DNA of 64,000 nucleotides from Tunturibacter empetritectus. Lineage in GTDB: Bacteria > Acidobacteriota > Terriglobia > Terriglobales > Acidobacteriaceae. The stretch is taken from NCBI RefSeq assembly GCF_040358985.1, contig NZ_CP132932.1:4340001-4404000 (forward strand), given 5' to 3'. Positions 1 through 64,000 of this stretch are shown here, piece by piece (positions within the stretch are counted from its first letter, which is position 1; each line of letters begins with the position of its first letter). The notes under the pieces were generated by a model. It made no database searches. It worked only from the letters and a program-made list of their open reading frames with translations, and was not told the DNA's origin. The position numbers were made by a program, and so were the translations under genes.

Positions 1-1191
1 ATCTTCGGCGTCGCGAACCCATCGCCACTCAACTTCTCTCCCTTCACGCTCAACTTCGGCAGCGTCCAGATCGGCACCTCCGCCACCCTCCCCGTCCAGA
101 TCACCAACATCACCACTGCCCCCATCGCCATCCAGACCATCTCCGCCGTCGGCCCCTACACCGCCACCGGCGACTGCCCCACCGAAGGCAACACCCTCGC
201 CCCCTCCACCAGCTGCACCGAGCAGGTCACCTTCACCCCCACCACGCCAGCAACCATCGGCGGACTACTCTCCATCCGCTCCTCCGCCTCAACCCTGCCC
301 ATCGAATACCCCCTCACCGGGAAAGGCATCCAGTCCCGTCTCCAGGCCGTCCCCTCCACCCTCAGCTTCAGCAGCATCGCCCTCGGAGCCTCCGCCGCCC
401 AGACCATCACCCTCACCAACACCGGCACCGCCCCCATCACCAACCTCGCCCTCACCATCACCGGCGACTACGCCATCTCCATCCCCTGCGCCACCTCCAC
501 GCTCACCCCCGGCAACAGCTGCCAGATCACCGTCACCTTCGCCCCCACCACCCTCGGTTCACGCACCGGCACCATCACCTCCACCGACCCCAACACCGGC
601 CTCCAGAACCTCAACATCCCCCTCACCGGCACCGGAGTCTCGAGTGGAGCCTTCACCCTCACCGTCAACGGAGGCCCCTCCGCCACCCTCACCATCCCCA
701 GCGAGCACGCCGCCGACTACACCCTCCAGCTAACTCCTCAATCAGGCTTCGCCGGCACGGTCATCTTCAACTGCACCCCCGTCAACCCCGGCGCCTGGGC
801 CACCTGCTCGCTCCTCCCCTCCAGCATCACCCTCAACGGAGCCGCCCAAAACTCCATCGCCACCCTCAACACCGTAGCCGAGTACATCCCGCAAACCACA
901 GCAACAAACACCCGTAGCCGAACCCTCCTCTGCCTTCTCCCGCTCTCGGCCCTCTTGTTCTGGAGATCAAAAAACCGCACCCTGCAAAAACACCCCCTCC
1001 GCCTGCTCTTGTTCGCAATCATCCTCACTCTACCCACCCTTTGGATCTCCGGCTGCGGCCGAGGCGACACCGACCCCAACCTCCGCTTCACCCCACCCGG
1101 CACCTACCTATATCAAGTCACCGCCAGCTCCACCACCGGAGTCCAGCTCAGCCAGACCGTAACCCTCAACCTCATCGTCACCGCTCACTAG
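1..1191 (+). CDS. Choice-of-anchor D domain surface protein (5' end outside window)
   Basis: The reading frame is open from base 1 to a TAG at 1189-1191, so the start lies upstream. The translation is Thr/Ser/Pro-rich and has at least two Ig-like repeats of the choice-of-anchor D/ASPM-SPD2-Hydin type: each has 'LxFG/LSFSS..xGxxA..T.T.TN.GTAPI', a Cys pair, 'TFxPT' and 'PLTGxG', at about residues 10-110 and 115-215. A bacterial Ig-like segment follows. Near the C-terminus are two hydrophobic stretches (about residues 308-320 and 333-355) around a basic 'WRSKNR', then a short tail that resembles an Ig-domain end strand. Such proteins are exported adhesin-like or structural surface proteins in acidobacteria. 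The substrate or partner cannot be told. Confidence in the family is high, in the role low. Confidence 0.85.
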   Translation: MFGVANPSPLNFSPFTLNFGSVQIGTSATLPVQITNITTAPIAIQTISAVGPYTATGDCPTEGNTLAPSTSCTEQVTFTPTTPATIGGLLSIRSSASTLPIEYPLTGKGIQSRLQAVPSTLSFSSIALGASAAQTITLTNTGTAPITNLALTITGDYAISIPCATSTLTPGNSCQITVTFAPTTLGSRTGTITSTDPNTGLQNLNIPLTGTGVSSGAFTLTVNGGPSATLTIPSEHAADYTLQLTPQSGFAGTVIFNCTPVNPGAWATCSLLPSSITLNGAAQNSIATLNTVAEYIPQTTATNTRSRTLLCLLPLSALLFWRSKNRTLQKHPLRLLLFAIILTLPTLWISGCGRGDTDPNLRFTPPGTYLYQVTASSTTGVQLSQTVTLNLIVTAH

Positions 1192-1263
1192 CAGTCGCCC
1201 ATCTGACTCAGCAACCACCGACATCGCCCGAAATTCTCTCACCATCCCATCTCAGCCCATGCG

Positions 1264-1269
1264 TATAAT
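1264..1269 (+). promoter_or_regulatory. -10-like box TATAAT, putative leaderless promoter
   Basis: A perfect TATAAT ends 8 bases before the ATG of the M23 peptidase, and there is no Shine-Dalgarno sequence in the gap. A transcript begun at the usual distance would start at or next to the ATG. No -35 consensus is visible. The leaderless reading is inferred; the same layout recurs at five other genes in the window. Confidence 0.35.
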
Positions 1270-1277
1270 CGCGACCT

Positions 1278-2495
1278 ATGCGCGATAGACGACATCTCCT
1301 CACCCTCTGGGCCCTGGTTCTGTTCACCGTCCCGGCGGTGGCGAGCCCCGCGGCAAACCCCACAGCAAAATCCGATCAGTTCACGCCCCTCATCGCCTCA
1401 GCCCACACCCCCAACGCCCGGCCCTTCCTCGGAACCGACAACCGCATCCACATCGTCTACGAGCTTCTCCTCACCAACACCAACGCCACCCCGGCAACCC
1501 TCCAAACCATCGACGTCGTCGACGCCTCCTCGCCTTCGACCGTCCTCGCCGGCTACTCCGGCAAGCAGCTCCTCACTCACCTGCGAAGCACAAACGGCGC
1601 ACCCGTCACCGACACCACCATCGAGTTCAACGGCTCGCGTCTCTTCCTCCTCGACATCGCCCTCGATCAGTCCGCATCTCTCCCCGCACACCTGGCCCAC
1701 CACCTCGAGCTGCTGGGCGGGGCCACACCAGCGCGCGAACCCGCCACACCAACCCATCTCAGCTACACCGCCGCACCCATCACCCTTCTGCACAAACTCC
1801 CCACCATCGGTCCGCCCCTCCGCGGCAAAGGCTGGGTCGTCCTCAACGGATGCTGCGGCCTCACCGGCGCCCACCGCTCTACCGGCCTCGCCATCAACGG
1901 AGACATCTTCTACGCCCAACGCTTCGCCATCGACTGGATGCTCCTCGACAAAGAGGGCCGCCTCATCCACGGAGACGCCGCCAACGTTCGCAACTACACC
2001 GCATACGACGCTGACGTCATCGCAGTCGCAGACGCCACCGTCGTCAGCACACGCAACGACCTCACCGACCAGGTCCCCGGAGTCATGCCCGACCCAAAGA
2101 CCATCAACCTTGAAAACGTAGACGGAAACCACGTCGTCCTCAATCTCGGCGACGGAGTCTTCGCCTTTTACGCGCACCTGCAAAAAGGGTCTGTCCTGGT
2201 CTCGCCAGGCGACCACGTCAAACGCGGCCAGCTCCTCGGCAAGCTCGGAAACACCGGCAACACCTCAGGGCCGCACCTGCACTTTCACCTCATGGAAGGA
2301 GCCTCGGAGTTAGGCTCGAACGGCATCCCCTACGCGATTGATCACTTCGACTTCGCCGGCCAGATCTCCGCGCAACAGTTTCAAGACGCCAAGGATCTCG
2401 AAGGCGTCTGGAACAAAGGCCTCTTGCCCACACCCTCGCCACGCCACGATCAGTTCCCGCTCGACCTCGACATCATCGACTTCCCAACCCGGTAG
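1278..2495 (+). CDS. M23 family metallopeptidase (LytM/peptidoglycan endopeptidase-like), secreted
   Basis: The 405-residue product begins with a signal peptide (basic MRDRRH, then a hydrophobic stretch ending near AVASPAA). The C-terminal third is a LytM fold: 'QRFAIDW' supplies the first His/Asp region, 'GVFAFYAHLQKG' and 'GDHVKRGQLLGKLGNTG' are typical M23 sequence, and 'GPHLHFHL' is the HxH zinc ligand motif (about residues 332-339). The N-terminal 180 residues look like a beta-sandwich accessory domain. It is likely periplasmic or extracellular and cuts or binds peptidoglycan peptides. ATG at 1278 was chosen because it starts the signal peptide and follows a -10-like box. Its 3' end overlaps the convergent neighbour by 46 bases. 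Confidence 0.85.
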   Translation: MRDRRHLLTLWALVLFTVPAVASPAANPTAKSDQFTPLIASAHTPNARPFLGTDNRIHIVYELLLTNTNATPATLQTIDVVDASSPSTVLAGYSGKQLLTHLRSTNGAPVTDTTIEFNGSRLFLLDIALDQSASLPAHLAHHLELLGGATPAREPATPTHLSYTAAPITLLHKLPTIGPPLRGKGWVVLNGCCGLTGAHRSTGLAINGDIFYAQRFAIDWMLLDKEGRLIHGDAANVRNYTAYDADVIAVADATVVSTRNDLTDQVPGVMPDPKTINLENVDGNHVVLNLGDGVFAFYAHLQKGSVLVSPGDHVKRGQLLGKLGNTGNTSGPHLHFHLMEGASELGSNGIPYAIDHFDFAGQISAQQFQDAKDLEGVWNKGLLPTPSPRHDQFPLDLDIIDFPTR

Positions 2496-3379
2496 AAGCC
2501 AAAGTCTCGTCTTGCTCCCGCCACCAGCAACACCGCTCCGGCAAACAGCAGAGTATCCCAGACGTAGTTCGCCCCCTCCAGCACCGCCGGAGCCCCCGAC
2601 GCCATCAGCAGAATAGGCAGATAAAGAAACAGCGTCAGCAGAGTCATCACCAAACCCACCGCCGTCGCCCCGTCGCGGCAATATCTCCTCGTCAACATCG
2701 CCACTCCGCCCCCAAGATAAACCAGCCCCGTCAACAGCGCCCAAACATGAGGCCCCGGCACCCACGGCGGCGTCAGTTTACCCAACGGAACCCCCGGCGC
2801 AAACTGCGGATACAGGATCAGCTCTACGCCGTACACCATCAGCACAACAGCAAAGATCACCCGCCCAATCCCCACCGCTAAACTCTCTCCGCCATCCCGC
2901 GACCCACCCCACAAAGATCCCGCAAGCGCCAGCGCTCCTGCACCAAAGCTAAGATCCCGCAACGCCACATTCCAGATGATTCTGTCGTGCACCTGCGCCA
3001 TCGCATTCGGCACATGGATCATCATCACAAACAGAAGAAACATGATCGCAAGCAGCGTCGCGGTCAATCGAACGCGTATTCCAAGCGCCAGACTAAAAGC
3101 CGCAGCGATCAACGCAATGCCAACGAAGTACACCCAGAACAAACGCGCCGGCATCCACACAGGAACAACCCCAAGTATCACCTTACCGAGCGCCAGATGC
3201 TCCACGCCAAAGGCCGCCAGCGGCGCAGCAAACAACACCCTTCCGACGGCAACAAGTTTGTCCAGCCCCGCCGCCCTCTGCAACTCTCTTCGCGCGGCGA
3301 CAAATCCAATAACAAGAACAATCACTCCAGCAGCACAGATCCACACATTAGAACTCGGCGTCACACCCACCTCTTCCAT
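2450..3379 (-). CDS. Polytopic membrane protein with internal duplication, DoxX-like
   Basis: About 309 residues with roughly nine hydrophobic segments. The two halves resemble each other: 'VGRVLFAAPLAAFGVEHLAL...VPVWMPARLFWVYFVG' and 'IGRVIFAVVLMVYGVELILY...PWVPGPHVWALLTG', each followed by two more membrane spans. This two-module layout resembles DoxX/DoxD-type quinone-associated membrane proteins, but the match is by pattern only. The ATG at 3379 (MEEVGV) was preferred to upstream in-frame starts because the first transmembrane helix begins soon after it. The gene converges on the M23 peptidase and overlaps its last 46 bases. Function unknown. Confidence 0.7.
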   Translation of the reverse strand: MEEVGVTPSSNVWICAAGVIVLVIGFVAARRELQRAAGLDKLVAVGRVLFAAPLAAFGVEHLALGKVILGVVPVWMPARLFWVYFVGIALIAAAFSLALGIRVRLTATLLAIMFLLFVMMIHVPNAMAQVHDRIIWNVALRDLSFGAGALALAGSLWGGSRDGGESLAVGIGRVIFAVVLMVYGVELILYPQFAPGVPLGKLTPPWVPGPHVWALLTGLVYLGGGVAMLTRRYCRDGATAVGLVMTLLTLFLYLPILLMASGAPAVLEGANYVWDTLLFAGAVLLVAGARRDFGFYRVGKSMMSRSSGN

Positions 3380-3758
3380 TGCGCCCAACCACCACGCCCT
3401 ACCGCATCTTAGAGCGGCGATGTGCGCTGAACCAGTTCCACTTCTATGATCTTCGGTATAGCCACTCCACACGTAGCTGGACACAGAAAGCCTGTCACAA
3501 CCAAAGAATCATGTAGACCGTGCCTCATGTCACTCTCCTTCAGACAGCGCCACCCCAACGCTCTAATTCGTAGGCACGCTGCTCAGAAGCGGTGTCCAGC
3601 CAAGCCAAAACATGACCCCCAATCTTACCGTCACGCCCACGAACCAGCAGGCAAGCCCTATCGTTTCATTGCACTATGTCTGCCAGAGCACATAAGAGTA
3701 TACTGTAGGTTTGATGTCGCGAGCTTCCTGGTCTTCGCGCAATCTTGGGAGGAAAACG

Positions 3759-4589
3759 ATGGCAGCCGCGAAGCTTTTATTAGTCGACGACGACGAGACA
3801 ATACTCCTTACCCTCGACATCATTCTAAGAAAACATGGCTTTGACGTTACGGTTGCTTCAACCGTAACCGAAGCTCTCAAGCGCATCAGCTCCGAGGTCT
3901 TCGACGTCCTTCTCAGCGATCTCCACATGCCCGGTCCAGGAGACGGCCTCACCGTCGTCAGCGCCATGCGGCACGCCAACCCAAAAGCCGTCACCATACT
4001 GCTGAGTTCGTTTCCCCAAATGGACGCCGCGGCTCAGGCGATCATGCTCCAGACCGACGAAATTCTCGTTAAGCCAATGGACGTAAACATGCTGGTGGAT
4101 GCCATCAAACAACGGCTCGCCGCCGGCCCCACTCGTGTCCGCATAGTCGAGAGCGTCGCCACCATTCTTGAACGCTCCACCGAAAGCACCATCAGCGACT
4201 GGTACGAACTCGTCGAAAAGGAAGAGTCGTTGATGGCAATTCCAATGACATTCCAACTGCGCTCCGGCCATCTACCTCAGGTCTTCTTGGATCTCGTCCT
4301 GCGTCTCCGTTCCTCAAAGATTCTTGGCACCAAAGAAATCTTCTCGGCGGCAGCCGAATTGCACGGCACCACACGCCGCAAACAGGGCTACACCGCTGCC
4401 ATGATGGTCGAGGAGTCGCGCATGCTCCAGGTCAGCGTCTTCAACACCCTGCAGAAAAACCTTGCGAACATTGACTTCAGCGTTGTACTGATCGGAGTTA
4501 TGACCATCGCCGACGAGATCGATTCACAACTCGCTCAGGCAATGAAGAGCTATCTCGCAGAGTCCGTCGTCGACGCTCTTCCGGCATAA
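3759..4589 (+). CDS. Response regulator: REC domain plus RsbRD-N-like helical domain
   Basis: The 276-residue protein starts at ATG 3759, preceded by GGGAGGAAAACG, a strong ribosome binding site; in-frame TTG 3711 and ATG 3714 lack one. Residues 5-120 form a receiver domain: acidic pocket 'VDDDE', phosphoacceptor Asp in 'LLSDLHMPGPGD', conserved Ser in 'LLSSFP' and Lys in 'LVKPMD'. Residues about 130-270 are helical and carry 'ILERSTESTISDWYELVEKEE...HLPQVFLDLVLRLRS', resembling the N-terminal domain of RsbRD-type sensor/stressosome proteins. There is no DNA-binding output, so it probably acts by protein contact. No cognate kinase is adjacent; the kinase-like GAF protein at 7.6-8.5 kb is the nearest sensor. 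Confidence 0.85.
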   Translation: MAAAKLLLVDDDETILLTLDIILRKHGFDVTVASTVTEALKRISSEVFDVLLSDLHMPGPGDGLTVVSAMRHANPKAVTILLSSFPQMDAAAQAIMLQTDEILVKPMDVNMLVDAIKQRLAAGPTRVRIVESVATILERSTESTISDWYELVEKEESLMAIPMTFQLRSGHLPQVFLDLVLRLRSSKILGTKEIFSAAAELHGTTRRKQGYTAAMMVEESRMLQVSVFNTLQKNLANIDFSVVLIGVMTIADEIDSQLAQAMKSYLAESVVDALPA

Positions 4590-4710
4590 AGATGAGCTTC
4601 CTGCATAAAGAACTCAGTCCACCCGCCAGACCATCACCCTCAAACGAATCGTCATCGCCCATGAGACCGTTGCCGCCGCTGCATCGGAGTGCTCGACTCG
4701 TCCCCATCCA

Positions 4711-6471
4711 TCATCTCAGCCGATCCTGCAGCAGATGCTCCGAGACACGGATTGCGTTCGCAATGATCGTCAGCGAGGGATTCACCGCACTAGCCGACAC
4801 AAAGCACGACGCATCAACCACGTAAAGATTGTCCAGATCATGGGCCTTGCAATGCACATCCAGAACACTTGTGCTGGGATCTTCTCCCATGCGGCATGTG
4901 CCGTTCTGATGCCCCACGCCCTCCAGCGGGATACGTTTCTTGAAGTAAGCGTGCAGCGGAACCTGGGCCGTAGCATGGCCTGCTTCCTTTAAAATATCGA
5001 CCCAGCGTTCCTTCAAACGATCGAAGGACTTCACATTGTTCGGCGTATAAGCGAGTTGAATCCGATGCGGTGCGTTCTTGGTCACCGGTTCAGATTGATT
5101 GGTCCGCCCCGTATCGCCGAACGGATGCGCCCCAACCACACCGGGTTGAACGTCTTCGACCGACAGCGGGGTCGTGTTATGCAACGTGACCCGATTTTCG
5201 GGGTCGGGCAGGTCCTCCGTCGTCAACCACCACGGCACCGCATGATGTTTCATTGTCTCCAGCACAAACCCCGGAGTCAGGGGCGGCGCGTCACCCTTCA
5301 TCATCTCGTGGTGGAAGCTGCCCACCGGTTGAACCTGCCCAAGGGGAAAGGGATACGCCGGATCACTATCTTTCAGGTAAAAGTCGTTCGTGCCCCAGGT
5401 CTTGGTGTAGGCATCCTCATTGCGCTGGGTCGATAAAGCCAGCAGTGCGTCCGCCTGGTGATACATGAAGTTGCGCCCCACCTGATCTGACAGATTGCCA
5501 ACTCCATTCGGGTGCTTCTCGTTCGCAGAGGCAAGCAGCACCACCGCGGAGTTGATCGCGCCTGCACAAAGGGCAAAGATGCCCGCCGTGTAAGTCGCCG
5601 TCCGATCCGATCGCGAAGGAGACAGCGCGTCGCTCTTATTCTGCTCCGAAGCGTTGTCATAAGCGCCTCCAGGGCCCGAATGAATCACCTCGACCGCAGT
5701 GACGGCCGTACCCGTTGCGTTCGTCAGCAGGCGAGTAACGCGCGTGTTGGTCATCAAGGTCACATTCGAGAGGTGCATGATCTCTCGAATGCAGTTAATG
5801 TCAGCGTCCGACTTTGCATGAACCAGGCACGGATAGCCGTCGCAGGTGTCGCAACGCACACACTTCGAGGCCACCGGATCGGCCTCATTCCGTTTAAGCC
5901 CTAACGGTATCGGAAAAGTATGAACTCCAAGCCTGCGAACGTCATCCTCGATCGTCTGCATTCGGGGTTCATTCGACAAGGCAGGATAGGGGTACGGCTT
6001 CGAATGAAAAGGCTCCGTAGGATCAAACGAAGACCCGAATCCACCTGGGATGGACGGCGCAGACCCAAGATCGCCGTGAACATGAAAGAGCTCTTCAGCA
6101 CGCGTGTAGTACGGCTCAAGATCCGCGTAGCTGATAGGCCACGCCGGTGAGATTCCGCCTTGGTGGCGAATCACATCGAAGTCCTCGGCCCGCATCCGGA
6201 ACATCGCTGCCCCGTACACCTTCGTCTGGCCTCCAACGTAATACGCCTGCTGTGGGTGCAGATCCTGGCCTTCTTTGTTCTGCCACACCTCTTTGGTGTG
6301 ATACCGATTGTCGAGGAAGACAGCGGAGGTGTCCCAGTTCAACTTTTCCTGGGGCAGGAACGGCCCGCGCTCCAGAATGAGAATATTCTTGCCGGCCAGC
6401 GCAAGATGCATGGCAAGCGTACCGCCGCCCGCTCCGGTACCAATCACGATCGCGTCATATTGAGAAGACAT
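4711..6471 (-). CDS. GMC family FAD-dependent oxidoreductase
   Basis: About 586 residues. The N-terminus holds the Rossmann dinucleotide motif 'AIVIGTGAGGGTLAMHLALAGKNILILERG' in pieces (GxGxxG, with acidic strand end). The C-terminus has the GMC_oxred_C signature: 'VGHQNGTCRMGEDP' with the catalytic His, and 'LYVVDASCFVSASAVNPSLTIIANAIR' in parts with the conserved Asn. A Cys-rich segment 'CVRCDTCDGYPC' lies mid-protein (about residues 210-222). Members oxidise alcohols or sugars with FAD; the substrate is not predictable. No separate gluconate-dehydrogenase-like gamma or cytochrome subunit is adjacent and no signal peptide is seen. ATG 6471 is chosen over GTG 6486 because the FAD motif begins seven residues later. 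Confidence 0.9.
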   Translation of the reverse strand: MSSQYDAIVIGTGAGGGTLAMHLALAGKNILILERGPFLPQEKLNWDTSAVFLDNRYHTKEVWQNKEGQDLHPQQAYYVGGQTKVYGAAMFRMRAEDFDVIRHQGGISPAWPISYADLEPYYTRAEELFHVHGDLGSAPSIPGGFGSSFDPTEPFHSKPYPYPALSNEPRMQTIEDDVRRLGVHTFPIPLGLKRNEADPVASKCVRCDTCDGYPCLVHAKSDADINCIREIMHLSNVTLMTNTRVTRLLTNATGTAVTAVEVIHSGPGGAYDNASEQNKSDALSPSRSDRTATYTAGIFALCAGAINSAVVLLASANEKHPNGVGNLSDQVGRNFMYHQADALLALSTQRNEDAYTKTWGTNDFYLKDSDPAYPFPLGQVQPVGSFHHEMMKGDAPPLTPGFVLETMKHHAVPWWLTTEDLPDPENRVTLHNTTPLSVEDVQPGVVGAHPFGDTGRTNQSEPVTKNAPHRIQLAYTPNNVKSFDRLKERWVDILKEAGHATAQVPLHAYFKKRIPLEGVGHQNGTCRMGEDPSTSVLDVHCKAHDLDNLYVVDASCFVSASAVNPSLTIIANAIRVSEHLLQDRLR

Positions 6472-6634
6472 GCTTCTAGGATGCACGAAGAATCCATCGT
6501 TCCTCGCCTCTCACAAAAAATTCAAGGAAGCTACACAGGGCGCAAAGGACCACCTCTCTCCTCCGCAACAAAAATAGTCATTCGCAGAAAGCATGTCGCT
6601 GCATGTTCTTTTGTCCCCCTAAACAAAAATCGTC

Positions 6635-6706
6635 ATTTCGACCGAAGCCGTGCAGTCTCATCGCACGGCGCAGTGGAGAAACCCCCGCATTTCGTCTTTT
6701 GCTTAT
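6635..6706 (+). repeat. Dispersed 'GTCAT-TTC-GA' type repeat with hairpin
   Basis: The intergenic sequence from ATCGTCATTTCGACC to CCCCCGCATTTCG contains an inverted repeat (CCGTGC .. GCACGG) followed by AGTGGAGAAACCCCCGCATTT. The same arrangement (ATCGTCATCTTGGCC ... GCGGAGTGGAAAGACCCCCGCATTTTG) appears inside recQ at 15.8 kb, and shorter relatives lie after uvrA and near 29.5 kb. It is an interspersed repeat family; the function is unknown. Confidence 0.55.
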
Positions 6707-6755
6707 CCCCACGCCCGCCGATAGCCAACCCCACGAAACAAATAGAGAAAATGCC

Positions 6756-7508
6756 CTACTGCCCATAAAGCCGATAGCGAATCCAGTACGTCCCGTTACT
6801 CCAATCGATTCGGTTCCCATCCCGGCTGATCGTCCCCGCGATACTGTTCCCCTGCCAGTTCGTCGTCACACTCCACTTGCCGTTGAACGATCCAGTCGCT
6901 CTGTCGCCATTCTCATTCTGTAGCGTCAGGTTTCCTCGACGCTGCTGAATCGAGCAGGACAGCGACCTGTTTCCATTCGGATACCATCTCCCATTCAGAT
7001 TCGGAGCACGACGGCCGCCACCACCACCGCCGTTATAGCACCGCGTCCAGAAGGTCCCATTCGACCAATCGATCCGTCCGCCACTCAGCGTCCCCGTCAC
7101 AAACTGCCACTCCGGCGCGACTATCTGATTATCTCCCTGCAGATTCCCAATCGAGGTACTTCCACTCTCATTCGTCAGGTTCAGCATCGGCCCACTGGCG
7201 CTGATCGATGCCTGTTTCGAAGGATCTCCCTGCGCGCACCACGCCCCCAGAAACCCACCCGGCCACTGCTGGTTATTCCTTCGCTCCTGGTCCTGCTGTT
7301 GCTGCCTCTGTTGCGACGCATCCGGCGGAGGCCCCTGCGGATTTTGCGAGTCCGACGGCATCGTCGGCATGCTCGGCATAGGCGGTCCCTGCGGAATCTG
7401 AGGCACCTGCGGTGGCGCGGGCATAAGCTGAGCCATCCCTGCCACCGTAAAGACAAGGCCACTCAACAATACACACAACGCTGCTCTGTTAAAGCGAACG
7501 AGACTCAT
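6756..7508 (-). CDS. Secreted protein with two tryptophan-rich repeats, unknown function
   Basis: About 250 residues. It has an N-terminal signal peptide (cleavage near AGMAQ), then a Pro/Gln-rich linker (about residues 30-80, with 'PPMPSMPTMPSDSQ'), then two related beta-rich repeats. Each repeat ends in nearly the same motif, 'GRIDWSNGTFWTRC' and 'NRIDWSNGTYWIRY', preceded by a 'GNLTL/LNLTN' strand; a Gly run separates them. The repeat ends resemble small beta-barrel or lectin-like domains, but no family is recognised. The low-complexity linker suggests an exported or surface-tethered protein. ATG 7508 (second of two adjacent ATGs) was taken as start. Confidence 0.7.
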   Translation of the reverse strand: MSLVRFNRAALCVLLSGLVFTVAGMAQLMPAPPQVPQIPQGPPMPSMPTMPSDSQNPQGPPPDASQQRQQQQDQERRNNQQWPGGFLGAWCAQGDPSKQASISASGPMLNLTNESGSTSIGNLQGDNQIVAPEWQFVTGTLSGGRIDWSNGTFWTRCYNGGGGGGRRAPNLNGRWYPNGNRSLSCSIQQRRGNLTLQNENGDRATGSFNGKWSVTTNWQGNSIAGTISRDGNRIDWSNGTYWIRYRLYGQ

Positions 7509-7636
7509 CACGGCTCTCTTCCTTGCATGAAGGCGAAGCTACTATCCTCCCGAATCGCACGTCGGCAAATTAGAACATATGAAATCATTCGCCGCCATCA
7601 TTTTGGGTGACAGTTCAGAGCTTCCGCGAAGCAAAC

Positions 7637-8452
7637 TCACTTGGGACGATTAGCCGCTCTCGGCAGCGACAGCAACCTCGCCGCCAACACAGACAGCCGC
7701 TGTATCGGCTCTGCCAGCTCCTCCGCCAGTGTCTTCGCATCCTTGGGGTCTTCGCCTGCACCCGCCAGATACACAATATTCGTAATGCTCTGCAACGGAT
7801 TGTTGATCCGGTGAGCCAGTTCATTGGCCATTCCCGCAGCCGCAGCATGGACCGCCTGCTCCATCAAGAGCTTCTGCTGCCGTTGCTGTCTCACCCCCAT
7901 CGCAGCGAAGTCAGCCAGCATCTGCATCATGCGAAGATCGCCTCCATCGAACGCCTCATCCCGTCCATGCGCCATGATCCAGATCGTGCCTCGCGTCTCC
8001 CCCGACACCCACGGCAACAAAAGGCCGTCGGTCACCGTAGGCGCTTCGATCCCCATCAGATCGAAGAACCGCTGTGTCACGCGAAACAGCTGCGGCCGTC
8101 CCCGCTCAAGACACATCCCGCAGGCGCTGGGACTCCGTGGCAACGTCGCATTTAAGAAGCCTGCATACTCCCCCGCCGTCGCAACCCACTCGTAGAACTC
8201 CGCATCGTTCTTGTTCTCCCGCTCAATGCTGATCCCCGAGCTGTCGGCGCCGCACAACTCCACCGCCGCATTCACCAGCTCCTGCAGAATCGTGTCCGGG
8301 TTCTCTACAAAAGCATGTCCCAGCCGGCTCATGCCCTCCATCTGCATCGCAACATTGCGCTCATGCAACAGTCTTCTCGCGAACGAAGCGTCCTCGAAGA
8401 GGTCGACTACCTCCAAACCGGTGTCCACTGCCATCGAAGTAAGCGCGCTCAT
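7637..8452 (-). CDS. GAF-domain sensor with histidine-kinase H-box but no ATPase domain
   Basis: The 271-residue protein starts at ATG 8452, preceded by AAGGAAGG; the longer in-frame extension to 8605 lacks an SD. Residues about 45-200 form a GAF-like domain ('DTILQELVNAAVELCGADSSGISIER ...', given here in part, with a 'CGMCLERGRPQLF' pair of Cys). Residues about 215-265 match a HisKA dimerisation helix with phosphoacceptor-type His in 'NELAHRINNPLQSITN'. The protein stops right after the second helix, so the HATPase_c domain is missing, and only about 130 bases separate it from the next gene. It may be a phosphotransfer or scaffold protein, or the remnant of a kinase. Confidence 0.8.
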   Translation of the reverse strand: MSALTSMAVDTGLEVVDLFEDASFARRLLHERNVAMQMEGMSRLGHAFVENPDTILQELVNAAVELCGADSSGISIERENKNDAEFYEWVATAGEYAGFLNATLPRSPSACGMCLERGRPQLFRVTQRFFDLMGIEAPTVTDGLLLPWVSGETRGTIWIMAHGRDEAFDGGDLRMMQMLADFAAMGVRQQRQQKLLMEQAVHAAAAGMANELAHRINNPLQSITNIVYLAGAGEDPKDAKTLAEELAEPIQRLSVLAARLLSLPRAANRPK

Positions 8453-8589
8453 CTCAAAACCTTCCTTGAATCTGGCTAAACGATACTGACCCATCTGCTT
8501 GCGTGCCAAGTCGTCTGACCGTAGCCACATCGTGCTTCTCAAACCTGAAGCATCAATCATACTGTTCGGGGAGGTAATGCAGATACTAC

Positions 8590-8770
8590 TCCACAACCCA
8601 CCCAAAAAACCTCAAAAAAACTGTCTCAACATGGCGCATTTTTCAGAGCCAAAAAACACGCGGCGAAATCACCACATCAGCCACGCATCTCACCACAACT
8701 ACACCACCCAAACACCACCTCCAAAACACACTTTTTCCCAAAACACCCCTCAAAAACGCCCATAAAGGCG
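8590..8770 (-). repeat. G/T-rich dispersed element, copy 1 (3' of ribBA)
   Basis: This fills much of the 363-base gap between the ribBA stop and the GAF-sensor start. Read on the minus strand it is G/T-rich with many TGGTGT steps, and it runs GGCGTTTTTG, then AAAAAGTG, then GGTGGTGT, TGCGTGG, GTGGTG and a T-run region before AAAATGCGCCATGT. The same blocks occur in the same order at 45.6-45.75 kb on the plus strand. Both copies follow a gene's 3' end in the direction of transcription. No protein in any frame looks real. Function unknown; a 3'-UTR or mobile non-coding element is possible. Confidence 0.55.
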
Positions 8771-8815
8771 AAGTTCTCCCCCAGCCCACCACGCCAGATT
8801 TTTTCCTGAAAAGAT

Positions 8816-9973
8816 CTACCGCCGAACCGCCTCGATCGATACCGGAACCTGCTCCACAATCTCGATCTCGAACCCCTGCAACGCCGGCACATGCGTTGGC
8901 GTATTAGTCAGCAGCCGAATCTTATGAATCCCCAGGTCCGAAAGAATCTGGCCGCCCAACCCCACCTGCCGCAGCGTTCGATGCGCCCTGTCGTCGCTTC
9001 CCTCCCGAGCCCGCTGCTCCCGATGCAGCACAATCCGCGCCGGCGTAACTCCCCTGTCTGCTCCCCTGTCCACGCCAAAACCCGTGCTGCCATTGTGCAG
9101 ATACACCAGCGCCCCCCTGCCTGCCTGCGCAATCATCTTCAGCGACTGCTCCACCACCGCCCTGCAATCGCACAACGTCGTAGAGAAAACATCCCCCGCC
9201 AGGCAGTGCGTATGCACCCGCACCGGCACCGGTTCCTTGCCGCTCACATCGCCAAACACCAGCGCAATATGCGACTCCCCACCATCCACCTCGCTCTCAT
9301 AGGCGATCATGCGAAACTCTCCATGCGCCGTAGGCATCAACGACTCCGCGACGCGATGGATGTACCGTTCATTTTGTAACCGGTAACGGATCAAATCCGC
9401 CACCGTCACCATCAGCAGCCCATGCTCCGCGCAGAACTTCACCAGGTCCGGCACCCGCGCCATCGTGCCATCGTCATTCATAATCTCGCAGATCACACCA
9501 GCCGTAACTAGCCCAGCCATCCGCGCCAGATCCACCGAAGCCTCTGTCTGCCCGGCCCTCACCAGCACGCCACCCTTGCGCGCCCGCAACGGAAACACAT
9601 GCCCCGGCCGCGCCAGATCATGCGCTGTCGATCGCGGATCGATCGCCACCTTGATCGTATGCGCTCTGTCCGCCGCAGATATCCCCGTCGTCACACCCTC
9701 CCGCGCCTCGATGCTCTCCGTGAACGCAGTCCCAAACCGCGACGTGTTCTCCTGCGTCATCGGCCCCAGCCGCAGGTAATCCGCACGCTCCTCAGTGAGC
9801 GTCAGGCAGATCAAACCCCGGCCATACTTCGCCATAAAGTTGATCGCCTCCGGCGTGACAAACTCCGCAGCCAGCGTCAGGTCGCCCTCGTTCTCGCGGT
9901 CCTCGTCATCCACGACGACCACCATCCGGGCCGCCTTGATCTCGGCTACTGCCTCTGTCACGTCAGCAAACAT
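8816..9973 (-). CDS. ribBA: RibBA-type protein: DHBP synthase with degenerate GTP cyclohydrolase II domain
   Basis: About 385 residues. Residues 1-200 are a 3,4-dihydroxy-2-butanone 4-phosphate synthase: '[11 protein letters not shown]', 'RGLICLTLT', the '[21 protein letters not shown]' region and '[28 protein letters not shown]' in pieces. It converts ribulose 5-phosphate into the four-carbon unit for riboflavin. Residues about 210-385 follow the GTP cyclohydrolase II fold: three zinc Cys are kept ('[15 protein letters not shown]'). The catalytic stretch that normally reads RQEGRxxGL is '[14 protein letters not shown]', and the downstream ADxRxY region is replaced by '[14 protein letters not shown]'. 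Cyclohydrolase activity is therefore doubtful, and a separate RibA would be expected elsewhere. ATG 9973 was chosen (MFADVTEA) with a G-rich upstream site. The in-frame start at 10009 is less likely. Confidence 0.9.
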
Positions 9974-10099
9974 AGTCCCCGCCTTCCACTTGCATCTCTT
10001 TCGACGCATCCCATCTTACGTCCGTCGCAAAAAAGAAACGCCACCCGCAATGGGCAGCGTCTTCTTTTTACAATCCGATGACAAGATCCAAACAACCAC

Positions 10100-10327
10100 T
10101 TACAGCGTGGACTCAATCTCAAATCCCCATGCCTCAAGCAGCGCCTCAGGAATGTACTTCGAATTCTTGTTTCTGCGGGCCCACTCACGAAGCCGGGTCG
10201 AGCGAATGTACTGGTCGGGCGTTAGCTTGAACTCCTTCACAACCTGCTCGAACGATGTTACCGTTGGAACAACCGGCCCGATCGGCTCAGGCTTGCCCCA
10301 GTTGGGATTTCCACGACGCTTTGCCAT
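10100..10327 (-). CDS. Small hypothetical protein, 75 aa
   Basis: A basic, soluble 75-residue protein beginning [13 protein letters not shown] and ending [10 protein letters not shown]. It contains '[41 protein letters not shown]' (quoted in part), a predicted helical region rich in Arg and Lys that could bind nucleic acid. No family is recognised. It stands between ribBA and the S10 peptidase on the same strand, with about 130-base gaps on both sides, so it is probably transcribed alone. The coding call rests on codon usage like its neighbours and a purine-rich GAAAAAGAT before the ATG. Confidence 0.65.
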
Positions 10328-10455
10328 ATCTTTTTCAGTACCTCTTCACAATTTGATTTCCGCACTCGGCGTTTTGCACACTGGGAAAGAAACGCAACCT
10401 TCATTCTAAGGCTTTTATCCGGCAAAAGCAAGCGTTTTGCCCTATCTCTCAAGCG

Positions 10456-12054
10456 CTAGCGCTGTTGAGCCAGAGCGTAGAACTTCGCCATATCCGCCTT
10501 CATCTCCTTCAACGCATCCACATTCAGATAGACCATATGACCCGCCGGATAGTAACCAAACTGCACATTATTCACTAGCTTCTCCGGCAGATCCATGTGG
10601 CTCAGGTCGTACTCCGTTGAAAAGAAGGGCGTAGCCAGGTCGAAATACCCATTCGCCGAGAACACCCTCAACCTGGGATTTTTGCGCATCGCATCCGCCA
10701 GATCCACCGCCACATCCGGCGCCAACTGTTCCCCACCCCTCCCCGGCCCGCTGCCGGGAGCCTTGTGTTTGAAGTCCCAGTTCTCATTCAGCCCCGGCCC
10801 CGACGTGTAATAAGGCTCCTGGCTCAGATACTTCAGCTCCTTCTGAAGGTACTCATGAAACGCCCCAACATACACCCCGCTAATCCCTGTATCCGAAGGA
10901 TCGTACCCAGGACTCTCCCCGGCCGAGTCCACATCCCATCCCATGAACCGCGCATCGTACCGCCCCAGCGTCCGCTCCTCCCCACGCAGCAGCTCCTTAC
11001 GAAACCGCGTGGCCGAGATTCGCAGCTTCGTCTCCTTCACATACTCCACGCTCAACCCGGTAATCGCCGCCAGCTTTGCAGCTATCGCATCGAACTCCGC
11101 AGTCGGCAGCTTGTCTCCGTGCTGTAAGGCCTCTGCATAAGGTCCACGCGCAAAGACTCTAGCCTGCTCCACCCAATCCGCCAGACTCAAACTCGTCTTC
11201 ACTTTATGGTAGTGATACGCGATCGCCGCGAACGAAGGCACATATCCAATCGCCTCATAGTCCAGCCCAGGACTACGCCGGTTATAGTTCAGAATCGACG
11301 ACAACAGTGTCACCCCATTGAACTCGATCCCGTCGTTCTGCAGCGCACTCACCAGCCCACCCGACCGCGTCGTTCCATACGACTCCCCAAATAAAAACTT
11401 CGGCGAGTTCCACCGTTGATTCGCCGTGATGTACCGCACAATAAACTTCTTGAACGCAAGAATGTCCTGATCGGTCCCAGCAAAGTCCTTCACCGTCCCC
11501 TTGCCCACCCCGCGCGAGTACCCTGTCAGCGGCGCATCGATAAATACCAGGTCGCTCTTATCAAGCAGGCTGTACTGATTCTGCACCCACTCAAACGGCG
11601 CCGGCCCCGTCGCCTCCGGGCTCTGTGTCACCACGCGCACCGGCCCAAACGATCCCATGTGCAGCCAGATCGTCGCCGCCCCAGGCCCACCGTTATAAAA
11701 GAACGTCACCGGGCGACTCTTCGCCTCAACCCCATCCTCCGTGTAGGCCACATAGAAGATGCTCCCATTTGCCTTATCCTGATCGTCCCGTATCAGCAGA
11801 TTTCCCGCGGTAGCCGTGTAGTGAACCAACCGCCCGCCCGCGGCCCACTCATGCCTGGTCACCGAACTCGTCTCTGGCGGAACAGGCACACTCGCCTCTT
11901 CCTTCTTCGCGTCTACATCGCCCAAAGTCTTTGCCTTGCTCTCCGGTGTCTGCGAGAACACAGGCACGACCGCACCAACCATCAACCCCACCGCAGCGAC
12001 AATGCAAAACATACGAGATACCGCAAGAAATCTGGTTGCTCTGATCTGAATCAA
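10456..12054 (-). CDS. S10 family serine carboxypeptidase, secreted
   Basis: About 532 residues with a signal peptide ending near VPVFSQ. The alpha/beta-hydrolase S10 signatures are present: oxyanion segment 'TFFYNGGPGAATIWLHMGSFGP', nucleophile Ser in 'FGESYGTTRSGGL', Asp in 'NGYFDLATPF' and His in 'YPAGHMVYLN'. The 'IDAPLTGYSRG' loop replaces the usual 'DQPxGTGFS'. It should remove C-terminal residues from peptides in the periplasm or outside the cell, at acidic pH. The start is uncertain: TTG 12054 has GGGAGA six bases upstream and gives a normal n-region; TTG 12096 and ATG 12012 are alternatives. Confidence 0.88.
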   Translation of the reverse strand: MIQIRATRFLAVSRMFCIVAAVGLMVGAVVPVFSQTPESKAKTLGDVDAKKEEASVPVPPETSSVTRHEWAAGGRLVHYTATAGNLLIRDDQDKANGSIFYVAYTEDGVEAKSRPVTFFYNGGPGAATIWLHMGSFGPVRVVTQSPEATGPAPFEWVQNQYSLLDKSDLVFIDAPLTGYSRGVGKGTVKDFAGTDQDILAFKKFIVRYITANQRWNSPKFLFGESYGTTRSGGLVSALQNDGIEFNGVTLLSSILNYNRRSPGLDYEAIGYVPSFAAIAYHYHKVKTSLSLADWVEQARVFARGPYAEALQHGDKLPTAEFDAIAAKLAAITGLSVEYVKETKLRISATRFRKELLRGEERTLGRYDARFMGWDVDSAGESPGYDPSDTGISGVYVGAFHEYLQKELKYLSQEPYYTSGPGLNENWDFKHKAPGSGPGRGGEQLAPDVAVDLADAMRKNPRLRVFSANGYFDLATPFFSTEYDLSHMDLPEKLVNNVQFGYYPAGHMVYLNVDALKEMKADMAKFYALAQQR

Positions 12055-12122
12055 TCCCACTCTCCCGGAACATACCGTCTCAACCTCACAGATCAAACCT
12101 CATTGGAACCAACGGCCCTTGT

Positions 12123-12335
12123 ATGGACGCGATCATCATACCTTTCCGGCTGCCTGCCACAGCGTCTACCGGCATGCATCTTTTCCAGAGGGTCACGTCT
12201 GACTCTTCGTCTCGAATCCGCCACACAGCGCGAGAGATCGGCATCACCGGCGCTGCCGCGGCAGTAGGCAACGCCACCGGCAAACGCATCCGCGACTACC
12301 ACATCACAGTGGACAAGATCATGCAGACCACATGA
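12123..12335 (+). pseudogene. Relic of the C-terminus of a xanthine dehydrogenase-family molybdenum subunit
   Basis: The plus-strand frame here ends with 'REIGITGAAAAVGNATGKRIRDYHITVDKIM'-like sequence (in part: EIGITGAAAAVGN, then ATGKRIRDYHIT). This matches the usual C-terminal end of xanthine dehydrogenase/aldehyde oxidase molybdopterin subunits ('GEIGIxGxAAAIANAVxHATGKRxRDLPITxDKLL'), with about four residues missing inside. Nothing upstream in any frame continues the 700-residue enzyme; the first 35 residues look random. It appears to be the last remnant of a deleted gene. The segment of real similarity is about 12226-12335. Confidence 0.55.
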
Positions 12336-12343
12336 CTCTCTAG

Positions 12344-12446
12344 TCCCGATCAACGGGGTGACACGAGTAGTTCACCAGGGAAGAAAAGGTATACAAGTCG
12401 CGAAGTGACGGCACTCCGCGCGGGAGGGCCGTCCGGCAGGACATCA
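12344..12446 (+). repeat. Multi-hairpin intergenic element, copy A
   Basis: This lies between the xdh relic and the convergent rhodanese gene, overlapping that gene's stop codon. Hairpins in order: CCC/GGG around GATCAAC; GTCGC-GAA-GTGAC (12397-12409, one G·T pair); CTCC-GCGCG-GGAG (12414-12426); GTCC-GGCA-GGAC (12431-12442). Conserved linker: GGTATACAA before the second hairpin. It belongs to a five-copy family in this window. Confidence 0.75.
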
Positions 12447-12890
12447 AGCCGTATCAAGATGAAATGGAGTAGTGTATCTCTCCACTGGATACCCCTTCGC
12501 CTTCCAGGCATCCAGCCCGCCCTTCAAAAATTTAATCTTCGTAAAGTTCAACGCCAAAGCCCTCTCTAGGATCATCCGGCTCGTACTCTGACTGATGCAG
12601 GTGCAGTAGATCACCGAATCTTTTTCTTTCGGAATCAACGAAGCCTGCTCAACAATCTCCTTTGGAGCAAGCCTCTTCGCTCCAGGAATAATCTCCGAGT
12701 GTGCCAGCAGATCCAGCGGCTGGCGAACATCGAACAGCAGAATATCCGAGTTCTTTTCCAGAAGATCGTAAAGAGCATCCGCCTCGATGCTGTGTGCCTC
12801 CAACTCACGCCTCCGTCGCAACTGCCTGATCCGTAGCAAACCGAACAGCAGAACCAGGAACCCAACCACGCAAATCGCAATCAGATACAT
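12444..12890 (-). CDS. Membrane-anchored rhodanese-like protein
   Basis: 148 residues. Residues 1-20 form one transmembrane helix followed by a basic stop-transfer (RIRQLRRRRE), so the domain faces the cytoplasm or is anchored to the membrane. Residues 35-140 are a rhodanese fold: 'ILLFDVRQPLDLLAHSEIIPGAKRL', the active-site loop 'YCTCISQSTSRM' with the catalytic Cys, and 'LKGGLDAWKAKGYPVE'. Rhodaneses carry sulfane sulfur as a Cys persulfide. A second Cys in the loop (CTC) could serve redox relay. GGAGGAGG lies just before the ATG. It stands alone; the sulfur partner is unknown. Its 3' end abuts a multi-hairpin element. Confidence 0.85.
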   Translation of the reverse strand: MYLIAICVVGFLVLLFGLLRIRQLRRRRELEAHSIEADALYDLLEKNSDILLFDVRQPLDLLAHSEIIPGAKRLAPKEIVEQASLIPKEKDSVIYCTCISQSTSRMILERALALNFTKIKFLKGGLDAWKAKGYPVERYTTPFHLDTA

Positions 12891-13067
12891 ACTGCCTCCT
12901 CCACCGCGCCCTTTAGTTCTATCTGATCATTTCCTTGTCACAAAAGATGCGGGAAATTCCAGCCAGTTCTGCGACCCACGTCACAATTGTTTTGAAACCC
13001 ATGAGATAGCAGGACACATGCTACTCTCTCCGTGATACTGAATATCAACCGACGATGGACATCAAGC

Positions 13068-13541
13068 ATGAGGACCCTCGCACAACTCAGTCTGGCTCTC
13101 TTGTTCACCGCTTGCATCGTGCCTGGCACTCAGGCCAGTCAACGATCGGCGTCCTCCCCGCCTGACGCTCATCAAACCCTCCCGGCAAAACCATCCCGTC
13201 CCAATCCAGACTCCGCCGGCAATTATCACGCAGGAGACGGCGTTACGGCTCCCAAGCTGATCCACTCCGTCGAACCGGAGTTCTCGGACAAGGCTCGGAA
13301 GAAGAAAGTCGGAGGCAACTGCCTTGTCTCTTTCATCGTTCGCACAGATGGCACACCCACAGACATACACCTCACGAGATCAATCGCCGATTCAGTCCCA
13401 CAGAAGGACCGAGAGGTCGCGCTTACTCTCGATCAAAACTGTGTCAAAGCGGTGGAGCAGTATCGGTTCGAACCCGCAAGCTATCGCGGCAGTCCTGTTC
13501 CGTTTGAGCTTAAGGTCGAAGTGAACTTCCGGATCTACTAG
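13068..13541 (+). CDS. Exported TonB C-terminal domain protein
   Basis: About 157 residues from ATG 13068; GTG 13032 is an in-frame alternative. A signal peptide (MRTLAQLSLALLFTACIVPG, then TQA) is followed by a short Pro/Ser linker and a TonB_C domain: 'HSVEPEFSDKARKKKVGGNCLVSFIVRTDGTPTDI', 'AVEQYRFEPASYRGSPVPFELKVEVNF' in pieces. It lacks the N-terminal membrane anchor and the long periplasmic spacer of TonB. It probably works as a free periplasmic protein rather than coupling to ExbBD. Two similar proteins are found at 47.7 and 49.9 kb. Confidence 0.85.
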   Translation: MRTLAQLSLALLFTACIVPGTQASQRSASSPPDAHQTLPAKPSRPNPDSAGNYHAGDGVTAPKLIHSVEPEFSDKARKKKVGGNCLVSFIVRTDGTPTDIHLTRSIADSVPQKDREVALTLDQNCVKAVEQYRFEPASYRGSPVPFELKVEVNFRIY

Positions 13542-13648
13542 ACCCATCCCGAACTTCCACTACGCATCCCACTCGAGCCGCCTACCAGGTGTTCCCATCA
13601 GCCACTTCGCCCTCACGCGAAGATTATGCGAAACTCGAAGCAAGCCGC

Positions 13649-16153
13649 ATGAACCTTACCTCCCTGCTCCACAAGACCTTCGGCCATGAATCCTTCCGCG
13701 CCAACCAGGAAGCCGTCTGCCGCGCCGCCACCGACGGACGCGACGTCCTGCTCGTCATGCCCACAGGAGCAGGAAAGTCTCTCTGCTACCAGCTCCCCGC
13801 CATCGCCCGTGGCGGCACTGCCCTCGTCATCTCCCCCCTCATCGCCCTTATGGACGATCAGGCCACCAAACTCACCGCCGCCGGCCTCCGCGTCGCTCGC
13901 ATCCACTCCGGCCTCTCCCGTGACCAAGCCCGCCAGGCCTGCCGCGACTACCTCGACGGCACCCTCCAGTTCCTCTTTATCGCACCCGAGCGCATGCGCG
14001 TCCCAAACTTCCCCGAGATGCTTGCCCGCCGCAAGCCATCTCTCATCGCCATCGACGAGGCCCACTGCATCTCCGCCTGGGGTCACGACTTTCGCCCCGA
14101 CTACCGCACCCTCGGCGACTTCCTCCCCGCCCTGCGCCCCGCCCCCGTCATCGCTCTCACCGCCACCGCCACACCCACCGTTCAACGCGACATCATCACC
14201 CAGCTCAAACTCACCCAACCCGACCTCTTCATCCACGGCTTCCGCCGCCACAACCTCGCCATCGAAGTCGTCGAGCTCTCCAAGCCGCGCCGCAACGAGT
14301 TCACCGCCAACCTCCTCAAAGAAAAATCCAACCGCCCCGCCATCGTCTACGCACCCTCGCGCAAAGCCGCGGAAGAACTCGCCTCCTCACTCGGTGGAAG
14401 CGCCGCTGCCTATCACGCCGGCCTCGACCCCGCAACACGCGAGCGTGTCCAACGACACTTCCTCTCGGGAAACCTCGAAGTAGTCGTCGCAACCATCGCC
14501 TTCGGTATGGGCATCGACAAAGCCGACGTCCGCACCGTAGTCCACACCGCGCTGCCCGGCTCGGTCGAGCAGTACTACCAGGAGATCGGCCGCGCCGGAC
14601 GCGACGGCCAACCGTCCCGCACCGTGCTTCTTCACTCCTTCGCCGACCGCAAGATGCATGACTTCTTCCTGGAGCGCGATTACCCCGCTATAACCGATCT
14701 CACCCGCGTTGCCGCCCTCCTCTCCGACGACTACCAGATGCCCGACCTCCTCCGCCAGCGCCTCAAGATGGACGCCGAGACCTTCGACAAAGCCGTTGAA
14801 AAACTCATCGCTCAAGGCGCAGCCAACATCGACATGGGTGGCAACGTCCGTGCCGCCGAAGACGCCCCCCGCAGCGCAGCCTGGCGCAAAGGCTACGACG
14901 AACAGATCAACTTTCGCCGTTCCCAGATCGACCGCATGGTCCAGTTCGCCGAATCCGCACAGTGCCGCATGGCCGCGCTCATCCAACACTTCGGCGACAC
15001 CGCCGACGGTCTCCGCCCCTGCGGCCACTGCGACTTCTGCTCCCCACAAAGCGCCACAGCCCAAACCTTCCGCCAACCCACCACCGAAGAAGAACGCCAA
15101 CTCCGCGCCATCCTCCGCGCATTGGACGGCCAAACCCGCGCCACCGGTAAACTCCACACCGAACTCACCACCGGCCCCCTGCGTAACACCCCTGCCGCCG
15201 ACCGAAAAGTCTTCGACACCCTCCTCGACGCCTTAACCCGTGCAGGACTCATAACGTTAAATTCAGACCAGTGGACCAACCCCGAAGGCAACGTAATCAA
15301 TTACAAAAAAGCCTCACTCACCCACGAAGGCCGCACCCTCACCGGCCCATTGCCACCCGACCTTTTCCTCAAAGACGCCGGTACAACGACCTCAACCCCG
15401 CGCAAGAAATCCGGAGCAAGCAGTAAACCCTCCAAGGCCTCTCTCAAAGCCGAACGCGAACAAACCATCGCAGCCTACACTCCCGCACAAAGATCTCTTG
15501 AAACAAATCTCCGCGATTGGCGAAAGGCCGAAGCTGCAAAGACAGGCAAACCCGCCTTCATGGTCTTGTCCGATGCTGTCCTCAATGCGATAGTCCTCAC
15601 TCGCCCCACCACCATTCCATCACTCGTGCAACTCCCAGGCATCGGCCCGCGCATCGCCGACACCCATGGCGCCACGATCATCGCCCTCTGCCGCGCCGAA
15701 GCTTCCTCCTCTCCGCCGATCACGACCGAAAAAGAACCGTCTTCACGACCGCACATTACAAGCAAGCTGAAGACCCTGCAATCGACCGCACCAAGAAAAG
15801 AATCGTCATCTTGGCCGGAGCGCAGCGGAGTGGAAAGACCCCCGCATTTTGCTGTAAACGGGACAACCTCCGCTTCTAGCGAAACCTTTCACCGCCAACG
15901 CATCACCACCACCGAACCCACCGGCGTCCTTACCCCCAGGCAGCAGGAGCTTGACGACCGCCTCCGCGAGTGGCGGAAATCCGAGTCCGAGCGTCTCAAC
16001 CTCCCACTCTTCTTCGTCCTCGCCTCCACCACCCTCCGCAACATAGTTCTCGCGCACCCGCAAAGCCTTACGCAGCTAAAGTCCGTCCACGGTCTAGGCC
16101 TCGACAAGATCGAAAAGTTCGGCCCGGGAATCATCCAGGTTTGCACTACCTAA
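13649..16153 (+). CDS. recQ: ATP-dependent DNA helicase RecQ with two HRDC domains
   Basis: About 834 residues from ATG 13649 (MNLTSLLHKTFG, the usual RecQ beginning); an in-frame GTG lies at 13589. Helicase motifs: Walker A 'MPTGAGKSLCYQ' (about 37-48), 'DEAHCISAWGHDFRPDY' (about 135), 'LTATATP', 'AFGMGIDKADVR' and 'QEIGRAGRDG'. The RecQ zinc site follows (Cys in 'CRMAAL', then 'CGHCDFC', about 438-464). Two HRDC domains lie at about 611-680 and 764-834, each with 'LREWRK' or 'LRDWRK'. The segment between them (about 719-741, DNA 15803-15870) is translated from a dispersed genomic repeat. It unwinds DNA 3' to 5' in recombination and fork repair. Confidence 0.95.
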   Translation: MNLTSLLHKTFGHESFRANQEAVCRAATDGRDVLLVMPTGAGKSLCYQLPAIARGGTALVISPLIALMDDQATKLTAAGLRVARIHSGLSRDQARQACRDYLDGTLQFLFIAPERMRVPNFPEMLARRKPSLIAIDEAHCISAWGHDFRPDYRTLGDFLPALRPAPVIALTATATPTVQRDIITQLKLTQPDLFIHGFRRHNLAIEVVELSKPRRNEFTANLLKEKSNRPAIVYAPSRKAAEELASSLGGSAAAYHAGLDPATRERVQRHFLSGNLEVVVATIAFGMGIDKADVRTVVHTALPGSVEQYYQEIGRAGRDGQPSRTVLLHSFADRKMHDFFLERDYPAITDLTRVAALLSDDYQMPDLLRQRLKMDAETFDKAVEKLIAQGAANIDMGGNVRAAEDAPRSAAWRKGYDEQINFRRSQIDRMVQFAESAQCRMAALIQHFGDTADGLRPCGHCDFCSPQSATAQTFRQPTTEEERQLRAILRALDGQTRATGKLHTELTTGPLRNTPAADRKVFDTLLDALTRAGLITLNSDQWTNPEGNVINYKKASLTHEGRTLTGPLPPDLFLKDAGTTTSTPRKKSGASSKPSKASLKAEREQTIAAYTPAQRSLETNLRDWRKAEAAKTGKPAFMVLSDAVLNAIVLTRPTTIPSLVQLPGIGPRIADTHGATIIALCRAEASSSPPITTEKEPSSRPHITSKLKTLQSTAPRKESSSWPERSGVERPPHFAVNGTTSASSETFHRQRITTTEPTGVLTPRQQELDDRLREWRKSESERLNLPLFFVLASTTLRNIVLAHPQSLTQLKSVHGLGLDKIEKFGPGIIQVCTT
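15803..15870 (+). repeat. Dispersed repeat embedded in frame within recQ
   Basis: The bases from ATCGTCATCTTGGCCGG to CCCCCGCATTTTG match the intergenic repeat at 6635-6706 in order and spacing, except for the hairpin stem. Here the repeat is read in frame as 'SSSWPERSGVERPPHFA', linking the two HRDC domains. It appears to be a repeat insertion that kept the reading frame open. Confidence 0.6.
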
Positions 16154-16216
16154 AACAAACTGAATCCCTATTCATTCATCCCTCTCTGTGCTAACGTCCG
16201 AAGCACAGGTCGATCT

Positions 16217-16750
16217 ATGAGCGAAGACATAAACCTCCCCGACAACGCCCGCCACACCCCCCTCTCCATGGACGGCAATCCCACCATCGACGAGCGTGCC
16301 AACCACTGCTTCGGCTGCGGCCCCGCCAACCCCCAGGGTCTCCATCTCCGCTTCACCACCGACATCTCAAATCCCCAGGCCATCACCGCCACCTGCCACT
16401 TCCAGCTCGACCGAATGCACGAAGGCCCGCCGGGCCACATCCACGGTGGCATCGTCGCCGCGCTCCTCGACGAGGCCATGAGCAAGCTTAACCGCCCCCT
16501 GAACGTCCTCGCCATGACCCGACACATGGAGATCGACTACCTCCGCCCAGCGCCGCTCTACAAGCCGTTAGTCCTCATAGGCCGCCATCTCAGCCGTCCA
16601 GCAAAAGCCGACGGCACTCCTGGTCGCAAGCTCTTCCATCAGGGCGAGATCCAGCTCCCGGACGGCACAGTCCTGGCCCGCAGTAAGGGACTCTTCATAG
16701 CCATAGACGAAAAGCTCTTAGCTGCCGGCTTGGCCCAAACCGAAATCTAG
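16217..16750 (+). CDS. PaaI-type hotdog-fold thioesterase
   Basis: 177 residues with a single hotdog domain. The N-terminal 'CFGCGPANPQGLHLRF' and the central 'HIHGGIVAALLDEAMSK' match the PaaI/4HBT group, in which the His-Gly-Gly loop and the acidic residue on the long helix form the acyl-CoA site. 'LVLIGRH' and 'VLARSKGLFIAI' are the later strands. It probably hydrolyses a short or aromatic acyl-CoA in the cytoplasm; the substrate is unknown. ATG 16217 was taken, with AGG eight bases before. It sits 60 bases after recQ and may be cotranscribed with it. Confidence 0.85.
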   Translation: MSEDINLPDNARHTPLSMDGNPTIDERANHCFGCGPANPQGLHLRFTTDISNPQAITATCHFQLDRMHEGPPGHIHGGIVAALLDEAMSKLNRPLNVLAMTRHMEIDYLRPAPLYKPLVLIGRHLSRPAKADGTPGRKLFHQGEIQLPDGTVLARSKGLFIAIDEKLLAAGLAQTEI

Positions 16751-16796
16751 CTGTCCAAGTAGCCCAACGGCCGACCGCATGCAGTTGATACCAACA

Positions 16797-16853
16797 CCGG
16801 TATACACGCCACGAAGTAGCCGCCCCACGCCAACTGCTGGGGCAGGACAAGCG
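16797..16853 (+). repeat. Multi-hairpin intergenic element, diverged copy B
   Basis: This lies between the convergent thioesterase and glycosyltransferase genes. It keeps GGTATACAC, the CCAC-GAA-GTAG hairpin region (pairing partly kept), a longer CCCCA...TGGGG stem and the terminal GGCAGGACAAG. The left arm of the last hairpin is lost. It is the most diverged of the five copies. Confidence 0.5.
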
Positions 16854-16875
16854 CAGCACACAGGGCAGCAGCTAA

Positions 16876-17595
16876 CTACCCAGCTTCACCCCAGTACCCC
16901 TGATCCTCCAGAAAGTACTCCTCATCCCACGTATGCACCATCGTCTTGAAGAACATCCACACCATCCGCCAATGACCCAGCTTCTGAAACCGCCGGTTCG
17001 TCGTCAGCACCCGCCCCCGCACAATGCGAAACCGCTGCCGCGCCACGCCCTTCGATAGCAGATAGTCCTCCGCAAACAGAGCCCGCTCATTGAACCCACC
17101 CAGCGCCCAAAAAACCTCGCGGTCAAATAACATAAACATTCCCGTAGCGAACGGCTTCGTAAACGACCCCACCCTCTGCATCAGGTTATTTCCCGCGTAC
17201 AGCAGATCATCGAATAGACTTCCCTGCCGGCAGGCAATATTTGTCGTAGCCAGGTGCAATCCCCGCCGTTCCATTCGCCAGAGCGCCCGTCGCAACAGCG
17301 TAGGCTCAGGCAGCTCCACATCCGCATCCAGAAACAGCACATACTTTGTAGTCGCCAGCTTAGCCCCCGCATTGCGTCCAACCGAAGGCAGCCCACCCGG
17401 CACCACCTCCACCGCCAACCGGTCGCGAAAGCCCAGCGCCACCTCTACCGTTCCATCAGTCGAACCCGCATCCGCCACCAGTACCCGCGTCTGCGCCATC
17501 CTCGCATAGTCCTGTCGGCAAAGAGATTCCAGCAGTCTAGGAAGCATCGTCACTTCGTTCTTGGCAGGAATCACGATCGTCAGTTCACCAACCAT
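16876..17595 (-). CDS. Family 2 glycosyltransferase
   Basis: About 239 residues from ATG 17595, with GGAGG seven bases upstream; the extension to 17658 lacks an SD. The GT-A fold is clear: 'LTIVIPAKNEVTMLPRLLESL' in part, 'VLVADAGSTDGTVEVAL', 'PSVGRNAGAKLATTKYVLFLDADVELP' in part with the DxD motif. The acceptor-side residues 'ALGGFNERALFAEDYLLSKG' also follow. It lacks transmembrane helices except possibly a short C-terminal hydrophobic patch ('WRMVWMFF'). It would transfer a sugar from a nucleotide donor onto a lipid, glycan or small acceptor. No polysaccharide cluster surrounds it. Confidence 0.88.
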   Translation of the reverse strand: MVGELTIVIPAKNEVTMLPRLLESLCRQDYARMAQTRVLVADAGSTDGTVEVALGFRDRLAVEVVPGGLPSVGRNAGAKLATTKYVLFLDADVELPEPTLLRRALWRMERRGLHLATTNIACRQGSLFDDLLYAGNNLMQRVGSFTKPFATGMFMLFDREVFWALGGFNERALFAEDYLLSKGVARQRFRIVRGRVLTTNRRFQKLGHWRMVWMFFKTMVHTWDEEYFLEDQGYWGEAG

Positions 17596-17816
17596 CCAGA
17601 GGCCTCCGTCGAGGCCCACATACCGCCCCGTAAGCGCAGCTTGAGGCCGCGACCTCACTGCCCTGATAAATTGCAGTTGAATTTTCAGTCAAATCCACCC
17701 TTGTTGACTCAACCTGGACAACATTGATTTTGGGTAAGCATCAACCGTAATCAGGAACCATAGGGATCCATTCAACGTACCTCAAGGCACACATTCCATA
17801 CCGAGGCGCTTACAAA

Positions 17817-18626
17817 TTGTTCCCTTCACGTTGTCTTATCGCGGTCACCAGCCTACTAACTCTTTCCATAGCCGCCGTCGCTCAGCATCCTCCTGCCGAC
17901 GCGCCAGTCTCCATCATGGTGGTCGCAAACTTTCACATGTCCAATCCCGGCCACGATATCCATAATGTCAATGCCGGTGATGTGCTCCAACCCGACCGGC
18001 AGGCGGAGATCGAGAAGATCACGGGCGCCCTTGCAAGCTTTCATCCCACCGAAGTCATGGCAGAGTGGCCGGCTGACGTGGCTAGCCAGCGCTATGCCCA
18101 GTATCTCAACAGCACCCTTGCCCCCAGCCGCAACGAGGTCGTGCAACTCGGCTTCCGACTCGCAAAAGCCTCAAGGCTGAGCCATTTTTATGACATCGAT
18201 GCAGATGGCGATTTCCCCTACGAACCTGTACAGGTCTTCGCTCAGGCGCATGGGCAGTCACAACTTCTCGAGCGTGCCAACGTTGAGATGGAAGCCTCAA
18301 CGCAAACGCAAACAGCTTTGCTCCAGTCCAAAGGCATTGCCGCCACTCTGCGGTATCTCAACGATCCCGTCCTTCTCAGCCATAGCAACAGCTTTTATCG
18401 CCAGATGCTCCGCGTCGGCGCGGGCACGCAGCAGCCGGGCGCCGATCTTCTTACGGCCTGGTATCACCGCAATTTTCTGATCTGCGCAAACATAGTGCAG
18501 AACGCTCATCCGGGTGATCGCATCGTCATCTTTTATGGTTCCGGACACGCCTTTTTGCTCCGACAGTGTGTAACCGAAACACCTGGCTTCGTGCTCGTCG
18601 AGCCGAACAACTTTCTACCACAATAA
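17817..18626 (+). CDS. Secreted DUF5694-like protein
   Basis: 269 residues starting at TTG 17817 after GAGGCGCTTACAAA. A signal peptide ends near AAVAQ. The mature part starts 'VSIMVVANFHMSNPGHDIHN' and continues 'IEKITGALASFHPTEVMAEWP' and ends near 'PGDRIVIFYGSGHAFLLRQCV'. The His of 'NFHMSNPG', the Glu of 'VMAEW' and the late 'GSGHAFLLRQ' recall TraB/PrgY-ChaN-type hydrolase folds, in which DUF5694 proteins are grouped. The activity is not known. It is monocistronic, with a 220-base upstream region shared divergently with the glycosyltransferase. Confidence 0.75.
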   Translation: MFPSRCLIAVTSLLTLSIAAVAQHPPADAPVSIMVVANFHMSNPGHDIHNVNAGDVLQPDRQAEIEKITGALASFHPTEVMAEWPADVASQRYAQYLNSTLAPSRNEVVQLGFRLAKASRLSHFYDIDADGDFPYEPVQVFAQAHGQSQLLERANVEMEASTQTQTALLQSKGIAATLRYLNDPVLLSHSNSFYRQMLRVGAGTQQPGADLLTAWYHRNFLICANIVQNAHPGDRIVIFYGSGHAFLLRQCVTETPGFVLVEPNNFLPQ

Positions 18627-18715
18627 GTATTAGGCTGATCCGTGCCACCGCCACCAGAGCGCAGGGTCCGAATCAATACGATCATCCCCGCATCGGCAGA
18701 GCTATAGGGCCGAGC

Positions 18716-18721
18716 TAAAAT
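18716..18721 (+). promoter_or_regulatory. -10-like box TAAAAT before the LRR gene
   Basis: TAAAAT ends seven bases before the ATG at 18729; no SD is present in the gap. This matches the layout at the M23, lpxD, CYTH, Sua5 and ASCH genes and suggests a leaderless mRNA. No -35 consensus was found. Confidence 0.3.
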
Positions 18722-18728
18722 CGACTGC

Positions 18729-19334
18729 ATGCCAGCCTCGTCACCTCTTCATCTGAACCTATGGAAGAAGCAACTCGGAGAGGTGCCCGACTCCGTATGG
18801 CAACAAACAGAGATCGAAACTCTCGTACTGGCCGACAATGAACTCACCCAGGTCTCCGGAGAGATCAGCCGTCTTACCAAGCTTCGCATGCTCGATCTAG
18901 GCCACAACAAACTCAGCCAGGTACCCGAAGAGATAGGCGACCTTCCCAACCTCACCGACTTTCTCTATCTTCACGACAATAATCTAAGCTCGCTGCCCGA
19001 CTCCTTTGCCAGGCTGACGCGCCTGCGCTACCTCAATCTCAGCGAGAACGCATTTCAAGTTCTGCCTGACTGCGTCTCCGGCATGTCTCGTCTACAGGAG
19101 CTTCGCATCTCCGACAACTCTCTGGAGTCCCTGCCCATCTCCATCGAACGCCTCTCACACCTCCGGGAGCTTCACCTCAGAAACAATAATTTGAGCACGC
19201 TGCCAGACTCCATCAACCTTCTGCACGAGCTGCGTCAGATCGATCTCCGCGGCAATCCGCTCACCGATCTTCCACCTGCCATTGCGAGCCTCCCCCGATT
19301 AGAGAAACTAGATCTGCGCTGGTCACGACGCTGA
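18729..19334 (+). CDS. Leucine-rich repeat protein
   Basis: 201 residues made almost entirely of seven or eight LRRs of the 23-residue bacterial type ('LPDSFARLTRLRYLNLSENAF', 'LPISIERLSHLRELHLRNNNL', 'LPDSINLLHELRQIDLRGNPL'). There is no signal peptide or transmembrane segment, so the protein is probably cytoplasmic, and it lacks caps or an enzymatic domain. LRRs form curved solenoids for protein binding; the partner is unknown. In length and repeat type it resembles stand-alone LRR proteins of Acidobacteria and Bacteroidetes. The repeat periodicity continues to the stop codon, so there is no sign of truncation inside the gene. Confidence 0.88.
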   Translation: MPASSPLHLNLWKKQLGEVPDSVWQQTEIETLVLADNELTQVSGEISRLTKLRMLDLGHNKLSQVPEEIGDLPNLTDFLYLHDNNLSSLPDSFARLTRLRYLNLSENAFQVLPDCVSGMSRLQELRISDNSLESLPISIERLSHLRELHLRNNNLSTLPDSINLLHELRQIDLRGNPLTDLPPAIASLPRLEKLDLRWSRR

Positions 19335-19638
19335 AAGAGTGTGCGTGGATCGCAGACCTCGAAGCACGAGGCTGCGCGGTATACCGTTAGACGCGCCGAT
19401 TCCGATCCGATTAACCGCATCGTCATGCCGAACGGTCCTCCTGCGCGGAGAGGGCACTTCGTGACATATATACGGGTATCAGCAGCATAGTTCCTCACGC
19501 TGGTCGGCCCGAGCATCGCGAGGACCCCAAAGCTGCTAAACTTAAAGGCCTCGCGGACAATCAGGCAGCATCGTGCGCCCCACCGCCGCGCACCGCTCAC
19601 AAGAAACCGCGCATCGTCACAAGAAACAAGGAGACACC
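19335..19638. other. Intergenic region between LRR gene and pdxS with hairpins
   Basis: A stem with one bulge (CGCAG-A-CCTCG / CGAGG-CTGCG, loop AAGCA, 19351-19376) lies just after the LRR gene. It is followed at once by the 10-base palindrome CGGTATACCG (19377-19386). There is no T-run, so it is not a standard terminator. Near 19422-19460, 'CGTCATGCCGAACGG' resembles the start of the GTCATTCTGA-type dispersed repeat. Nothing else was recognised. Confidence 0.4.
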
Positions 19639-20592
19639 ATGGCAGATCACACCCACAACGGCAACTTCGGCACCCCGTCCCTCCGCCTCAAGCTCGGCCT
19701 CGCCGAGATGCTCAAAGGCGGCGTCATCATGGACGTCATGAACGTCGAACAGGCCCGGATCGCCGAGGAGGCTGGTGCCATCTCCGTCATGGCCCTCGAG
19801 CGTGTCCCCGCCATGATCCGCGCCGAAGGCGGCGTCGCCCGCATGGCCAGCCCCAAGCTCATCAAGCAGATCATCGGCGCCGTCTCCATCCCCGTCATGG
19901 CCAAGGCCCGCATTGGGCATTTTGCAGAAGCGCAAGTCCTGCAGCATCTCGGCGTAGACTTCATCGACGAATCCGAAGTCCTCACCCCAGCCGACGAGAC
20001 CTACCACATTGACAAGCACGCCTTCACGACGCCCTTCGTCTGCGGCGCGCGCAACCTGGGCGAAGCCCTCCGCCGCATAGCAGAAGGTGCAGCCATGATC
20101 CGCACCAAAGGCGAGCCCGGCACCGGCGACGTCGTCCACGCCGTCCAGCACATGCGTCAGATCGTTCGCGAGATCAAGGCCCTTACCGTATTAGGCGATG
20201 AAGAGCTGTACAACGCCGCCAAGGTCCACGGCGCCCCGTATGAGTTAGTAAGAATGGTCGCCAAAGCCGGCAAGCTACCCGTTCCTAACTTCTCCGCAGG
20301 CGGCATCGCCACTCCAGCCGACGCAGCCCTCATGATGCAGCTGGGCGCCGAGACCGTCTTCGTAGGCTCAGGCATCTTCATGAAGGAGCGCGCCACACCA
20401 CTCGACGTCGAGAACGACCCGAAGGAGCGTGAAGAGGCCGTCAGCCGCGCCCGCGCCATCGTCATCGCCACGACTCACTTCAACGACCCGAAGATCGTAG
20501 CCGAAGCCAGCGAAGCAGTCATAGGATCCATGAAGGGCCTCGCCGCCGCAGCCATCGAGGAGCAGCACCTCATGCAGACCCGAGGCTGGTAG
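19639..20592 (+). CDS. pdxS: Pyridoxal 5'-phosphate synthase lyase subunit PdxS
   Basis: 317 residues from ATG 19639 with AAGGAGA just upstream; the longer frame to 19573 is discarded. It makes PLP from ribose 5-phosphate, glyceraldehyde 3-phosphate and ammonia. The TIM-barrel signature is nearly invariant: '[22 protein letters not shown]', here in part, the Schiff-base Lys in '[15 protein letters not shown]', '[10 protein letters not shown]', '[16 protein letters not shown]', 'GEPGTGDVV' and '[21 protein letters not shown]' in part. The second Lys needed for transfer is in the '[11 protein letters not shown]' loop. Ammonia comes from PdxT, encoded 2.7 kb downstream. Length and ends are normal for the family. 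Confidence 0.98.
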
Positions 20593-20603
20593 CGCATAGT
20601 CTT

Positions 20604-20706
20604 GCCCCGACCAGCGGGAGGACCCAAGCAGTCCGCCTCGCCTAAGCAAGGTACACAAGTCACGAAGTGACCGCCTCCCGCGCAGGGAGCCCGTCCGGCA
20701 GGACAA
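20604..20706 (+). repeat. Multi-hairpin intergenic element, copy C
   Basis: This lies between pdxS and the convergent small lipoprotein gene and ends seven bases before that gene's stop codon. Hairpins: CCC/GGG around GACCAGC; GTCAC-GAA-GTGAC (20659-20671); CTCCC-GCGCA-GGGAG (20675-20689); GTCC-GGCA-GGAC (20693-20704). The GGTACACAA linker precedes the second stem. This copy pairs best and serves as reference for the family. Confidence 0.8.
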
Positions 20707-20712
20707 TGCTAT

Positions 20713-21075
20713 TTATTGAAAGTTTTTAAGCGGTTCCCAAGGCAAAACCACGATAGTCTTCCCCTGCCAGTACCCCATCACCCCACGCGACAGAATCCTG
20801 CCACTGGTCTCCACCTCGACAGAAAACCGATGTTCCGACATGAACTGACCCGCCCCCGCCTCAGTCGGAAACACCACGAACTCCTCCGGATGTTCCGCAA
20901 CATCTCGCCGCAGACTAGCCTGCACCGCAGCTGCGTCCTCCAGCGGCGTCACTGCCACAATCCGTCTCTCTGCAACAACGTCTGGTCGAACAAGTGGCAC
21001 AACCGACGCTTCGGCCGACACACATCCCAGCAAAAGCACGACGCACGAACTAACCTTGGCCCGATGAACTCGCAC
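20713..21075 (-). CDS. Small putative lipoprotein, unknown function
   Basis: 120 residues, GTG start at 21075. The N-terminus 'SSCVVLLLGCVSAEA' is a signal sequence with a lipobox-like LLLGC, so an outer or inner membrane lipoprotein is possible. The mature part is 'PLVRPDVVAERRIVAVTPLEDAAAVQASLRRDVAEHPEEF' (quoted in pieces), followed by a short beta-rich C-terminus. No family is recognised. It lies opposite pdxS, separated by a multi-hairpin element. Start choice is uncertain because no strong SD is present. Confidence 0.6.
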   Translation of the reverse strand: MRVHRAKVSSCVVLLLGCVSAEASVVPLVRPDVVAERRIVAVTPLEDAAAVQASLRRDVAEHPEEFVVFPTEAGAGQFMSEHRFSVEVETSGRILSRGVMGYWQGKTIVVLPWEPLKNFQ

Positions 21076-21276
21076 CCCTTACCTATAGCGAAACACACTC
21101 CCCGCAACCATCCCCCAAACGGTGTATCTCGTGCCAGACCATCACTTGCCTAAACCATCGCCTCCTTCCCAAACGGCCTACCTGCGGCGCCCAAATCTTC
21201 TTCTGCACAACTTACCTTCCTGCACGCGCATCGCATTACAGACATTGAAAGTCAGCATCACAAGGGAGAAGTAAAA

Positions 21277-21984
21277 ATGATGACAAAAAAGTTCTTGCAA
21301 ACAGTCTGCGCCACTGCGGCTCTTACGATGTCCCTCACCGCCGCCGCCGCAGCAGCCACCGACATGGCAAAGCTCGATGAACGCATTGAAGCCGCCCACG
21401 CGGTCCTTCACGAGCTCATGGCCACTCCCGACAAGGGCATCCCCGACGATATCGCCGCCAAAGCCACCTGCGTCGCCGTCGTTCCCGGCTTCAAAAAAGG
21501 AGCCTTTCTCGTCGGCGCACAGTACGGTCAGGGCGTAGTTACCTGCCGCACCGGTCATGGCTGGAGCGCCCCTGCCTTCATCCAGCTCACAGGCGCCAGC
21601 TTCGGCCTCCAGGCCGGCGGCCAGTCCACAGACCTTGTCCTCGTTGGAACCACCCATGACGCCTTTGACCGTCTGCTCCACGACAAGGTCAAACTCGGCG
21701 GCGACATCGGCGTAGCCGCAGGTCCCGTCGGACGAAACTCGCAGGCCTCCACAACCGACGCTGCCAATGCAGGTTTCCTCACCTACTCTCGTAGCAAAGG
21801 CCTCTTCGCCGGCGTTGACCTCACCGGCGATGTCGTCCACCAGAACACAGAAGATACCACCGCCTACTACGGCTCAGATGTTCCCTACGAAAAGATCCTG
21901 GGAGGAGATGTCCCCGCGAAGGCATCCTCTGAGCATTTCATACGCACTGTCAATCAGATGTTCCACGCCAGCGGCGCTCACTAA
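21277..21984 (+). CDS. SYLF (YSC84-type) lipid-binding protein, secreted
   Basis: 235 residues with a signal peptide ending near TAAAAAA. The body is a SYLF domain: 'IPDDIAAKATCVAVVPGFKKGAFLVGAQYGQGVVTCR' in pieces, 'WSAPAFIQLTGASFGLQAGGQSTDLVLV', 'LGGDIGVAAGPVGR' and 'YSRSKGLFAGVDLTGDVV'. SYLF/YSC84 proteins bind phosphoinositides in eukaryotes; bacterial ones are periplasmic and of unknown role, possibly envelope lipid binding. GGGAGAAG precedes tandem ATGs at 21277 and 21280. A good intrinsic terminator follows, so the gene is a single transcription unit. Confidence 0.9.
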   Translation: MMTKKFLQTVCATAALTMSLTAAAAAATDMAKLDERIEAAHAVLHELMATPDKGIPDDIAAKATCVAVVPGFKKGAFLVGAQYGQGVVTCRTGHGWSAPAFIQLTGASFGLQAGGQSTDLVLVGTTHDAFDRLLHDKVKLGGDIGVAAGPVGRNSQASTTDAANAGFLTYSRSKGLFAGVDLTGDVVHQNTEDTTAYYGSDVPYEKILGGDVPAKASSEHFIRTVNQMFHASGAH

Positions 21985-22015
21985 ACACGTTCTTTCAGGC
22001 CATCAACGAAAACAA

Positions 22016-22048
22016 AAAGGCCGGACCCTGAGTCCGGCCTTTCATTTA
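22016..22048 (+). terminator. Intrinsic terminator after the SYLF gene
   Basis: A perfect 11-base stem AAAGGCCGGAC / GTCCGGCCTTT with loop CCTGA, followed by CATTT, lies 32 bases after the SYLF stop codon. The A-rich left side would also serve the opposite strand. Confidence 0.85.
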
Positions 22049-22072
22049 AAATTCACATAGAGTTCGACCGAC

Positions 22073-22231
22073 TTGATCTTCCTCAGTTGGCGGGGCAAGT
22101 TGGGTGCCGCATACGCAATCCCAATTCTCTACTTATCAATGGTCATCACGTACTTCGTTATTTTCTATTGGCTCTTGCGTTCGCACCGCAAGACGGCTCA
22201 TGCCCTTATCGAACAGCAAGCTGGGCTCTGA
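22073..22231 (+). CDS. Candidate small single-span membrane protein or fragment, about 52 aa
   Basis: An open frame from TTG 22073 to TGA 22229-22231 encodes a strong transmembrane helix ('AIPILYLSMVITYFVIFYW') with a basic cytoplasmic tail ('LLRSHRKTAHALIEQQAGL'). The positive-inside pattern and hydrophobic periodicity are better than chance, yet the TTG has no SD. It could also be the remnant of a larger membrane protein. It lies between the SYLF terminator and the NTF2-like gene. Confidence 0.35.
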   Translation: MIFLSWRGKLGAAYAIPILYLSMVITYFVIFYWLLRSHRKTAHALIEQQAGL

Positions 22232-22308
22232 TTACAACGACCTCGCTACTTCTCGGCGACCTGGGTTTTTCCTCCGTAGATTTAGACTCATCTGCGAAAG
22301 GAATCACT

Positions 22309-22833
22309 ATGCGTCGCTTTGTGTTGCTATCCCTGCTTCTCGTCAGTTCAGTTCCTGCGATCGCTCAACCGGGTGTTGTTTCAGAGATCAAGGGGCGCGA
22401 AGAGGAGTTCAGACAGGCAGAGCTTCACTACGACATGGTGGCGGCGGCGCAGATACTGGCCGACGATTTTGTTTTGATCTCCGCAAGCGATGGAAAACCT
22501 CACGATAAGAATTGGTTTCTGCCAATCATCGGGGACAGTTCAGATCCCATGGAGGCTCTTGACTACGGAGACATGGACGTTCGCATCTACCGCACTTCGG
22601 CAGTTGTCGTTTCTACTGTGCATGAAAAGTTCCTGTTCCACGGAAAGCCCGTTGAATACAGCGGCCCTCGTACCGCGGTCTGGGTCAAGATAAAGCGACA
22701 ATGGAGACTTGCCGCCATCCACGTTTCTCAAATTTCCTCAAAAGCTAATCATCCCCTGATCGATTGCGACAGCGGAAACTCTGGCAGGTGTCACTGCCTG
22801 GATTGGACAGGCTCCCCTCCTTGTGCAAACTGA
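22309..22833 (+). CDS. Secreted NTF2-like (DUF4440) protein
   Basis: 174 residues from ATG 22309, with AAAGGA seven bases upstream. A signal peptide (MRRFVLLSLLLVSSVPAIA) precedes an NTF2-like fold: 'EIKGREEEFRQAELHYDMVAAAQILADDFVLISASDGKP' in pieces, 'DYGDMDVRIYRTSAVVVS' and 'VWVKIKRQWRLAAIHVSQIS'. DUF4440 members resemble ketosteroid isomerases, but no catalytic residues are certain. The C-terminal 30 residues ('CDSGNSGRCHCLDWTGSPPC') are Cys-rich and untypical; the natural domain end is near 'HVSQIS', so the tail may be a read-through into intergenic sequence. Base composition is lower in GC than that of the neighbours. Confidence 0.7.
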   Translation: MRRFVLLSLLLVSSVPAIAQPGVVSEIKGREEEFRQAELHYDMVAAAQILADDFVLISASDGKPHDKNWFLPIIGDSSDPMEALDYGDMDVRIYRTSAVVVSTVHEKFLFHGKPVEYSGPRTAVWVKIKRQWRLAAIHVSQISSKANHPLIDCDSGNSGRCHCLDWTGSPPCAN

Positions 22834-23251
22834 AAATTGGAGTGTCCCATAAACTGAGACACGGAACGAAAGCCCATTTCCATCGAATGGAGGGTTGGAT
22901 GCGGCGGAAGTATCGGGTATGGAGTTTGTCGGAGAAGCGAGAGCCGGTGGACCAGATGGTGACCTTCCGTCATGAGGCTCTAAATCCTGTCAAGCCCCTA
23001 TCCTTCCTAAGCCATTGCTATACAGCCAGTTACACGTGGCGTATTGACCCCATCCAATCCTCTATACTGAAAGAGTAGCCATAAAACTCAGCAGGAAAAC
23101 ACGGAAAGGTGTATTCGCCGCTAAGTCCTTTGCTGAGACGAATTTGGACGTAAGCCGTTTGCCTGGACGAATTTACGAGGTTCGTCGCTTCGTAACTGAT
23201 TGCTGGCAAAAGGCTTAGACGCGGCATACAGGGGAGGGGGGAGGGGTAGGC
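22834..23251. other. 418-base intergenic region with repeat-like fragments
   Basis: At 22842-22862 is GTGTCCCATAAACTGAGACAC, whose ends (GTGTC/GACAC) are inverted and resemble the tip of an insertion sequence, though no transposase frame follows. At 22986-23000 is AATCCTGTCAAGCCCC; a weaker relative (AACCTGTCACGCCCCC) lies at 44065. A G-rich tract (GGGGAGGGGGGAGGGG) just before 23252 includes the pdxT ribosome binding site. No convincing gene was seen. Confidence 0.4.
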
Positions 23252-23929
23252 ATGACCGGAAATCACACAACATCCAGCTCTCCGGCCATCGGCATACTCG
23301 CCCTCCAGGGTGCCTATGAAGCCCACGCCAGAACTCTGGCCGCCCTCGCCATCCCAACCCGGCTCATCCGCACACCGGACCAGCTCTTCACCTCGGACGG
23401 CCGCACTCCCAGCCGCATTCCAAGCGGCACTCCAGCTGGCACTCCAGCTATTGACGGCCTCATCATCCCCGGGGGCGAGTCCACCACCATGCTCAAGTTC
23501 CTCGAGCGCAATGGCTTCCTGGACTCCCTCGCCTCCTTCGTTCGCACCGTCCCCACCTTTGGCACCTGCGCCGGAGCCATCCTCCTTGCCAACGACGTAC
23601 AGAATCCCCCGCAGATCTCCCTCGGCGCGCTCGACATCACCATCGAACGCAACGCCTACGGCCGCCAATTGGACTCCACCATCCTCACCGCCCCCACCAA
23701 ACTGCCCGGTGGCCCCCTCGAGATGGTCTTTATCCGCGCCCCTCGCATCACCCGCACCGGCCCTCAGGTCGAAACCCTCGCCACCCGCGACGACTACCCC
23801 GTCCTCGTCCGCCAGGGCCACCTCCTCGCCGCAACCTTCCACCCCGAGCTCGGCCACGATCCCCGTGTCCACCAGCTCTTCCTCGATCTCGTCCAAAACC
23901 ATCTCAGCGTTAGTTCGTTGAAAGCATAA
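23252..23929 (+). CDS. pdxT: Pyridoxal 5'-phosphate synthase glutaminase subunit PdxT
   Basis: 225 residues. It is a class I glutamine amidotransferase that releases ammonia for PdxS. Family marks: 'IGILALQGAYEAHARTL', 'GLIIPGGESTTMLKFL', the nucleophile Cys in 'FGTCAGAILLA', and the His-Glu pair in 'TFHPELGHDPRVH'. An unusual Thr/Pro/Gly insert ('SRIPSGTPAGTPA', about residues 54-66) lies in the loop before the GGES motif and holds a short GTPA direct repeat. GGGGAGGGG precedes the ATG. pdxS and pdxT are usually adjacent; here four unrelated genes and repeats intervene. Confidence 0.95.
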   Translation: MTGNHTTSSSPAIGILALQGAYEAHARTLAALAIPTRLIRTPDQLFTSDGRTPSRIPSGTPAGTPAIDGLIIPGGESTTMLKFLERNGFLDSLASFVRTVPTFGTCAGAILLANDVQNPPQISLGALDITIERNAYGRQLDSTILTAPTKLPGGPLEMVFIRAPRITRTGPQVETLATRDDYPVLVRQGHLLAATFHPELGHDPRVHQLFLDLVQNHLSVSSLKA

Positions 23930-24018
23930 ATCTCTGAAACCGGACCTGCCGCCGATTACCGAATCCCACATCTGGCCAATTTACGACTTCTTTATACCGT
24001 AGCAACTAACATTAAAGT

Positions 24019-24222
24019 GTGAGTTCCAGACCTATCCAGACAGATGCGCTCGAGCCCGGAAGATCTGAAGAGCAATTCCTTCTCTTCACCGGCAACAGGA
24101 AGCAGATCGACAACATAACCAGCGCAATTGACATCAACATGCTCGCCCCTCTTCTGGTCGGAGTGGCTGCAGCGCTCATCTTTGTCATCCTCTACGCCTT
24201 CCTCATCGGCAAGCTAGGCTGA
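24019..24222 (+). CDS. Small single-span membrane protein upstream of cox operon
   Basis: 67 residues with GTG start at 24019. A hydrophilic N-terminal half ('SSRPIQTDALEPGRSEEQFLL') is followed by a C-terminal transmembrane helix ('LAPLLVGVAAALIFVILYAFLIG'), giving a tail-anchored layout. TAACAT lies six bases before the GTG, similar to the leaderless pattern seen elsewhere. No family is recognised. It lies 41 bases upstream of coxB and may be part of that operon, perhaps as a small accessory subunit; this is inference from position. Confidence 0.5.
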   Translation: MSSRPIQTDALEPGRSEEQFLLFTGNRKQIDNITSAIDINMLAPLLVGVAAALIFVILYAFLIGKLG

Positions 24223-24263
24223 AGCGCTCTTCCCTTACCTCGCGGACGAGATATCCTGCATAG

Positions 24264-25043
24264 GTGATCTCCTCCCACCTTACGAGCGCTTGTCTCCCCG
24301 GTCTCTTGCTCGATCGCGCTGCAAGCCGCAGTCCATGGCTGTTACCCAGAGACGCCAGCGTCCACGGCCTCGCCCTCGATGACCACCTCCTTATCAACCT
24401 CTGGATCGCCCTCGCTCTCCTTGCCCTCGCACACCTGATCCTCCTGATCGGCCTCCTCACCCGGCGACACTCCGCACCCACTCGCCTCTGGCGCATCGAG
24501 TACCTCCCGCTCGCCGCCCTTGCCCTCCTCTTCGCCGTCCTCACCCTCAAGGCCGAGCGCCTCTGGGCCTCCTCCCGCTACACCGGAGCCTCGCCCACCG
24601 CCCTCCAGGTCGAGGTCACCGGAGTCCAGTTCGCCTGGTACTTCCGCTATCCCGGCCCCGACGCCACCTTCGGCCTTACCCAACCCAAACTCGTAGCCCC
24701 CGGCGAAGGCAATCCCCTCGGCCTCGACCCTACCGATCCCCACTCCACCGACGACTTCATCTCCTCCCAGCTGGTCCTCCCCGCAAACCGCGAGGTCGAC
24801 CTCCGCCTCCGCGCCCAGGACGTCATCCATGGCTTCTCCATCCCCGAGATGCGCCTCAAGCAGAACGCCGTCCCCGGCCAGACCATCCACCTCCACTTCA
24901 CCCCCACCACCCCCGGCACCTACGCCATCCTCTGCACCCAGCTCTGCGGCCTCGGCCACTACCGCATGAACGCCACGCTCCTCATTCTGCCCCGAGACCA
25001 ATTCGCATCCTGGCTAGCCGCAAAACAAAAGGCGGCCCCATGA
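24264..25043 (+). CDS. coxB: Cytochrome c oxidase subunit II
   Basis: About 259 residues, GTG start. Two transmembrane helices (about residues 42-66 and 78-94) precede a cupredoxin domain. The CuA site is complete: the first His in 'DVIHGFSIPEM', then 'CTQLCGLGHYRM' providing both Cys, His and Met. The usual Glu between the Cys is Gln here. The aromatic region before it reads 'VTGVQFAWYFRYPG'. There is no cytochrome c domain, so the electron donor is a separate protein. It receives electrons from cytochrome c and passes them to subunit I. The stop overlaps the coxA start (ATGA). Confidence 0.95.
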   Translation: MISSHLTSACLPGLLLDRAASRSPWLLPRDASVHGLALDDHLLINLWIALALLALAHLILLIGLLTRRHSAPTRLWRIEYLPLAALALLFAVLTLKAERLWASSRYTGASPTALQVEVTGVQFAWYFRYPGPDATFGLTQPKLVAPGEGNPLGLDPTDPHSTDDFISSQLVLPANREVDLRLRAQDVIHGFSIPEMRLKQNAVPGQTIHLHFTPTTPGTYAILCTQLCGLGHYRMNATLLILPRDQFASWLAAKQKAAP

Positions 25044-26896
25044 CTCCTCCCTTCAACACTCCGCCAGCACAACCGCAGCCAGCAAATACCGCAGGGAAAA
25101 AGCGCCGCGCAGCCCTCTTCCCTCTCCGCCTCTTCAGTATCGATCACCGCATCATCGGCATTCAGTACCTAGTCCTTGCACTCATCTCGGTAGTCATCGG
25201 CACAGTGCTCTCCCTGCTGATGCGCATTCACCTCGTATGGCCTGACTGGCATCTCCCCCTCCACGGCCCCATCCTTCCCGAAGACTACCTGGCGCTCGTC
25301 ACCATCCACGGCACCATCATGCTCTTCTTCGTCCTCACCACCGCCCCACAAGCCGGCTTCGGCAACCTCATCCTCCCCGCTCAGATTGGCGCTCGCAGCA
25401 TGGCCTTCCCTACGCTCAACGCCACCAGCTTCTGGCTCACCGCCGCAGCGCTCCTCATTCTCCTCAGCTCCACCTTCGTCCCCGGCGGAGCCGCCATCTC
25501 CGGATGGACCGCCTACCCACCCCTAAGCGCAGTCGCCAGCTCAGGCCCCGGCCAGGCCCTCGGCATGGATCTCTGGCTCACCAGCATCGCCCTCTTCGCC
25601 ATAGCCTCCACTGTAAGCTCCATCAACACCCTCACCACCATCATCCGCAACCGCTGCAACGGTATGACCTGGGAGCGTCTTCCTCTCACCGTATGGGGAT
25701 GGTTTACTGCCGCCCTGCTCAGCATCATTGCCTTCTCGGTCCTGCTCGCTGCCATCCTGCTTTTGCTCTGCGACCGCCACGCCGGCACCAGCTTCTTTCT
25801 CCCCACCGGCGACCTGGTCAACGGCGTCCTCCATCAAGGCGGCAACGGCAGCCCCCTCCTCTGGCTACACCTCTTCTGGTTCTTCGGACACCCCGAGGTC
25901 TACATCGCCATCCTCCCCGGCATGGGCCTCACCTCCATGCTCCTCGCAAACTTCAGTCACCGCAGAGTCTTCGCCTACCGCACCATGATCCTCACCACCC
26001 TCCTCATTGGCCTCCTCGGCATCCTTCTCTGGGGACACCACATGTTCGTCGCTGGCCTCAACCCCTTCGCCAGCTCCGCGTTCTCCATCTCCACCATGGC
26101 CATCGCGCTTCCTGCCGCAGCCAAGGTCCTCAGCTGGCTCGCCACCACATGGCGCTCTAAACCCAGCTACAAAACCCCCATGCTCTTCGCCCTCGGCTTC
26201 GTCAGCCTCTTCCTCACCGGAGGCCTCACCGGCCCCATCCTCGCCCAACCCATCCTCGACGAGTACCTCCACAACACCTTCTTCGTCGTCGCTCACTTCC
26301 ACCTCATCATGGCGATGGCCGGCATCTTCGGCCTCTACGCCGCTACCTACTATTGGTTCCCTCTCCTCACTGCAACCAGCCAACACCCCGGCCGCCTTTT
26401 CTCTGAACCCCTAGGTAATCTCCACTTCTGGTGCACCCTCGTCGGAGCCTACGCCGTCTTCCTTCCCATGCATCTCACCGGTCTCGCTGGCGAACCCCGC
26501 CACTACGCCCAGCTCACCGGAATCCCCGGCCCAGGCGGCTCCCTCAGCCCCGCCGGAGCTCTCCTCTCCAACACCCTCCCGCTCAACCGCTTCATCACCT
26601 ACGCCGCCATCTTCCTCGCCACCGCGCAGCTCGTCTTTCTCTTCAATCTCGTCCGCAGCCTGCGCAAAGGAGACTTTGCCTCGTCTAACCCATGGCAGGC
26701 CACGACGCTCGAATGGCACCCCTCCATGAATCCTTTCCCCCCACCCTCCGCATCCGATACACCAGAGATGTCAGTTCACCGCGCTCCATGCCACTATCAA
26801 TCAAATAGGTCCGAAGTTTCGTTCCTGCCGCAATGGGAGCCCGTCCCGCTCGCGCTCGACGAAATCGAAGACGCCACAGACACAAAACCGGAGTAA
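25040..26896 (+). CDS. coxA: Cytochrome c oxidase subunit I
   Basis: 618 residues with about 12 transmembrane segments. Heme a/a3 and CuB ligands are visible: 'IHGTIMLFFVLTT' (low-spin heme His), 'FWFFGHPEVYIAILPG' (CuB His and cross-linked Tyr), 'WGHHMFVAG' (two CuB His), and 'VVAHFHLIMAM' (heme a3 and heme a His). 'LPAAAKVLSW' keeps the K-channel Lys. It reduces oxygen to water and pumps protons in the cytoplasmic membrane. It overlaps coxB by four bases. An N-terminal extension of about 35 residues before the first helix is rich in Pro/Gln/Lys. The C-terminus is long and soluble ('DEIEDATDTKPE'). Confidence 0.97.
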   Translation: MTPPFNTPPAQPQPANTAGKKRRAALFPLRLFSIDHRIIGIQYLVLALISVVIGTVLSLLMRIHLVWPDWHLPLHGPILPEDYLALVTIHGTIMLFFVLTTAPQAGFGNLILPAQIGARSMAFPTLNATSFWLTAAALLILLSSTFVPGGAAISGWTAYPPLSAVASSGPGQALGMDLWLTSIALFAIASTVSSINTLTTIIRNRCNGMTWERLPLTVWGWFTAALLSIIAFSVLLAAILLLLCDRHAGTSFFLPTGDLVNGVLHQGGNGSPLLWLHLFWFFGHPEVYIAILPGMGLTSMLLANFSHRRVFAYRTMILTTLLIGLLGILLWGHHMFVAGLNPFASSAFSISTMAIALPAAAKVLSWLATTWRSKPSYKTPMLFALGFVSLFLTGGLTGPILAQPILDEYLHNTFFVVAHFHLIMAMAGIFGLYAATYYWFPLLTATSQHPGRLFSEPLGNLHFWCTLVGAYAVFLPMHLTGLAGEPRHYAQLTGIPGPGGSLSPAGALLSNTLPLNRFITYAAIFLATAQLVFLFNLVRSLRKGDFASSNPWQATTLEWHPSMNPFPPPSASDTPEMSVHRAPCHYQSNRSEVSFLPQWEPVPLALDEIEDATDTKPE

Positions 26897-26931
26897 GCTG
26901 TCCATTACGCGAGCACCCAGAGGGCAACTTC

Positions 26932-27705
26932 ATGCCGGCAACCATCACTCCCAATAAAACCGAGCAGGACCGAAAACGCCGCGTTGAAGACCACGACAAC
27001 GGCTCAGGCCGACGTCCGCCAACCGACAAGCGAACCGGCGGCGGCGGAGACAACGACAACTGGAATGATCGCCCCAACGGACGCCGCGGCCCCTATGAGC
27101 GCCTCCATCGCTACCGCATGGGCCTCTTCTTCGCCTTGGCCAGCGACCTCATGTTCTTCGTTGCCATCGTCAGCACCTTCTTCGTCAACCAGTCCACCGG
27201 CCACTTCGACCCCTACAACCACTACGTCAACGAGTGGCTCCCCACCACCATCCCGCCCATCCTCTGGCTCAACACCGCCGTCCTTCTACTCAGCTCCGCC
27301 GCCATCGAGTTCGCCCGCCGCAACATGTTCCGCGAGACCGACGTCATGGACGAATGGCTTGGCCTGGGCAAGCCGATCACCCGGCGAGCCCTGCCTTGGC
27401 TTGCCGCCACCATCGCTCTCGGCATCCTCTTCCTAACCGGTCAGTGGATTGCCTGGCGCCAGCTCGCTCTCCAACACATCTTCTTCAAAACCAACCAGAG
27501 CAGCCACTTCTTCTATCTCATCACCGGCGTACACGCGGTCCACCTCTTCCTCGGTATCGCAGGCCTCCTCACCGCCTTCACCGGCCTCTACGTCTCTCGC
27601 CAGCTCGAAACCCGCCAGATCCTGGTCGACGGCGCTGCTTGGTACTGGCACGCGATGGGCCTACTCTGGCTCTTTCTCTTCACCCTCCTCGTCTTCTTCC
27701 AATGA
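26932..27705 (+). CDS. coxC: Cytochrome c oxidase subunit III
   Basis: About 257 residues from ATG 26932 (AGAGGGCAA upstream); longer in-frame starts read into the coxA end. Residues 1-60 form a hydrophilic, Asn/Asp/Gly-rich N-terminal extension ('GGGGDNDNWNDRPNGRRG'). Five to six helices follow, as in the short bacterial subunit III: 'RMGLFFALASDLMFFVAIVST', 'WLNTAVLLLSSAAIEFARRN', 'FFYLITGVHAVHLFLGIAGL' (conserved His) and 'WYWHAMGLLWLFLFTLLVFF'. It stabilises the oxidase core. The TGA overlaps the next ATG. Confidence 0.95.
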   Translation: MPATITPNKTEQDRKRRVEDHDNGSGRRPPTDKRTGGGGDNDNWNDRPNGRRGPYERLHRYRMGLFFALASDLMFFVAIVSTFFVNQSTGHFDPYNHYVNEWLPTTIPPILWLNTAVLLLSSAAIEFARRNMFRETDVMDEWLGLGKPITRRALPWLAATIALGILFLTGQWIAWRQLALQHIFFKTNQSSHFFYLITGVHAVHLFLGIAGLLTAFTGLYVSRQLETRQILVDGAAWYWHAMGLLWLFLFTLLVFFQ

Positions 27706-27926
27706 GCCGCGTCTCGCGAAAAACTCTCCTCGCATGCACTCTCTTCGCCGCTTCTCTCACAAGCCCCATGCCAATCCACGCCCAGGGTTGCACTCAATGT
27801 CAGGACAACACCGCCGCGACTCCACCTCAGACCCAGGCCGCCTACCGCCACGCCATCATCTTTATGACCGTCACCGCCGGCACACTATTCCTCGGCACGC
27901 TGATCCTCTTCAAACGCCACCGCTAG
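27702..27926 (+). CDS. Small cox-operon protein: signal peptide, CxxC, one membrane helix
   Basis: 74 residues; its ATG overlaps the coxC stop (ATGA), so it is translationally coupled. A signal peptide (ends near PIHAQ) precedes 'GCTQCQDN', a CxxC pair right after the predicted cleavage site, and a C-terminal transmembrane helix ('AIIFMTVTAGTLFLGTLILF') ends in KRHR. The Cys pair would be periplasmic. It may be an assembly or copper-handling factor or a small oxidase subunit; this is inferred from operon position. No family is recognised. Confidence 0.75.
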   Translation: MSRVSRKTLLACTLFAASLTSPMPIHAQGCTQCQDNTAATPPQTQAAYRHAIIFMTVTAGTLFLGTLILFKRHR

Positions 27927-27966
27927 CTCAACCGTCAGATCTCTTCCTCCAGGAAAAACTTCAACG

Positions 27967-28794
27967 ATGACCCGCGAACAAAAATTCAAGATCTTTCAAG
28001 CGCTTCATCGGCGCCCGGGGGCCTTCGTCATTCCCAATCCGTGGAACGCAGGAACCGCAAAGATCCTCGCTGCACTCGGGTTCGAAGCCCTCGCCACCAC
28101 CAGCGCTGGGTATGCCTTCTCTGTCGGATATCAGGACTCCGCTCCTGAAGTGACTCGTGAGCATATCCTCGAAAATGCCCGCGAGATCGCAGAGGCCACC
28201 ACACTCCCGGTCTCAGCAGACCTCCAGAACGGATTCGGCCACTCTGCCGATAGCTGTGCCGAGACCATTCGACTTGCCGCCGCTATTGGACTCGTCGGCG
28301 GATCGGTCGAAGACGCTACTGGCGATCCAACCAATCCCATCTACGATCTGCAATTCGCAACTGAGCGCATCGCAGCGGCGTCTGAAGCGGCCCGTCGCCA
28401 TCAACTCCTCCTAACTGCGCGAGCCGAAAACTTTCTCCATGGAAGACCCGATCTTGACGACACCATCCGCCGCCTTCAGGCCTTCGCCGACGCGGGCGCC
28501 GACGTTCTCTACGCGCCCGGACTTCCCACCCTTGAAGCGATAAGAGAGGTTTGCGCCGCAGTCTCCAAGCCAGTCAACGTTGTGATGGGTCTCAAGGGCG
28601 CAACTTTCTCAGTCGAGGAACTTGCCGCCGTCGGTGTCAAACGAATCAGTATAGGCGGAGCCTTCGCCCGAGCTGCATTCGGCGCGTTTTTACGAGCTGC
28701 GCGCGAAGTGAAAGACCACGGCACCTTCAACTTCGCAACCGAAGCCGTCCCAAGCGCAGAGATGGCCAACTACATGGCAGAACCCAAATCCTGA
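27967..28794 (+). CDS. Isocitrate lyase/PEP mutase superfamily protein
   Basis: 275 residues with the TIM-barrel pattern of the ICL/PEPM family: 'PGAFVIPNPWNAGTAKILAALGFEALATTSAG' in pieces, 'LPVSADLQNGFG' (metal-binding Asp), 'GLVGGSVEDATGD' (Glu), 'LLLTARAENFLHGRPDLDDTIRRLQAFADAGADVLYAPG' in pieces. Members without the KKCG-type loop of true isocitrate lyase include oxaloacetate decarboxylases and carboxyphosphonoenolpyruvate mutase-like enzymes. The exact substrate is unknown. 'SIGGAFARAAFGAFLRAA' is the usual C-terminal helix. It begins 40 bases after the cox operon and could be read through from it. Confidence 0.88.
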   Translation: MTREQKFKIFQALHRRPGAFVIPNPWNAGTAKILAALGFEALATTSAGYAFSVGYQDSAPEVTREHILENAREIAEATTLPVSADLQNGFGHSADSCAETIRLAAAIGLVGGSVEDATGDPTNPIYDLQFATERIAAASEAARRHQLLLTARAENFLHGRPDLDDTIRRLQAFADAGADVLYAPGLPTLEAIREVCAAVSKPVNVVMGLKGATFSVEELAAVGVKRISIGGAFARAAFGAFLRAAREVKDHGTFNFATEAVPSAEMANYMAEPKS

Positions 28795-28800
28795 GTCACT

Positions 28801-29391
28801 CTAGTGAGGCACACCCTTCACCCGCTCCGCCTTCATCGCCCGCATGTACCATTCAAACTCCTCGAAGAACTTCCCGCTCTTCTCCGCCAGCTCCTGTGTA
28901 AGGGCCACCCCATCCTTGCTCAGCGAGCTTCCAATCGACGGAATCGGTTGCAGCGAAGGAATCGACGGCATCCCCACCTCAGGCAGCAGCGCTCTAAGTT
29001 GCATCGCAGCCCTCACCCCGCCATACGTCCCAGCCGAGTAGCACACAATCGCCGAAGGCCGGAAGTAGTACTCCTCCAGAAAGTAGTCGATCAAATTAGT
29101 CAGCCCCGGCGGAATGGAGTGGTTATACCCCGCGCTCACCATGCAAAATCCATCTGCCCGCGCATACAGCTTCGCCAAAGGAGCGAGCTTCTCCTTCAAC
29201 TTCGCATACTTGGCCGGAGGATCTTTCTTGATCTCCTTCCACATCTTGTCCAGCAGCGGCAGCTTCAACTCCGCAGCATCAACCAGAACCGCCTCATGTC
29301 CCCGTTTTTCCAGCTCCGCAATCACCCACTTCGCAGCGCGATCGCCCATCCGAGCACTCCTCACCGACCCCAGCAACACCGCAACCACCAT
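28801..29391 (-). CDS. NADPH-dependent FMN reductase (flavodoxin-like)
   Basis: 196 residues. 'VVAVLLGSVRSARMGDRAAKWV' is the FMN phosphate-binding loop (GSxRxxR/MG), 'ADGFCMVSAGYNHSIPPGLTNLIDYF' in part the second flavin contact, and 'VCYSAGTYGGVRAAMQLRALLPEVG' in part the third. It probably reduces FMN, quinones or azo-type compounds with NAD(P)H in the cytoplasm. GAGGTGATTTGCG precedes the ATG. It converges on the ICL-like gene with a six-base gap. The C-terminal helix ('FEEFEWYMRAMKAERVKG') is typical of the family. Confidence 0.9.
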   Translation of the reverse strand: MVVAVLLGSVRSARMGDRAAKWVIAELEKRGHEAVLVDAAELKLPLLDKMWKEIKKDPPAKYAKLKEKLAPLAKLYARADGFCMVSAGYNHSIPPGLTNLIDYFLEEYYFRPSAIVCYSAGTYGGVRAAMQLRALLPEVGMPSIPSLQPIPSIGSSLSKDGVALTQELAEKSGKFFEEFEWYMRAMKAERVKGVPH

Positions 29392-29676
29392 CGCAAATCA
29401 CCTCGCAAGCGTGAGATGCATACACGCACCGTGGGGGCATGACTACGATTGAAATTTCCACGATCAACTCTGGTCGCCCCGATACCTTCTCCCACCACTA
29501 TTCTCGTCATTCTGACGAGCTTGTCGGAGGGGAGGAGTTGACGACAAAGCGCGACCAGCATGACCGAGAATGCGCATTTTCGGTATGAATCCTCTTCGGA
29601 TCGCCAATCTGCGAGCGAGTATTTCTGCCGAGACTATCTTCTCCGGTACATCCTTCCAGGCAGTTAAGGATCTCAA

Positions 29677-30069
29677 ATGGAAATATGGACAGCGTCCATC
29701 CTGGAGCGCAAATTGATTAAGATGACCATCCTTCTTCGCCGCAAGCCGGAGATGAGCCATGACGAGTTCGTCACCTATCATCGCAAGAATCACGCACCGC
29801 TGTTCCTCTCCCTCGAAGAAGTGAAACAGCATGTGCGACGCTATGTCCAATGCCACGCAACCGGCGAACAGCTTCCAGGTCTGCCTGACAACCACATCGA
29901 CGGATCTACCGAGCTTTGGTTTGACGATCTCACTGGCCTGGCAGGCGTCTTCCAGTCTCCCAATTACATGGCAACGATTCGTCCGGATGAAGAGAAGTTC
30001 CTTGATCTGCACGCCTGTGAGTTTCTGGTCGGTGTCGAGAACGAAGTCATTCCCGCACTGCACGCATAA
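29677..30069 (+). CDS. EthD domain protein
   Basis: 130 residues. The ferredoxin-like EthD fold begins 'IKMTILLRRKPEMSHDEFVTYHRKNHAPLF', in part, with the conserved His; 'STELWFDDLTGLAGVFQSPNY' and 'DEEKFLDLHACEFLVGVENEV' follow. EthD proteins are small, dimeric and linked to oxidative degradation (ethyl tert-butyl ether, polyketides), often without known catalysis. Two starts are credible: ATG 29677 (AAGGA before it) and TTG 29713 (GGAG before it), the second giving the usual family start. It lies 25 bases before the next gene, so the two probably form an operon. Confidence 0.8.
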   Translation: MEIWTASILERKLIKMTILLRRKPEMSHDEFVTYHRKNHAPLFLSLEEVKQHVRRYVQCHATGEQLPGLPDNHIDGSTELWFDDLTGLAGVFQSPNYMATIRPDEEKFLDLHACEFLVGVENEVIPALHA

Positions 30070-30094
30070 CAAGATCGCGTCGGATGGAGCAAGG

Positions 30095-30574
30095 ATGATT
30101 TTTTCTCATGAAGCACCCATACCGCTTCCGGTCAACTCCATACGCCTCGACGAGTGGCTGTTCCACCTATCCGAGAAAGAGTACATGGCATGTGCTCGCG
30201 GACACCGGGCCATCGGAACCAATGGAGGGGATCACTTTGACGGCATGGTGAACGTTGAGTCGATGGCGGGAGCCCTGCTCATCCAGCACTATCGGACGAA
30301 ACAACTTGAAGCGGACTACGTTAAGTTGTTCTCTGAGAGAAGCCGAGGTTACCTCATGCATCTTCTTCCGTTCACACTACAAGTTGGTTGGGAGATGCAG
30401 GTGTCCAGCGTATCTGCAGAGGAATCAAAACTCCATTGCACGATTGACGTGATGAATCCACCCTGGATCCGTTTTGCTGGCTTCTTCAATGCCACCAACT
30501 ATTGGATTCATCGCCACCTGATCGAGGAGACCAACGGTTTTGCCCGCGACCTGACGCAAAAGGGCGGCAAATAG
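30095..30574 (+). CDS. Hypothetical protein following EthD gene
   Basis: 159 residues from ATG 30095 with GGAGCAAGG directly upstream. No family is recognised with confidence. 'SMAGALLIQHYRTKQLEADYVKLFSERSRGYL' (in part) and 'WEMQVSSVSAEESKLHCTIDVMNPPWIRFAGFFNATNYWIHRHLI' (in part) suggest an alpha/beta protein of SRPBCC-like shape with a long C-terminal helix. There is no signal peptide or membrane span. Its tight spacing to the EthD gene suggests a shared role, perhaps in handling a hydrophobic substrate; that is inference. GC content is below that of its surroundings. Confidence 0.65.
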   Translation: MIFSHEAPIPLPVNSIRLDEWLFHLSEKEYMACARGHRAIGTNGGDHFDGMVNVESMAGALLIQHYRTKQLEADYVKLFSERSRGYLMHLLPFTLQVGWEMQVSSVSAEESKLHCTIDVMNPPWIRFAGFFNATNYWIHRHLIEETNGFARDLTQKGGK

Positions 30575-30701
30575 GAATCGCCACGGCACAGGAAGACTTT
30601 AAAAATTGCTGTAGCGAGATAATTTGCCGACGCGCGGATGGTCCGGCGCAAAGATAGAAATGACAGCAGACTACACCTTGTTGCGGGCTCACGATAAATA
30701 C

Positions 30702-30727
30702 TCGCAGGTCCCAATTCGAGCCTGCGA
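30702..30727 (-). terminator. Candidate terminator hairpin after cca
   Basis: TCGCAGG / CCTGCGA, seven perfect pairs with a 12-base loop, lies three bases after the cca stop codon on the minus strand and is followed there by AGTATTTATCG. The T-tract is weak. Confidence 0.4.
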
Positions 30728-30730
30728 CCG

Positions 30731-32656
30731 TTAGCGGCGTTTCTTGGGAGCAGTCTTCACTGCCTTCTTTGCAGGTTCCTTCTTCGCAGGCGTATGCTTC
30801 ACAGCTGCCTTCTTCGCAGGAGCAGCCTTTGTCGCTACCTTCTTCGCAGGCGCTGCCTTCTTTGCCGGAGCATGCTTCTTCACAGAAGCCTTAGCCGCGG
30901 CCTTCCCCGGGACTTTCTTTGAAACGGTCTTCACCGGAGCCTTCTTCGCCACAGCCTTCACAACTTTCTTAACCGGTGCTTTGCTCGTAGTCTTCATAGG
31001 AGCCTTCTTCGCTGCACCTTTAGCCCCCACACTCTTAGCCGCAACCTTCGCCGGAGCCTTGGCAACTGATTTACCCTTCACCGGAACAGTCGTTTTAGAC
31101 ATAGCAGCAGACTTCTTCGCAGGCTCTTCCGTCTTCCTAGCAACTGTCTTCACTGGCGCAACAACCTTCAATGGCGCAGTAGACTTCACCGGCACAGAAT
31201 TCTTAACCACTCCACCCTTCGCAGGCGCTGGAGCACTCGCCGGAACCACATTCGTCCCCGCCCCCGCGACCGCCTCAGCCTCTCCATTCGTATCCACCAC
31301 AGCAGCCTTCTTGCGGCTCTTTGCTGGCTTCGCATCCTTCTTCGCCACGCGCGGCCTGCGCAGATGTACCGGAGGAGGAGGCGCCGGCGGCGAGTAAGGC
31401 TCAAGATAAGCCTTCATCTCCTCAACCGTCCCTAGCTTGCCATCCATGAGCTCAAAGAAAAGTTTGTCCAGCAGCTCGCCATAGCCAGGCAGATCTGGAA
31501 CGATGCGCATCTCCTGCATCAGCGCATAAGGCAGCTTCTGCTTCGCATGAGCCCACTCGGTAAAGAACCCCTTGAATTTGTTCTGAATTCCAGCGTTCTT
31601 CGACGTGTGCGCCACCCACAGGATCGACTCCGGCTTAGCCGAGTGCAGCAGCTTCCACGCATGCGAAGGCGACGACGCGCCCTTGCCCGAGAACTCCGCC
31701 GCAAACGCCTTCGCCTCGTCCTCCAGCGCCTCGATCTCATGCACGAAGCCCTGCCGCGCAAAGCTCTTCTTCAGCGCCGTTACTTCCTTCGGAGCCATCT
31801 TCGCAGTCAAGTAAGGAAAGTTAGCCGCCGCCGTCTCAGGATAGATTCCCTGAATCTGCAACTGCGACTGCACATCCCTCAGCTTCTCCAGCTCCGTCAC
31901 ATTCGCCTTGGTCGACGACAGCGCCGGGAAAAGATTCTTCATCCACCCCTCGGCCTCCAGCTTGCGCAGCACCCGCAGCGGATCCTCCTCATGGAAGATC
32001 TCCTCGGTCTCATACCCGCGATGAAACTCTCCCATCGCCGAGATGTACCCTTCCTGCTTCCCTGCCTCGTACCGTGTCTGTGTCTTCTCGTCCATCTGCC
32101 AGCTCAGCCTGGCCATCAGCCGCGCCGCCCGAATCATCCTCACTGGATCTTCGATAAACCCATAGTTGCTCACCAGCCGCAGCTCTCGATTCTCAATGTC
32201 CGCCACCCCGTTCAGCGGATCCATCAGCAAGCCATACGAGCCGTCGTTCAGCGACAGCGCCATCGCATTGGCCGTAAAGTCCCGCCGCCGCAGGTCGTCC
32301 AGAATCGTTGCAGCCTTGACCAGCGGCTTACCCGGCTTCGGATAAGTCACCGTCAAAGTGCTGCCAATCTCCATCCTCACACCACCGGGAAACCGCACAA
32401 ACAGCGCCTGTCCGGCTTCGTTCTCACCGGTGATTACGGCATGAGCTTTCTCTAAATCTTTCTTCAGCTTAAGCGCGTTTCCCTGAACCACTACATCCAG
32501 ATCCCGCACCGGCGATCCGCTGGTCATATCTCTTACCGCTCCGCCCACCAGAAACACGGTAAGTCCTTTGGCACGAGCCACTTCGCGTACTGCCAGCAGC
32601 GAGTTACGCTGCGCTTGAGAGAGGCGATTTTCGAGCAGGTAGATGTAGTCGGCCAT
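30731..32656 (-). CDS. cca: CCA tRNA nucleotidyltransferase with a histone H1-like C-terminal tail
   Basis: About 641 residues from ATG 32656 (MADYIYLLEN). Residues 1-415 resemble class II CCA-adding/poly(A) polymerase enzymes: 'VFLVGGAVRDMTSGSPVRDLDVVVQG' in pieces (GGxVRD and the DLD metal pair), 'DLRRRDFTANAMAL', 'ENRELRLV', 'IEDPVRMIRAARLMARL' and 'DPLRVLRKLEAEGW'. The enzyme adds or repairs the tRNA 3' CCA. Residues about 416-641 are a Pro-rich hinge and then a tail of PAKKA/KAPVKK repeats, as in histone H1, making the protein over 200 residues longer than usual. The tail would be disordered and strongly basic, able to bind RNA or DNA. Confidence 0.9.
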   Translation of the reverse strand: MADYIYLLENRLSQAQRNSLLAVREVARAKGLTVFLVGGAVRDMTSGSPVRDLDVVVQGNALKLKKDLEKAHAVITGENEAGQALFVRFPGGVRMEIGSTLTVTYPKPGKPLVKAATILDDLRRRDFTANAMALSLNDGSYGLLMDPLNGVADIENRELRLVSNYGFIEDPVRMIRAARLMARLSWQMDEKTQTRYEAGKQEGYISAMGEFHRGYETEEIFHEEDPLRVLRKLEAEGWMKNLFPALSSTKANVTELEKLRDVQSQLQIQGIYPETAAANFPYLTAKMAPKEVTALKKSFARQGFVHEIEALEDEAKAFAAEFSGKGASSPSHAWKLLHSAKPESILWVAHTSKNAGIQNKFKGFFTEWAHAKQKLPYALMQEMRIVPDLPGYGELLDKLFFELMDGKLGTVEEMKAYLEPYSPPAPPPPVHLRRPRVAKKDAKPAKSRKKAAVVDTNGEAEAVAGAGTNVVPASAPAPAKGGVVKNSVPVKSTAPLKVVAPVKTVARKTEEPAKKSAAMSKTTVPVKGKSVAKAPAKVAAKSVGAKGAAKKAPMKTTSKAPVKKVVKAVAKKAPVKTVSKKVPGKAAAKASVKKHAPAKKAAPAKKVATKAAPAKKAAVKHTPAKKEPAKKAVKTAPKKRR

Positions 32657-32750
32657 AACTGGTACTTTTACTCCAAGCCGGTTCGAACCGGACCGCCGCA
32701 ACCCATCGGAGCCCTCCAACTTCAGGCTAAGCTCCGACGAATCAAGCGTT

Positions 32751-32756
32751 TATAAT
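32751..32756 (+). promoter_or_regulatory. Candidate -10 box TATAAT between divergent genes
   Basis: A perfect TATAAT lies in the 215-base region between the divergent cca and DUF-type genes, 115 bases before the plus-strand start. No -35 consensus is seen. A 14-base palindrome, CCGGTTCGAACCGG (32680-32693), lies near the cca start and might be an operator. Confidence 0.3.
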
Positions 32757-32871
32757 GATGAGTACAGGTAAACGCAAAAGGCCAATGTAACACAGCATTA
32801 GCGAATTGACTACTCCGGTTGCACCTTTTTCGTTGCTCTAGCCGCTGGTGTGCGACAATCCGCGAGTCCTT

Positions 32872-33411
32872 ATGTCCTCCGCGCACAAGAAGGTCATCGT
32901 CCGCCGCTTCACCGGAGAAACTCTCCCCGGCTACCTGCCACTCGCCGGCTTCACGCGTAACCGCATCGTCGACCTTCTCGACCTCGAGGGCCGTGTCATC
33001 TCACTTGCCATCAATGACATAAAGCACATCTGCTATGTCCGCGACTACAACCTTAATGACGCCGCCAATCCCGAGCGCCTCACCCGCCGCACCTTCCTCG
33101 CCAAGCCACGCACCGAAGGCCTCTGGCTCCGCCTCACCTTCCGCTCCGGCGACCTGCTTGAAGGCCTCGCCCCTATCGATGCGACCCTCGCCGACGACCT
33201 CATCAACGACATCGGCCTCCAGCTCACCCCACCCGACGTCCGCTCCAACACCCAGCGCATCTTCGTCCCGCGCACCTCCATCACCGACCTTCAACTTCTC
33301 GCCGTCATCACCACCCCCTCGCGCCGCAAACCTCTCCCCGCCTCCTCGGTCCCCAGCCTTCAGGAGGACCTCTTCACCAACCTCATTCCACCCAACACCC
33401 GCCCCAACTAA
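32872..33411 (+). CDS. Conserved cytoplasmic protein of unknown function (DUF6982-like)
   Basis: 179 residues from ATG 32872 (MSSAHKKVIVRRF). 'GETLPGYLPLAGFTRNRIVDLLDLEGRVISLAINDIKHICYVRDYN' (read in pieces) and 'GLWLRLTFRSGDLLEGLAPID' suggest a small beta-barrel similar to PilZ-adjacent or Sm-like folds. 'RIFVPRTSITDLQLLAVI' ends the conserved part. The family name is a recollection, not checked. It has no membrane segments. It lies 52 bases upstream of lpxD and may be cotranscribed with it, although lpxD seems to have its own promoter. Confidence 0.7.
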   Translation: MSSAHKKVIVRRFTGETLPGYLPLAGFTRNRIVDLLDLEGRVISLAINDIKHICYVRDYNLNDAANPERLTRRTFLAKPRTEGLWLRLTFRSGDLLEGLAPIDATLADDLINDIGLQLTPPDVRSNTQRIFVPRTSITDLQLLAVITTPSRRKPLPASSVPSLQEDLFTNLIPPNTRPN

Positions 33412-33450
33412 ACCCACCGTCAGTTCTCAGCCACGCTTAGTCTCTTCCAT

Positions 33451-33456
33451 TACAAT
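33451..33456 (+). promoter_or_regulatory. -10-like box TACAAT before lpxD
   Basis: TACAAT ends seven bases before the lpxD ATG, with no SD between. This is the spacing expected for a leaderless transcript and is shared with other genes in the window. Confidence 0.35.
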
Positions 33457-33463
33457 CCACCCC

Positions 33464-34480
33464 ATGCCATCCAGTCCGAAGTCAGTAACTCTCGCCGAAC
33501 TGGCCGACCACCTCGGCGCCACCCTCCATGGCGACCCCTCCGCCCGAATCACCCAGGTGGCAGGCATCGAAACCGCCACCACTGGCGCCCTCGCCTTCGT
33601 TGCCAATCCCAAGTACGCCTCTCTCGCCCACACCACCCAGGCCACCGCAGTCCTCGTCGAACCCGACTTTGCCCAGATTTCCACCGCCACCCTCCGCCTC
33701 AAAAACCCATACCTGGCCTTCGCCCGTGCTATCGAGCTCTTCTATCAGCCCCCCTCCTACGCCCCCGGCATCCACCCCACCGCCGCCATCGCGCCCACCG
33801 CACAGATCGGCGCCAACGCACACATCAGCGCCTACGCCGTCATCGGCGATCACGTCACCATCGGCGACAACGCTATCATCCTCCCCCACGTCGTCATCTA
33901 CCCCCACGCCAGCATCGGTGACAACCTCTTCGCCCATGCCCACGCCATCGTCCGCGAATACTGCCGGTTAGGCGATAACGTCACCCTCCAGAACGGAGCC
34001 ATCGTAGGGGCCGACGGCTTCGGCTTCGCCCGCCAATCCGACGGCACTTGGTACAAGATCCTTCAATCCGGCCCCGCCATCCTCGAAGACAACGTCGAGA
34101 TCCAGGCCAACGCCTGCATCGACCGCGCCTCCATCGGCGAAACCCGCATCCACGCCGGCGCCAAGATCGACAACCTCGTCCAAGTTGGACACGGCTCATC
34201 CGTTGGGGAGCACACGCTTCTCTGCGCCCAGGTCGGCCTCGCCGGCTCCACCATCATCGGAAAAAGCGTCATCCTCGCCGGCCAGGTCGGCGTCGCCGGA
34301 CACTGCACCGTCGGTGACGGAGCCATCGCCACCGCTCAAAGCGGAATCCCCAACGACGTCGCCCCCGGCAAGGTCGTCAGTGGCTATCCCGCCATCGACA
34401 ACCGTCAATGGCTCCGCTCGGTCGCACTCTTTAATCGTCTGCCAGAGCTCTTGCGCGACATCAAGTCGAAACTAAAATAA
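33464..34480 (+). CDS. lpxD: UDP-3-O-acylglucosamine N-acyltransferase LpxD
   Basis: 338 residues. The N-terminal uridine-binding domain ('VTLAELADHLGATLHGDPSARITQVAGIETA', in part) is followed by left-handed beta-helix hexapeptide repeats from about residue 105 ('IHPTAAIAPTAQIGANAHI', 'HVTIGDNAIILPHVVIY'). 'DGFGFARQSDGTWYKI' and 'DNVEIQANACIDRASIGETRI' (in part) are characteristic. The catalytic His is in 'IDNLVQVGHGSSVG'. LpxD adds the N-linked hydroxyacyl chain in the third step of lipid A synthesis, in the cytoplasm. This implies an LPS-bearing outer membrane. No other lpx gene is adjacent. Confidence 0.97.
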   Translation: MPSSPKSVTLAELADHLGATLHGDPSARITQVAGIETATTGALAFVANPKYASLAHTTQATAVLVEPDFAQISTATLRLKNPYLAFARAIELFYQPPSYAPGIHPTAAIAPTAQIGANAHISAYAVIGDHVTIGDNAIILPHVVIYPHASIGDNLFAHAHAIVREYCRLGDNVTLQNGAIVGADGFGFARQSDGTWYKILQSGPAILEDNVEIQANACIDRASIGETRIHAGAKIDNLVQVGHGSSVGEHTLLCAQVGLAGSTIIGKSVILAGQVGVAGHCTVGDGAIATAQSGIPNDVAPGKVVSGYPAIDNRQWLRSVALFNRLPELLRDIKSKLK

Positions 34481-34537
34481 CCATCCACCATGTGACCCTT
34501 GTCGTATATAAATCAGAGAGGTACTTGGGGGTAGGAC

Positions 34538-35374
34538 ATGACAGAACCTCCTGAAAGTCTCCAAAACGGCTCGAACGAGATGCACAGCACTACGACCCAA
34601 TCCGTTCGCGTCCTTCTGCTCGATGACGAACCAACCAACCTCCATCTACGCTCCGCCATCCTGCGCCAGCACGGCTACGAGTGCGTCCCAGCCTCTAGCA
34701 TCGAAGAGGCCACCGACCTCTTCAACAATATCGATATAGCTGTCCTCGACTATCATCTTGGAGCGGGCCAGTTCGGCACCGAGGTCGCAGCTCTCCTTCG
34801 CCGCCGTCGTCCCCACGTCCCAATCATCATCCTCTCAGCCACCATCGACCGCTACTTCGGCGGGGTCGAAGACATGCATCTGCTCAAGGGTCATAGCTCA
34901 GTCGAAGATCTCCTCGACGCTCTCAGCTCCCTTGAAGCCAAGCGTCGCGGCGCGCCCGTCGTCGTCGACGCCCGCGATTTCTTCTACTCCAGGATTGCCA
35001 TGGCCATCGGCACTGATGTCCTCGTTCAGATCTTCGACGAGAAGGGCGTCTGGCAGTACTGCAACGACAGTGCAGCCGAGTATCTCGGTCAGTCTCGCGA
35101 GTGGTTCATCGGCCGCAGCGTCTTTCAGGAGATGCGGCCCTTCATGCGCGACTGGAGCGACGTCCTCCAGACCGTCTGCCTCACCCGCGAAACCTACATC
35201 GACCGCACCCATCGCGGTCTACTGGCTCAACCCCGACCGCAGGAACCACAGTTTATCTGGAGCGTCCTCGCCTTCCCCATCACCCTGCACGACAATCGCT
35301 CCGGAGCCGTCCTCACCGCCCGCATCCTCGACAAGCCCCCCACGCGAACCTCGGAGCTTCTGCCCTTTCTTTAG
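34538..35374 (+). CDS. Response regulator with PAS domain (REC-PAS)
   Basis: 278 residues. Residues 20-135 are a receiver domain: 'RVLLLDDEPTNLHLRSAIL', phosphoacceptor Asp in 'IAVLDYHLGAGQFG', 'IIILSATID' and the Lys in 'LLKGHSSVED'. Residues about 150-275 match a PAS sensor module: 'TDVLVQIFDEKGVWQYCNDSAAEYLGQSREWFIGRSVFQEM' in pieces. There is no DNA-binding, kinase or cyclase output, so the output is through protein contact. It begins 57 bases after lpxD. GGGGGTAGGAC precedes the ATG. It is a second stand-alone REC protein in the window, unlike that at 3.8 kb in the C-terminal domain. Confidence 0.85.
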   Translation: MTEPPESLQNGSNEMHSTTTQSVRVLLLDDEPTNLHLRSAILRQHGYECVPASSIEEATDLFNNIDIAVLDYHLGAGQFGTEVAALLRRRRPHVPIIILSATIDRYFGGVEDMHLLKGHSSVEDLLDALSSLEAKRRGAPVVVDARDFFYSRIAMAIGTDVLVQIFDEKGVWQYCNDSAAEYLGQSREWFIGRSVFQEMRPFMRDWSDVLQTVCLTRETYIDRTHRGLLAQPRPQEPQFIWSVLAFPITLHDNRSGAVLTARILDKPPTRTSELLPFL

Positions 35375-35560
35375 ACATCAATACAGGGCCATAGATAAAC
35401 AACAGCTTGTGGAGGCGTTACCGCATTTAAGATCTCACGCCATCAGGGGCATCGCACAACTCCGCATGATTCACATCGATCAACGTCCGGCTCGAATCGC
35501 GATGCTATTCTAGGCCTGCTGTCGCGCCAGTTTTAGATCATCAACTCTGAGGAGTTCGTA

Positions 35561-36781
35561 TTGGATACACATAAGTCACTTTCCAGAGCAATACCAGTGG
35601 CCCTGTTTTTTATCTCAATCTGCTTTGTCGGATGCAGCACGACCGACACAACGCCCGTAAGCAAGCCGAGTCTCGTAGTAGCCGACGCAAACAACAGTCG
35701 CGTGCTGATCTACGCCACCCCAACTACCAGCACCTCGACCGCCAGCGTCGTTCTGGGGCAAACGAGTTTTACTCAATCGCAGTCGAGCGATGGAAGGGGA
35801 GGCCCTAGCGCGAAGACCCTGGACAATCCTAGTAGCGTTGCCATGGACTCGTCCGGCAATCTCTACGTGGCCGATGGCAATGATCGAGTCCTACAGTTCC
35901 GGCCACCATTCACCACGGGCATGAGCGCAAGTCTGGTAATCGGAAAACCGGATTTTACCTCGTCTCAAGGATTGAAAGTCACTGCAAGCGGAATGGGAAC
36001 CCCCTCCTCGGTTGCGATCGACAGCAAGGGAGATCTGTGGGTTGGGGACGGATCTCTCGAAAGAGTCACGGAGTATGTGCCGCCTTTTAGTAACGGCATG
36101 GCCGCGACCGTGGTAATCGGTCAACCCAGCCCCGAAGCCTTCAGAGCGTGCACTACCGATCAAGTTCCGACAGCCAGAACAATCTGCTCTCCTGAAGGGA
36201 TTACTTTTGATTCCGCCGGAGACCTCTGGGTAGCGGACCCAAGCAGCGATCGCATGCTCGAGTTTACGCCGCCCTTCTCGACGGGTATGGCTTCAACTCT
36301 CCAATTGGGGGCGCCGCAAACTTTGCCTTCCCTCTCCTATGTAGGCAGTCCTGCTTCCAATACAACGCAGGCCCCGATTAGTCTGGCGTTCGACTCGACG
36401 GGCAATCTCTGGTTAGCGGATTGGATCTTCAACCGGGTCGTGGAGTACGCTCCACCATTTACCCAGAACATGCAGGCCACCGTTGTACTGGGACAGGTCG
36501 ATTTCACACACGCTGATGCAAATCAGGGTGGAAATGATCCAACTGCGAACACCCTCTCGGGTCCCCAAGCGTTATCGTTCGACGGCAGCGGGAATCTCAG
36601 CGTCAGTGACGCCGGGAACAACAGAATTCTAATCTTTGCACCACCCTTCAGCACAGGCATGAGAGCCGCCACAGTCATCGGTCAACCGACCTTCTCTACA
36701 GGGCAATCTAATCGGGGGAATGGGTCTGATAGTCCTGCAGCAAACACGTTAGACCACTCGTTAGGCCTGTTGGCACATTGA
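35561..36781 (+). CDS. NHL-repeat lipoprotein, apparently cut short at the C-terminus
   Basis: 406 residues from TTG 35561, with GAGGAG before it. Signal sequence with lipobox 'ISICFVGCSTTD' predicts a lipoprotein. The rest is five to six NHL-type beta-propeller repeats with 'NPSSVAMDSSGNLYVADGNDRVLQF', 'GSPASN...PISLAFDSTGNLWLADW' and 'TGMxATVVIGQP' units. The final repeat starts 'NTLDHSLGLLAH' and stops where 'xxDSxGNLxVADxxNNR' would be expected, so the last blade is missing. The gene has lower GC than its flanks. It is extracytoplasmic, ligand unknown. Confidence 0.8.
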   Translation: MDTHKSLSRAIPVALFFISICFVGCSTTDTTPVSKPSLVVADANNSRVLIYATPTTSTSTASVVLGQTSFTQSQSSDGRGGPSAKTLDNPSSVAMDSSGNLYVADGNDRVLQFRPPFTTGMSASLVIGKPDFTSSQGLKVTASGMGTPSSVAIDSKGDLWVGDGSLERVTEYVPPFSNGMAATVVIGQPSPEAFRACTTDQVPTARTICSPEGITFDSAGDLWVADPSSDRMLEFTPPFSTGMASTLQLGAPQTLPSLSYVGSPASNTTQAPISLAFDSTGNLWLADWIFNRVVEYAPPFTQNMQATVVLGQVDFTHADANQGGNDPTANTLSGPQALSFDGSGNLSVSDAGNNRILIFAPPFSTGMRAATVIGQPTFSTGQSNRGNGSDSPAANTLDHSLGLLAH

Positions 36782-36937
36782 CGGTAACTTTCGACAAATT
36801 TGTATGCGTGTAGGCCTGATCGGGGGGCGCATCTATGAAGCCTCTTGACTCCAGAGACTTTGTATATGCGTCATCTTCACCAGAACCGTGCCGTATCGTC
36901 ACGCAACATAATGTATCCCCCACATTTCGCTTTTGCC

Positions 36938-37648
36938 TCAACGAGAAAAAAACGACAGTGTTCTTGAATCCGCGTCTTTCAGCGCTGCTCCCGTGAATCC
37001 ATGACCCTGATCCGGATAGATGTGACTTTCGCACTGAAATTGTTTTATCTCACAGAGCTTAATAAGCTGCTGGGCGTTCCCAACGGGAATGTTGGTGTCG
37101 CGCTCACCGTGAAGGATTAGAAGCGGCGGCATGCCTTGCAGATGTTCGAAGAAATCATCTGGAAGGCTCCCATACCACTCAGCAATCGCATCTACCGGCA
37201 CCTCTTGTGAGCCAGCCGCCAAGGCAACCGAGGCCCCAAGGGAATAACCAACCAGTACTGATTTTCTGTGATCTGAAGCGGCAGTTGTTCTCTGTTCTCT
37301 CATCAGAGACTTCACGACGTTTACCCAGGCACGATAGTTGTCGATTGTCGGATTGTTGGACTTTGTCGCGTCAAAATAATGAGGTAAGAGGACGGTGTAG
37401 CCGTTGTTCGAGAAATATTCGGCTTGCTCGCGATAGAACCCCACACCGGGTCCGCTCGCACCATGAAGAAGGATCATTAGCGGCTTCCCAGGGTCATCTT
37501 TTCCAAAGATCTCATACTTAAATCTTCCATCCTGACTCGTCGCTAAAGAGACTCCAAAACGCTGTGATAGAGATAGTTTGCCGACAGCTAAAAAGCAAAT
37601 CGCCAGCCCAATGATGGTGCGGAACGGTAGCCTCCGTCTGCGTTTCAT
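36938..37648 (-). CDS. Exported alpha/beta hydrolase, dienelactone hydrolase-like
   Basis: 236 residues. A basic N-terminus and hydrophobic stretch (about residues 10-28) act as signal or anchor. The hydrolase fold shows 'PLMILLHGASGPGVGFYREQAEYFSNNGYTVLLPHYF' in pieces (HG oxyanion), nucleophile Ser in 'VGYSLGASVALAAG', Asp in 'LHGERDTNIPVGNAQQL' and His in 'YPDQGHGFTGAAL'. It is probably a periplasmic esterase or lactonase with unknown substrate. GGAGGG lies upstream of the ATG. The gene has lower GC and different codon use from its neighbours, like the NHL gene next to it, so the pair may have been acquired together. Confidence 0.85.
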   Translation of the reverse strand: MKRRRRLPFRTIIGLAICFLAVGKLSLSQRFGVSLATSQDGRFKYEIFGKDDPGKPLMILLHGASGPGVGFYREQAEYFSNNGYTVLLPHYFDATKSNNPTIDNYRAWVNVVKSLMREQRTTAASDHRKSVLVGYSLGASVALAAGSQEVPVDAIAEWYGSLPDDFFEHLQGMPPLLILHGERDTNIPVGNAQQLIKLCEIKQFQCESHIYPDQGHGFTGAALKDADSRTLSFFSR

Positions 37649-37751
37649 GAATCTGTTAACCCTCCTAAGCGAAAAGAGTCACCGGCCTCTTTGCATTTTG
37701 CAGTATCCGCGAAGCAGTATGACACCCTCCACCCTGATACCCTTGAGACTT

Positions 37752-38105
37752 ATGCGTTCTCTGCTCGCGCTCGCCTTCCTCGCCAGCCTCATTACCGGCT
37801 GCCACTCCCCATACGTTGAGGCAATAGTCAGCAATCATACCGGCAAGCCCATCGAGCTCCTCGAAGTCGACTACCCCAGCGCAAGCTTTGGCACCCAAAA
37901 CCTCGCCACCGGCGCAGACTTCCACTATCGCTTCAAGGTCCTGGGCTCCGGCCCTACCAAGCTTCTCTACACAGACAGTGCTCACCAGGAACATAAGTCC
38001 GATGGGCCCTTCCTCAAAGAAGGAGCAGAAGGTTCCCTAGCCATCACGATTGCGACCACCGGAGTCACGTGGCAACCTGCGGCCACCGTCACATCCGGCA
38101 GATAA
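37752..38105 (+). CDS. Small lipoprotein, unknown function
   Basis: 117 residues from ATG 37752. 'MRSLLALAFLASLITGCHSP' is a signal peptide with lipobox LITGC. The mature part forms a beta-rich domain: 'VEAIVSNHTGKPIELLEVDYPSASFGTQNLATGADFHYRF' (in pieces) and 'KSDGPFLKEGAEGSLAITI'. This resembles small immunoglobulin-like domains such as those in peptidase- or copper-binding lipoproteins, but no family can be named. It is transcribed divergently from the hydrolase. Confidence 0.75.
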   Translation: MRSLLALAFLASLITGCHSPYVEAIVSNHTGKPIELLEVDYPSASFGTQNLATGADFHYRFKVLGSGPTKLLYTDSAHQEHKSDGPFLKEGAEGSLAITIATTGVTWQPAATVTSGR

Positions 38106-38141
38106 CTCCCTCCGTCGCTCTCCGTTTCAGCCGATCCAGCT

Positions 38142-38279
38142 TTAGATTCGGCCGTGCGTTTCGCGACCAGCATCCAGCCTGTCGTGTCGGACGGCATGTT
38201 TGTGCGCCCGAGCCATCAAAAAAATCACAATACCTAACGCCAACACTACAAATAACATTGCAAATGCCACTACTGTCAT
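38142..38279 (-). CDS. Tiny membrane protein, 45 aa
   Basis: ATG 38279 to TAA 38142. 'TVVAFAMLFVVLALGIVIFLM' is one transmembrane helix, followed by a basic tail 'ARAHKHAVRHDRLDAGRETHG'. GGGAG lies about nine bases upstream of the ATG. It follows another small membrane gene (38397-38552) on the same strand. The membrane helix and positive-inside tail support it; no family known. Confidence 0.5.
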   Translation of the reverse strand: MTVVAFAMLFVVLALGIVIFLMARAHKHAVRHDRLDAGRETHGRI

Positions 38280-38396
38280 AACTTAGAGCTCCCTGCTGTA
38301 TTAACTTTCCTCAGCGCGCAACATGGTAGGCGCTCCTGATTAGCACTGGCAAGGGGTCTTACAGCGATATCTCCGTGTCGATCTGCAACTTTGCCA

Positions 38397-38552
38397 TTAG
38401 TCCAGCCCAGAAGCCCTTCCTTGCGTGGTGTCGGCGGAGGTGCCCGACGCACCGCTCTGTCCCTTGCGCTTCTGATCCTTGGCCATAAAAGCAAACACCC
38501 CGCCTACTGCCAAAAGTGCAACGATCACTGCAACAAAGATAATGGTAATCAT
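38397..38552 (-). CDS. Tiny membrane protein, 51 aa
   Basis: ATG 38552 to TAA 38397, with an excellent ribosome binding site (GGGAGG, five bases before the ATG). 'ITIIFVAVIVALLAVGGVFAF' is a single transmembrane helix; the tail 'MAKDQKRKGQSGASGTSADT' is hydrophilic and basic near the membrane. It lies between a small lipoprotein and tmk, on the opposite strand. With the next small gene it may form a two-gene operon. Function unknown. Confidence 0.6.
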   Translation of the reverse strand: MITIIFVAVIVALLAVGGVFAFMAKDQKRKGQSGASGTSADTTQGRASGLD

Positions 38553-38678
38553 CTCAACCTCCCAATCTGTCTGGCCGAAGCGCAGTACGCTCTCATGCTC
38601 TTCCTTCTCAAAACGAACCTACATCGCACGGCAGTCTGGTGAGATGCCGTCTTCCTCATCTGCGATAAGCTGAAGGTT

Positions 38679-39353
38679 ATGCCGCGCGGATATTTCATCA
38701 CCTTCGAAGGCCTCGACGGCTCCGGAAAAACCACTCAGCTACGCCGCCTGGCCACCTCGTTAGAGTCCCAGGGCCACACCGTCGTCACCCTCCGTCAGCC
38801 CGGCGGAACCGCCCTTGGCGACCGCATCCGCAGCATTCTACTCGACTCCCGCTCCGAAGCCGCTCTAGGCCCCATAGCCCCCGCCGCCGAGATGGCCCTT
38901 ATGTTCGCCGATCGCGCACAGTCCATCGCCGAGGTCATACTCCCAGCTCTCGCCGCCGGCTCCATCATTCTCTGCGACCGTTACACCGACTCCTCCGAGG
39001 CCTACCAGGGCGGAGGCCGTCAACTCGGCAGCGAACGCATCCTTAGCATGCACGCCGCCGCCTGCAACAACCTGCAGCCCGACCTCACCCTCCTCCTCCT
39101 CCCTTCACTCGAGTCCTCCCTTCGCCGCGCCCGCCGCCGCAACCAGCGCCACGTCGAAAAGCAAGGCACCGACGAAAACCGCTTTGAGCGCGAGTCCGAC
39201 GACTTCTACCGCCGCATCTACGACAAGTACGAAGAGATCGCCGCGCGCGCACCACACCGCGTCGTCGTCATCCGCGACGACGACTCCATCGACCACATCG
39301 AACAGATTATTCGCAACATCGTCCTCTCCCGGCTCGACCACGCCGAAGCCTGA
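38679..39353 (+). CDS. tmk: Thymidylate kinase
   Basis: 224 residues. P-loop 'ITFEGLDGSGKTTQLRRLA' (about residues 7-25), the DR(Y/H) motif in 'LCDRYTDSSEAYQGGGRQLG', and a LID segment 'RRARRRNQRHVEKQGTDENRFERES' in pieces. The enzyme phosphorylates dTMP to dTDP in the cytoplasm for DNA synthesis. GAAGG precedes the ATG. The LID has several Arg ('RARRRNQR'), placing it among enzymes with LID-borne catalytic Arg. holB, which sometimes follows tmk, is five kilobases away here. Confidence 0.96.
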   Translation: MPRGYFITFEGLDGSGKTTQLRRLATSLESQGHTVVTLRQPGGTALGDRIRSILLDSRSEAALGPIAPAAEMALMFADRAQSIAEVILPALAAGSIILCDRYTDSSEAYQGGGRQLGSERILSMHAAACNNLQPDLTLLLLPSLESSLRRARRRNQRHVEKQGTDENRFERESDDFYRRIYDKYEEIAARAPHRVVVIRDDDSIDHIEQIIRNIVLSRLDHAEA

Positions 39354-39462
39354 TCCCGCTTCTTTCCACCCCGTCAACGCCGCCCTCCGCGCCTCGCCGA
39401 AGTATGTTCTCCTCGTCTAAGACGTGTAAGGCAATGACACCTGAGTCACCGAAGACGACGCC

Positions 39463-40935
39463 ATGACCACCCCTCCCCTCACCCTCGAAGCTCCCCCAGA
39501 ACCGGCTCCCCCCGTATCTTCGGTTAGCAGTACAGGACGCATGCCGCCCGGCCTCAAGCACTCTCTCCCCTTCTACTCCTTCAAGCCCTGGGTCAAACTC
39601 GGCAGCCCCATCCTCCTCTTCGAGTACCTGCTCAAGACCTACGGCAACATCGCCTGCTATCGCTTCCTCGGCACACCCATCGTCTTCATCAACGACCCCG
39701 AGTACATCCGCGAGATCCTCGTCACCCAGGCCGCCAGCTTCGTCAAAGAGCGCACCGTCCGCCGCATGAAGGTTCTCCTCGGCGAAGGACTCATCACCTC
39801 CGACGACCCCATCCACATGCGTCAGCGCAAGATCGCCGCGCCAGCCTTCCATCGCCAGCGCATCGCAGCCTACGGAGACCAGATCGTAGACTGCGCCGCC
39901 CACCAGAGCCAAGCCTGGCAGCAAGAATCCCCCTCCGGCCAGCCCATCGACATCTCCGCTTCCAGCATGAAGCTCTCGCTCGAGATCGTCGCCCGCACCC
40001 TCTTCAACACCGAGGTCACCGCCGACATCCGCAGCATCAACGACGAGGTCAACACCATCATGGACCTCTACAACTTCATCGTCGCTTTCCCCAAAATCGA
40101 ATCCTTCCTCCACCTGCCCATCCCCGGCATCATGAAGTTTCGCCGCTCCAAAGCCCGACTCGACGCAGTAGTCGACCGCCTGATTCGAGAGCATCGCGAA
40201 GCAGCCGCACGCAGCGAACCAGGCAAGGAAGAAAAAACCGGCGGCGACCTCCTCTCCATGCTTCTAGCCAGCAAATACGAGTCCGAAGACCCCACCCAGC
40301 AAACCGGCATGTCCGATGAGCAGGTCCGCGACGAGGTCCTCACCATCTTCCTAGCCGGCTACGAAACCGTAGCCAACGGCCTCGCCTGGACCTGGTATCT
40401 CCTGAGCCGGAACCCCGCTATCGAAGCCAACCTTCACGCCGAGCTAGACGGAGTCCTCGGCACTGGCTCCTCCCAACGCCTCCCGACACTAGCCGACTAC
40501 CCAGCCCTCCGTTACACCGAGCAGGTCTTCGCCGAATCCATGCGCCTCTACCCACCCGCCTGGGCGATGGGCCGCATGTCCACCAAACCCATCACCCTCG
40601 GCCCCTACACCATCCCACCCGGCGCGCACTTCTTCTTCAGCCAATACATTATGGGCCGCGATCCCCAGTACTTCCCCGACCCACTCCGCTTCGACCCCGA
40701 CCGCTTCACGCCCGAGAACAAAGCCGCCCGTGCCAAGTTCACCTACTTCCCCTTCGGCGGAGGTAGTCGCCAGTGCATCGGCGAGAGCTTCGCCTGGATG
40801 GAGGGCGTCTTCAGCATCGCAACCCTAGCCCAGCGTTGGCGCATGACCTACCTCGGCTCCACACCGCCAGAAGTCCAGGCGAAGATAACCCTGCGCCCAC
40901 GCGATCCGCTCATGATGCAGCTAATCCCCCGCTAA
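39463..40935 (+). CDS. Cytochrome P450
   Basis: 490 residues. I-helix oxygen-activating motif 'IFLAGYETVANGLAW' (AGxET), K-helix 'ESMRLYPPAWAMGR' (ExxR), the PERF-type 'FDPDRFTPEN', and the heme loop 'FPFGGGSRQCIGESFAWME' with the axial Cys. It is soluble, without a membrane anchor, as usual in bacteria. The sequence resembles the CYP family of fatty acid or terpene hydroxylases, but the substrate cannot be told. No ferredoxin or reductase gene is adjacent, so it must use general redox partners. The N-terminal 30 residues are Pro/Ser-rich. Confidence 0.95.
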   Translation: MTTPPLTLEAPPEPAPPVSSVSSTGRMPPGLKHSLPFYSFKPWVKLGSPILLFEYLLKTYGNIACYRFLGTPIVFINDPEYIREILVTQAASFVKERTVRRMKVLLGEGLITSDDPIHMRQRKIAAPAFHRQRIAAYGDQIVDCAAHQSQAWQQESPSGQPIDISASSMKLSLEIVARTLFNTEVTADIRSINDEVNTIMDLYNFIVAFPKIESFLHLPIPGIMKFRRSKARLDAVVDRLIREHREAAARSEPGKEEKTGGDLLSMLLASKYESEDPTQQTGMSDEQVRDEVLTIFLAGYETVANGLAWTWYLLSRNPAIEANLHAELDGVLGTGSSQRLPTLADYPALRYTEQVFAESMRLYPPAWAMGRMSTKPITLGPYTIPPGAHFFFSQYIMGRDPQYFPDPLRFDPDRFTPENKAARAKFTYFPFGGGSRQCIGESFAWMEGVFSIATLAQRWRMTYLGSTPPEVQAKITLRPRDPLMMQLIPR

Positions 40936-40944
40936 AAAAAGCCA

Positions 40945-41046
40945 CACCCCGACCAAAGGGAGGGACCCATGCACATCACCCACCAAGACCGGTACACAAG
41001 TCACGAAGTGACCGCGCCGCGCGTAGCGGGCCCGTCCGGCAGGACA
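40945..41046 (+). repeat. Multi-hairpin intergenic element, copy D
   Basis: This lies between the P450 gene and the convergent Mop gene, ending three bases from that gene's stop codon. Hairpins: CCC/GGG around GACCAAA; GTCAC-GAA-GTGAC (41000-41012); CCGC-GCGTA-GCGG (41017-41029); GTCC-GGCA-GGAC (41034-41045). The third stem differs from copy C at both arms yet still pairs. Confidence 0.8.
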
Positions 41047-41049
41047 AGA

Positions 41050-41475
41050 TTAATCCACAGCAAGAATCACGCTTGAAGCCTTGAACGCAGCACACACCGT
41101 CTCACCTATCTGTAACTCCAACCGGTGCAAACTACCATCAGTAATCACGCCGGTCAGCAACTCACCCCCCGACAGCTTGATCGAAACCTCATCGTTCACG
41201 CTGCCCTCATGAATACTCTCCACCACGCCGCAAAGAATATTCCGCGTGCTGATCCTGCTCTTATCCAACTCCTTGCCCAGGATGATCCAGCTAGCCTTCA
41301 CCAGCGCATAAGCCTTCATCCCTTCTTTCAATCCCATAGCATTTACGCTGCCATTGGTAATGATCGCAGCAACCTCATTGCCGCCCGCAGTCTCTAGGAG
41401 CACCTCGGAGTTCACCCCACCCTTCGTAATCCTGCTGATCGTTCCCGCCAGCATATTCCGTGCACTTGTCTTCAT
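41050..41475 (-). CDS. Tandem Mop/TOBE molybdate-binding protein
   Basis: About 141 residues, start ATG 41475 (GAGGTGA seven bases before). Two Mop domains follow one another: 'SARNMLAGTISRITKGGVNSEVLLE' and 'STRNILCGVVESIHEGSVNDEVSIK' are equivalent starts, and 'ALVKASWIILG' and 'AAFKASSVILA' are equivalent ends. Di-Mop proteins (molbindins) bind molybdate or tungstate in oligomers and buffer or sense the oxyanion in the cytoplasm. No ModE helix-turn-helix and no modABC genes are nearby. The xdh molybdenum-enzyme relic at 12.2 kb is the only other Mo-related item in the window. Confidence 0.92.
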   Translation of the reverse strand: MKTSARNMLAGTISRITKGGVNSEVLLETAGGNEVAAIITNGSVNAMGLKEGMKAYALVKASWIILGKELDKSRISTRNILCGVVESIHEGSVNDEVSIKLSGGELLTGVITDGSLHRLELQIGETVCAAFKASSVILAVD

Positions 41476-41561
41476 GTACATTCACCTCATCCCTATCGTA
41501 CTCAACCTAAAAAGCCGTCACCCGGCCAACTTTCCCCAACGCCAAAGATTCCAACCAACAC

Positions 41562-42320
41562 ATGCAGAGAGCAAGCCAAGCACGAACCTTCTTCCTCGCA
41601 CTAGCCCTCGCGGCCCCTCTCGCCAAGGCCCAAACCGCCCCCTCCCGCGCCGAGCAGGCCATCCTCCAACTCACCAATCAAACCCGAGCCACCCACAATC
41701 TCCCGCCCGTCCACTGGGACAGCGCCCTCGCCCGCGCCGCCAAAGTCCACGCCCAGCGAGTCCTGCGTGAACAAGGCGAGTTACTTCATCAGTACCCAGG
41801 CGAACCCGACATGACCACCCGCGGCGCCCAGGCCGGTGCCCACTTCACTACCATCTCCGAAAACATTGGCCGCGGCCCCGACCCCACCACCCTCCAACAA
41901 ACCTGGATGAGCAGTCCAACCCACCGTGCCAACATTCTCGACCCCAATCTGGATGCGATAGGCATCGCCGTCATTCCCGACCAGGGCTTCCTCACCGCCG
42001 TCGAGGACTTCTCCCACAGCGCAACCGTTCAGTCCTACGACAGCCTCGAAAAACGCGTAGCTCAGATCCTGCAATCCCACGGCATCGCCTCCGCTCCCTC
42101 CAACGCTGACGCCCGCGAGACCTGCACCATGCCTACCGGAGCCGCAGGCTCGCCCAAACTTGTCGTCCAGTGGGATGGCCCCGACCCCACTCTCCTGCCC
42201 GATGCTCTCCTGCACGCCATCTCCACCGGCCAATACACCTCCGCCGAAGTAGGAGTCTGCTCCAGCAAACAACCCAATCCCCAGTTCACCACCTACAACG
42301 TTGCCGTCCTGCTCTACTGA
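41562..42320 (+). CDS. Secreted CAP (SCP/PR-1) domain protein
   Basis: 252 residues. Signal peptide ends near PLAKAQ. The CAP domain (about residues 28-165) has 'AILQLTNQTRATHNLPPVHWDSALARAAKVHAQRVL' in pieces, 'ISENIGRGPDPTTLQQTWMSSPTHRANILDP' in pieces with the His/Glu cavity residues, and 'AIGIAVIPDQGFLTAVEDF'. The C-terminal 90 residues are an unassigned domain with a few Cys. CAP proteins are extracellular; some bind lipids or act on peptides. No SD is visible before ATG 41562. It converges on the porin gene with a multi-hairpin element between. Confidence 0.9.
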   Translation: MQRASQARTFFLALALAAPLAKAQTAPSRAEQAILQLTNQTRATHNLPPVHWDSALARAAKVHAQRVLREQGELLHQYPGEPDMTTRGAQAGAHFTTISENIGRGPDPTTLQQTWMSSPTHRANILDPNLDAIGIAVIPDQGFLTAVEDFSHSATVQSYDSLEKRVAQILQSHGIASAPSNADARETCTMPTGAAGSPKLVVQWDGPDPTLLPDALLHAISTGQYTSAEVGVCSSKQPNPQFTTYNVAVLLY

Positions 42321-42365
42321 GCCGCTGGCGAGGTTTATACCGACAGTCGGCTGAAACTATCGAAT

Positions 42366-42437
42366 CGCGACCAAAGGGAGCGCCACCCGAAGGGGTATAC
42401 AAGTCGCGAAGTGAACCCCGCCCGCGCAGGGCGCACC
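42366..42437 (+). repeat. Multi-hairpin intergenic element, copy E (3'-shortened)
   Basis: This lies between the CAP gene and the convergent porin gene, ending about six bases from the porin stop. It holds GACCAAAGGGAG, GGTATACAA, GTCGC-GAA-GTGA(A) and the stem CGCCC-GCGCA-GGGCG (42419-42433). The last GTCC/GGAC hairpin is absent. The third stem has a G-C pair where copy C has T-A. Confidence 0.7.
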
Positions 42438-42442
42438 TAGCC

Positions 42443-43858
42443 TCAAAAAATAATCCGCATACGAGCATTCAACAGAACGCTCGTATAACTCTTCGCCGCA
42501 TACATCGGATGAATCGACACCTGCACGTCCGGCCCGATCTCCATGCTTTTGGTCACCCGAATCCGATAAAACGTCTCGAAGAGACTCTCGTGCCGCTTTC
42601 CCGTACGTGTCGGTTGAATGTAATTAAACGCCGCGCCAAACATATCGCCCCGCCGTCCAAACGGCCGAACATTCGTCAGTCCCAGCGTGTCGGTCTGCCG
42701 GATCGCCGTTCCTGTCTCGGTCGCGAAGCCATAGCGCCCAAACGGCGCCCAGCCACTCGAAAACTCACGATCGAAGCCAATTCCCGCGCCATGTCCGCTT
42801 CCCAGATTCTTCGTGTCGTCCCGCCAAACCGTACCACGGAGATGGAAGTACCGAGTGCCCGGCGCACCGGCAAACCAGCCAAACTCCACCGCCTCCAGAT
42901 ACTTTTTGTCCACCAGCGTTCTGATGTTGCTCTGTTGCGAACCCACCGTGTCGATCGCTAAAGCATGCACGTAAAGATGGTGTGTGATCTGAAAATCAAC
43001 CGCTCCCCCGCCCGCATAGGTCCCATCCGATGCAATGGCAAGGTTGCCGTCGTTCTCCCCATTCAAAAACTGCGTTCTCTCATCGTTGTTATAAAAACTT
43101 AGGCTGATGTACTGATTCGGATGAATCTTACCCACATAGAACGACAATCTCTTCTCCAGAAAATCCTGTCTCCAATAGAGAATATTCACCGTAATCGGTC
43201 TCTGCGCCCCGCCCCCCTGCAGGCAATTTAAAAAGATGCCCGAGCCCATCTGATCACTCAGGTTCCACTGTTGACTCATCCCAATATTCGTTCCCGAACG
43301 TACCAACAGCCCAATCGAACCGGCCGTTCTCTCGTTGTCGTAAACCGCCCAGTTACCCGAAAAATCCAGCCGCCCGCTCAACTGGTCATGCCGCCGCGCC
43401 GTGTCGGGAACCACGGTCGCATACTGATTCAGAAACGTATAGGTCGCTCCAAATCGAAGCCGCGCACTACCTTCCAACCAACGGACGCTGGCATCTGTGG
43501 TTCTGGTAAAGATTCCAATCGGATCGGTCTCGAAGAGCGGATCAGCCGGTATCTTTCCCAACGCCGCGGTCGCAGAGTCCAACTCCTGCGCGTACTTCGG
43601 CAGGAGCCTCTCGAGCGCCGGTTCCGCTTGAGGCTGATACTGGCTGGACTCAGAGGTCGCCCCAGACCTGATTGATCCCGTAGATCCCGTAGTCTGCCCA
43701 GCCAGAGCCGTCGAAGCTCCGATCAGCAGCAACGCAACACCCACGCGTAGGTGTTGCCCGATCTTCACGTAACTACTTGCCGACAGTCGCATCGTCCGAA
43801 CCAGAAAAACTGATCCCGGGCCAACATCCTGGCGTGAATAGGCTTCCTGCACCTTCAT
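42443..43858 (-). CDS. OprB-like carbohydrate porin
   Basis: 471 residues from ATG 43858; ATG 43792 (MRLSASSYV) is an alternative that starts nearer the signal peptide 'VALLLIGASTALAG'. After the leader come a Gly/Ser/Gln linker and a beta-barrel pattern of alternating aromatic strands ('NWAVYDNERTAGSIGLLVRSG', 'LSFYVGKIHPNQYISLSFYNND') with a typical OprB segment 'AHPNQ'-like 'KIHPNQY'. It ends in Phe ('ARMRIIF'), the outer-membrane C-terminal signature. It would form an outer membrane channel for sugars or other solutes. No regulatory partner is adjacent. Confidence 0.82.
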   Translation of the reverse strand: MKVQEAYSRQDVGPGSVFLVRTMRLSASSYVKIGQHLRVGVALLLIGASTALAGQTTGSTGSIRSGATSESSQYQPQAEPALERLLPKYAQELDSATAALGKIPADPLFETDPIGIFTRTTDASVRWLEGSARLRFGATYTFLNQYATVVPDTARRHDQLSGRLDFSGNWAVYDNERTAGSIGLLVRSGTNIGMSQQWNLSDQMGSGIFLNCLQGGGAQRPITVNILYWRQDFLEKRLSFYVGKIHPNQYISLSFYNNDERTQFLNGENDGNLAIASDGTYAGGGAVDFQITHHLYVHALAIDTVGSQQSNIRTLVDKKYLEAVEFGWFAGAPGTRYFHLRGTVWRDDTKNLGSGHGAGIGFDREFSSGWAPFGRYGFATETGTAIRQTDTLGLTNVRPFGRRGDMFGAAFNYIQPTRTGKRHESLFETFYRIRVTKSMEIGPDVQVSIHPMYAAKSYTSVLLNARMRIIF

Positions 43859-44374
43859 CCCGCCAAAATGCGTCGTCCAAACTCTACATTCAAATGTCTG
43901 ATTTGCATTCAGTTATTTGTTGAATTTAGTTAGTTGCCTAACCTTCAGTTGTTTCTTACACGTTGTCATTCTGATCTTGAGCAGGCAGAACGGGAAGAAG
44001 GAGAAAGCCGCGTCTCGCCTCAACTCTTCAGGAGCCGAAGACAGACTGTCGTCCAACCCAAAAACCTGTCACGCCCCCAAACATTTCAGTACCGCACGAA
44101 ACCCAATAAGGACGCACCTTTTCAGCCGCCCCCGGTGTAGCGTAATTCCAGCTCCCAACGCGTATCATAGAAGTAGTTCAGAAGTAGTTCGCAGTAGCAG
44201 GGAAAGCACGCAACGTACGAGCCCAGAAAGCTTCACTGCACACGGCTTCAGGACACATTGCACGCTTCAAGTCCAGACTTGCCCCCGCTGTTTGAAGACT
44301 TTGACACAGATCAGTATCCCCGCGAGGGAGTCCACGTGAAGTGCGCCGCCAAGGCAGAGAGGAGACCCGAGAAC
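43859..44374. other. 516-base intergenic region between porin and holB
   Basis: An A/T-rich stretch near 43900-43940, a fragment of the GTCATTCTGA-type repeat (43965-43990), and 'AACCTGTCACGCCCCC' near 44064, which resembles 22986-23000. A short direct repeat AGAAGTAGTTC occurs twice near 44169-44190. No gene is credible here. The holB ribosome binding site (GAGGAGA) is at the right end. Confidence 0.4.
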
Positions 44375-45568
44375 ATGACGATACCGATATCCAAAACCGC
44401 TCTCCCTGCCACCTTCAACGACTTCCTCGGCAACAGCACCGCCATTGAGCACCTCCGCACCGCCATCGCCGCAGGCCGCCTTCCCCACTCCCTCATCCTC
44501 GCCGGCCCCAGCGGAGCAGGAAAGTACACCCTCGCCCTCATGCTCAGCATGGCCGTCGAGTGCGAACGCCAGCCGCGCGAGCTACGCTCCTACAGCGAAG
44601 CTCTCGGGTCCAACGGCCAGTCCCTCGCCAGCTTCTGCGGCGTCTGCCACAACTGCACCCGCATCGCCTCCGCCGCCAACCTCGAAGACGAGGTCGAGAA
44701 GGCTGTAGCCGCCCGTGAAGAGCTCAAGACCGAAGCCGACAGGAAGGACACCCGCGTCCTCGTCCAGCCGCACCCCGACGTCCTCATCGTTCCACCCGAC
44801 CCCCCGCAGCTCCTCATCAAACTCGGACAGATCCGCACCGTCATCCAGCGCTCCCACTACCTCCCCAACGAGGCCCCGCGCAAGATCTTTATCCTCACCG
44901 CAGCGAACATGATGAAGGAGGCCGCCAACTCCCTACTCAAAGTCCTTGAGGAACCACCCGCGACGGTCCACATCATCATCCTCGCCGAAAACCCCGGCGA
45001 ACTCCTCCCCACCATTCGCTCCCGCTGTGCCACCGTCCGCCTGGGCGCACTGCCCGTCGAAGAGATCGAGATGCTCCTCACCGACCGCCGTCCAGACATA
45101 CCGCCCAAGCAGCGCACCCTCATCGCGCGCCTCGCCCAGGGAGCCGCCGGCAAGGCCCTCAGCTTCGACCTCGAAGCCTACACCGCCTCTCGCGCTGACG
45201 CACTCCTCTTTCTGCGCAACGCCGCAGCAGCCAACTCCGGCTCCGCCGAGCCAGACCACACCGCCCTCTTCAAGATGACCGAGACCTACCGCGCTGGAGC
45301 CGAAGGCCAGCAGAAAACATCAGCTCTCCTCCGCAGCCTCTCCCTGCTTCTTGAAGACCTGCTCCTCCTCGGCGCAGGCACACCCGAGCTGGTTCGCAAC
45401 ACCGACCTGCGCCCCGAGCTTGACCGGCTGAGCAGCACCCTGAGCTTCGCCTGGATCGAATCCGCCTCTCGCGCCCTTGACCAGGTGCAGAGCGGGATGC
45501 GCCGCAACCTCCTCCGCAGCCTCTCGCTCGACGCCCTCGCCGGGCAGCTCACGACCTCGGCGCAATAG
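44375..45568 (+). CDS. holB: DNA polymerase III subunit delta prime
   Basis: About 397 residues from ATG 44375 (GAGAGGAGA upstream); the longer frame to 44258 is unlikely. AAA+ fold: 'LPHSLILAGPSGAGKYTLALMLSM' in part with a Walker A-like GKYT, zinc Cys in 'CGVCHNC', and 'SRC' in 'TIRSRCATVRLG'. 'HPDVLIVPPDPPQLLIKLGQIRTVIQ' in part and 'NEAPRKIFILTAANMMKEAANSLLKVLEEPP' in part are typical clamp-loader segments. It opens the sliding clamp with delta and gamma/tau at the replisome. The delta prime Lys is kept, unlike in E. coli, so ATP binding is possible. Confidence 0.93.
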   Translation: MTIPISKTALPATFNDFLGNSTAIEHLRTAIAAGRLPHSLILAGPSGAGKYTLALMLSMAVECERQPRELRSYSEALGSNGQSLASFCGVCHNCTRIASAANLEDEVEKAVAAREELKTEADRKDTRVLVQPHPDVLIVPPDPPQLLIKLGQIRTVIQRSHYLPNEAPRKIFILTAANMMKEAANSLLKVLEEPPATVHIIILAENPGELLPTIRSRCATVRLGALPVEEIEMLLTDRRPDIPPKQRTLIARLAQGAAGKALSFDLEAYTASRADALLFLRNAAAANSGSAEPDHTALFKMTETYRAGAEGQQKTSALLRSLSLLLEDLLLLGAGTPELVRNTDLRPELDRLSSTLSFAWIESASRALDQVQSGMRRNLLRSLSLDALAGQLTTSAQ

Positions 45569-45597
45569 AAAATAGATCCATCCCAGGCAGTTTTTTC

Positions 45598-45755
45598 TAT
45601 TTGTGGTGGCTAGGCGTTTTTGCTGGGGGTTTTGAGAAAAAGTGGGTGCAGAACGTGGTTTTTTGCTGGTGAGGGTGTGGTGAATTGCGTGGTAAACGTG
45701 GTGCGCTGACCGTCACTTTTTCTAGGCCTAAAAATACGCCACGTCTTTCAACTTT
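45598..45755 (+). repeat. G/T-rich dispersed element, copy 2 (3' of holB)
   Basis: This fills the gap between the convergent holB and Sua5 genes. On the plus strand it has the same block order as the minus strand of 8590-8770: GGCGTTTTTG, GGGGTTTTGAGAAAAAGTG, GTGGTTTTTTG, GGTGAGGGTGTGGTG, TGCGTGGT, GTGGTG, then GGCCTAAAAATACGCCACGT. The T-rich part has no open frame worth calling. It follows holB in the sense direction. Confidence 0.55.
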
Positions 45756-45784
45756 ATTTTCAGTTCTTTGATTACCGCCTGCGG

Positions 45785-46831
45785 TCACTTTTTGCGGGCG
45801 GCTTTTTGCAGGCGATCCCGCAACGCGAGACCAACTCCATTCGCATCGGGCAATGGGCAGAGGATCACGGTGGCCCCTGCTTCGTCCAGCATGCGCAGTC
45901 CGGCGAAGAGTCTCCGTGCCAGAACTTCGTTGTTGCCCCACGGCCCCCACGGAAAGACATACTTCGCGGAGTGAGCATCCCAATCATCCGGCAGCATCAC
46001 TCCGAGCAGATCCCCGAGCAGATCCGAAGTGCGCTCATAGCGTTCGATCGCCGGGTTGAGAGCGTAGATCAAATCGGAGTCGGAGACCACATCCACTAAT
46101 ACCAGCTTCGCCCGCGGAGCATAGTGCCGCAGCCCGACGCCCGGCGAAGGGAGGCTCTCAGGAGGCTCCGCAATCCCCGACAGCTCCACCGCCTCAGACT
46201 GGAAGATAGTGACTTCGCCCGCAACCGAGGCGATCATCTCCGCAGTCACCGCTCCCGGCCGATAGATCGTCATCGCTTCCACATCCAGCACCGTGGACTC
46301 GACTCCCACCGAGGTCGCACCTCCATCCAACACGGCGTCGATCCTCCCGTCCAGATCCTCCAACACATGGGCCGCAGTGGTGGGACTCGTTCTTCCGAAC
46401 AGGTTCGCGCTTGGCGCTGCCACCGGCACAGACGCGCTGCGGATCAACTCCAGCGCCACCGGATGCGCAGGCATCCTGACCCCCACCAGCTCGCGTCCCG
46501 CCGTGACAGCATCCGGCACCGCTGAGGTCCGCGGCAGCAGAAGCGTCAACGGCCCCGGCCAGAAGGCCTCCATCAACGCCTCCGCTTTCGCTGAGACGAC
46601 GGCAACCAGCTGCAACATCTCGCGATCGCTCACATGGACGATCACCGGGTCCCACGCAGGCCGCTTCTTCGCCGCAAATATCTTCGCAACTGCGGCAGCG
46701 TCAAGAGCATTCGCGCCCAGTCCGTACACGGTCTCGGTCGGAAACGCCACCGTCCCACCCGCGCGCAGCATCTCGGCGGCCTGCGAAACTCCATCTTCCG
46801 CAGCGAACCGTACCGTTTTTCCACTGAACAT
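45785..46831 (-). CDS. Threonylcarbamoyl-AMP synthase, Sua5 type
   Basis: 348 residues. Residues 10-215 are the YrdC domain: 'EMLRAGGTVAFPTETVYGLGANALD', 'KIFAAKKRPAWDPVIVHV', 'FWPGPLTLLLPR' and 'PVAAPSANLFGRTSPT', plus 'LDGGATSVGVESTVLD'. A linker ('SPGVGLRHYAPRAKLVLV') leads to the C-terminal Sua5 domain (about residues 245-348), so this is the long form. It makes threonylcarbamoyl-AMP for the t6A modification of ANN-decoding tRNAs. It is divergent from the CYTH gene, 49 bases between starts. Confidence 0.95.
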   Translation of the reverse strand: MFSGKTVRFAAEDGVSQAAEMLRAGGTVAFPTETVYGLGANALDAAAVAKIFAAKKRPAWDPVIVHVSDREMLQLVAVVSAKAEALMEAFWPGPLTLLLPRTSAVPDAVTAGRELVGVRMPAHPVALELIRSASVPVAAPSANLFGRTSPTTAAHVLEDLDGRIDAVLDGGATSVGVESTVLDVEAMTIYRPGAVTAEMIASVAGEVTIFQSEAVELSGIAEPPESLPSPGVGLRHYAPRAKLVLVDVVSDSDLIYALNPAIERYERTSDLLGDLLGVMLPDDWDAHSAKYVFPWGPWGNNEVLARRLFAGLRMLDEAGATVILCPLPDANGVGLALRDRLQKAARKK

Positions 46832-46837
46832 ATCGCC

Positions 46838-46843
46838 ATTCTA
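46838..46843 (-). promoter_or_regulatory. -10-like box TAGAAT before the Sua5 gene
   Basis: On the minus strand TAGAAT ends six bases before the ATG at 46831, with no SD in the gap. With the plus-strand box at 46869-46874 it makes a very compact pair of back-to-back leaderless promoters. Confidence 0.35.
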
Positions 46844-46868
46844 TCGTCGCAAATCTACCTGCCAGCCG

Positions 46869-46874
46869 TATACT
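46869..46874 (+). promoter_or_regulatory. -10-like box TATACT before the CYTH gene
   Basis: TATACT ends six bases before the ATG at 46881, again with no SD. The divergent start codons are only 49 bases apart, so a normal leader with ribosome binding site has no room on either side. Confidence 0.35.
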
Positions 46875-46880
46875 CCATCC

Positions 46881-47510
46881 ATGCAGAACTCTGAGATCGA
46901 ACTCAAGTTCCCCGTCCCCGATCCAGAAGCTCTCCAGGCCCGCCTCGCGCAGTTAGGCTTCCACCTCGTCACTCCCCGCACCTTCGAGCACAACACCCTC
47001 TACGACACCCCCAGCCGCGACCTCCGCGCCCGCAAACAAATCCTCCGCCTGCGGCAGTACGGCAGCCTCTCGACCCTCACTCACAAGCGCCTCCCGGACC
47101 AAGAGGACCCCGTCGACACCACCCGCTATAAGATCCGTGTCGAGACCGAGACCACCATCGCCGAACCCGAGGCCATGGCCGAGATCTTCAAGCAGCTGGG
47201 CTACCTCCCTGCCTTTGTCTACGAGAAGTACCGCACCGAGTGGTCGCACTCCGCAGACCCCGGCTCCGAAGTCACCGCGCACCTCGTCGCCCATCTTGTC
47301 CTTGACGAGACCCCCATCGGCACCTACGCCGAGCTCGAAGGCCCCACCGCCTGGATCGACCAGACCCTCGCCGCACTCAACATCGACCTAGCAACCTGCC
47401 TCACCGACAGCTACGGCAAGCTCTTTCTCGACTGGAAGCAGCGCACCGCCAGCCCCGCCGAAAATCTCACCTTCGCCGAAGTAACCTCCCCCGTCCTCTC
47501 TCTCCGCTAA
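46881..47510 (+). CDS. CYTH domain protein (class IV adenylate cyclase/triphosphatase-like)
   Basis: 209 residues. The N-terminal 'MQNSEIELKFPVPDPEAL' carries the ExExK signature of CYTH proteins. 'EHNTLYDTPSRDLRARKQILRLRQYG' in pieces, 'THKRLPDQEDP', 'VYEKYRTEW' and 'HLVLDETPIGTYAELEGP' line the tunnel with basic and acidic residues. The family includes class IV adenylate cyclases, thiamine triphosphatases and inorganic triphosphatases, so the substrate is uncertain. There is no CHAD domain. It is cytoplasmic and transcribed divergently from Sua5. Confidence 0.9.
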   Translation: MQNSEIELKFPVPDPEALQARLAQLGFHLVTPRTFEHNTLYDTPSRDLRARKQILRLRQYGSLSTLTHKRLPDQEDPVDTTRYKIRVETETTIAEPEAMAEIFKQLGYLPAFVYEKYRTEWSHSADPGSEVTAHLVAHLVLDETPIGTYAELEGPTAWIDQTLAALNIDLATCLTDSYGKLFLDWKQRTASPAENLTFAEVTSPVLSLR

Positions 47511-47511
47511 A

Positions 47512-47617
47512 GCAATTTCCCTGTAGGTGTGGGGTGAGTCAATGGATTGATGGCCGTCTTCTCTCAAGGAAGACGGCACTGCGGTAGATCCTCCGTTCCC
47601 AGCAACAGGGAAATTGC
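47512..47617. repeat. Nested inverted-repeat element
   Basis: GCAATTTCCCTGT (47512-47524) and its exact complement ACAGGGAAATTGC (47605-47617) are the ends. Between them GCCGTCTTC / GAAGACGGC (47553-47561, 47569-47577) forms a perfect inner hairpin with a seven-base loop. The element starts two bases after the CYTH stop codon. It could be a transcription terminator or attenuator, or a miniature inverted-repeat element. Confidence 0.65.
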
Positions 47618-47670
47618 GCTAAAGCCTCCCGCCCTTCCGCCGATACAACCTCTGTACCCGGAGGTTTTCC

Positions 47671-48003
47671 TTGGCAATCCCACTTCGCTCTTCGCGCCCC
47701 CTTCTTCTTGCCGGAAGCGTCGCCCTCTGCGTTGGCACTGCCTTCGCAGGCAACGTTCATCGCGCAATCGTCTCCCGCACGAGCCCCTCCTACCCCGAAC
47801 TGGCGAAACGTATGCACGTAGGCGGCAAGGTTGTTCTTCTCGTCACCATTCAGGCAGACGGAACAGTATCGGCCACCAAAGTAGAGTCCGGCCACGCGCT
47901 TCTCGCTCCCGCCGCCCAGGACGCGGTCACCCACTGGCGCTTCGCCCCGAACTCCGAAGCCTCCGAGTCGGAGATCGAAGTCAACTTCAACCTCGACCAG
48001 TAG
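47671..48003 (+). CDS. Small periplasmic TonB C-terminal domain protein
   Basis: 110 residues from TTG 47671, preceded by GGAGGTTTTCC, a strong ribosome binding site that decides the start. A signal peptide ending near GTAFAG is followed directly by a TonB_C domain: 'PSYPELAKRMHVGGKVVLLVTIQADGTVSATKVESGHALL' in pieces and 'AAQDAVTHWRFAPNSEASESEIEVNF'. It lacks a membrane anchor and Pro-rich spacer. It may dimerise or bind TonB-dependent receptors as a free protein. It lies 160 bases after the CYTH gene, past the nested inverted-repeat element. Confidence 0.85.
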   Translation: MAIPLRSSRPLLLAGSVALCVGTAFAGNVHRAIVSRTSPSYPELAKRMHVGGKVVLLVTIQADGTVSATKVESGHALLAPAAQDAVTHWRFAPNSEASESEIEVNFNLDQ

Positions 48004-48133
48004 CCCAAAGCATCACCAGGCCAACGCAGCATCAGCACAAACAGCATCGCGACAGAGCCACCGTCAGGAGCCATCCGGCGGTGTCTCTTAAACCCTGGAA
48101 TCAATCACCTCTCAACTCTGCTCCGAGGTCCAC

Positions 48134-49840
48134 ATGCAACTGCAGTCGAAGATGTTCCTGATGACTGGCGCCATCGTCGCCACTACCGTTTTCAGCGCAT
48201 GTATCGCCCACCGGTACATCGGAGAGGCCAACGCTCTCTCGAACATGGTCACGGAGAATCGCATCCCCGTCATCATGTCCAGTCGCGACATCCGCTCCCA
48301 CTTCACCGACACCGTTCGCCTGCTGGAGTCCTACATGCTCTTCGGCATCGACGCGAACGCTTCGGCTACCTATCGCAACGCCCGGCGCCAGGAGTTCGAG
48401 CAGGCCAAGGCTTCGCTGGCCCTGCTCCACCAGCAGACCTCGCACTTCGACCTGGGCTCCGATGCCCCGCGGCTCATCGCCCTCGACAACGACCTCGCAG
48501 CGCTCAAGGTCCTCGAAGAGAAGGTCGAAAGCCTTAATGAATCGAAGACCCCGCAGGGCTCGGCCGCCGCCTACGACACCCTGCAGAACCAGATTCTCCC
48601 TCTCGAAAACACCCTCTTCTCCAACATTAGCGAGATCACGCAGTCCCAGACCCGGCTCGCCAACGAAGAGCAGGCGCACCTCCGTGAGGCCAACCACTTC
48701 ACTCTCATCGTCCTCTGGTTCGGCACCATCATCGCCTCCCTCATCGGAATCACGGTATCGATCTATCTGGCTCGCAAGATCACCTACGCCCTAAATCTGG
48801 TCATGCACCGCGCCGACGCCATCGCCTCCGGCGATCTCAGCGGCCAGCCTCTGGTGCTGGACACCAGCGACCAGACCGGAGCCCTCGCTAACGCCGTTCA
48901 GAAGATGCAGTCCAACCTCGCCGGCATCATCGGCACGCTGGCTCAAACCGTCTCCACCATCACCGGCAGCGCCGCGACTATGGGCACCGCCAGCGATCAG
49001 ATTCATCGCCGCATGGACCAGCAGAGTCAGCAGACCCAGCAGGCCGCCACCGCCATGCAGGAGATGTCGGCCTCCATCGCCGAGGTCTCCCGCCACACCC
49101 AGTCCGCCGCCGAGACCGCCCGCAGCGCCGCCGAGACCGCCCGCGAAGGCGGCACTATCGTCAAGCAGGTTCTCGGCAGCATGCACTCTATCGCCACCGC
49201 TGTCAGCGACACCTCCGCCACCGTCGGCCTGCTTGGCGACGACTCACGCCGCATCTCGCAGATCGTCACCGTCATTGACGAGATCGCCCGCAAGACCAAC
49301 CTGCTCGCCCTCAACGCCGCCATCGAGGCCGCCCGCGCAGGCGATCAGGGCCGCGGATTCGCTGTAGTCGCCGGAGAGGTTCGCCGCCTCGCCGAATCTA
49401 CCGCACAGGCCACCGGCGAGATCGCCAGCATGATTCAAGGCATTCAGGACCGCACCCTCACCGCCATCGCCAGCATGGAGAGCGGCACCGGAACTGTGCA
49501 GCAGGGCGTCATCACCACCAATCAGGCTGGTGAAGCTCTCGAACGCATCATCGGCATGGCGGAACGTGTCGACCGCATGATCGCCCAGATCGCCATCGCC
49601 GCCTCCCAGCAGACCGCCGCGGCCGACCAGTCCAGCGCCAGCCTGCACTCGATCCACTCTCTCAGCCACGAAAATCTCACCGAGATGGCCACTACTGCAG
49701 CCGGAATCGAATCGCTCCGCTCCACAGCAGTCACACTCGAGCAACAGGTTGAGCGCTTCAGCCTCAGCTCGGCACCCGACTCAAGGCTGATTCGCGTCGC
49801 AAAGACCTCTGAGCGTCATGCCACCTTCCAGCACGCATAA
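48134..49840 (+). CDS. Methyl-accepting chemotaxis protein
   Basis: 568 residues. A transmembrane helix (about 8-26), a helical periplasmic sensor of four-helix-bundle type (about 30-188), a second helix (about 190-214, '[20 protein letters not shown]'), HAMP (about 214-268), and the signalling domain. The hairpin tip reads '[41 protein letters not shown]' in pieces, identical to typical receptors. No che genes are next to it. GAGG precedes the ATG. It would sense a ligand outside and signal through CheW/CheA. The extreme C-terminus has no NWETF-like pentapeptide for CheR docking. Confidence 0.95.
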
Positions 49841-49862
49841 CCGAACCATCGCTCGCCAAAAC

Positions 49863-49892
49863 AAAGAGGCCCGCTTTGCGCGGGCCTCTTTG
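49863..49892. terminator. Bidirectional intrinsic terminator
   Basis: Perfect 12-base stem AAAGAGGCCCGC / GCGGGCCTCTTT with loop TTTGC, located between the convergent chemoreceptor and tonB genes, with A-rich and T-rich flanks on both strands. It can serve both genes. Confidence 0.85.
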
Positions 49893-49908
49893 TTTGAACA
49901 ACCATCGT

Positions 49909-50991
49909 TTAGAAGATCTGGAAGTTAACCTCAACGTTCAGTTCCACCAGAACAGGCTTCCCATTTTCCATGGCCGGCTTGAACTTATACTGCCTCACAG
50001 CTTCCATTGCCTTCTCATCCAGACCCATGCCAACGCCGCGAATCACATGGACGTGGCTGGGATTTCCATTGGTATCGACCCACAGGTTGACTAGAACATT
50101 TCCGGCAACCTTCGCCTTCCGAGCTTCCTCAGAAAACTCCGGTTCCACCGAAAAGATCAGCACCGGAGCCGAGACGCCGCCGCCAATACGCCTTGGTCCG
50201 CCACCGGTATTGCCGCCCGACCCAGGTCCAAGCCCCGATCCGTTGCCCGATCCGAGACCGGTACCCGTCCCGCCGCCACCCGAATATGGGCCAATGATCG
50301 GCGAGTTAGGAACTCCGACCTGCGGCAGGTTGCTCGCCATCTTCACATCCTGCTGCACTTCAATCGTCGGCTCAATCTTGATCTTAGGCTCAACGAGCGG
50401 GGGCTTGTTCGGCGGCACAATCTGCGTATCCGCAAACTTCGGCGGGGATCCCTTGACTACTGGAGTTGGCCCTTTTTGACCACCGCCTCCACCCATCGCC
50501 TGAGCCCGAGGCGGCGCCTGCGGTGGAATCGAAAGATCCGTCACCTGAATAGTCCTCACGGGAGCCGCAAACTGAACCTTCTTCGCCAGCAAAAACGCGA
50601 TCAGCAGAATAATCAATCCATAGATCACGACGGCGGATGTCGTCGCAATAGGATTCTGCTTCGTCTTCATCCGGTCGACAACCGCTATCGGCTTCGACTC
50701 CAGCACCAGTGGCGGCAGCTTCACTGGGAAGAACACATCCCGGATGCTGTTCCACAGGGAAGAAAAGACTCCCTCTTCTTCAATCACCATATCGCTCTCA
50801 GCCGGCCGGGATTCCAGCTGTAGCGGAGCTTCGTCGGATCGGCTGAACGCATCCCGCAGGTTCGCGAAGAACGAGGTCCACATGGATCCATCGGTCTCTT
50901 CGTTCAACTTTGGAGCATCTGCCGGTCGCAGGGTCGGAGCCTGTCTCTCTGGATCTATCTGCGGTGGAGGTGTCAATAAACTATTTGCCAT
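49909..50991 (-). CDS. Energy transducer TonB
   Basis: 360 residues. The first 115 residues are cytoplasmic and acidic, with two 'SFFANLRDAFS/LWNSIRDVFFP' repeats, unusual for TonB. A single transmembrane helix (about 118-142, 'SAVVIYGLIILLIAFLLAKKV') follows. The periplasmic part has a Pro/Lys region ('APPRAQAMGGG', 'PPNKPPLVEPKIKIEP'), a Gly/Ser-rich flexible stretch (about 238-265) and a TonB_C domain ending 'FKPAMENGKPVLVELNVEVNFQIF' (in part). It couples inner-membrane proton force to outer-membrane receptors. exbB/exbD are not adjacent. The long cytoplasmic N-terminus may interact with another protein. Confidence 0.92.
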   Translation of the reverse strand: MANSLLTPPPQIDPERQAPTLRPADAPKLNEETDGSMWTSFFANLRDAFSRSDEAPLQLESRPAESDMVIEEEGVFSSLWNSIRDVFFPVKLPPLVLESKPIAVVDRMKTKQNPIATTSAVVIYGLIILLIAFLLAKKVQFAAPVRTIQVTDLSIPPQAPPRAQAMGGGGGQKGPTPVVKGSPPKFADTQIVPPNKPPLVEPKIKIEPTIEVQQDVKMASNLPQVGVPNSPIIGPYSGGGGTGTGLGSGNGSGLGPGSGGNTGGGPRRIGGGVSAPVLIFSVEPEFSEEARKAKVAGNVLVNLWVDTNGNPSHVHVIRGVGMGLDEKAMEAVRQYKFKPAMENGKPVLVELNVEVNFQIF

Positions 50992-51323
50992 AAGCTGCTT
51001 CGCCTCGGTGCAGTAAGCCGCAGCCCCCGCACACCACTTCCAAAAAATCTCACCGCCTCGAAAACCTGCTGCTCTTCTTACGCGCCAAATGCCAGGTCGG
51101 TTCTCTTTCCGGCTCTGGCCAACATCACCTGGTCATTAACATTCTACAAACATTCACCAACCGGCGCTTGTACTCATAGGCGCTTATACCCTTGGACGCA
51201 CGCCGACAGGGGAATGTCTCCTAAGGAGTATCGACTGCCATCCTATGTACCATCCCTCCTCCCCGTCTACAATAGAGGTTTGCCACAAACCGCAACTTTG
51301 TTATCAGCAACCAAGAGGATCGA
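50992..51323. other. 332-base divergent regulatory region, tonB/ileS
   Basis: This serves the divergent tonB and ileS genes. TACAAT at 51268-51273 is a candidate -10 for ileS, giving a leader of about 45 bases with the AGAGGA ribosome binding site before ATG 51324. Two close copies of GCGCTTRTACYC lie at about 51163-51195. No T-box or gene is recognised. Confidence 0.4.
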
Positions 51324-54296
51324 ATGTCGGAAGCAACCCAGGCAAAACCCGAGCTCAAAGCGCTGAAGTCGACGCTGAATCTGCCGCAGACGGCCTTCCC
51401 GATGAAGGCCAATCTGCCCCAGAACGAGCCAGCGCGCCTCCAAGCGTGGCAGCACAGCGACTTATACGCCCAGATTCGCACCGCCCGGACCGGCCAGCCG
51501 AAGTACATCCTCCACGACGGCCCTCCCTACGCCAACGGAGCTATCCACCTCGGTCACGCGCTCAACAAGTGCATCAAGGACTTCGTCGTCAAGACCAAGA
51601 CCATGGCCGGGTTCGACGCCCCTTATGTGCCCGGCTGGGACTGCCACGGCCTGCCTATAGAAATTAAGGTGGACGAGCAGCTAGGCCGCAAAAAACTCGA
51701 GATGGACCCCATCGCCGTGCGCCGCGCCTGCCGCGAGTACGCGCAAAAGTATGTCGACCTCCAGCGCAGCCAGTTCGAGCGCATCGGCGTCTTCGGCCGC
51801 TGGAACGACCCCTACCTCACCATGAGCTTCGGCTACGAGGCCAGCATCGTCGAGACCTTCTACGACTTCTTCGAGAAGAAGTTCGTCTACAAAGGCCTGA
51901 AGCCCGTCTACTGGTGCATCCACGACCGCACCGCACTGGCCGAAGCCGAAGTTGAGTACGACCAGCACACCTCGCCCAGCGTGTACGTACGCTACGCCCT
52001 CACCAGCGATCCAGCTGTCGTCGCCCCGTCCCTCGCTGCGATAAAAGACCTCTACACCATCATCTGGACCACCACGCCGTGGACCCTCCCCGCGTCGCAG
52101 GCCATAGCCTTCAATCCCCAGCTCGAATACGTTGCACTCGCCTGCGAAGGCGGCACCTATATCGTCGCGCAGGCGCTCCTGTCCTCGGTGATCACACACT
52201 GCCGCCTGATGAGCGCTAAGAACCCCACCGAGCCCGCGTCGCAGGCGGATATCGTCGCCGTCTTCACCGGCAATCATCTGGAGCATGCCACCTTTCAGCA
52301 CCCATTCCTCGATCGCAGCATCCTCGGCGTTAACGCTGACTACGTCACCGCCGAACAAGGCACCGGAGCTGTTCACACCTCGCCCGCTCACGGCGTCGAC
52401 GACTTCTACACTGGCCAGTGCTACAAACTCCCTGAGATTCAGTACGTCGACAACGCCGGCCGCCAGCGCCACACCGGCACCAACGGCGGAGGCGGAGTTG
52501 CCCAACCCTACGAAGACCTCACCGTCTTCAAGTCCAACGCGCCCATCATTGAGCTCCTCAAAGAAAAAGGCGCACTCCTTAGCGACACCACCTTCGAGCA
52601 CTCCTATCCCCATTGCTGGCGCTGCCACAACCCCGTCATCGTTCGCGCCACCGAGCAGTGGTTCATCGGTATGGAAACTCCGATGGTCACCGACGAAGGC
52701 ACCATCACCACCTTCCGCCAGCGTGCCCTCGACGAGATCAAGCAAGTCGTCTGGGATCCCGCCTGGGGCGAAGAGCGCATCTCCAACATGATCGCCACCC
52801 GGCCCGACTGGTGCATCTCCCGCCAACGCATCTGGGGCGTTCCCATCGCCGTCTTCCTCTGTGAAAAGTGTGGCGAGCCGCTCAACGAACCCGCAGTCAA
52901 CAAAAGCATCGTCGATCTCTTCAAGAAAGAGGGTGCCGACGCCTGGTACTCGCACGATGTCACAAGCCTCCTCCCCGAAGGAACCGCCTGTGCAAAGTGC
53001 GGGCACAAAGAGTTCCGCAGAGAGATGGACATCCTCGACGTCTGGTTCGAATCCGGCTCCAGCTGGCACGCCGTCCTCGACCTCGAACCCGAGCTCCACT
53101 CCCCCGCCGATCTCTACACCGAAGGCGGCGACCAGCATCGCGGCTGGTTCCACTCTTCCCTGCTCACCTCTGTTGCCGTGCGCAACCACACACCCTACAG
53201 GATGGTCGCGACCTCCGGCTGGACCCTCGACGAACAAGGCCGCGCCTTTTCAAAGAGCCTGGGAAATGGAGTGGACCCTGTCGACATCGCCAAGCGTCTC
53301 GGCGCGGAAGTGATCCGTCTCTGGGTAGCCTCCGTCGACTTCCGCGAGGACGTAGCCGCCAGCGAAAACCTCATGCAGCGCGTCAGCGACAACTACCGCA
53401 AGCTGCGTAACACTCTGCGCTTCCTCCTCGGCAACCTCCACGACTTCGACCCTTCCACGGATGCCATCCACGACTTTGCGAAGCTGGAACATTTAGACCA
53501 GTACATCCTCGCCCGCACCGCCGAGCTCGACGCCAAGATCCGCGCTGCGTACGACAGCTTCGAGTTCCACCGCGCCTATCACGCCCTCAACGAGTATGTG
53601 AACACCGACCTCAGCGCACTCTACCTCGACGTCCTCAAAGACCGTCTCTACACCTTCGCGCCAAACCACCCCGGCCGACGCAGCGCACAGACTGCACTCT
53701 GGCGCATCGCCGAAACCCTCACTCGCCTCATCGCCCCCATCCTCAGCTTCACCGCAGACGAAGTCTGGGGGCTCCTACCCAAGATGGAAAATCGCGAATC
53801 AAGCGTCCACCTGGCCCTCTTCCCCGCCATGTCCGAGATCGTCCCTGTCACCACCCGCAAACTCGAGGAAGACTTCGACCACCTCCTCACATTGCGCGAC
53901 GAGGTCCTCAAGGTTCTCGAAGAGGAACGCACCGCGAAGACCATCAGTAATAAATCCTCCGAGACCCAGATCGTCCTCGGCTGGCTCAACAGCGTCGCCG
54001 AGCAGCCCAACCCCGTCTTCGAGCACTACGAAGCCATCCTCCCCGAGCTCTTCGGCGTAGCCCAGGTCAAGATCTCAGACGCCATCATCACCGAAGGCAA
54101 CGTAGAAAAGGGAGCCTTCTATGTTCAGGCCAAACCCGCCGCAGGTTCGAAGTGCGAACGCTGCTGGCGCTTCACCGAAGACGTAGGCCAAGAAGCCAAC
54201 TACCCAACCGTCTGTCTTCGCTGCGCCGACGCTCTCGAAGCCATCCACTTCCCACCCTACGACGCACCCAGCAACACCACGGAGCCGCAAGCCTGA
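51324..54296 (+). CDS. ileS: Isoleucyl-tRNA synthetase
   Basis: 990 residues. Class I: HIGH-type 'ANGAIHLGHALNK' (about residue 72), 'GWDCHGLPIEIKV', an editing (CP1) domain with 'TPWTLPASQAIAF', and the zinc-binding C-terminus 'CERCWRF...CLRCADAL'. The KMSKS loop reads 'AFSKSLGNGVDP', so the first Lys and Met of the motif are replaced while SKS is kept. It charges tRNA-Ile in the cytoplasm. The stop codon overlaps the lspA start (TGATG), so the two are coupled. The length is close to that of bacterial type IleRS with the zinc tail. Confidence 0.97.
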   Translation: MSEATQAKPELKALKSTLNLPQTAFPMKANLPQNEPARLQAWQHSDLYAQIRTARTGQPKYILHDGPPYANGAIHLGHALNKCIKDFVVKTKTMAGFDAPYVPGWDCHGLPIEIKVDEQLGRKKLEMDPIAVRRACREYAQKYVDLQRSQFERIGVFGRWNDPYLTMSFGYEASIVETFYDFFEKKFVYKGLKPVYWCIHDRTALAEAEVEYDQHTSPSVYVRYALTSDPAVVAPSLAAIKDLYTIIWTTTPWTLPASQAIAFNPQLEYVALACEGGTYIVAQALLSSVITHCRLMSAKNPTEPASQADIVAVFTGNHLEHATFQHPFLDRSILGVNADYVTAEQGTGAVHTSPAHGVDDFYTGQCYKLPEIQYVDNAGRQRHTGTNGGGGVAQPYEDLTVFKSNAPIIELLKEKGALLSDTTFEHSYPHCWRCHNPVIVRATEQWFIGMETPMVTDEGTITTFRQRALDEIKQVVWDPAWGEERISNMIATRPDWCISRQRIWGVPIAVFLCEKCGEPLNEPAVNKSIVDLFKKEGADAWYSHDVTSLLPEGTACAKCGHKEFRREMDILDVWFESGSSWHAVLDLEPELHSPADLYTEGGDQHRGWFHSSLLTSVAVRNHTPYRMVATSGWTLDEQGRAFSKSLGNGVDPVDIAKRLGAEVIRLWVASVDFREDVAASENLMQRVSDNYRKLRNTLRFLLGNLHDFDPSTDAIHDFAKLEHLDQYILARTAELDAKIRAAYDSFEFHRAYHALNEYVNTDLSALYLDVLKDRLYTFAPNHPGRRSAQTALWRIAETLTRLIAPILSFTADEVWGLLPKMENRESSVHLALFPAMSEIVPVTTRKLEEDFDHLLTLRDEVLKVLEEERTAKTISNKSSETQIVLGWLNSVAEQPNPVFEHYEAILPELFGVAQVKISDAIITEGNVEKGAFYVQAKPAAGSKCERCWRFTEDVGQEANYPTVCLRCADALEAIHFPPYDAPSNTTEPQA

Positions 54297-54859
54297 TGTC
54301 CTCAATGTCATCACCGAACAAGACGACCTACGAAGCCGCAACGCCCGCCATCGCGACCGAACCGCGCGACCGACGCGGTGTTGCGCTCGCGATCGCCGCA
54401 GCAGTCGTCATCCTCGACCGCATTACCAAGCGCATCGTCGTGCAGCAACTACCCAACGGCCAGGCCCACACCGTCATCCCCGGCATCTTCCGCATCACCG
54501 ACGTCCACAACACCGGCGCCGCCTTCAGCATGTTCGCCGAATCCGCCTCTCCCTCCACCGTCCGCAACATCCTCATCGCCTTCTCCGTCATCGCGGTCGT
54601 CGTCCTGCTCGGAATGCTCTGGCGAGCAGGGCGCGTCCTCTCGGTCAGCTCAGTAGCCCTCGCGCTCATCCTTGGAGGAGCCTTCGGAAATCTCTACGAC
54701 CGCGTTCGCTACAGCTACGTCGTCGATTTTCTGGAAGTGCACATCGGCAACTACCACTGGCCCGACTTCAACGTCGCCGACAGCTGCATCGTCATCGGAG
54801 CCTGCCTCCTCCTCATCGAAATCTTTCGCCCGCAACCCGCAGATCACGCCGCAAGCTAA
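54296..54859 (+). CDS. lspA: Lipoprotein signal peptidase
   Basis: 187 residues. Four transmembrane helices. Catalytic aspartates are in 'VVDFLEVHIGNYHWPDFNVADSCIVIG' (in pieces: the Asp of VVDF and of NVADS). 'LDRITKRIVV' and 'ITDVHNTGAAFSMF' are the usual N-terminal signatures; 'ILGGAFGNLYDRV' completes it. It removes signal peptides from prolipoproteins in the inner membrane, as expected for the lipoproteins found here (at 20.7, 35.6 and 37.8 kb). A 35-residue N-terminal extension precedes the first helix. It overlaps ileS by one base. Confidence 0.96.
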   Translation: MSSMSSPNKTTYEAATPAIATEPRDRRGVALAIAAAVVILDRITKRIVVQQLPNGQAHTVIPGIFRITDVHNTGAAFSMFAESASPSTVRNILIAFSVIAVVVLLGMLWRAGRVLSVSSVALALILGGAFGNLYDRVRYSYVVDFLEVHIGNYHWPDFNVADSCIVIGACLLLIEIFRPQPADHAAS

Positions 54860-54876
54860 GAAAAAGGCCCATCCTA

Positions 54877-55440
54877 ATGAAGAAAAACAACGGCCTATAC
54901 AAATGGAAAGTGGCCGTTATAGCAGGGGCTGCAATCCTGTTGTTGATGGAACTCCTTCTGACCTTGTTCACTATTGATTTCGTCGAATGGCTGTGCACGC
55001 TCGTTATAACTTCGATTTTCATCTGCTCACTGCTGCTCGCCTGTTACAAAAAGAGACTGACTGCGGGCGCGGCCATCGCAATCATGATCGTCTGCTGTGT
55101 AACCACATGGGTTGTTTTGAAAAAACGAAACGAGATCAGAACAAATACAAGGTGGTTCTTTGGATCAAAAAGATATAAAGCTCAAGTTCTCGCCACTGGC
55201 GCGACAAACGACGGCCAGCTAAAACACATGGAGTGGGATGGTTGGGGTTTTCCCGGTGCAGGAGACACCGTCGTCTATCTAGTCTTCGATCCGAGTGATT
55301 CACTCTCCACTGGTGCTAGAGGGAACTCTCACGGAAAGTTTGCAGGAATCCCCTGCGAAGTACCTCTTGTAAATAGGCTCGAAGATCACTGGTACACCGT
55401 GTTGTTCTATACCGATACCGACTGGCACCACTGTGCATAA
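54877..55440 (+). CDS. Membrane protein of unknown function
   Basis: 187 residues. Three transmembrane helices lie in the first half ('VAVIAGAAILLLMELLLTLFTI', in part; 'WLCTLVITSIFICSLLLACY'; 'AAIAIMIVCCVTTWVV'), then a soluble C-terminal domain ('KRYKAQVLATGATNDGQLKHMEWDGWGFPGAGDTVVYLVFDP', in pieces) with a Cys near 'GIPCEVPL'. No family is recognised. Codon use is A/T-richer and less C-ending than in the neighbouring ileS, lspA and uvrA, suggesting later acquisition or weak selection. It follows lspA by 17 bases but probably is not a functional part of the ileS-lspA unit. Confidence 0.75.
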   Translation: MKKNNGLYKWKVAVIAGAAILLLMELLLTLFTIDFVEWLCTLVITSIFICSLLLACYKKRLTAGAAIAIMIVCCVTTWVVLKKRNEIRTNTRWFFGSKRYKAQVLATGATNDGQLKHMEWDGWGFPGAGDTVVYLVFDPSDSLSTGARGNSHGKFAGIPCEVPLVNRLEDHWYTVLFYTDTDWHHCA

Positions 55441-55510
55441 CCGGTACATGGTCGGTGCCCACCAGTTAATTCGCATTTCCTACGCTCATGCGGGAAAATA
55501 GAAGTTTGCC

Positions 55511-58498
55511 ATGAATGACCAGATCACAATTCGCGGCGCCCGCACCCACAATCTCAAGGGCATCGACGTCGACATCCCGCACAACGCCCTCACCGTAGTC
55601 TCCGGCGTCAGCGGCTCCGGCAAATCCTCGCTGGCTTTCGACACCGTCTACGCCGAAGGCCAGCGCCGCTACGTCGAATCGCTCTCCGCCTACGCCCGAC
55701 AGTTCCTCGAGCGCATCGAAAAGCCTGACGTCGACTTCATGGACGGCCTCGCCCCCGCCATCGCCATCAAGCAAAAAAATCAGACCCGCAACCCACGCTC
55801 CACCGTCGCCACTGCAACCGAGATCTACGACTACCTCCGCCTCCTCTACGCCCGCTGCGGCACCGTCACCTGCCTGCACTGCGGCGGAATCGTCAAGCAC
55901 GACACCGTAGACGAGATCATCACCACACTCTTCGCCCTGCCTGAAGGCACACGCACCTACGTCCTTTTTCCCATCCTCCGCGCCGAGCTCAAACTCGAGC
56001 CTATGCAGATCGCGACCGCGGAGCCCGGAGCTGAAGCCCCAACACCAAAGAAGGCCGCCGCAAAGAAATCTTCGAAAGCCGCAAACGCTGCCACCGAGGC
56101 TCTCACCCTCACTGACGCACTCAAAGACCGACTCACTGAACTGCGGCGCCGAGGCTACAATCGCCTCTACCAGTCAGGAAAAATCGTAGAGTTCTCCACT
56201 CCCGAATCCCTCCTCGAACTCGACTTCACCCAGCCCATCTTCGCCCTCATCGACCGCCTCGCCATCAGCCCCGAGAGCCGCGCCAGAGTTGTCGATGCCA
56301 TCGAGACCGGCTACCGCGAATCCGGCGAAGTACAGTTTCACACCGTTTCGCGCGAAGAGAACGAGGCCGCAACGAAGTTGCGTTTCTCCGCAGCCTTCGA
56401 GTGCACCACCTGCCACCGCGCCTATCGCGAACCCGAACCGCGCCTCTTCTCCTTCAATAATCCCTACGGCGCGTGCCCCCGCTGCCAGGGCTTCGGCAAC
56501 ACCATCGACTTCGATCCAAATCTGATCATCCCCGACAAGTCGAAGACCCTCGACGAAGGCGCCATCGCCCCCTGGACCACCACCAAGTACCGCCCGCACC
56601 ACGGCGAGATGAAGCGCGCCGCCAAAGCCGCCGGCATCCCCACCGACGTCCCCTGGTACGATCTCACTCCCGCCCAACAAGCCTTCATCGAAGATGGCAA
56701 CACCACCTTCCCCGGCATCCGCGGTTTCTTCGCCGCGCTCGAACGCAAAAAATACAAGCTCCACGTCCGCGTCTTCCTCTCGAAGTACCGCGGCTACGCC
56801 CTCTGCCCCGACTGTCGAGGCCAACGCCTCCGCGCCGAAGCCCGCGCCGTCCTTATCAACAACCAAAATATCTGCGAGACCTCCGCCCTGACCATCACAG
56901 GCGCCCAGGAGTTCTTCGATAATTTGCAACTTACACCGGCACAATTAGAAGTAGCCGGAAAGATCCTCGAAGAGGTCCGCCAGCGCGTTCACTTCCTCCA
57001 TCAGGTGGGTCTCGACTACCTCACCCTCGATCGCCTCAGCTCCACCCTCTCCGGCGGTGAAGCCCAGCGCATTCAACTCGCAACCTCACTAGGCTCGCGC
57101 TTAGTCGGCGCCCTCTATGTCCTCGACGAGCCCAGCATCGGCCTCCACACCCGAGACACCGCCAAGCTTATCAGCATCATGAAAGACCTCCGCGACCTCG
57201 GTAACACCATCCTCGTCGTCGAGCATGACCCCGACGTCATCCGCGCCGCCGACCACCTCCTCGACCTCGGTCCCGGAGCCGGCGAGCTAGGCGGTCATCT
57301 CCTCGCCGAAGGTACAGTCGGCGAGGTCACGGCCAACCCCAACTCCATTACCGGGAAATACCTCTCCGGCCGCGCCACCATCCCCATCCCAAAGCACCGC
57401 CGCGAGCCCGGCCGCGAGCACCTCAAGCTCACCGGAGCACGCATCCACAACCTCCGTGGGGTCGACATCGACATCCCCCTCGGCCTGCTCTGCTGCGTCA
57501 CCGGCGTCAGCGGCTCCGGAAAATCCACCATCGTCCACCAGGTCCTCTATCGTGCCCTTATGCAGTCGCTCGGCCAGACCGAAGGCGCAGATCCAGCACA
57601 CCTCTATCGCGAGCTCTCCGGCACCCAGCACCTCAACGATGTCATCCTCGTTGACCAGTCGCCAATCGGCCGTACTCCGCGATCCAATCCAGTTACCTAT
57701 ATCAAAGCCTTCGACGATATCCGCGCCCTCTTCGCCGCCCAACCGGACGCCAAGCGCAAAGGCTTCGGACCCGGCCACTTTTCCTTTAATGTCCCCGGCG
57801 GGCGCTGCGACGTCTGCGAAGGCGACGGCACCGTCACTGTCGAGATGCAGTTCCTCGCCGACATCGAGCTCCCCTGCGAAGAGTGCAACGGAACACGTTA
57901 CAAATCCAGTATCCTCGACATCCGCTACAAGGGCAAGAACATCCACGACGTTCTCAATATGACCGTCAAGGAAGCTCTCGTCTACTTCGCAGGCCACCCC
58001 AAGATCGTCGACAAGCTCTACGTCCTCGACGAGGTCGGCCTCGGCTACGTCCGTCTCGGCCAATCCGCCACCACGCTCTCCGGCGGCGAAGCCCAGCGTG
58101 TCAAACTCGCCTCCCACCTCGCCACCGCTCGCTCCATCACCAACCGCAGCGCCAACGACACAGCCGCCAAGGTCCGCAGCCGCACCCTCTACATCCTCGA
58201 CGAGCCCACTACTGGCCTCCACTTCGACGACGTCGCCAAGCTCCTCGCAGCTTTCCGCAAGCTCATCGAAGGCGGCGGCTCCCTCCTCGTCATCGAGCAC
58301 AATCTCGACGTCATCAAATCCGCCGACTGGGTCATCGACATGGGCCCCGAGGGCGGCAGCGGCGGCGGCCAGATCGTAGCCACCGGCACACCCGAAGAGA
58401 TCGCCGTCAACCCCGCATCCCACACCGGCCATTGGCTGGCCCCCGTCCTCAACCTAGCCACCCCGAAGGCCGAACCAGAACTCCAGGTCACCGCATGA
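55511..58498 (+). CDS. uvrA: UvrABC excinuclease subunit A, with Lys/Ala-rich insert
   Basis: 995 residues with two ABC modules. Walker A sites: '[14 protein letters not shown]' (about 31-44) and '[13 protein letters not shown]'. Signature motifs '[19 protein letters not shown]' and '[15 protein letters not shown]' and two Walker B sites follow. Zinc fingers have '[18 protein letters not shown]...CPRCQGFG' and '[32 protein letters not shown]' (in pieces); the first region also has 'CLHCGG'. UvrA finds DNA damage and loads UvrB. A Lys/Ala-rich insert (about residues 172-198, '[16 protein letters not shown]') sits in the UvrB-binding region and is unusual. The last residues '[10 protein letters not shown]' are duplicated 480 bases downstream. 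Confidence 0.97.
58465..58494 (+). repeat. Direct repeat, left copy (uvrA 3' end)
   Basis: GAAGGCCGAACCAGAACT plus CCAGGTCACCGC, encoding the C-terminal [10 protein letters not shown] of UvrA. A near copy lies at 58979-59005. The two flank the ASCH gene. Confidence 0.7.
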
Positions 58499-58502
58499 AA
58501 CG

Positions 58503-58542
58503 TTTGTCATTCTGAACGAAGCGAAGAACCGCTGTCTTTTGC
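58503..58542 (+). repeat. GTCATTCTGA-type dispersed repeat, short copy
   Basis: TTTGTCATTCTGAACGAAGCGAAGAACCG directly follows the uvrA stop codon. It belongs to the same loose family as the copies at 6.6, 15.8, 29.5 and 44.0 kb. Confidence 0.45.
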
Positions 58543-58598
58543 TCGCAGCGGCAACACTCTATCGTCGGGAAAAATCGATAAGCAAATGAGGCTCGCTC

Positions 58599-58604
58599 TA
58601 CAAT
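58599..58604 (+). promoter_or_regulatory. -10-like box TACAAT before the ASCH gene
   Basis: TACAAT ends six bases before ATG 58611 and there is no SD, as at the other leaderless candidates. The box is within the segment bounded by the duplicated uvrA end. Confidence 0.35.
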
Positions 58605-58610
58605 CCTCGA

Positions 58611-58970
58611 ATGGCAGCAATTATTCGAGCAATTAGCGTCAAGCAGCCTTTCGCCGAACAGATCCTACGCGGCTCGAAGCGTTACGAGTACCGTACCGTT
58701 CCGACAAATATCCGAGAACGTGTCTATATATACGCTTCCCTCAAGCCTCGTCGCGAAGAGGAATTCTGGCGCAAAATGGACAAGTCCGCCGAACAACTGC
58801 CAAAGGGAAAGATAGTCGGTAGTGTGCAGATCGTGGGCTGCATAGAGATTGCCGGCTGCAAGTCGAATCGCAAAGAATTTGCCTACAAGCTCGCAAATCC
58901 AAAACGCCTTCGTACTCATCTCGTACCGACGAACCAGCCCGGTCCCGTCTTCTGGCGTCCACACTTTTAG
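58611..58970 (+). CDS. ASCH domain protein
   Basis: 119 residues that match the ASCH fold (PUA-like beta-barrel): 'AIIRAISVKQPFAEQILRGSKRYEYRTVPTNIRERVYIYASLKP' (in pieces), 'LPKGKIVGSVQIVGCIEI' and 'QPGPVFWRPHF'. The conserved 'KQPFAEQIxxGxKxYExR' strand and the 'IVGxV.I' strand bind RNA or nucleotides; some ASCH proteins are ribonucleases or 4-acetylcytidine amidohydrolases. Codon usage is less C-ending than in the neighbours. The gene lies inside a 510-base segment flanked by copies of the uvrA 3' end, suggesting insertion. Confidence 0.88.
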   Translation: MAAIIRAISVKQPFAEQILRGSKRYEYRTVPTNIRERVYIYASLKPRREEEFWRKMDKSAEQLPKGKIVGSVQIVGCIEIAGCKSNRKEFAYKLANPKRLRTHLVPTNQPGPVFWRPHF

Positions 58971-58978
58971 CGGAATTT

Positions 58979-59005
58979 GAAGGCCGAACCAGAACTAGTC
59001 ACCGC
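58979..59005 (+). repeat. Direct repeat, right copy (second uvrA-like 3' end)
   Basis: GAAGGCCGAACCAGAACT followed by AGTCACCGC then TTAG; in frame it reads KAEPELVTA and a stop. It differs from the uvrA end by one missing codon and one synonymous base. This repeated 3' end after the ASCH gene marks a duplication or insertion junction. Confidence 0.7.
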
Positions 59006-59117
59006 TTAGCTTGCAGCATCCCTCGTTTGCTCTTTCGCGTTCCATCGGTCTAGTATCTGATTCTCTCCTCCCCAGGCATTGCGGGCCAGGCACCTCAGAA
59101 AACTCCAGGGGGATACT

Positions 59118-61139
59118 ATGGGTCCATCCTGTCTGAACCGGCGTCATTCTAGCTTTCGACTAGCCACAGCAACGTTATTTGGCTTGTGCGCCCTCTCTGT
59201 CGCTGCCGCTCAGGCCAACGATCCACTCCTCCCCGGCGTCGTCTACGTCTGCAGCGGCGAGCGCATGTTCATCGAGAACTGCAACGTCCGCGACACCTCC
59301 GACACCTCCACCTGCATGGTCGGCCACCCTGACCACATCCAGCCGAACGGCCTCATGCAGTACACCAACGCCACTCGTGGAGCGCTGAAAAAACTCTTCC
59401 CCACCTGCACCCAACCATCCACCAGACAGGTCGCCGCCGCAAAGGCCTTCCAACAGAAGCAGCAGGACACCTACAACGCGAACGTCCAGAAAGCCGACAC
59501 CCAGCTCAAAGCCTCCACGCAACCGATCCCTCAACCCGGCCAACCCGCTCCTCTCAAAAACGCCGAAGAGCGTGAGATGCGCCGCTGCGTCAGCTCCGGC
59601 AGGCTACCTTCCAGCTGCACCGGCAACCAACTCCTCGGCGCCTTCACCCAGATGTTCACTCAAGTGACCTCTGCGCTCGCTCCAGGAGAAGTCAAAAAAG
59701 AGCAGCCCTCCTCCGGCCCCAATATGGCAGGTGTCTTCGAAGGCCCCGGCCACTGGCGTCTCGACTTCATCGACGGTGGCGTCCTCGTCAACTGCTCCTT
59801 CCTCTCACCCAATCAAGAGGCCTATTCCCTAGACTTCAGAGGCGGCCGCGCTGTCCTCACCATCAACACCAGGCCCAGGCCTCTTGTCCTCACCCTCCAC
59901 GGTACTGAAACCATCACCGGGCCGCCCGGCCCCGTCACCATCGATGGCGTCGTCGCCGGCGGCTATACCCCAGGTACCTCCTCCCCCGGCCACACCGAAA
60001 CCTCCCAGACCACCACCCACGAAGCCGTCAGTCAAAGCCAGGCCGGCAGCTACAACCAATCCCAGCTCACCTACCAGGGCAATGGCCAATACGACGCCGC
60101 GACCACTCACACCAGCAGCACCTACGTCCCCGGCGCATCCACCCCCGGCTCCACCAACTTCGTTCCTAAGCGCGCAACCTGCTCCGCCATCAACCTCTCC
60201 TCGAAGGGAGCCGGCACAAGCATCCAGACCATGCAGACAGACCTTCTCAAATCCGTGTTCGGCGGAGACAAAGGCGCACCCGCACCACCCGGAGTCCGCA
60301 TGCACGGCATCTTCGCCGCACCCACCGGCTTCAGTGTCCAATTCTTCCCCGAGTCCGTCATCCTCGGCTGCGGTCCCGATGCCGCACGAGCCTATCCCTA
60401 CACGGTCGAGCCTGGCGCAACAGGTGTAGCCATCAAAATCGCCGCCCCCGATCATCCCCTAGCCCTCGCCATCAAACCCGATGGGTCGCTCGACCCTGAC
60501 GCCTCCGGCCCCTACCAAGTCCACGGACGCGTCGTCACCGGCCAGAACGACAACGACGACTTCACCTTCGCTCCACTCGAACAGACCTGCAACCTCGCCG
60601 TCCTCACTCCCAGCAAAACGATTCCCTCGTCGGGCGGCGGCTCCACCATGCTTGCATCTGCTGGAAGTCCGGCAGCATCCCCGGCCAACAACAGCGGCAC
60701 CCTCTCCTCCTCTGCCACGCCCCTCGGCAACGCCACTCTGTCCATAGTCTCCGGGCTCCCGCCACAAGCCGGCACTCCTAACCCTCTCGCCGGACACCCC
60801 TACACCCTTCTGCGCAACAGCGTTGCCGACATACTGGCACAGCAAGGCGTCGCCGTTCCTCCCGGGTCGTCCCCTTATAAAGTCCTCGGCACCGCCTGCG
60901 GAAATCGGACCCCTGACTGTCAAAAGATTCTGGATGCGGTCAAGGCAAACGCCGCCTCCGCCATCCGCGCCGACGCCAACGGCAGCGCAACCTTCCCCGG
61001 CGTCCCTCCCGGAACCTACTACCTGATGATCTCAGCCCGCTACAACAATCAGGCTCTGGTCTGGGACCACCCCCTACAACTAAAGCCCGGGCCAAACACA
61101 CTCTCGCTCGATCAACGCAACGCAACTCCGATCAATTGA
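59118..61139 (+). CDS. Large secreted protein with duplicated domain, unknown function
   Basis: About 673 residues from ATG 59118 (AGGGGGATACT upstream). Signal peptide ends near AAAQA. Residues about 30-120 hold a Cys-containing region. Two related units follow: 'GVFEGPGHWRLDFIDGGVLVNC' and 'GIFAAPTGFSVQFFPESVILGC', each with a following beta-rich stretch and a 'VxG..' end, separated by Thr/Ser/Gly-rich linkers. The C-terminal 120 residues look like a carboxypeptidase-regulatory domain ('GVPPGTYYLMISARYNNQALVWDHPLQLKPG' in part). No catalytic motif is recognised. It is probably exported and structural or binding. Confidence 0.8.
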   Translation: MGPSCLNRRHSSFRLATATLFGLCALSVAAAQANDPLLPGVVYVCSGERMFIENCNVRDTSDTSTCMVGHPDHIQPNGLMQYTNATRGALKKLFPTCTQPSTRQVAAAKAFQQKQQDTYNANVQKADTQLKASTQPIPQPGQPAPLKNAEEREMRRCVSSGRLPSSCTGNQLLGAFTQMFTQVTSALAPGEVKKEQPSSGPNMAGVFEGPGHWRLDFIDGGVLVNCSFLSPNQEAYSLDFRGGRAVLTINTRPRPLVLTLHGTETITGPPGPVTIDGVVAGGYTPGTSSPGHTETSQTTTHEAVSQSQAGSYNQSQLTYQGNGQYDAATTHTSSTYVPGASTPGSTNFVPKRATCSAINLSSKGAGTSIQTMQTDLLKSVFGGDKGAPAPPGVRMHGIFAAPTGFSVQFFPESVILGCGPDAARAYPYTVEPGATGVAIKIAAPDHPLALAIKPDGSLDPDASGPYQVHGRVVTGQNDNDDFTFAPLEQTCNLAVLTPSKTIPSSGGGSTMLASAGSPAASPANNSGTLSSSATPLGNATLSIVSGLPPQAGTPNPLAGHPYTLLRNSVADILAQQGVAVPPGSSPYKVLGTACGNRTPDCQKILDAVKANAASAIRADANGSATFPGVPPGTYYLMISARYNNQALVWDHPLQLKPGPNTLSLDQRNATPIN

Positions 61140-61324
61140 AGCAAACGACACGTCGGCGGGAGTGCCTGGCACGGAGCAGAGAGACCTGCTTCCAAATCAG
61201 GACTGCTTGCACCTCATTCGATGAGAATGATACGCGGTTGTGGTGGCATATGGCTCTTAATGTCTAACCCTCGAAAATAAGAGCGAACCTGACGCACCGG
61301 CGCAATCCGTCGGGCGAGTCGCGA

Positions 61325-61855
61325 TTAAGCGGGAACGTACGTCAACCTGACCACGTCCTCGCCAATTAGATCGCTGGCCACAAAGCGGAGTGGCGGCCGA
61401 GGACCGGAGAAGAATGGCTTGCCGCGACCAAGTACGACGGGGTGAAGGTAAAGTCGATACTCATCAATAAGACCAAGGTCGGTTAGGCTTCCTGCCAAGT
61501 CTGGTCCGGCAACCTCAAATTCTCCGACGTGCTGTGCCTTCAGCCCGCGTATAACCGTCTCGATGTCATCTTCGATAAGCGTGGCGTTGGGCCCGACCGA
61601 CTTCAACGCGCGCGACACAACCCACTTCGGCTTGCTCCGCCATGCCGCCGCGAAGTCGTGCTCCTCCGCGGCCCAGTCCGGAAGGTCTTCGTCCCAATAA
61701 CGCATTACCTCATACATGCGGCGACCGTACACAATGCCCGCTAGCTCCTGTATGTGCTCTATGAAGTGACGAAAGAGCGCCACGCTTGGCTTAAATTTCA
61801 GATGGTCGACGTAGCCATCCAAAGACTGATTCAATCCATAAACAAGCTTTGCCAT
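61325..61855 (-). CDS. Dihydrofolate reductase-like (RibD C-terminal) protein
   Basis: 176 residues. 'MAKLVYGLNQSLDGYVD' starts the RibD_C/DHFR fold, 'LAGIVYGRRMYEVM', 'KPKWVVSRAL', 'DDIETVIRGLKAQHVGEFEVAGPDLAGSL' in part (NADPH loop) and 'LGLIDEYRLYLHPVVLGRGKPFF' in part complete it. Members reduce pterin-like or other carbonyl compounds with NADPH; many have no assigned role. It is not linked to a riboflavin cluster. It converges on the large secreted protein with 185 bases between. Confidence 0.88.
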   Translation of the reverse strand: MAKLVYGLNQSLDGYVDHLKFKPSVALFRHFIEHIQELAGIVYGRRMYEVMRYWDEDLPDWAAEEHDFAAAWRSKPKWVVSRALKSVGPNATLIEDDIETVIRGLKAQHVGEFEVAGPDLAGSLTDLGLIDEYRLYLHPVVLGRGKPFFSGPRPPLRFVASDLIGEDVVRLTYVPA

Positions 61856-62055
61856 GGTACAAACTGCGCCCCGGATTCTTCAGAATAGTTGAGGCGACAA
61901 TACGCGAGCGTGAGGTTTAGGTGCAAACTGCACGCCGCTTCGTCGGTGTGGCGAATGACCGAAGGGGTTCGCTGGGATCAGTAAAAAGCTCTCGTCTACC
62001 TTTACCGATAAGTTCGCCGGGTGTAGCCGAACTGACGGCTGTTATCGTAGAGGCG

Positions 62056-62547
62056 ATGACAAAGATGACAAAAAAGAAAGCAGCAACCGTGAACGCCATT
62101 CAGCAGGCTGAACTGATTCTGAAACTGTATGAACTCCGGCGGGAGGCGGTCATGCGTGAAGCGCGCTCCTATGTAGGCGGCGATTTTCTACCCGCATCCG
62201 CCAGCGAATTGATCCAGATCGTGAGTACAGGAGACAGGCGCAGTAGTTTTGTTCTTCAGGTGTATGGGTACTGGGAGATGGTCGCTGCTTTTGTAACTAG
62301 CGGTGCCCTTGACGCCGAGTTGCTCTATAACACCTGCCCCGAGGTCTACTTCCAATACGCCAAAATTCAGACCTACCTGGCACAGTTCCGCGAAGAGATG
62401 AACCTGCCCGAGTTCCTGATAAACGTCGAACAGCTTATCGAAGGATCACGCAAGGGCCGCAAGCGTCTCGAAGCCATGCAAAAGAACCTGGCAGCTATCG
62501 CCGAAGCACGAAGCCGCCCTCCAATAAAGCCACGCGCAAAGAAATAA
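62056..62547 (+). CDS. Conserved hypothetical protein
   Basis: About 163 residues from ATG 62056 (also ATG 62065); the 45-codon in-frame extension upstream to 61921 looks non-coding. It is soluble, with a Lys-rich N-terminus ('MTKMTKKKAATVNAIQQAELILKLYELRREAVM', in pieces) and long helices ('RKGRKRLEAMQKNLAAIAEA'). 'ELLYNTCPEVYFQYAKIQTYLAQFREEM' (in part) is the most conserved-looking stretch. No family is recognised. It stands alone on the plus strand, divergent from the DHFR-like gene. TAGAGG precedes the start. Confidence 0.65.
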   Translation: MTKMTKKKAATVNAIQQAELILKLYELRREAVMREARSYVGGDFLPASASELIQIVSTGDRRSSFVLQVYGYWEMVAAFVTSGALDAELLYNTCPEVYFQYAKIQTYLAQFREEMNLPEFLINVEQLIEGSRKGRKRLEAMQKNLAAIAEARSRPPIKPRAKK

Positions 62548-62892
62548 CTCCCCACAAAAAACACTGCCCGCCAACGAAGAACCTTGTTGAAAACAACACC
62601 CACAACGTTTATGCAAAGGCATTAGCACTTACCGGAAACAGCCCCTCTTGAAGTGTCCCGGAGAAACTTCCAAGCTGACGGTAGTAATGCTGAAGTGCCT
62701 GACGAGTGACTCGCCGATTTGGCGTCAACGGAGAATGTCTATAGCTCAAATCCGAGAAATGCGTTCATCAGGACTATCGCGAGTGTCGAGACGTCGGCCT
62801 GAGGCTCGGGCTTGTCGCACCTCAGCTGGATCTGGGCACAAATGCAGCGATGGCCGATGAGGCGGTGAGCGCACTATAGTAGAAGCAACATC
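62548..62892. other. 345-base intergenic region upstream of acyltransferase
   Basis: No gene is seen. TATAGT at 62875-62880 is a possible -10 with an 11-13 base leader before ATG 62893; the leader has AGAAGC but no clear SD. The rest has no recognisable repeat or hairpin. Confidence 0.3.
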
Positions 62893-64000
62893 ATGAATAG
62901 CGTCTCAGATCTTTCCAGCGGTTCCCAGTCAAAAAATCATTACGAAGTCCTGGATGGCTTGCGCGGCGTCGCAGCACTCCTGGTCGTCGCCTTCCACATC
63001 CTGGAACCGAACGACCACGGCATCCGGTTCAACCAGATCATCAACCACGGTTATCTGGCCGTCGACTTCTTTTTCCTGCTCTCCGGCTTTGTAGTGGCCT
63101 ACGCCTACGACGACCGCTGGCCCCGCATGAGCCAATGGAACTTTTACAAGCGCCGCCTTATCCGTCTTCAGCCCATGATCGTTATGGGTAGCCTCATCGG
63201 CGCCGCGCTTTTCTACTTCCAACGAGGCTCTGCCTTTCCGCTCATTGCCACAACTCCATCGTGGAAGCTGCTCGCCGTCATGTTTTTCGGCTGCACGCTT
63301 CTTCCGCTGCCGACCCAATTCGATATCCGCGGCTGGGACGAGATGCATCCGCTCAATGGCCCCGCCTGGTCTCTCTTCTTCGAGTACATCGCCAATATCC
63401 TTTACGCTTGCTGGCTGCGCAAGCTCTCGACTCGTTGGTTAAGCCTGCTTACAGCACTTTCTGCCATTCTTCTCCTTCACATGCTGGTCACCGGGGAGGG
63501 CGACGCCATCGGAGGTTGGGCGCTCAACGGAGCGCAGCTTCACATAGGGTTTGCACGCTTGCTCTATCCCTTCCTTGCAGGCATGCTGCTCATGCGCTCG
63601 GGTAAGCGAATTCATGTACGCCATGGTTTCTATCTGTGCAGCCTGTTACTGGTCATTTGCTTTGCGCTGCCGCGCTTCGGTGGTCTTAACCATCTCTGGA
63701 TGAACGGCCTCTACGAAGCATTTTGCATTATCGCCGTCTTCCCGATTATCGTTGCCATTGGGGCCGGAAATCTGAAGGCCACCGTTGCTTCCAATCGGCT
63801 CTGCCGCACTCTGGGGGACATCTCCTACCCGCTTTACCTGACCCACTACCCCCTGATCTACCTCTACACCGCCTGGATTGGGCAAGGCGTGCACAGCCTG
63901 GGTCAGCGCGCTGCATGGGGCACTCTTCTCTGGTTTACAGCCGTGGCGATTGGGTATGCCTGCCTCAAACTTTACGACGAACCCGTCCGCGCATGGCTGA
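62893..64000 (+). CDS. Acyltransferase family 3 membrane protein (3' end outside window)
   Basis: The frame is open from ATG 62893 to the end of the window (about 369 residues). 'HYEVLDGLRGVAALLVVAFHI' is the family 3 (OafA/NodX-type) signature with the catalytic-type His. 'GYLAVDFFFLLSGFVVAYAYDDRW' in part and 'FYKRRLIRLQPMIVMGSLIG' follow, with about ten transmembrane helices to the window end. Such enzymes O-acylate sugars of surface polysaccharides or antibiotics, or succinylate glycans. 'DISYPLYLTHYPLIYLY' near the end marks the penultimate helices, so only a short stretch is likely missing. Confidence 0.92.
   Translation, partial: MNSVSDLSSGSQSKNHYEVLDGLRGVAALLVVAFHILEPNDHGIRFNQIINHGYLAVDFFFLLSGFVVAYAYDDRWPRMSQWNFYKRRLIRLQPMIVMGSLIGAALFYFQRGSAFPLIATTPSWKLLAVMFFGCTLLPLPTQFDIRGWDEMHPLNGPAWSLFFEYIANILYACWLRKLSTRWLSLLTALSAILLLHMLVTGEGDAIGGWALNGAQLHIGFARLLYPFLAGMLLMRSGKRIHVRHGFYLCSLLLVICFALPRFGGLNHLWMNGLYEAFCIIAVFPIIVAIGAGNLKATVASNRLCRTLGDISYPLYLTHYPLIYLYTAWIGQGVHSLGQRAAWGTLLWFTAVAIGYACLKLYDEPVRAWL

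Follow-up and report, generated by a model that had tools for sequence, protein, structure and literature searches.

Where a bacterium has two class II nucleotidyltransferases, they are usually interpreted as a CC/A or CCA/poly(A) pair. Within this class, the CCA-adding enzyme of Thermotoga maritima (TmCCA) has Asp55, Asp57 and Asp99 as its catalytic carboxylates (PMC3925840), and the deletion of a flexible loop is the hallmark of bacterial CC-adding enzymes (PMC7014341). Polycationic tails have been described in another setting. AlgP and PhaF carry KPAA tails that reportedly bind DNA or are required to position granules (PMC9239181). Low-complexity regions rich in lysine show enrichment among DNA-binding proteins and are able to bind RNA (PMC6821194), and polycations of the AKP type are established binders of nucleic acids (PMC9239181, PMC6821194). 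Here, we describe a protein of Tunturibacter empetritectus that carries both elements. The fold and the tail type are each known already. The literature searched yielded no acidobacterial enzyme with a tail of this kind, though this does not prove that none exists, and we likewise found there neither this combination of tail and fold, nor class-wide conservation beside a standard CCA enzyme, nor repeated catalytic loss.

The gene lies in a stretch of 64,000 nucleotides (contig NZ_CP132932.1, positions 4,340,001 to 4,404,000), which we call the window and to which positions below refer. Its ORF (32656..30731, minus strand) runs from an ATG at 32656 to a stop codon at 30733-30731 and encodes 641 amino acids in one uninterrupted frame. 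In a scan of named genomes, the protein was 98% identical to its counterpart in Edaphobacter lichenicola M8UP22.

The nucleotidyltransferase core

Residues 1-418 (31403..32656, minus strand) form a nucleotidyltransferase core with head, neck and body but without an HD domain. The PolyA_pol head domain PF01743 matches residues 34-160 with 70.1 bits (cut-off 23, E 2.9e-19), and the core is neutral in charge, with 54 K/R versus 55 D/E. Among proteins of solved structure, the T. maritima CCA-adding enzyme and the A. aeolicus A-adding enzyme are the closest in sequence (nearest structures 3h38/5hc9 and 4wby/1vfg). An AlphaFold model of residues 1-440 (mean pLDDT 93.7) displays the head-neck-body fold, and its top fold matches are all class II enzymes, with E down to 6e-20. 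The same two proteins head this list, with TM-scores of only about 0.42-0.53, low values that we attribute, on the model, to different domain angles.

The catalytic residues known from relatives are in place. The DxD motif, D52-x-D54 (32495..32503, minus strand), and the third carboxylate, E96 (32369..32371, minus strand), align with D55, D57 and D99 of TmCCA, and E96 aligns with Glu74 of the A. aeolicus enzyme. Motif inspection places D126 in the sequence RRDFT (32279..32281, minus strand). Residues 169-173, EDPVR (motif D; 32138..32152, minus strand), correspond to EDxxR, the predicted amino-acid template as defined in PMC7014341. All of these residues are intact, and sequence and fold together place the protein among the class II RNA nucleotidyltransferases, with predicted catalytic activity.

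Which member of the class is it? Curated NCBIfam cut-offs are not reached: 85.8 bits against 451 for the CCA equivalog NF008137, 81 against 290 for NF009814, and 65.4 against 305.65 for the poly(A) polymerase model pcnB. These misses rule out a standard CCA or PcnB annotation. The 880-residue A-adding equivalog is likewise missed (120 bits against 1440), with a match confined to the C-terminal half of the model. The loop deletion of CC-adding enzymes was not seen; the flexible loop is present and can be aligned with those of TmCCA and the A. aeolicus A-adding enzyme.

A second nucleotidyltransferase in the genome

Exactly two PF01743 proteins are found in this genome, as in most relatives. The other (L041, around G000:C1:2611798-2612319) possesses an HD domain, has no tail, and is closest to the CCA-adding enzymes of Bacillus stearothermophilus and Planococcus. 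Its DxD and RRD motifs are intact at all 30 loci inspected, of which sister family f2 contributes 11 and f3 one. A CC-adding role for this paralogue, as partner of the tailed protein, is ruled out: its loop can be aligned, its motifs are complete, and in f2 the tailed protein could hardly supply the A since its catalytic residues are missing. From its sequence, we infer that the HD enzyme can perform CCA repair.

Does the genome require CCA addition at all? CCA directly follows each of the 48 tRNA genes detected, and is encoded in 29 of 30 tRNA genes tested in one f2 genome. Because the tRNA genes encode CCA, de novo synthesis should not be needed in the window genome. By sequence comparison, the tailed protein is a second, accessory nucleotidyltransferase and not the housekeeping CCA enzyme, the Thermotoga/Aquifex type being the closest. 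The preliminary description had named it a CCA-adding enzyme. Its nucleotidyltransferase core is borne out by the domain match, the class II fold and the catalytic motifs; the label needs revision in view of the separate intact HD-domain enzyme of CCA type, the CCA-encoding tRNA genes and the orthologues that have lost catalytic residues.

Active-site decay in relatives

On a tree of 58 sequences, D52, D54 or D126 changed in at least five events. In family f2, all 12 proteins have the first Asp replaced, the third carboxylate changed from E to R, and RRD changed to RRG, yet their cores evolve under purifying selection (dN/dS 0.08-0.24). The orthology of the f2 proteins is backed by common gene neighbors: a small conserved protein, lpxD, a Xer-type recombinase and dnaE. 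Families f7, f8, f15 and part of f6 likewise have another residue in place of the third carboxylate, most often Ser. Asp-to-Glu substitution need not abolish activity. Within the window's own family, 62 of 69 distinct proteins retain all four residues, i.e., the triad and the Asp of RRD.

Around the tailed gene in relatives (L274-L285), we noted lpxD, the small conserved gene, a Xer-type recombinase, a MurJ-like gene, dnaE and accA, names that were assigned by eye. The small conserved gene is present in the window as well, at 32848-33411.

The histone H1-like tail

The last 223 residues (419-641) include 52 K, 52 A, 31 V and 28 P, with 59 K/R versus 8 D/E, and constitute a long polycationic C-terminus of the H1-like or KPAA type. 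Three segments can be distinguished, all encoded on the minus strand. A conserved hinge, EPYSPPAPPPPVHLRRPRVAKKDAKPAKSRKKAA (residues 419-452, 31301..31402), consists of a poly-Pro spacer and a basic box. It is followed by a variable linker (residues 453-500, 31157..31300), which is strongly acidic in some relatives, and by about 140 residues of KKAPVK/PAKKA-like repeats (the AKP tail, residues 501-641, 30734..31156). In the DNA of the tail, two rows of tandem repeats have periods of 30 and 15. The preliminary description, which spoke of a tail of about 225 residues with a Pro-rich hinge and H1-like PAKKA/KAPVKK repeats, was accurate on these points.

How well is the tail conserved? In a first survey, 24 of 24 same-genus relatives carried it, and an orthologue was found in 144 genomes of a 150-genome family sample. 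Both the Pro-rich hinge and the tail are present in the fetched family members whose ORF is uncut by a contig end. The hinge is near-invariant within the genus, while in other genera of the family it is represented by a Pro-rich stretch and a basic box. Family members mostly retain the positive charge of the tail; several members of the class (in f6, f8, f14 and f3) have almost no tail. The linker and the AKP repeats differ among relatives by indels, and repeat number varies. The comparison of homologs and of repeat number proposed with the preliminary description thus found both a shared tail, extending to other genera, and a variable length.

We calculated dN/dS against nine relatives where this was possible; the nearest relative has almost no core changes and yields no useful core value. 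Values were 0.05-0.11 for the core, 0.06-0.12 for the hinge region, 0.33-1.0 for the linker and 0.14-0.42 for the repeats. By these values, constraint on the hinge equals that on the enzyme core, and selection also acts on the repeats at the protein level, apparently to keep their composition. The tail is not a product of chance: all 24 same-genus relatives carry it, at dN/dS well below 1, and the pattern of substitution indicates that it is translated and under selection. A frameshift or an untranslated tail is ruled out by dN/dS and conservation, which agrees with the earlier opinion that the tail is no frameshift artefact. The argument then offered from codon use, that tail codons end in C or G like those of the rest of the gene, stands in part. 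Lys codons prefer AAG as in the core, but GC at third positions is lower in the tail (0.58) than in the core (0.73), with Ala and Val shifted towards GCT and GTT.

AT-hook-like KRGRKPK motifs were observed in the tails of several same-family orthologues (L088, L119, L122). The window protein contains none.

AKP tails on other proteins

A protein search with the tail as query recovered only the gene itself; the list of tailed proteins is thus incomplete, and the census rests on DNA patterns only. Two degenerate DNA patterns gave 12 and 28 matches in the genome, versus 2 and 5 for reversed control patterns. Tails or segments of AKP type were detected in these scans on uL22, an S30AE/HPF-like protein, a receiver-domain response regulator, a DUF6496 protein, a 298-residue acidic-plus-AKP protein, and phasin-like, ATP-grasp-like and plasmid ParB-like proteins, the last three named by eye. 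That the tail is unique to the window gene is ruled out by these similar tails on several other proteins of the genome. The AKP tail is a habit of the lineage, and its carriers include RNA and ribosome proteins, though not only those. Two of the clearly AKP-tailed proteins are ribosomal or ribosome-associated: uL22 (G000:C1:3001335, L134) and the S30AE/HPF-like protein (3137392, L135).

Two other carriers deserve description. The 298-residue ORF (G000:C1:2211300-2211680; L127, L130) has a strongly acidic N-terminal part, a long AKP part and a weak HC2 match (E 0.0015), and is possibly a stand-alone H1-like protein. In the response regulator (G000:C1:1576054-1576212, L174), the receiver domain is directly followed by an H1-like tail with an HC2 match of E 5e-8, and no output domain was found. 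In the window itself, a short peptide segment of a UvrA-like ORF was singled out at 56048-56068.

Possible roles of the tailed enzyme

Why keep a second nucleotidyltransferase, and why give it such a tail? We favor, at a probability of about 0.5, an accessory class II RNA nucleotidyltransferase of the Thermotoga/Aquifex (CCA- or A-adding) type whose polycationic tail holds the enzyme on RNA. The tail would be disordered, serve as a polycation without sequence preference and increase the enzyme's local affinity for RNA, the target being tRNA or another structured RNA, possibly on or near ribosomes. The folded core would provide acceptor/elbow specificity and add or repair a 3'-terminal A or CCA, with the rigid poly-Pro spacer holding the tail away from the active site. 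As CCA synthesis and basic repair should not depend on this protein, some relatives could have given up catalysis and still kept the binding of RNA through core and tail. Conservation of the tail in the genus and in other genera, hinge dN/dS equal to that of the core, and the ribosomal AKP-tailed proteins are consistent with an RNA tether. Against it, DNA is the described ligand of the KPAA tails of AlgP and PhaF, and AKP tails on the response regulator, phasin-like and plasmid ParB-like proteins mean that the tail is not specific to RNA proteins. Several relatives have lost catalytic residues, so that activity of the window protein itself is a prediction.

Those losses bring up a tentative alternative, on the unlikely side in our estimate: a mainly non-catalytic scaffold, a pseudoenzyme or nearly so, in which the core would hold tRNA-like RNA, the tail would condense or chaperone RNA, and nucleotide addition would be vestigial. 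The repeated changes at D52, D54 or D126, the constrained cores of f2 with their replaced catalytic positions, the Ser substitutions of f7, f8, f15 and part of f6, and the CCA encoded by all tRNA genes here and by 29 of 30 in one f2 genome fit such a scaffold, but the full triad and RRD Asp in most distinct family proteins argue for retained catalysis in this lineage. Alternatively, the tail might anchor the protein on the nucleoid (or on polyphosphate), a role that has been suggested for the KPAA tails of PhaF and AlgP. Tail composition resembles that of these proteins, with their links to DNA binding and granule positioning (PMC9239181), several same-family tails bear the AT-hook-like motif, and dnaE and xer are gene neighbors in relatives. 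Gene neighborhood is weak evidence, however, the window protein lacks the motif, and the enzyme class acts on RNA; we think such a tether improbable. Of the two targets suggested in the preliminary description, RNA or the nucleoid, we favor RNA. Least function would be assigned to the tail if it were a low-complexity extension tolerated in a lineage prone to AKP tails, as the same kind of tail on several unrelated proteins, its fast change in length and the almost tail-less members of f6, f8, f14 and f3 could suggest. The low dN/dS of repeats and hinge and the positive charge kept by most family members make this very unlikely.

The significance of the protein lies in a second enzyme conserved class-wide despite CCA-encoding tRNA genes, in its H1-like tail, and in repeated active-site decay under continued selection. 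Judged from these sequences, binding of RNA (or DNA) may be no less important to the protein's role than catalysis. It offers a clean test case for roles of a tRNA nucleotidyltransferase beyond catalysis and for the role of H1-like tails on bacterial RNA enzymes. A bolder proposal, which we hold as doubtful, is that a second tRNA nucleotidyltransferase, class-wide in Acidobacteriota, has turned, several times independently, into a non-catalytic RNA-binding protein with the H1-like tail as its working part. If true, a bacterial RNA (or nucleoid-RNA) organizer would have been built from a tRNA-repair enzyme.

Comparison with known systems

The T. maritima CCA-adding enzyme (3h37/3h38/5hc9) is the best match by sequence and fold and shares the class II head-neck-body fold and the DxD, RRD and EDxxR-like motifs, but its solved chain has no H1-like tail. 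The T. maritima protein adds the full CCA; the window genome, by contrast, holds a second nucleotidyltransferase and tRNA genes that encode CCA. The A. aeolicus A-adding enzyme (1vfg/4wby) belongs to the same subgroup, with Glu as third carboxylate and the same TYPxPG loop. It works with a CC-adding partner, while the partner in the window genome resembles a full CCA type and possesses the loop; the H1-like tail again sets the window protein apart.

The tail is similar in composition to chlamydial histone-like HC2 (PF07382) and to eukaryotic H1 tails, but the window protein does not match the Pfam HC2 model even at E 1. Closer in kind are Pseudomonas AlgP and PhaF, whose disordered K/A/P repeat tails of about 150 residues have been likened to the histone H1 C-terminal domain (PMC9239181). 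There, the tail is carried by non-enzymatic proteins of polyP or PHA granules and its repeat unit is KPAA, in contrast to AKKAPVK/PAKKA on the nucleotidyltransferase described here.
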